From assembly GCA_003353825.1 (NCBI GenBank), contig PIVW01000313.1, positions 1-6,897 of the forward strand: 6,897 nucleotides of DNA. The letters are read 5' to 3'. The DNA is from Chloroflexota bacterium (GTDB lineage Bacteria; Chloroflexota; Anaerolineae; J102). Of this stretch, positions 1 to 6,897 are shown piece after piece. Numbering within the stretch: the stretch's first letter is position 1; each line of letters starts with the position of its first letter. Position numbers and translations under genes: made by a program. The notes beneath the pieces are model-generated. The model searched no databases. It worked only from the letters and a program-made list of their open reading frames with translations, and was not told the origin of the DNA.

Positions 1-123
1 TCTGACGAATACTTGTTCTCAGCCTATCTGAAGCATTAGTCACCCTGTTGTGAAGCGAATAATGCCCCAAATGACAGCTGTAAGTTTCTGATTTCAAAGG
101 TGCGAAATATAGGCTAAGGATAT

Positions 124-1332
124 TTAAGGCTTCAACTCCATCAGCACTTCAGCGATGGCTTCGACCACGTGGGCCAGATCGTCGTCGCTGATGGTGAGTG
201 GGGGGAGTAGGCGCAGAACGGTAGGGCCGGCAGGTAGGGCCAGGATACCGCCTGCTTGCAATGCCTTGAGGACGGGGGTGACTTTGATGCGCAGATCAAG
301 TCCGACCATGAACCCTCGCCCCCTCACCTCGCGAATCAGGGGGGAATCGATGCTCCGCAACTGTTCTTGCAGCATCGCGCCCCGTTGAGCCGTGCGTTCG
401 ATCAACTGCTCTTCTTCAATCACATCGAGAGTAGCCAATGCGGTGGCGCAGGCCAGAGGGTTACCACCGAATGTGCTGCCGTGACTACCCTTGGGTAGTG
501 CATTCACGCGCGGGCCGATGAGACAGGCGCCGATGGGATAGCCACCTCCCAAAGCTTTGGCGATGGGCATGAGATCGGGGGTCACACCATAGTGCTGACA
601 CGCCCACCAGCGGCCTGTGCGGCCCACACCGGTTTGCACTTCGTCGAGGATGAGCAGGGCCGCGCGCTCATGACACAGTCGCTCGGCCCCTTGCAGGAAG
701 TCAGGATCGGCCGAGACCAAACCACCTTCCCCCTGGATAACCTCGAGGAGTACAGCAGCCGTACGGTCGTCGATAACCGCGTCCAATGCGGCTAAGTCAT
801 TATAGAGAACATGACTGAAGTCAGGTACAAGGGGCTCGACCGGACGGCGATATTGGGGTCGCCAGGTGGCGCTGAGCGAGCCGAAAGTGCGGCCATGAAA
901 CCCCATCCTTGCGGCGATGATGCCCGTCCTCCCTGTGCTGATCCGGGCGAACTTGAGCGCTGCCTCGACCGCCTCTGTGCCCGAGTTGCAGAGGAACGCT
1001 CGATCCATACCTGCAGGACTGATTTCGGCCAGTCGGGCCAACAGGCGAGCACGCTGGTCATTGTAGAGGCTGTCCGGGCAAAGCATCAATCGACCCGATT
1101 GCTCGCTGATAGCGGCCACAACCTGGGGATGACTATGCCCAATGCTGGCAGCGCCATGCCCGCCGATGCAATCGATGTAGCGGTTGCCGTTTGCATCCCA
1201 AAGCCAGGCGCCCTGTCCTCGCACAATGGTCAGGGGTCGTTTGCCTGTCACCCCCGCCGAGTGGGCGGTTTCGAGATCGATGATTTCAGTTGCAGTCAAA
1301 GTGGTGGGGTCAGCTACTGGAATGGTGTACAT
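124..1332 (-). CDS. lysJ: LysJ: [LysW]-aminoadipate semialdehyde aminotransferase (ArgD-like class III PLP aminotransferase)
   Basis: The 402-residue product has the full layout of a class III (acetylornithine/ornithine-type) PLP aminotransferase. Visible motifs are the phosphate-binding NSGTEA at 116-121, the aromatic/His pair FH at 145-146 that stacks on the cofactor, the LILDEVQTG strand with Asp230 for the pyridine nitrogen, and AKALGGG with Lys259 as the Schiff-base lysine. In the LysW pathway this enzyme transfers the amino group of glutamate to LysW-gamma-aminoadipate semialdehyde, giving LysW-gamma-lysine. The sequence alone does not separate LysJ from ArgD; the call rests on its position as last gene after lysW-X-Y-Z. 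It may also serve arginine synthesis, since such enzymes are often bifunctional (family knowledge). The ATG at 1332 gives a normal N-terminus, but no good Shine-Dalgarno precedes it. A 184-nt gap with heptamer repeats separates it from lysZ. Confidence 0.9.
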   Translation of the reverse strand: MYTIPVADPTTLTATEIIDLETAHSAGVTGKRPLTIVRGQGAWLWDANGNRYIDCIGGHGAASIGHSHPQVVAAISEQSGRLMLCPDSLYNDQRARLLARLAEISPAGMDRAFLCNSGTEAVEAALKFARISTGRTGIIAARMGFHGRTFGSLSATWRPQYRRPVEPLVPDFSHVLYNDLAALDAVIDDRTAAVLLEVIQGEGGLVSADPDFLQGAERLCHERAALLILDEVQTGVGRTGRWWACQHYGVTPDLMPIAKALGGGYPIGACLIGPRVNALPKGSHGSTFGGNPLACATALATLDVIEEEQLIERTAQRGAMLQEQLRSIDSPLIREVRGRGFMVGLDLRIKVTPVLKALQAGGILALPAGPTVLRLLPPLTISDDDLAHVVEAIAEVLMELKP

Positions 1333-1449
1333 ATCATGTGCTCGGGGTATGGCAGGTGCAGTGCATCCTGTTGGGAAGATGAGTCAATGATTTGGGAAGG
1401 GGATGATTAAAGATCGCAGATTGATGATTGATCCCATCGCTGGAATATC

Positions 1450-1477
1450 AATCTTGAATCTTCAGTCTTCAGTCTTA
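1450..1477. repeat. Heptamer tandem repeat, four units, lysZ-lysJ spacer
   Basis: Four contiguous 7-bp units read aatcttg, aatcttc, agtcttc, agtctta on the plus strand. The stretch 1455-1471 is an exact 17-nt copy of 3654-3670 in the lysX-lysY spacer. Both lie just 3' of a gene in this operon (lysZ here, lysX there). More degenerate related sequence (gattgatgattgatc) precedes it at about 1420-1433. Nothing coding is seen in the rest of the 1333-1516 spacer. Confidence 0.75.
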
Positions 1478-1516
1478 ACCTAAAAGCAGAGATTGATCCG
1501 CACTGTGAAGTCATAT

Positions 1517-2332
1517 TTATGAACGTTCAAGAACTGTGCCCTGACCTGCCAAACCATCGCCTACAGGTTCGGCATGGCGAGCATCGGCGAGGATGACCTG
1601 AGTCACTCCGCCCTCTAGTGCCTCTTGTGCAGCCAGGATTTTCCGTTTCATACGACCTTCTGCCATCGCCATCGCTTTATCAATCTCTGACAAGGTCAGG
1701 CGTTGCACGAGGCTTGTTTCGTCGGGAAAATCAGATAGCAAGCCGGGCACATTGGCGAGGATGATGAGGTTGTTCGCATGTACGCTGGCAGCCAACATCG
1801 CCGCAGCCCGGTCACCGTCCACGTTGAGGGGTTCCGAGTCACTGCCAATGGCCAGGGGTGCGATCACCGGCGTATAACCGGCATCGATTAACAAATTCAG
1901 CAAGCCAGCATTGGCCCCGGTCAGCTTTCCGGTATAGTCATCACGGATTATGCGCTGTCTTCCCTTCTCAACTGCCCTGATCGCCCTTTTCCTTTGCGCT
2001 TGCAGCAAACGGCCATCCAAGCCGCTCAAGCCGATGGCATTGACCCCGCGACGCTGTAATCGCCCCACCAGGTCTTTGTTTACCTGACCGGCTGCCGCCG
2101 CCACATACATTTCCAGGGTGGCCGGGTCGGTGTAGCGACTGCTATGTCCACTGGGGGAGGTGATCATACGCACAGGTACACCCGCACGCTCTGCCAGGGC
2201 AGTCGCCGCGGCGGAGGCGCCGTGCACCAGTATGATAGACTGACCCTGGTCGACAAGCACAGCGACATCATCGCACAAGGCATCGAGATCGGCTCCTTCG
2301 GAACCACTGATTTTAATAACAATTGGATTCAT
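1517..2332 (-). CDS. lysZ: LysZ: [LysW]-aminoadipate 6-kinase (amino acid kinase, ArgB-like)
   Basis: The 271-residue protein is an amino acid kinase fold enzyme. It phosphorylates the delta-carboxyl of aminoadipate attached to LysW, using ATP. The N-terminal strand VIKISGSEG (5-13) with Lys7 is the phosphate-binding start of the fold, and HGAS at 37-40 is the second glycine-containing loop. YTDPATLEMY (67-76) and GLSGLDG (101-107) are the blocks I associate with LysZ rather than ordinary N-acetylglutamate kinases. NVDGDRAAA (170-178) and GRMKRK (226-231) supply conserved nucleotide and catalytic residues of the family. The length is normal. The ATG at 2332 starts directly at the first beta-strand, so it is a firm choice even though no Shine-Dalgarno is visible. 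The upstream 126-nt gap to lysY consists almost wholly of tandem repeats. Confidence 0.93.
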   Translation of the reverse strand: MNPIVIKISGSEGADLDALCDDVAVLVDQGQSIILVHGASAAATALAERAGVPVRMITSPSGHSSRYTDPATLEMYVAAAAGQVNKDLVGRLQRRGVNAIGLSGLDGRLLQAQRKRAIRAVEKGRQRIIRDDYTGKLTGANAGLLNLLIDAGYTPVIAPLAIGSDSEPLNVDGDRAAAMLAASVHANNLIILANVPGLLSDFPDETSLVQRLTLSEIDKAMAMAEGRMKRKILAAQEALEGGVTQVILADARHAEPVGDGLAGQGTVLERS

Positions 2333-2341
2333 TTTAATTTA

Positions 2342-2400
2342 GTCGCGTGGTCGCGTGGTCGCGTGGTCGCGTGGTCGTTTGGTCGTTTGGTCGCGTGGTC
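2342..2400. repeat. Octamer tandem repeat, seven units plus partial, lysY-lysZ spacer
   Basis: Seven contiguous 8-bp units run from 2342 to 2397: gtcgcgtg four times, gtcgtttg twice, then gtcgcgtg once more, followed by a partial gtc. The pattern of identical neighbours and a block of two variant units suggests duplication of adjacent units. The array begins 10 bp upstream of the lysZ start codon on the transcribed strand. Confidence 0.95.
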
Positions 2401-2419
2401 TGACAGTCGCCGCAGTTTA

Positions 2420-2461
2420 GCCATTTGCCATTTGCGTTTTGCCTTTTAACTTTTGATTTTA
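2420..2461. repeat. Heptamer tandem repeat, six units, overlapping the lysY stop codon
   Basis: Six 7-bp units read gccattt, gccattt, gcgtttt, gcctttt, aactttt, gatttta. The period is exact and the sequence drifts from unit to unit. The last unit includes the lysY stop codon (2459-2461). It sits only 20 bp from the octamer array 2342-2400, so two arrays of different period and composition share one 126-nt spacer. Confidence 0.75.
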
Positions 2462-3517
2462 AATGGGATGCAATCCGGTAAAACCAAGGCCAGTCGTCTC
2501 ATCCCAACTGTGCATCAAATTGAGGCATTGCACGGCTGAACCGGCCGCGCCTTTACCCAGGTTATCGATAGCACAAATCGAGACCAGGCGGCCGTTAGTT
2601 TGATCCAGGCTCCAGCCGATATCGGCCAGATTGGTTCCGGCCACCAGTTTTGGTTCCGGATGCCGGTAAATACCCGAGCGTTCGTGCACGATGCGGACAA
2701 AGGGCCGGTCTTTGACAAAACGCCGGTACGCCCGCCACAGATCACGTTCGCTGGTTCCTGGCTGTGCCCAGGTATGGACAGTCGCCAGCGCTCCTCGCAC
2801 CAATTCGATGGAAGTGACCGAGAGGTGGATGTCGTCACGCCCCAAAGCTTGGTGTACTTCCGCTTCATGGCGGTGGCCGGTGGGCGCGAAACTGCGCACG
2901 GCGTGGCTACGCTCCGGGTGGTGAGAGGCGGCATTGGCGCTGGCCCCCCCCTCCGAGGAACCGACTTTGAGATCGACAAGGATGGGTCGATCATCACGCA
3001 AAAGACCAGCCTGGACCAAGGGCAACAATGCCAGGTTGCTGGCAGTAGCGTTACAACCCACACCACTGACATAGTCGGCGCCCCTGATCTGGTCTCGGTA
3101 GCGCTCCGGCAGGCCGTAGACAAAACGGTCGAGCCAGGATGGCGCCGCGTGCGCATGCCCGTAGCGGGCCTCGTACACGGCCGCATCTCGCAAACGGAAA
3201 TCAGCCGAGAGATCGATAAGGCGTGGCGCTAAATCAGAAAAATGCTCGATCTGACCTTGTACCTGCCCGTGGGGCAATGCCAAGAGAAGCACATCACAGG
3301 ATTCCAGCTCTTCGAGTGTGGTAAATCGCAGGGCAGGCCGGCCAGCCCAAGGGCGCAGGTTCGGATGCACGCTATGCACAAACTTACCGGCGTTACGCTG
3401 CGAGGTCACCTGGGTAACTTCGACACAGGGATGATCGATGAGGATGCGAAGCAGTTCACCGCCGCCGTAGCCGGAGCCCCCGGCAATGGCAACACGAAGG
3501 GGAGTATCAGAAGACAT
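2459..3517 (-). CDS. lysY: LysY: [LysW]-aminoadipyl-phosphate reductase (ArgC-like)
   Basis: The 352-residue product belongs to the N-acetyl-gamma-glutamyl-phosphate reductase family. It reduces the acyl-phosphate made by LysZ to LysW-bound aminoadipate semialdehyde with NADPH. The Rossmann start RVAIAGGSGYGGGELLRIL (8-26) binds the nucleotide. SGVGCNATA (151-159) holds the catalytic cysteine, Cys155, and PTGHRHEAEV (212-221) carries the family histidines. The C-terminal CAIDNLGKGAAGSAVQ block (315-330) is also standard. I chose the ATG at 3517 because it falls right before the first beta-strand. An upstream TTG at 3553 would add 12 residues without family support and would start inside a repeat array. 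No Shine-Dalgarno is visible. Gaps on both sides contain tandem repeats. Confidence 0.93.
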   Translation of the reverse strand: MSSDTPLRVAIAGGSGYGGGELLRILIDHPCVEVTQVTSQRNAGKFVHSVHPNLRPWAGRPALRFTTLEELESCDVLLLALPHGQVQGQIEHFSDLAPRLIDLSADFRLRDAAVYEARYGHAHAAPSWLDRFVYGLPERYRDQIRGADYVSGVGCNATASNLALLPLVQAGLLRDDRPILVDLKVGSSEGGASANAASHHPERSHAVRSFAPTGHRHEAEVHQALGRDDIHLSVTSIELVRGALATVHTWAQPGTSERDLWRAYRRFVKDRPFVRIVHERSGIYRHPEPKLVAGTNLADIGWSLDQTNGRLVSICAIDNLGKGAAGSAVQCLNLMHSWDETTGLGFTGLHPI

Positions 3518-3552
3518 GAGTTTGAAAAAGGAGTGATGAGAAAGTGGGTGCA

Positions 3553-3594
3553 AGAATCAAGATTGAAGATTGAAGACTAAAGATTGAAGATTAT
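3553..3594. repeat. Heptamer tandem repeat (agattga type), lysX-lysY spacer, arm 1
   Basis: Six 7-bp units read agaatca, agattga, agattga, agactaa, agattga, agattat. The unit is a rotation of the reverse complement of the aatcttc unit in the second array at 3614-3676, so the two arrays face each other as imperfect inverted repeats around a short spacer (3595-3613). Confidence 0.85.
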
Positions 3595-3613
3595 GACCCC
3601 TGCCTTGCCGTAT

Positions 3614-3676
3614 GTGATTCAATCATTAATCTTGAATCATCGATCATTAATCCTGAATCTTCAGTCTTCAATTTTT
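3614..3676. repeat. Heptamer tandem repeat (aatcttc type), lysX-lysY spacer, arm 2
   Basis: About nine 7-bp units in one register read gtgattc, aatcatt, aatcttg, aatcatc, gatcatt, aatcctg, aatcttc, agtcttc, aattttt. The array ends at the lysX stop codon (3676-3678). Part of it (3656-3672) pairs with 3570-3586 with one mismatch in 17, giving a potential intercistronic hairpin. Positions 3654-3670 recur exactly at 1455-1471. Confidence 0.8.
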
Positions 3677-4566
3677 CAGGTCCGAACCGGTACCTGCCAG
3701 GTCAGTGGTACGCGGGCATTAGCGACATCGAGCAGGTATTGAGCCACACAGGCGGGGATATCGACACCGGTTGGAGCGATGCTGTTGCGGAATTCCATGG
3801 TGTGGTTGATCTCATTCACCAACAGACCCCGACTATTGTCTTCAAAAAGATCGATGGCGAGAACGCCGCCTCCCACCGCTTGTGCAGCCGACCGGCACAG
3901 TGCCTCGATCTCAGGCGTTACGGGACAATTGCTGGCCTCGCCGCCACGCGCCGTATTGGTAATCCAATGCGAGGACTGGCGGTAAATGGCGGCAATACAC
4001 TGGTCACCCACCACAAAGGCACGGATATCCCGCCCAGGTTTGTCGATAAAATCCTGGATGTAGAAAATGCTGTGCTGGTAGGAACCAAGGGTGGTTTTGT
4101 GCTCGATGATGGCTTCAGCAGCATCACGGTCATTGATACGTGCCAGCAAGCGACCCCATGATCCCACCACTGGTTTGAGCACCACCGGATAGCCCAATTC
4201 TTCCATCGCGGCCAGGGCACTGCCGGCGTCGAAGGCAACGCGCCAATTGGGTTGGGGTACGCCGGCGGCGTCCAGGGCGGTACCGGTGAGAATTTTGTCG
4301 GCGCAGATATTAGCCGTGTGATAGCTGTTGACGGTGGGGACGCCATCCGCCTCCAACATGTGCAGAGCATACAAGCCGCGTGAGGTGCTCACCGAGCGTT
4401 CGAGCACTACATCCACCGCCTGGTCGATGCCCGGCCGCTCGCCGCGGAATATCAGATCATTGTCACGCAACATCACCACTTCGGCGCCCGCGTTTTTCAG
4501 GGCATTGACCAGCAATTTCTCTTCGGCGCGAATGCGTCCGTAAAGGAAACCCACGCGAGTGGTCAT
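3676..4566 (-). CDS. lysX: LysX: alpha-aminoadipate--LysW ligase (ATP-grasp, RimK-like)
   Basis: From the ATG at 4566 the protein has 296 residues, typical for LysX. It joins the alpha-amino group of aminoadipate to the gamma-carboxyl of the C-terminal glutamate of LysW, using ATP. The N-terminus [16 protein letters not shown] (4-19) is characteristic of LysX. The ATP-grasp core shows [13 protein letters not shown] (128-140) with the ATP-binding Lys131, [17 protein letters not shown] (171-187), TNTARGGEA (203-211), and metal-ligand region [12 protein letters not shown] (248-259). Its start overlaps the lysW stop in an ATGA tetranucleotide, and an AGGAGG on the minus strand (4577-4582) lies 10 nt upstream inside lysW. 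Tight coupling of acceptor protein and ligase is thus expected. A start nine bases further up is possible but unnecessary. Whether it also accepts glutamate (ArgX activity, arginine route) cannot be read by eye. Confidence 0.95.
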
Positions 4567-4733
4567 TCTCCCCAATCCTCCTCAACCTCTGGCGCCAGGT
4601 CCAGCTCGAGCGGCTCAAGCGAGATAACTTCGAGTTCTGAGCCGCAATCAGGGCACGGCACGATCTCACCCAACATCGGATCATTAAGGGTGAGGTCACC
4701 TTCACATTCGGGACAAGTTACTTGCTGCGACAT
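4563..4733 (-). CDS. lysW: LysW: amino-group carrier protein for lysine biosynthesis
   Basis: This 56-residue acidic protein is the carrier on which lysine is built. Two zinc-ribbon knuckles, CPEC (Cys7, Cys10) and CPDC (Cys27, Cys30), stand in the N-terminal half. The tail ends in EDWGE, the hallmark C-terminus whose final glutamate is the attachment point for aminoadipate. The middle and tail are rich in Glu/Asp, which the partner enzymes recognise through basic surfaces (family knowledge). The ATG at 4733 is set by an AGGAG at 4742-4746. The frame stays open upstream to a GTG at 4838, but that extension is outside the family and is rejected. The gene follows a terminator-bearing leader and overlaps lysX by four bases. 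Confidence 0.97.
4577..4582 (-). promoter_or_regulatory. Shine-Dalgarno of lysX inside the lysW coding end
   Basis: On the minus strand AGGAGG lies 10 nt before the lysX ATG, inside the codons for the Glu-Asp of the conserved EDWGE tail, so the essential LysW C-terminus and the lysX ribosome site share the same bases. It supports the ATG at 4566. Confidence 0.7.
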
Positions 4734-4741
4734 GGGGAAGA

Positions 4742-4746
4742 CTCCT
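4742..4746 (-). promoter_or_regulatory. Shine-Dalgarno of lysW
   Basis: AGGAG on the minus strand stands 8 nt before the ATG at 4733. It decides for this start over the upstream in-frame GTG. Confidence 0.75.
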
Positions 4747-4823
4747 GTGGGGACGAATTGCTGTGACTGGGGTTGAAATTGACGATAAGTAATGGAAGAA
4801 ATGTACCGGCCTTGAGGTGATAA

Positions 4824-4851
4824 CGCACTACGCAACACGCAACACGTACAA
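4824..4851. repeat. Heptamer tandem repeat, four units, lysW leader
   Basis: Four 7-bp units read cgcacta, cgcaaca, cgcaaca, cgtacaa. The array starts immediately after the T-run of the leader terminator on the transcribed strand, about 90 nt before the lysW start. Confidence 0.7.
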
Positions 4852-4883
4852 AAAAACCTCTCCTGCCGGACGGGCGAGAGAGG
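4850..4883 (-). terminator. Intrinsic terminator (attenuator) in the lysW leader
   Basis: On the minus strand, CCTCTC (4883-4878) pairs with GAGAGG (4862-4857), and an inner GCC/GGC (4875-4873 with 4867-4865) closes a five-base loop. Seven T residues (4856-4850) follow directly. It lies 117 nt before lysW and after a complete short ORF, so it is a premature terminator of the operon leader rather than the end of a gene. Its 3' arm can alternatively pair with an upstream segment (see the antiterminator entry). Confidence 0.8.
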
Positions 4884-4961
4884 GCTGAGAGCACGGCGGT
4901 GTGCGCTAGCGACCTATCCTGGGCCGATGTCCGGCAGGATGGGGTGGGTCTTCTTAGCGCA
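4861..4961 (-). promoter_or_regulatory. Competing antiterminator and protector structures of the lysW leader RNA
   Basis: Three pairings are visible. (1) TCCTGCCGGAC at 4939-4929 is perfectly complementary over 11 bases to 4871-4861, which includes the loop and 3' arm of the terminator; forming it prevents termination. (2) The same upstream segment can instead fold locally: 4940-4932 pairs with 4926-4916 (nine pairs, two-base bulge, loop GACAT). (3) TGCGCTA at 4961-4955 pairs with TAGCGCA at 4908-4902; this helix encloses the local hairpin and its first strand lies within the Lys-codon block of the leader ORF. A ribosome paused on those codons would block (3), leave 4939-4929 free and favour (1). 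That order of events is inference; the complementarities are seen directly. Confidence 0.65.
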
Positions 4962-5021
4962 TTTCTTGGCAATTAGGGTGATGGGCTGATTAGATAATTG
5001 GAGATTGGGTCGTGGATTCAT
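4914..5021 (-). CDS. Putative lysine leader peptide (35 codons) of the lysW operon
   Basis: An ATG at 5021 opens a 35-codon frame ending in TAG at 4916-4914. Residues 18-25 read AKKCAKKT: four lysine codons (AAG AAA and AAG AAG) in a stretch of six. The stop codon lies at the foot of the local hairpin 4940-4916, and the Lys codons lie 10-27 nt before the segment that can form the antiterminator. This is the layout of a translation-controlled attenuator that senses charged tRNA-Lys. Leader-peptide attenuation has been reported, from memory, for the lysine cluster of Thermus thermophilus, which uses the same pathway. Weak points are the lack of a Shine-Dalgarno before the ATG and faint 7-base periodicity in the first half of the frame (about 4987-5028), so the exact start is uncertain. 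No convincing promoter lies between the exporter stop and this ORF. Confidence 0.6.
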   Translation of the reverse strand: MNPRPNLQLSNQPITLIAKKCAKKTHPILPDIGPG

Positions 5022-5146
5022 GAGATTGTCAGGGGGCGTAGGGCCTAGGACAGAATTGCCTCTGATAGGGTGATGGTGTTCCGCAGGTTAGTAAATTCTC
5101 GGTCCCATAGAAATTGAATCTCTTGCATTCAGCCTGTCTTGGTATA

Positions 5147-5773
5147 TCAGCGCACCAGACCAACAACTGAGACCAGGGCGATGGCGCCGAATGCGATGAT
5201 GATAACACCGGAGAGGTAGTTGACCCAGCGCATGCGCTCAGGTGTAAAGTGGCGGCGGAAGATGCCGACACCGGTGCTGAGGGTGACCCACCAGAGGGCA
5301 GAGCCGAGGAAAACACCCAGAACCAGGACAACGGCGGCGAAGGTGCTGCCAGCAGTGCTCATCAGGCCCAACCCGGCGAATACCGCAGCAAATGAGATAA
5401 TCGTTATAGGGTTGGTGATGGTGAGCACGAAGGTCGAGGCATAATCACTGGCGAGATTGTTGCTATCGGCTTCAGCGCCTTCGGCAGTGGGGCGGGACAG
5501 TAGGGTGCGTACGCCAAGATACAACAAAAAAGCCCCTCCCGCCAAACGTAATCCCACCTGCCAGTCGAGCAGCAATCCGGACAAGGCGGTCAGGCCGAAG
5601 GCGGCGATGCTGCCGTATACAGCATCTGCGCTGGCTGCTCCCAGACTCGAAACCAGCCCGGACGCCCGACCCACCGCCAGCGTGCGACGAATACAGAGTA
5701 CAGCAATGGGGCCGACGGGTGCAGCGATGCTGAAGCCAAGTATCAGGCCTTGGAAAAAGAGGAGGGGGTTCAT
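5147..5773 (-). CDS. LysE/RhtB-family amino acid exporter
   Basis: The 208-residue product is an integral membrane protein with about six hydrophobic segments (roughly 5-25, 38-65, 74-92, 117-138, 144-166, 185-205). The family signature is present: LGFSIAAPVGP (12-22) in the first helix, the following CIRRTLAVG loop (27-35), GAASAD (45-50) at helix 2, and TITNPITIISF (118-128). Members export small amino acids such as lysine, arginine, threonine or homoserine by proton exchange. The substrate cannot be read from the sequence. Its place directly upstream of, and co-oriented with, a lysine operon makes lysine (or arginine) a reasonable guess. It lies 125 nt before the lysW leader ORF and could be cotranscribed with it. 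The ATG at 5773 starts the signature helix; no Shine-Dalgarno is seen. Its own leader (5908-6118) carries a promoter, a short ORF and a terminator. Confidence 0.88.
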   Translation of the reverse strand: MNPLLFFQGLILGFSIAAPVGPIAVLCIRRTLAVGRASGLVSSLGAASADAVYGSIAAFGLTALSGLLLDWQVGLRLAGGAFLLYLGVRTLLSRPTAEGAEADSNNLASDYASTFVLTITNPITIISFAAVFAGLGLMSTAGSTFAAVVLVLGVFLGSALWWVTLSTGVGIFRRHFTPERMRWVNYLSGVIIIAFGAIALVSVVGLVR

Positions 5774-5775
5774 GG

Positions 5776-5820
5776 GTGACAGGTGTTAAAGTGTCAAAGT
5801 GTCAGGTGTCAGGTGTCAGG
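5776..5820. repeat. Heptamer tandem repeat, upstream of the LysE-family gene
   Basis: Three perfect copies of gtgtcag (5799-5819) are preceded by degenerate units gtgtcaa (5791), gtgttaa (5783) and gtgacag (5776), some with one extra a. The array lies 2 bp upstream of the exporter start codon, so it fills the place where a ribosome binding site would be. Confidence 0.85.
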
Positions 5821-5907
5821 AGGAGTGTGTTGGAGTAGGTATCGTTGCCAGTGGGAGCGTTTGCTCGAAGCGGTGGGCCTGGTTTTCCGGTCTACCACAT
5901 TTAGAAC

Positions 5908-5936
5908 AAAAAAAAACCGACCAGTTGCCTGGTCGG
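5908..5936 (-). terminator. Intrinsic terminator in the leader of the LysE-family gene
   Basis: On the minus strand an eight-pair perfect stem CCGACCAG/CTGGTCGG closes a GCAA loop (a GNRA tetraloop) and is followed by nine T residues (5916-5908). It stands about 175 nt after the predicted start of transcription at the 6091-6118 promoter and 135 nt before the exporter gene. It can be an attenuator of the exporter or the 3' end of a separate short RNA. Confidence 0.9.
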
Positions 5937-5973
5937 GCGTTATGCTTGATTTGGGCCTAAGCCTTCATCTCGT

Positions 5974-6054
5974 TTACAAGCACAAACGACCTTCCCAGGT
6001 GTGGGAGGGCTTGTTGTTCTTGTTGCGCTTAACAAAGCTGAAGGTGTGAATCAT
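5974..6054 (-). CDS. Putative leader peptide (26 codons) upstream of the LysE-family gene
   Basis: An ATG at 6054, about 30 nt after the predicted transcription start, opens a 26-codon frame ending in TAA. Residues 8-16 read VKRNKNNKP, with three Lys codons, one Arg and three Asn codons. The later codons fold into a hairpin: 6009-6002 pairs with 5997-5990 with one mismatch around the loop CACC. Flanking ACAAGC (6014-6009) and GCTTGT (5982-5977) can enclose it as an alternative. The terminator follows 38 nt after the stop codon. The layout resembles a leader-peptide attenuator, but the basic codons are not an uninterrupted run, no Shine-Dalgarno is visible, and only a 5-bp antiterminator (5991-5987 with 5935-5931) could be found. 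The alternative is a structured noncoding RNA in which the ORF is accidental. Confidence 0.4.
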   Translation of the reverse strand: MIHTFSFVKRNKNNKPSHTWEGRLCL

Positions 6055-6090
6055 GGATGTGTTTGCAGAAGGTGCTAGCAAGTTGGCGCA

Positions 6091-6118
6091 ATCATACCAA
6101 GTATTTGAGATTTGTCAA
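6091..6118 (-). promoter_or_regulatory. Sigma-70 promoter with extended -10
   Basis: On the minus strand a perfect -35 TTGACA (6118-6113) is followed after 16 bp by TATGAT (6096-6091), with TG one base before the -10 hexamer. The predicted transcription start is near 6084. It is the best promoter in the window and points into the 26-codon ORF, the GNRA terminator and then the LysE-family gene. Confidence 0.8.
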
Positions 6119-6123
6119 ATCGA

Positions 6124-6136
6124 GAAAACCGTTTTC
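6124..6136. promoter_or_regulatory. Perfect 6-bp-arm palindrome just upstream of the -35 box
   Basis: The sequence gaaaac, one central c, then gttttc is a perfect inverted repeat. It lies five bases upstream of the -35 hexamer of the 6091-6118 promoter, at about -40 to -52 from the predicted start, and after the stop of the membrane protein gene. The position suits an activator site or an UP-like element. No T-run follows on either strand, so it is not an intrinsic terminator. No regulator gene is in the window. Confidence 0.35.
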
Positions 6137-6145
6137 AGAGATGTT

Positions 6146-6598
6146 TCATTTCACCTCCCAAATGGCGATGACCAGCACGGTTCCCAGTGAAACCAATCCC
6201 ACAAAGAATAGTAAGCCCGCGACTCGCAGCGCCCGAGACTTCGAACGAACCAGGTCTTTGAACTTCTCTTCCTGGTCGTCAGGTTTGGCACTTGCCACTG
6301 CGATGTGGCGCGGCTTTAACGCCAATAGCGCCGCCAGTACTGCCAAGAGCAAAGATATGACGGTAGCCGCCCCCAACCAATGCACGATCGGGTGGATGAA
6401 ATAATTGGGTAGAGGATCTTTGGCCACGGCAAGTACGGTAAAGAGGACGGCAATCAGGGTAGTGACCAGGGTGATGATCTGACGTGCTGCCGAATCCAGA
6501 TTATCTGGTGACTTCAGCACCTGTTCGGCATACCACTGGTCCAGCTTGCGCTCCCTGACCGTCTCCGGCGCCACGGCTACGATTTCAACTTTCGCCAT
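6146..6598 (-). CDS. Three-helix membrane protein of unknown function
   Basis: The 150-residue product has a polar N-terminal segment of about 39 residues, a first membrane helix (about 40-58), a second (about 73-95), a charged linker rich in Lys, Asp and Arg (about 96-125), and a third helix (about 126-147) that ends the protein. There is no signal peptide, so the N-terminus is probably cytoplasmic. I do not recognise the family. The arrangement of soluble head, helix pair, charged linker and last helix is seen in several small bacterial membrane proteins, including some effectors, but no diagnostic motif is present. The ATG at 6598 is supported by GGAGG at 6605-6609. It follows a small CxxC ORF with a one-base gap, suggesting the two were an operon before the insertion at about 6690 removed the upstream part. 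Confidence 0.8.
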   Translation of the reverse strand: MAKVEIVAVAPETVRERKLDQWYAEQVLKSPDNLDSAARQIITLVTTLIAVLFTVLAVAKDPLPNYFIHPIVHWLGAATVISLLLAVLAALLALKPRHIAVASAKPDDQEEKFKDLVRSKSRALRVAGLLFFVGLVSLGTVLVIAIWEVK

Positions 6599-6599
6599 G

Positions 6600-6761
6600 T
6601 TAATCCTCCGTGATTTTCACCGTGTAGATCCAACGTTCGCTACAAACCGAACATTTGACTCGATAGCGCTCGTAACGCACGTTTGCCGGGTAGTGGTTAC
6701 ATATTGACTGAAAATGTTCCAATTGATATTCTGCGTTAAAAGCAATCGAGCGGAGTACCAT
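6600..6761 (-). pseudogene. Small CxxC (zinc-ribbon-like) ORF, probably the 3' remnant of a gene cut by the IS
   Basis: A 53-codon frame starts at ATG 6761 and ends with TAA at 6602-6600, one base before the next gene. Its last 26 codons look like a real protein: VRYERYRVKCSVCSERWIY with a CxxC pair (Cys37, Cys40) and a Tyr/Arg-rich start. A GTG at 6680 could begin this part. The last codons hold the Shine-Dalgarno of the downstream gene, as is common in operons. The first 24 codons lie in AT-rich DNA that I assign to the insertion element, so the true N-terminus is probably missing. The alternative is an intact small zinc-binding protein. No function is proposed. Confidence 0.4.
6605..6609 (-). 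promoter_or_regulatory. Shine-Dalgarno of the three-helix membrane protein gene
   Basis: GGAGG on the minus strand lies 6 nt before the ATG at 6598 and fixes that start. Confidence 0.75.
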
Positions 6762-6897
6762 TATGATTCAGAATGTTATCACATATCATTGTACGAAGAG
6801 TAACAGTGTCAACATAAGCAAAAACGGCACAGATTACAAAGACGAGCAAAAGTTTCATTGCCTTGAATGGAATGCCTATGGAACCTTGGAACCAATA
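6689..6897 (+). mobile_element. Left part of an IS1-family insertion sequence (runs off the window)
   Basis: Base composition drops from balanced to AT-rich near 6690 and stays so to the edge, where the start of an IS1-type transposase is read on the opposite strand to all other genes. The left boundary is a guess: ggtagtg at 6689 resembles the GGT-start of IS1-type ends, but the right end is outside the window, so neither terminal repeats nor a target duplication can be confirmed. Confidence 0.5.
6763..6897 (+). CDS. IS1-family transposase, N-terminal zinc-finger part (partial, possibly degenerate)
   Basis: From ATG 6763 an open frame of 45 codons reaches the window edge. It contains VNISKNGTDYKDEQKFHC (16-33) and NAYGTLEP (37-44), the pattern of the N-terminal InsA-like zinc finger of IS1-type transposases common in cyanobacteria and Chloroflexota. 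The family normally has CxxC ... CxxC here. This copy has Cys10-x-x-Ser13 and Cys33-x-x-Trp36, so two of the four zinc ligands are replaced. Both fit single-base changes (TGT to AGT, and TGC or TGT to TGG). The element may therefore be decaying, although the frame is still open. Confidence 0.7.
   Translation, partial: MIQNVITYHCTKSNSVNISKNGTDYKDEQKFHCLEWNAYGTLEPI

Follow-up and report, generated by a model that had tools for sequence, protein, structure and literature searches.

Which signal governs a lysWXYZJ operon in the uncultured Chloroflexota, lysine or arginine, and is it read by the RNA ahead of the first gene? The question is raised by the window, the 6,897-nucleotide stretch of DNA analysed here from an uncultured Chloroflexota-like bacterium, which carries the operon on its minus strand (Table 1). 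The lysX start codon (ATG at 4566) overlaps the lysW stop, as read from the sequence. The lysJ-type aminotransferase, which stays under the LysJ cut-off, passes that of the argD subfamily (436.7 bits, cut-off 410.05).

A gene for a LysE-type exporter lies further upstream. An upstream lysE on the same strand was found in one other locus (L119, 61% identity) and in none of the rest of the 201 sequences searched, many of which are short (e.g., L001, with 534 nt upstream of lysW). Coupling of the leader with the exporter was considered and dropped on this distribution. Short direct repeats, noted by inspection only, occur in intergenic gaps of the window (2341-2400, 5778-5820, 1420-1480, and 3550-3675), with GGTCGCGT, GTGTCA, and TTGAAGATT-like runs.

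Table 1. Operon genes and leader elements in the window, in the direction of transcription
Feature	Position	Strand	Remarks
LysE-type exporter, further upstream of operon	5147-5773	- (operon's strand)	
Leader ORF, 35 codons, MNPRPNLQLSNQPITLIAKKCAKKTHPILPDIGPG	4914..5021 (5021-4914)	-	two Lys-Lys pairs
First Lys-Lys pair, AAG AAA	4962..4967	-	
H1 outer 5' arm TGCGCTA	4955..4961	-	partner 4908-4902; swap test 17/5000
Second Lys-Lys pair, AAG AAG	4950..4955	-	invariant in 13/13 clade units
H1 inner 5' arm GACC	4947..4950	-	partner 4914-4911
H2 local hairpin	4916..4940	-	able to sequester antiterminator strand
H3 antiterminator strand TCCTGCCGGAC	4929..4939	-	bases common to H2 5' arm
Leader stop TAG	4916-4914	-	at end of H2
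H1 inner 3' arm GGTC	4911..4914	-	
H1 outer 3' arm TAGCGCA	4902..4908	-	
H4 intrinsic terminator hairpin	4857..4883	-	swap test 1/5000
H3 partner GTCCGGCAGGA	4861..4871	-	loop and upper 3' arm of terminator
Seven-T tract of terminator	4850..4856	-	
lysW, amino-group carrier protein, C-terminus EDWGE	4563..4733	-	TIGR01206 72.6 bits, cut-off 53.2; start codon read from sequence
lysX, LysW-aminoadipate ligase	3676..4566	-	TIGR02144 347.6 bits, cut-off 275.6 (scanned from 4575)
lysY/argC-type reductase	2459..3553	-	TIGR01850 345.9 bits, cut-off 233.6
lysZ, [LysW]-aminoadipate kinase	1517..2332	-	NF010659 356 bits, cut-off 223
lysJ-type aminotransferase	124..1332	-	top match NF042418 LysJ 460.3 bits, under cut-off 700

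Leader ORF and exclusive helices ahead of lysW

A sequence-only reading of this locus had described a 35-codon ORF with two Lys-Lys (KK) pairs, a perfect 11-base antiterminator partner, a competing local hairpin over the antiterminator strand, a 7-bp helix starting in the Lys-codon block, and a terminator with seven T residues before lysW. Each of these parts is present (Table 1). The 7-bp helix (outer H1) shares one base with the second KK pair and continues into a 4-bp inner extension that was absent from that description. The antiterminator (H3) and the terminator are mutually exclusive, since the H3 partner shares bases with the latter's loop and 3' arm. The terminator (4883-4850) lies between the leader ORF and the first structural gene, 123 nt before lysW, and it was not picked up by a simple terminator scan because its 7-bp arms enclose 13 nt (including an inner 3-bp stem) and the loop limit was 8.

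The stretch 4845-4950 folds at -46.0 kcal/mol, compared with -30.6 (sd 3.3) for shuffled sequences (z -4.7; 0 of 200 shuffles as stable), and a longer stretch gives z -3.8. No Shine-Dalgarno sequence was seen before the leader start in the window, and no promoter is evident just upstream of it. An Rfam search returned no family match up to E = 5, the T-box and lysine riboswitch models included.

Recurrence and conservation upstream of other lysW genes

Relatives were collected by a LysX search of genome contigs, from which the best 80 of 275 matches were kept, mostly records named Chloroflexota or Anaerolineae, and from a class sample in which 304 of 396 genomes have a LysW match. Among these best 80 of 275 matches the nearest LysX is 99% identical (L001) and the next 83% (L029, Caldilineae bacterium). 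In L001 the leader frame is kept despite substitutions and flanking indels. This contig is filed under a Halieaceae bacterium MAG and is probably wrongly binned.

Of 201 sequences examined for the region upstream of lysW (the window and 200 loci), 197 yielded a lysW gene, and removal of copies reduced these to 188. A terminator-like site lies within 400 nt upstream of lysW in 111 of these 188 regions, in a mixed sample (80 loci picked by LysX similarity, class-sample loci mostly best-scoring) whose fractions are not class-wide frequencies. Leaving out the window and a misparsed locus (L035), we compared 159 lysW terminators in 110 loci, 140 of them with a qualifying ORF, with a background of 376 terminators from other parts of these loci, of which 158 have an ORF. 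KK occurs among the last 30 residues of a short ORF before 91 of 159 lysW terminators and 15 of 376 background terminators, some of the lysW terminators sharing one ORF (e.g., in L024 and L053). When at least four Lys are also required, the counts are 73/159 and 5/376, and two of those five background cases are the homocitrate synthase leaders of L045 and L049. Among the 20 residues, Lys is the most frequently doubled at lysW terminators and Arg in the background; Arg pairs with at least four Arg are not enriched by terminator count (16/159 vs 36/376).

A stricter call yields 91 KK units in 64 of the 188 regions. The remaining 124 have no KK unit, and KK leaders are not universal. Across lysW loci, the leader stop falls mostly 50-80 nt before the terminator end, and what recurs outside the window clade is Lys codons plus, in many proximal units, an SG-stop ending (CTGGATAG or CTGGTTAG). 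Together with the fold stability against shuffles, this recurrence upstream of other lysW genes confirms that the leader architecture is beyond chance.

Two further sequence features were seen in these regions. ORFs before the lysW terminators of L129, L155, L158, L170, and L177 share a (L)WFKPP- or LFKPF-like peptide without Lys clusters. L006, L007, and L010 have a promoter-like TTGACG and a -10 hexamer that stops 6-7 nt short of the leader ATG, which suggests a leaderless leader peptide in these three loci. Leaderless starts were rejected as a general rule, since only 5 of 64 first units show the arrangement.

Many loci carry attenuator-like units in series. Two distinct KK units, more than 100 nt apart and with different ORFs, are present in 26 of the 64 loci with a KK unit, and each serial leader ORF upstream of lysW has its own terminator (loci including L005, L009, L016-L019, L024, L026-L032, L112, and L120). 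The window has one unit; L005, L009, L029, L112, and L120 are the window-clade members with tandem units. In 21 non-redundant distal units the antiterminator fits the 5' arm of its own terminator better than swapped ones (0/5000 permutations, kinship ignored).

The sequence-only reading had pointed to loss of the KK codons or of the helices in related genomes as evidence against it, and the nearest relatives keep both. In the alignment of 13 window-clade units, AAGAAG (the second KK pair) and a CCGG core do not vary, and every unit has a terminator. Column-wise covariation (MAFFT alignment) was set aside because the 3' side of H1 is one base out of register between subtypes. Arm-swap permutations were used instead, with 12 clade units, 5000 permutations, and kinship ignored, L001 being dropped because it nearly duplicates the window. 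On these terms the units favor their own partner in H1 (-18.8 kcal/mol for own and -16.9 for swapped arms, 17/5000) and in the terminator (-24.8 vs -20.5 kcal/mol, 1/5000). For H2 (1081/5000) and H3 (1312/5000) the test says nothing in these 12 units, as both are nearly invariant.

The antiterminator geometry had been described as unlike that of trp and his, with pairing to the 3' arm of the terminator. This holds in most of the window clade: 10 of 12 units reach -16.3 kcal/mol or better for pairing of the antiterminator strand with the terminator loop and 3' arm. L003 is an exception, with nearly no such pairing (-6.4 kcal/mol), and in L090 it is weak (-12.5). Pairing of the clade strand with the 5' arm is poor (mean -5.7 kcal/mol, 4310/5000). 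In 44 units outside the clade, the strand between the Lys codons and the stop, which in many ends in the SG-stop sequences given above, pairs best with the 5' arm (-18.2 vs -14.6 kcal/mol, 0/5000, kinship ignored). The signal for the 3' arm is weaker in these 44 units (-15.1 vs -12.8 kcal/mol, 0/5000, kinship ignored), H1 gives 8/5000 with kinship again ignored, and a pairing that is not expected, between the Lys-codon block and the 5' arm, gives no signal (3900/5000).

Lysine or arginine as the putative signal

The distribution of ArgJ was compared with the leader codons. When genomes were grouped by hand before the search, ArgJ was found in 0 of 11 with Arg-rich or mixed leaders; among 28 with Lys leaders it was over the cut-off in 21, a fragment in 1, and not found in 6, and it was present in two of three other genomes. 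An automated leader call on 100 genomes, with fragments counted as present and G001 left out for its doubtful binning, gave ArgJ in 50 of 58 with Lys leaders, 12 of 34 with Arg leaders, and 2 of 8 with neither (Lys vs Arg leaders, Fisher p = 1.5e-6, with kinship ignored and genome completeness not taken into account). Six of the 12 ArgJ-positive Arg-leader cases are KK leaders with tied Arg counts (L032, L067, L090, L104, L107, and L112). A further 61 genomes had no called leader, 39 with and 22 without ArgJ. Arg-rich leader ORFs (e.g., RRARAKR) before lysW, with no ArgJ detected in the genome, were seen in L089, L095, L124, L126, L127, L139, L154, L163, and L179. Eight of the 28 genomes with Lys leaders and one of the 11 with Arg leaders score over the cut-off for LysA, an enzyme of the diaminopimelate route; a second lysine route may therefore exist in some Lys-leader genomes.

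LysX carries Asn-Thr, presumably the published motif, in 169 of 169 loci tabulated (L145 and L173 gave no residue there), and as a lysine-versus-arginine marker this motif was discarded, being identical in all 169 and not separating the groups. To judge from these residues, its constancy would argue against LysX having simply switched to the ArgX type and would give no enzyme-level support for a change of substrate. ARGA in place of ARGG follows the motif in 9/28 R-leader, 2/6 'other', 1/82 no-leader, and 0/53 K-leader loci (the window among these 53), in a tabulation that counted KK with at least three Lys as K even with tied Arg, unlike that for ArgJ. The R-leader and 'other' loci with WITNTARGA instead of WITNTARGG are L034, L063, L089, L095, L126, L127, L139, L152, L154, L163, and L179, beside one no-leader locus.

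In seven clade genomes (G002, G004, G005, G213, G280, G055, and G243) a homocitrate synthase over the cut-off follows lysW on the same strand of the same contig, which fits lysine as the product; G002 also has ArgJ, and in G003 the synthase is on another contig than lysW. The suggestion that the operon responds to lysine rather than arginine thus gains support, both from these seven genomes and from the association of Lys leaders with ArgJ.

We also surveyed homocitrate synthase in 33 loci of ArgJ-less genomes (3 below the family cut-off; L201 and L203 with less than 200 nt upstream). A KK leader with a terminator lies within 400 nt of the synthase in 11 of the 33: L045 and L049 (both at about 9265, reverse strand; L049 is from the cultured relative Thermanaerothrix daxensis), L202, L209, L210, L212, L214, L216, L218, L219, and L226. 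In a twelfth case, L208, the leader belongs to lysW. The synthase leader of L045 and L049 is preceded by TTGACA-17-TATAAT. No KK leader was found at the lysW locus examined in these 11 genomes, several of which have more than one LysW match. Four of these genomes (G259, G262, G319, and G333) have the synthase ahead of lysW in the same orientation on one contig, and a single leader could therefore act on both genes.

A wider proposal, which in our judgment may equally well prove right or wrong, is that the Anaerolineae leader reads out the product of the LysW operon. Where ArgJ is present, Lys codons would stand at lysW; where it is missing, lysW would serve arginine (or both), its leader would be Arg-rich or mixed or absent, and the Lys leader would sit at the lysine-committed homocitrate synthase. 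Many lineages would stack two Lys attenuators, and one clade would have flipped its antiterminator to the 3' arm.

Proposed switch, its alternatives, and known attenuators

Very probably the window leader is a ribosome-mediated transcription attenuator through which the supply of charged tRNA-Lys sets the expression of lysWXYZJ. When lysine is ample, the ribosome would pass the KK codons and reach the stop codon, where its footprint would lie over the antiterminator strand; with the strand masked, the terminator would form and transcription would stop. When lysine is short, the ribosome would stall on the KK pairs and break H1, leaving the antiterminator strand free for the terminator loop and 3' arm, and with this antiterminator formed RNA polymerase would read into lysW. 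Translation of the leader ORF, ribosome stalling, tRNA-Lys as the signal, and the timing of folding are what we infer in this scheme.

Ribosome positions were modeled with partition functions, all RNA up to the leading edge of the ribosome being held unpaired. For the complete window transcript, the predicted terminator probability is 0.00 with the ribosome stalled at KK and 0.99 with the ribosome at the stop. Seven of 13 units, the window included, switch in silico on complete transcripts, and six (L120, L009, L112, L090, L003, and L002) do not switch at equilibrium. When the transcript is cut just after the H3 partner, a KK-stalled ribosome leads to H3 in 13 of 13 units and a ribosome at the stop to the terminator side in 13 of 13. 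The cut falls at a moment that the polymerase must pass, but it removes the base of the terminator 3' arm and so favors H3. On the strength of these cut-transcript models, what the units should have in common is that a ribosome at the end of the leader masks the antiterminator strand. With no ribosome on the cut transcript H3 forms in 10 of 13, and for the window RNA without a ribosome the prediction is the antiterminator fold (read-through). In these models H1 and H2 are largely in place before the H3 partner has been transcribed (paired fractions, over fixed stretches, 0.47 and 0.70). Ribosome-free read-through would depart from textbook default termination, unless early H1 and H2 hold the strand, and would count against the simple model.

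The same parts might be read as an ordinary intrinsic terminator of an upstream lysE transcript, with a fortuitous ORF. A co-oriented upstream lysE, present in the window and L119, and the lack of a visible ribosome-binding site before the window ORF agree with this, but KK ORFs are far commoner before lysW terminators than before background ones, lysE is confined to these two among the 201 sequences searched (many loci being short), and the H1 and antiterminator swap tests run against it, which leaves it very unlikely. A reading that does involve translation has the attenuator respond less to tRNA-Lys than to the nascent peptide or to ribosome traffic in general. It could draw on the KKxxPxLPDxxxG-like peptide kept in most window-clade members, yet that stretch is also the antiterminator strand, outside the clade it is Lys codons and, in many proximal units, SG-stop that recur, and Arg-rich leaders are commoner where ArgJ is missing. 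We regard it as highly unlikely.

A lysine riboswitch or T-box, that is, a ligand- or tRNA-binding RNA acting without translation, would account for the strong fold. Both families are in Rfam, and both readings were rejected for want of an Rfam match up to E = 5. Conservation is centered on Lys codons in frame with a stop that in most cases lies 50-80 nt ahead of the end of the terminator. One paper reports T-boxes in Chloroflexi (PMC3766115); even so, this explanation is extremely unlikely for the window.

Charged tRNA-Lys read by a translating ribosome would place the element in a classical group. In the enterobacterial trp, his, leu, thr, ilv, and phe attenuators, a short ORF rich in codons for the end product, exclusive helices, and a terminator before the first gene make the position of the ribosome the input. 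The short codon-rich leader ORF, the mutually exclusive helices, and the position of the terminator are the same here; the differences are the amino acid lysine, the phylum Chloroflexota, a clade antiterminator that pairs with the loop and 3' arm instead of the 5' arm, two serial units in some relatives, and the lack of a Shine-Dalgarno sequence before the window leader. Tsubouchi et al. (2005, J Biol Chem) reportedly described leader-peptide attenuation of the Thermus thermophilus lysine cluster, where Lys codons in a leader peptide are said to control an aminoadipate-type cluster, as proposed here, in another phylum. For this reason lysine as such is not claimed as new.

In passages of the paper that reports Chloroflexi T-boxes, the characterized attenuator motifs are His, Leu, Thr, and Trp in Rfam plus Ile/Val and Phe, and lysine is not among them (PMC3766115). 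A leader gene lies upstream of lysQ in Lactococcus lactis, that is, before a lysine-named gene, which is described as a permease with altered substrate specificity (PMC4833913). The leader of Salmonella mgtCBR has two short ORFs and two attenuators that read different signals, ATP and proline (PMC3641672), whereas both serial units here carry Lys codons; it was the only other tandem case found among the matches listed. The LysW/ArgW carrier pathway, the same as here, serves lysine only in Thermus, arginine only in the haloarchaeon Natrinema, and both in Sulfolobus and Thermococcus, in an account that concerns enzymes and whose available passages describe no leader (PMC10433800). Among the matches listed from open-licence PMC literature on lysine leaders, LysW leaders, and Chloroflexi attenuation, no description of a lysW leader element was found. 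The class of mechanism is textbook, and as far as the literature was searched, what appears to be new is the lineage, the 3'-arm geometry of the window clade, tandem units that share their codons, and the way leader codons track the arginine route.

These results suggest that lysine synthesis in a large bacterial class, most of it uncultured, is repeatedly controlled by leader-peptide attenuation, outside the groups in which attenuators are usually described. As the leader codons name the amino acid that matters, they would offer a test, from sequence only, of whether a LysW operon serves lysine, arginine, or both. The design rules of attenuators may become testable through serial units that repeat the same codons and through the two antiterminator geometries within one family.
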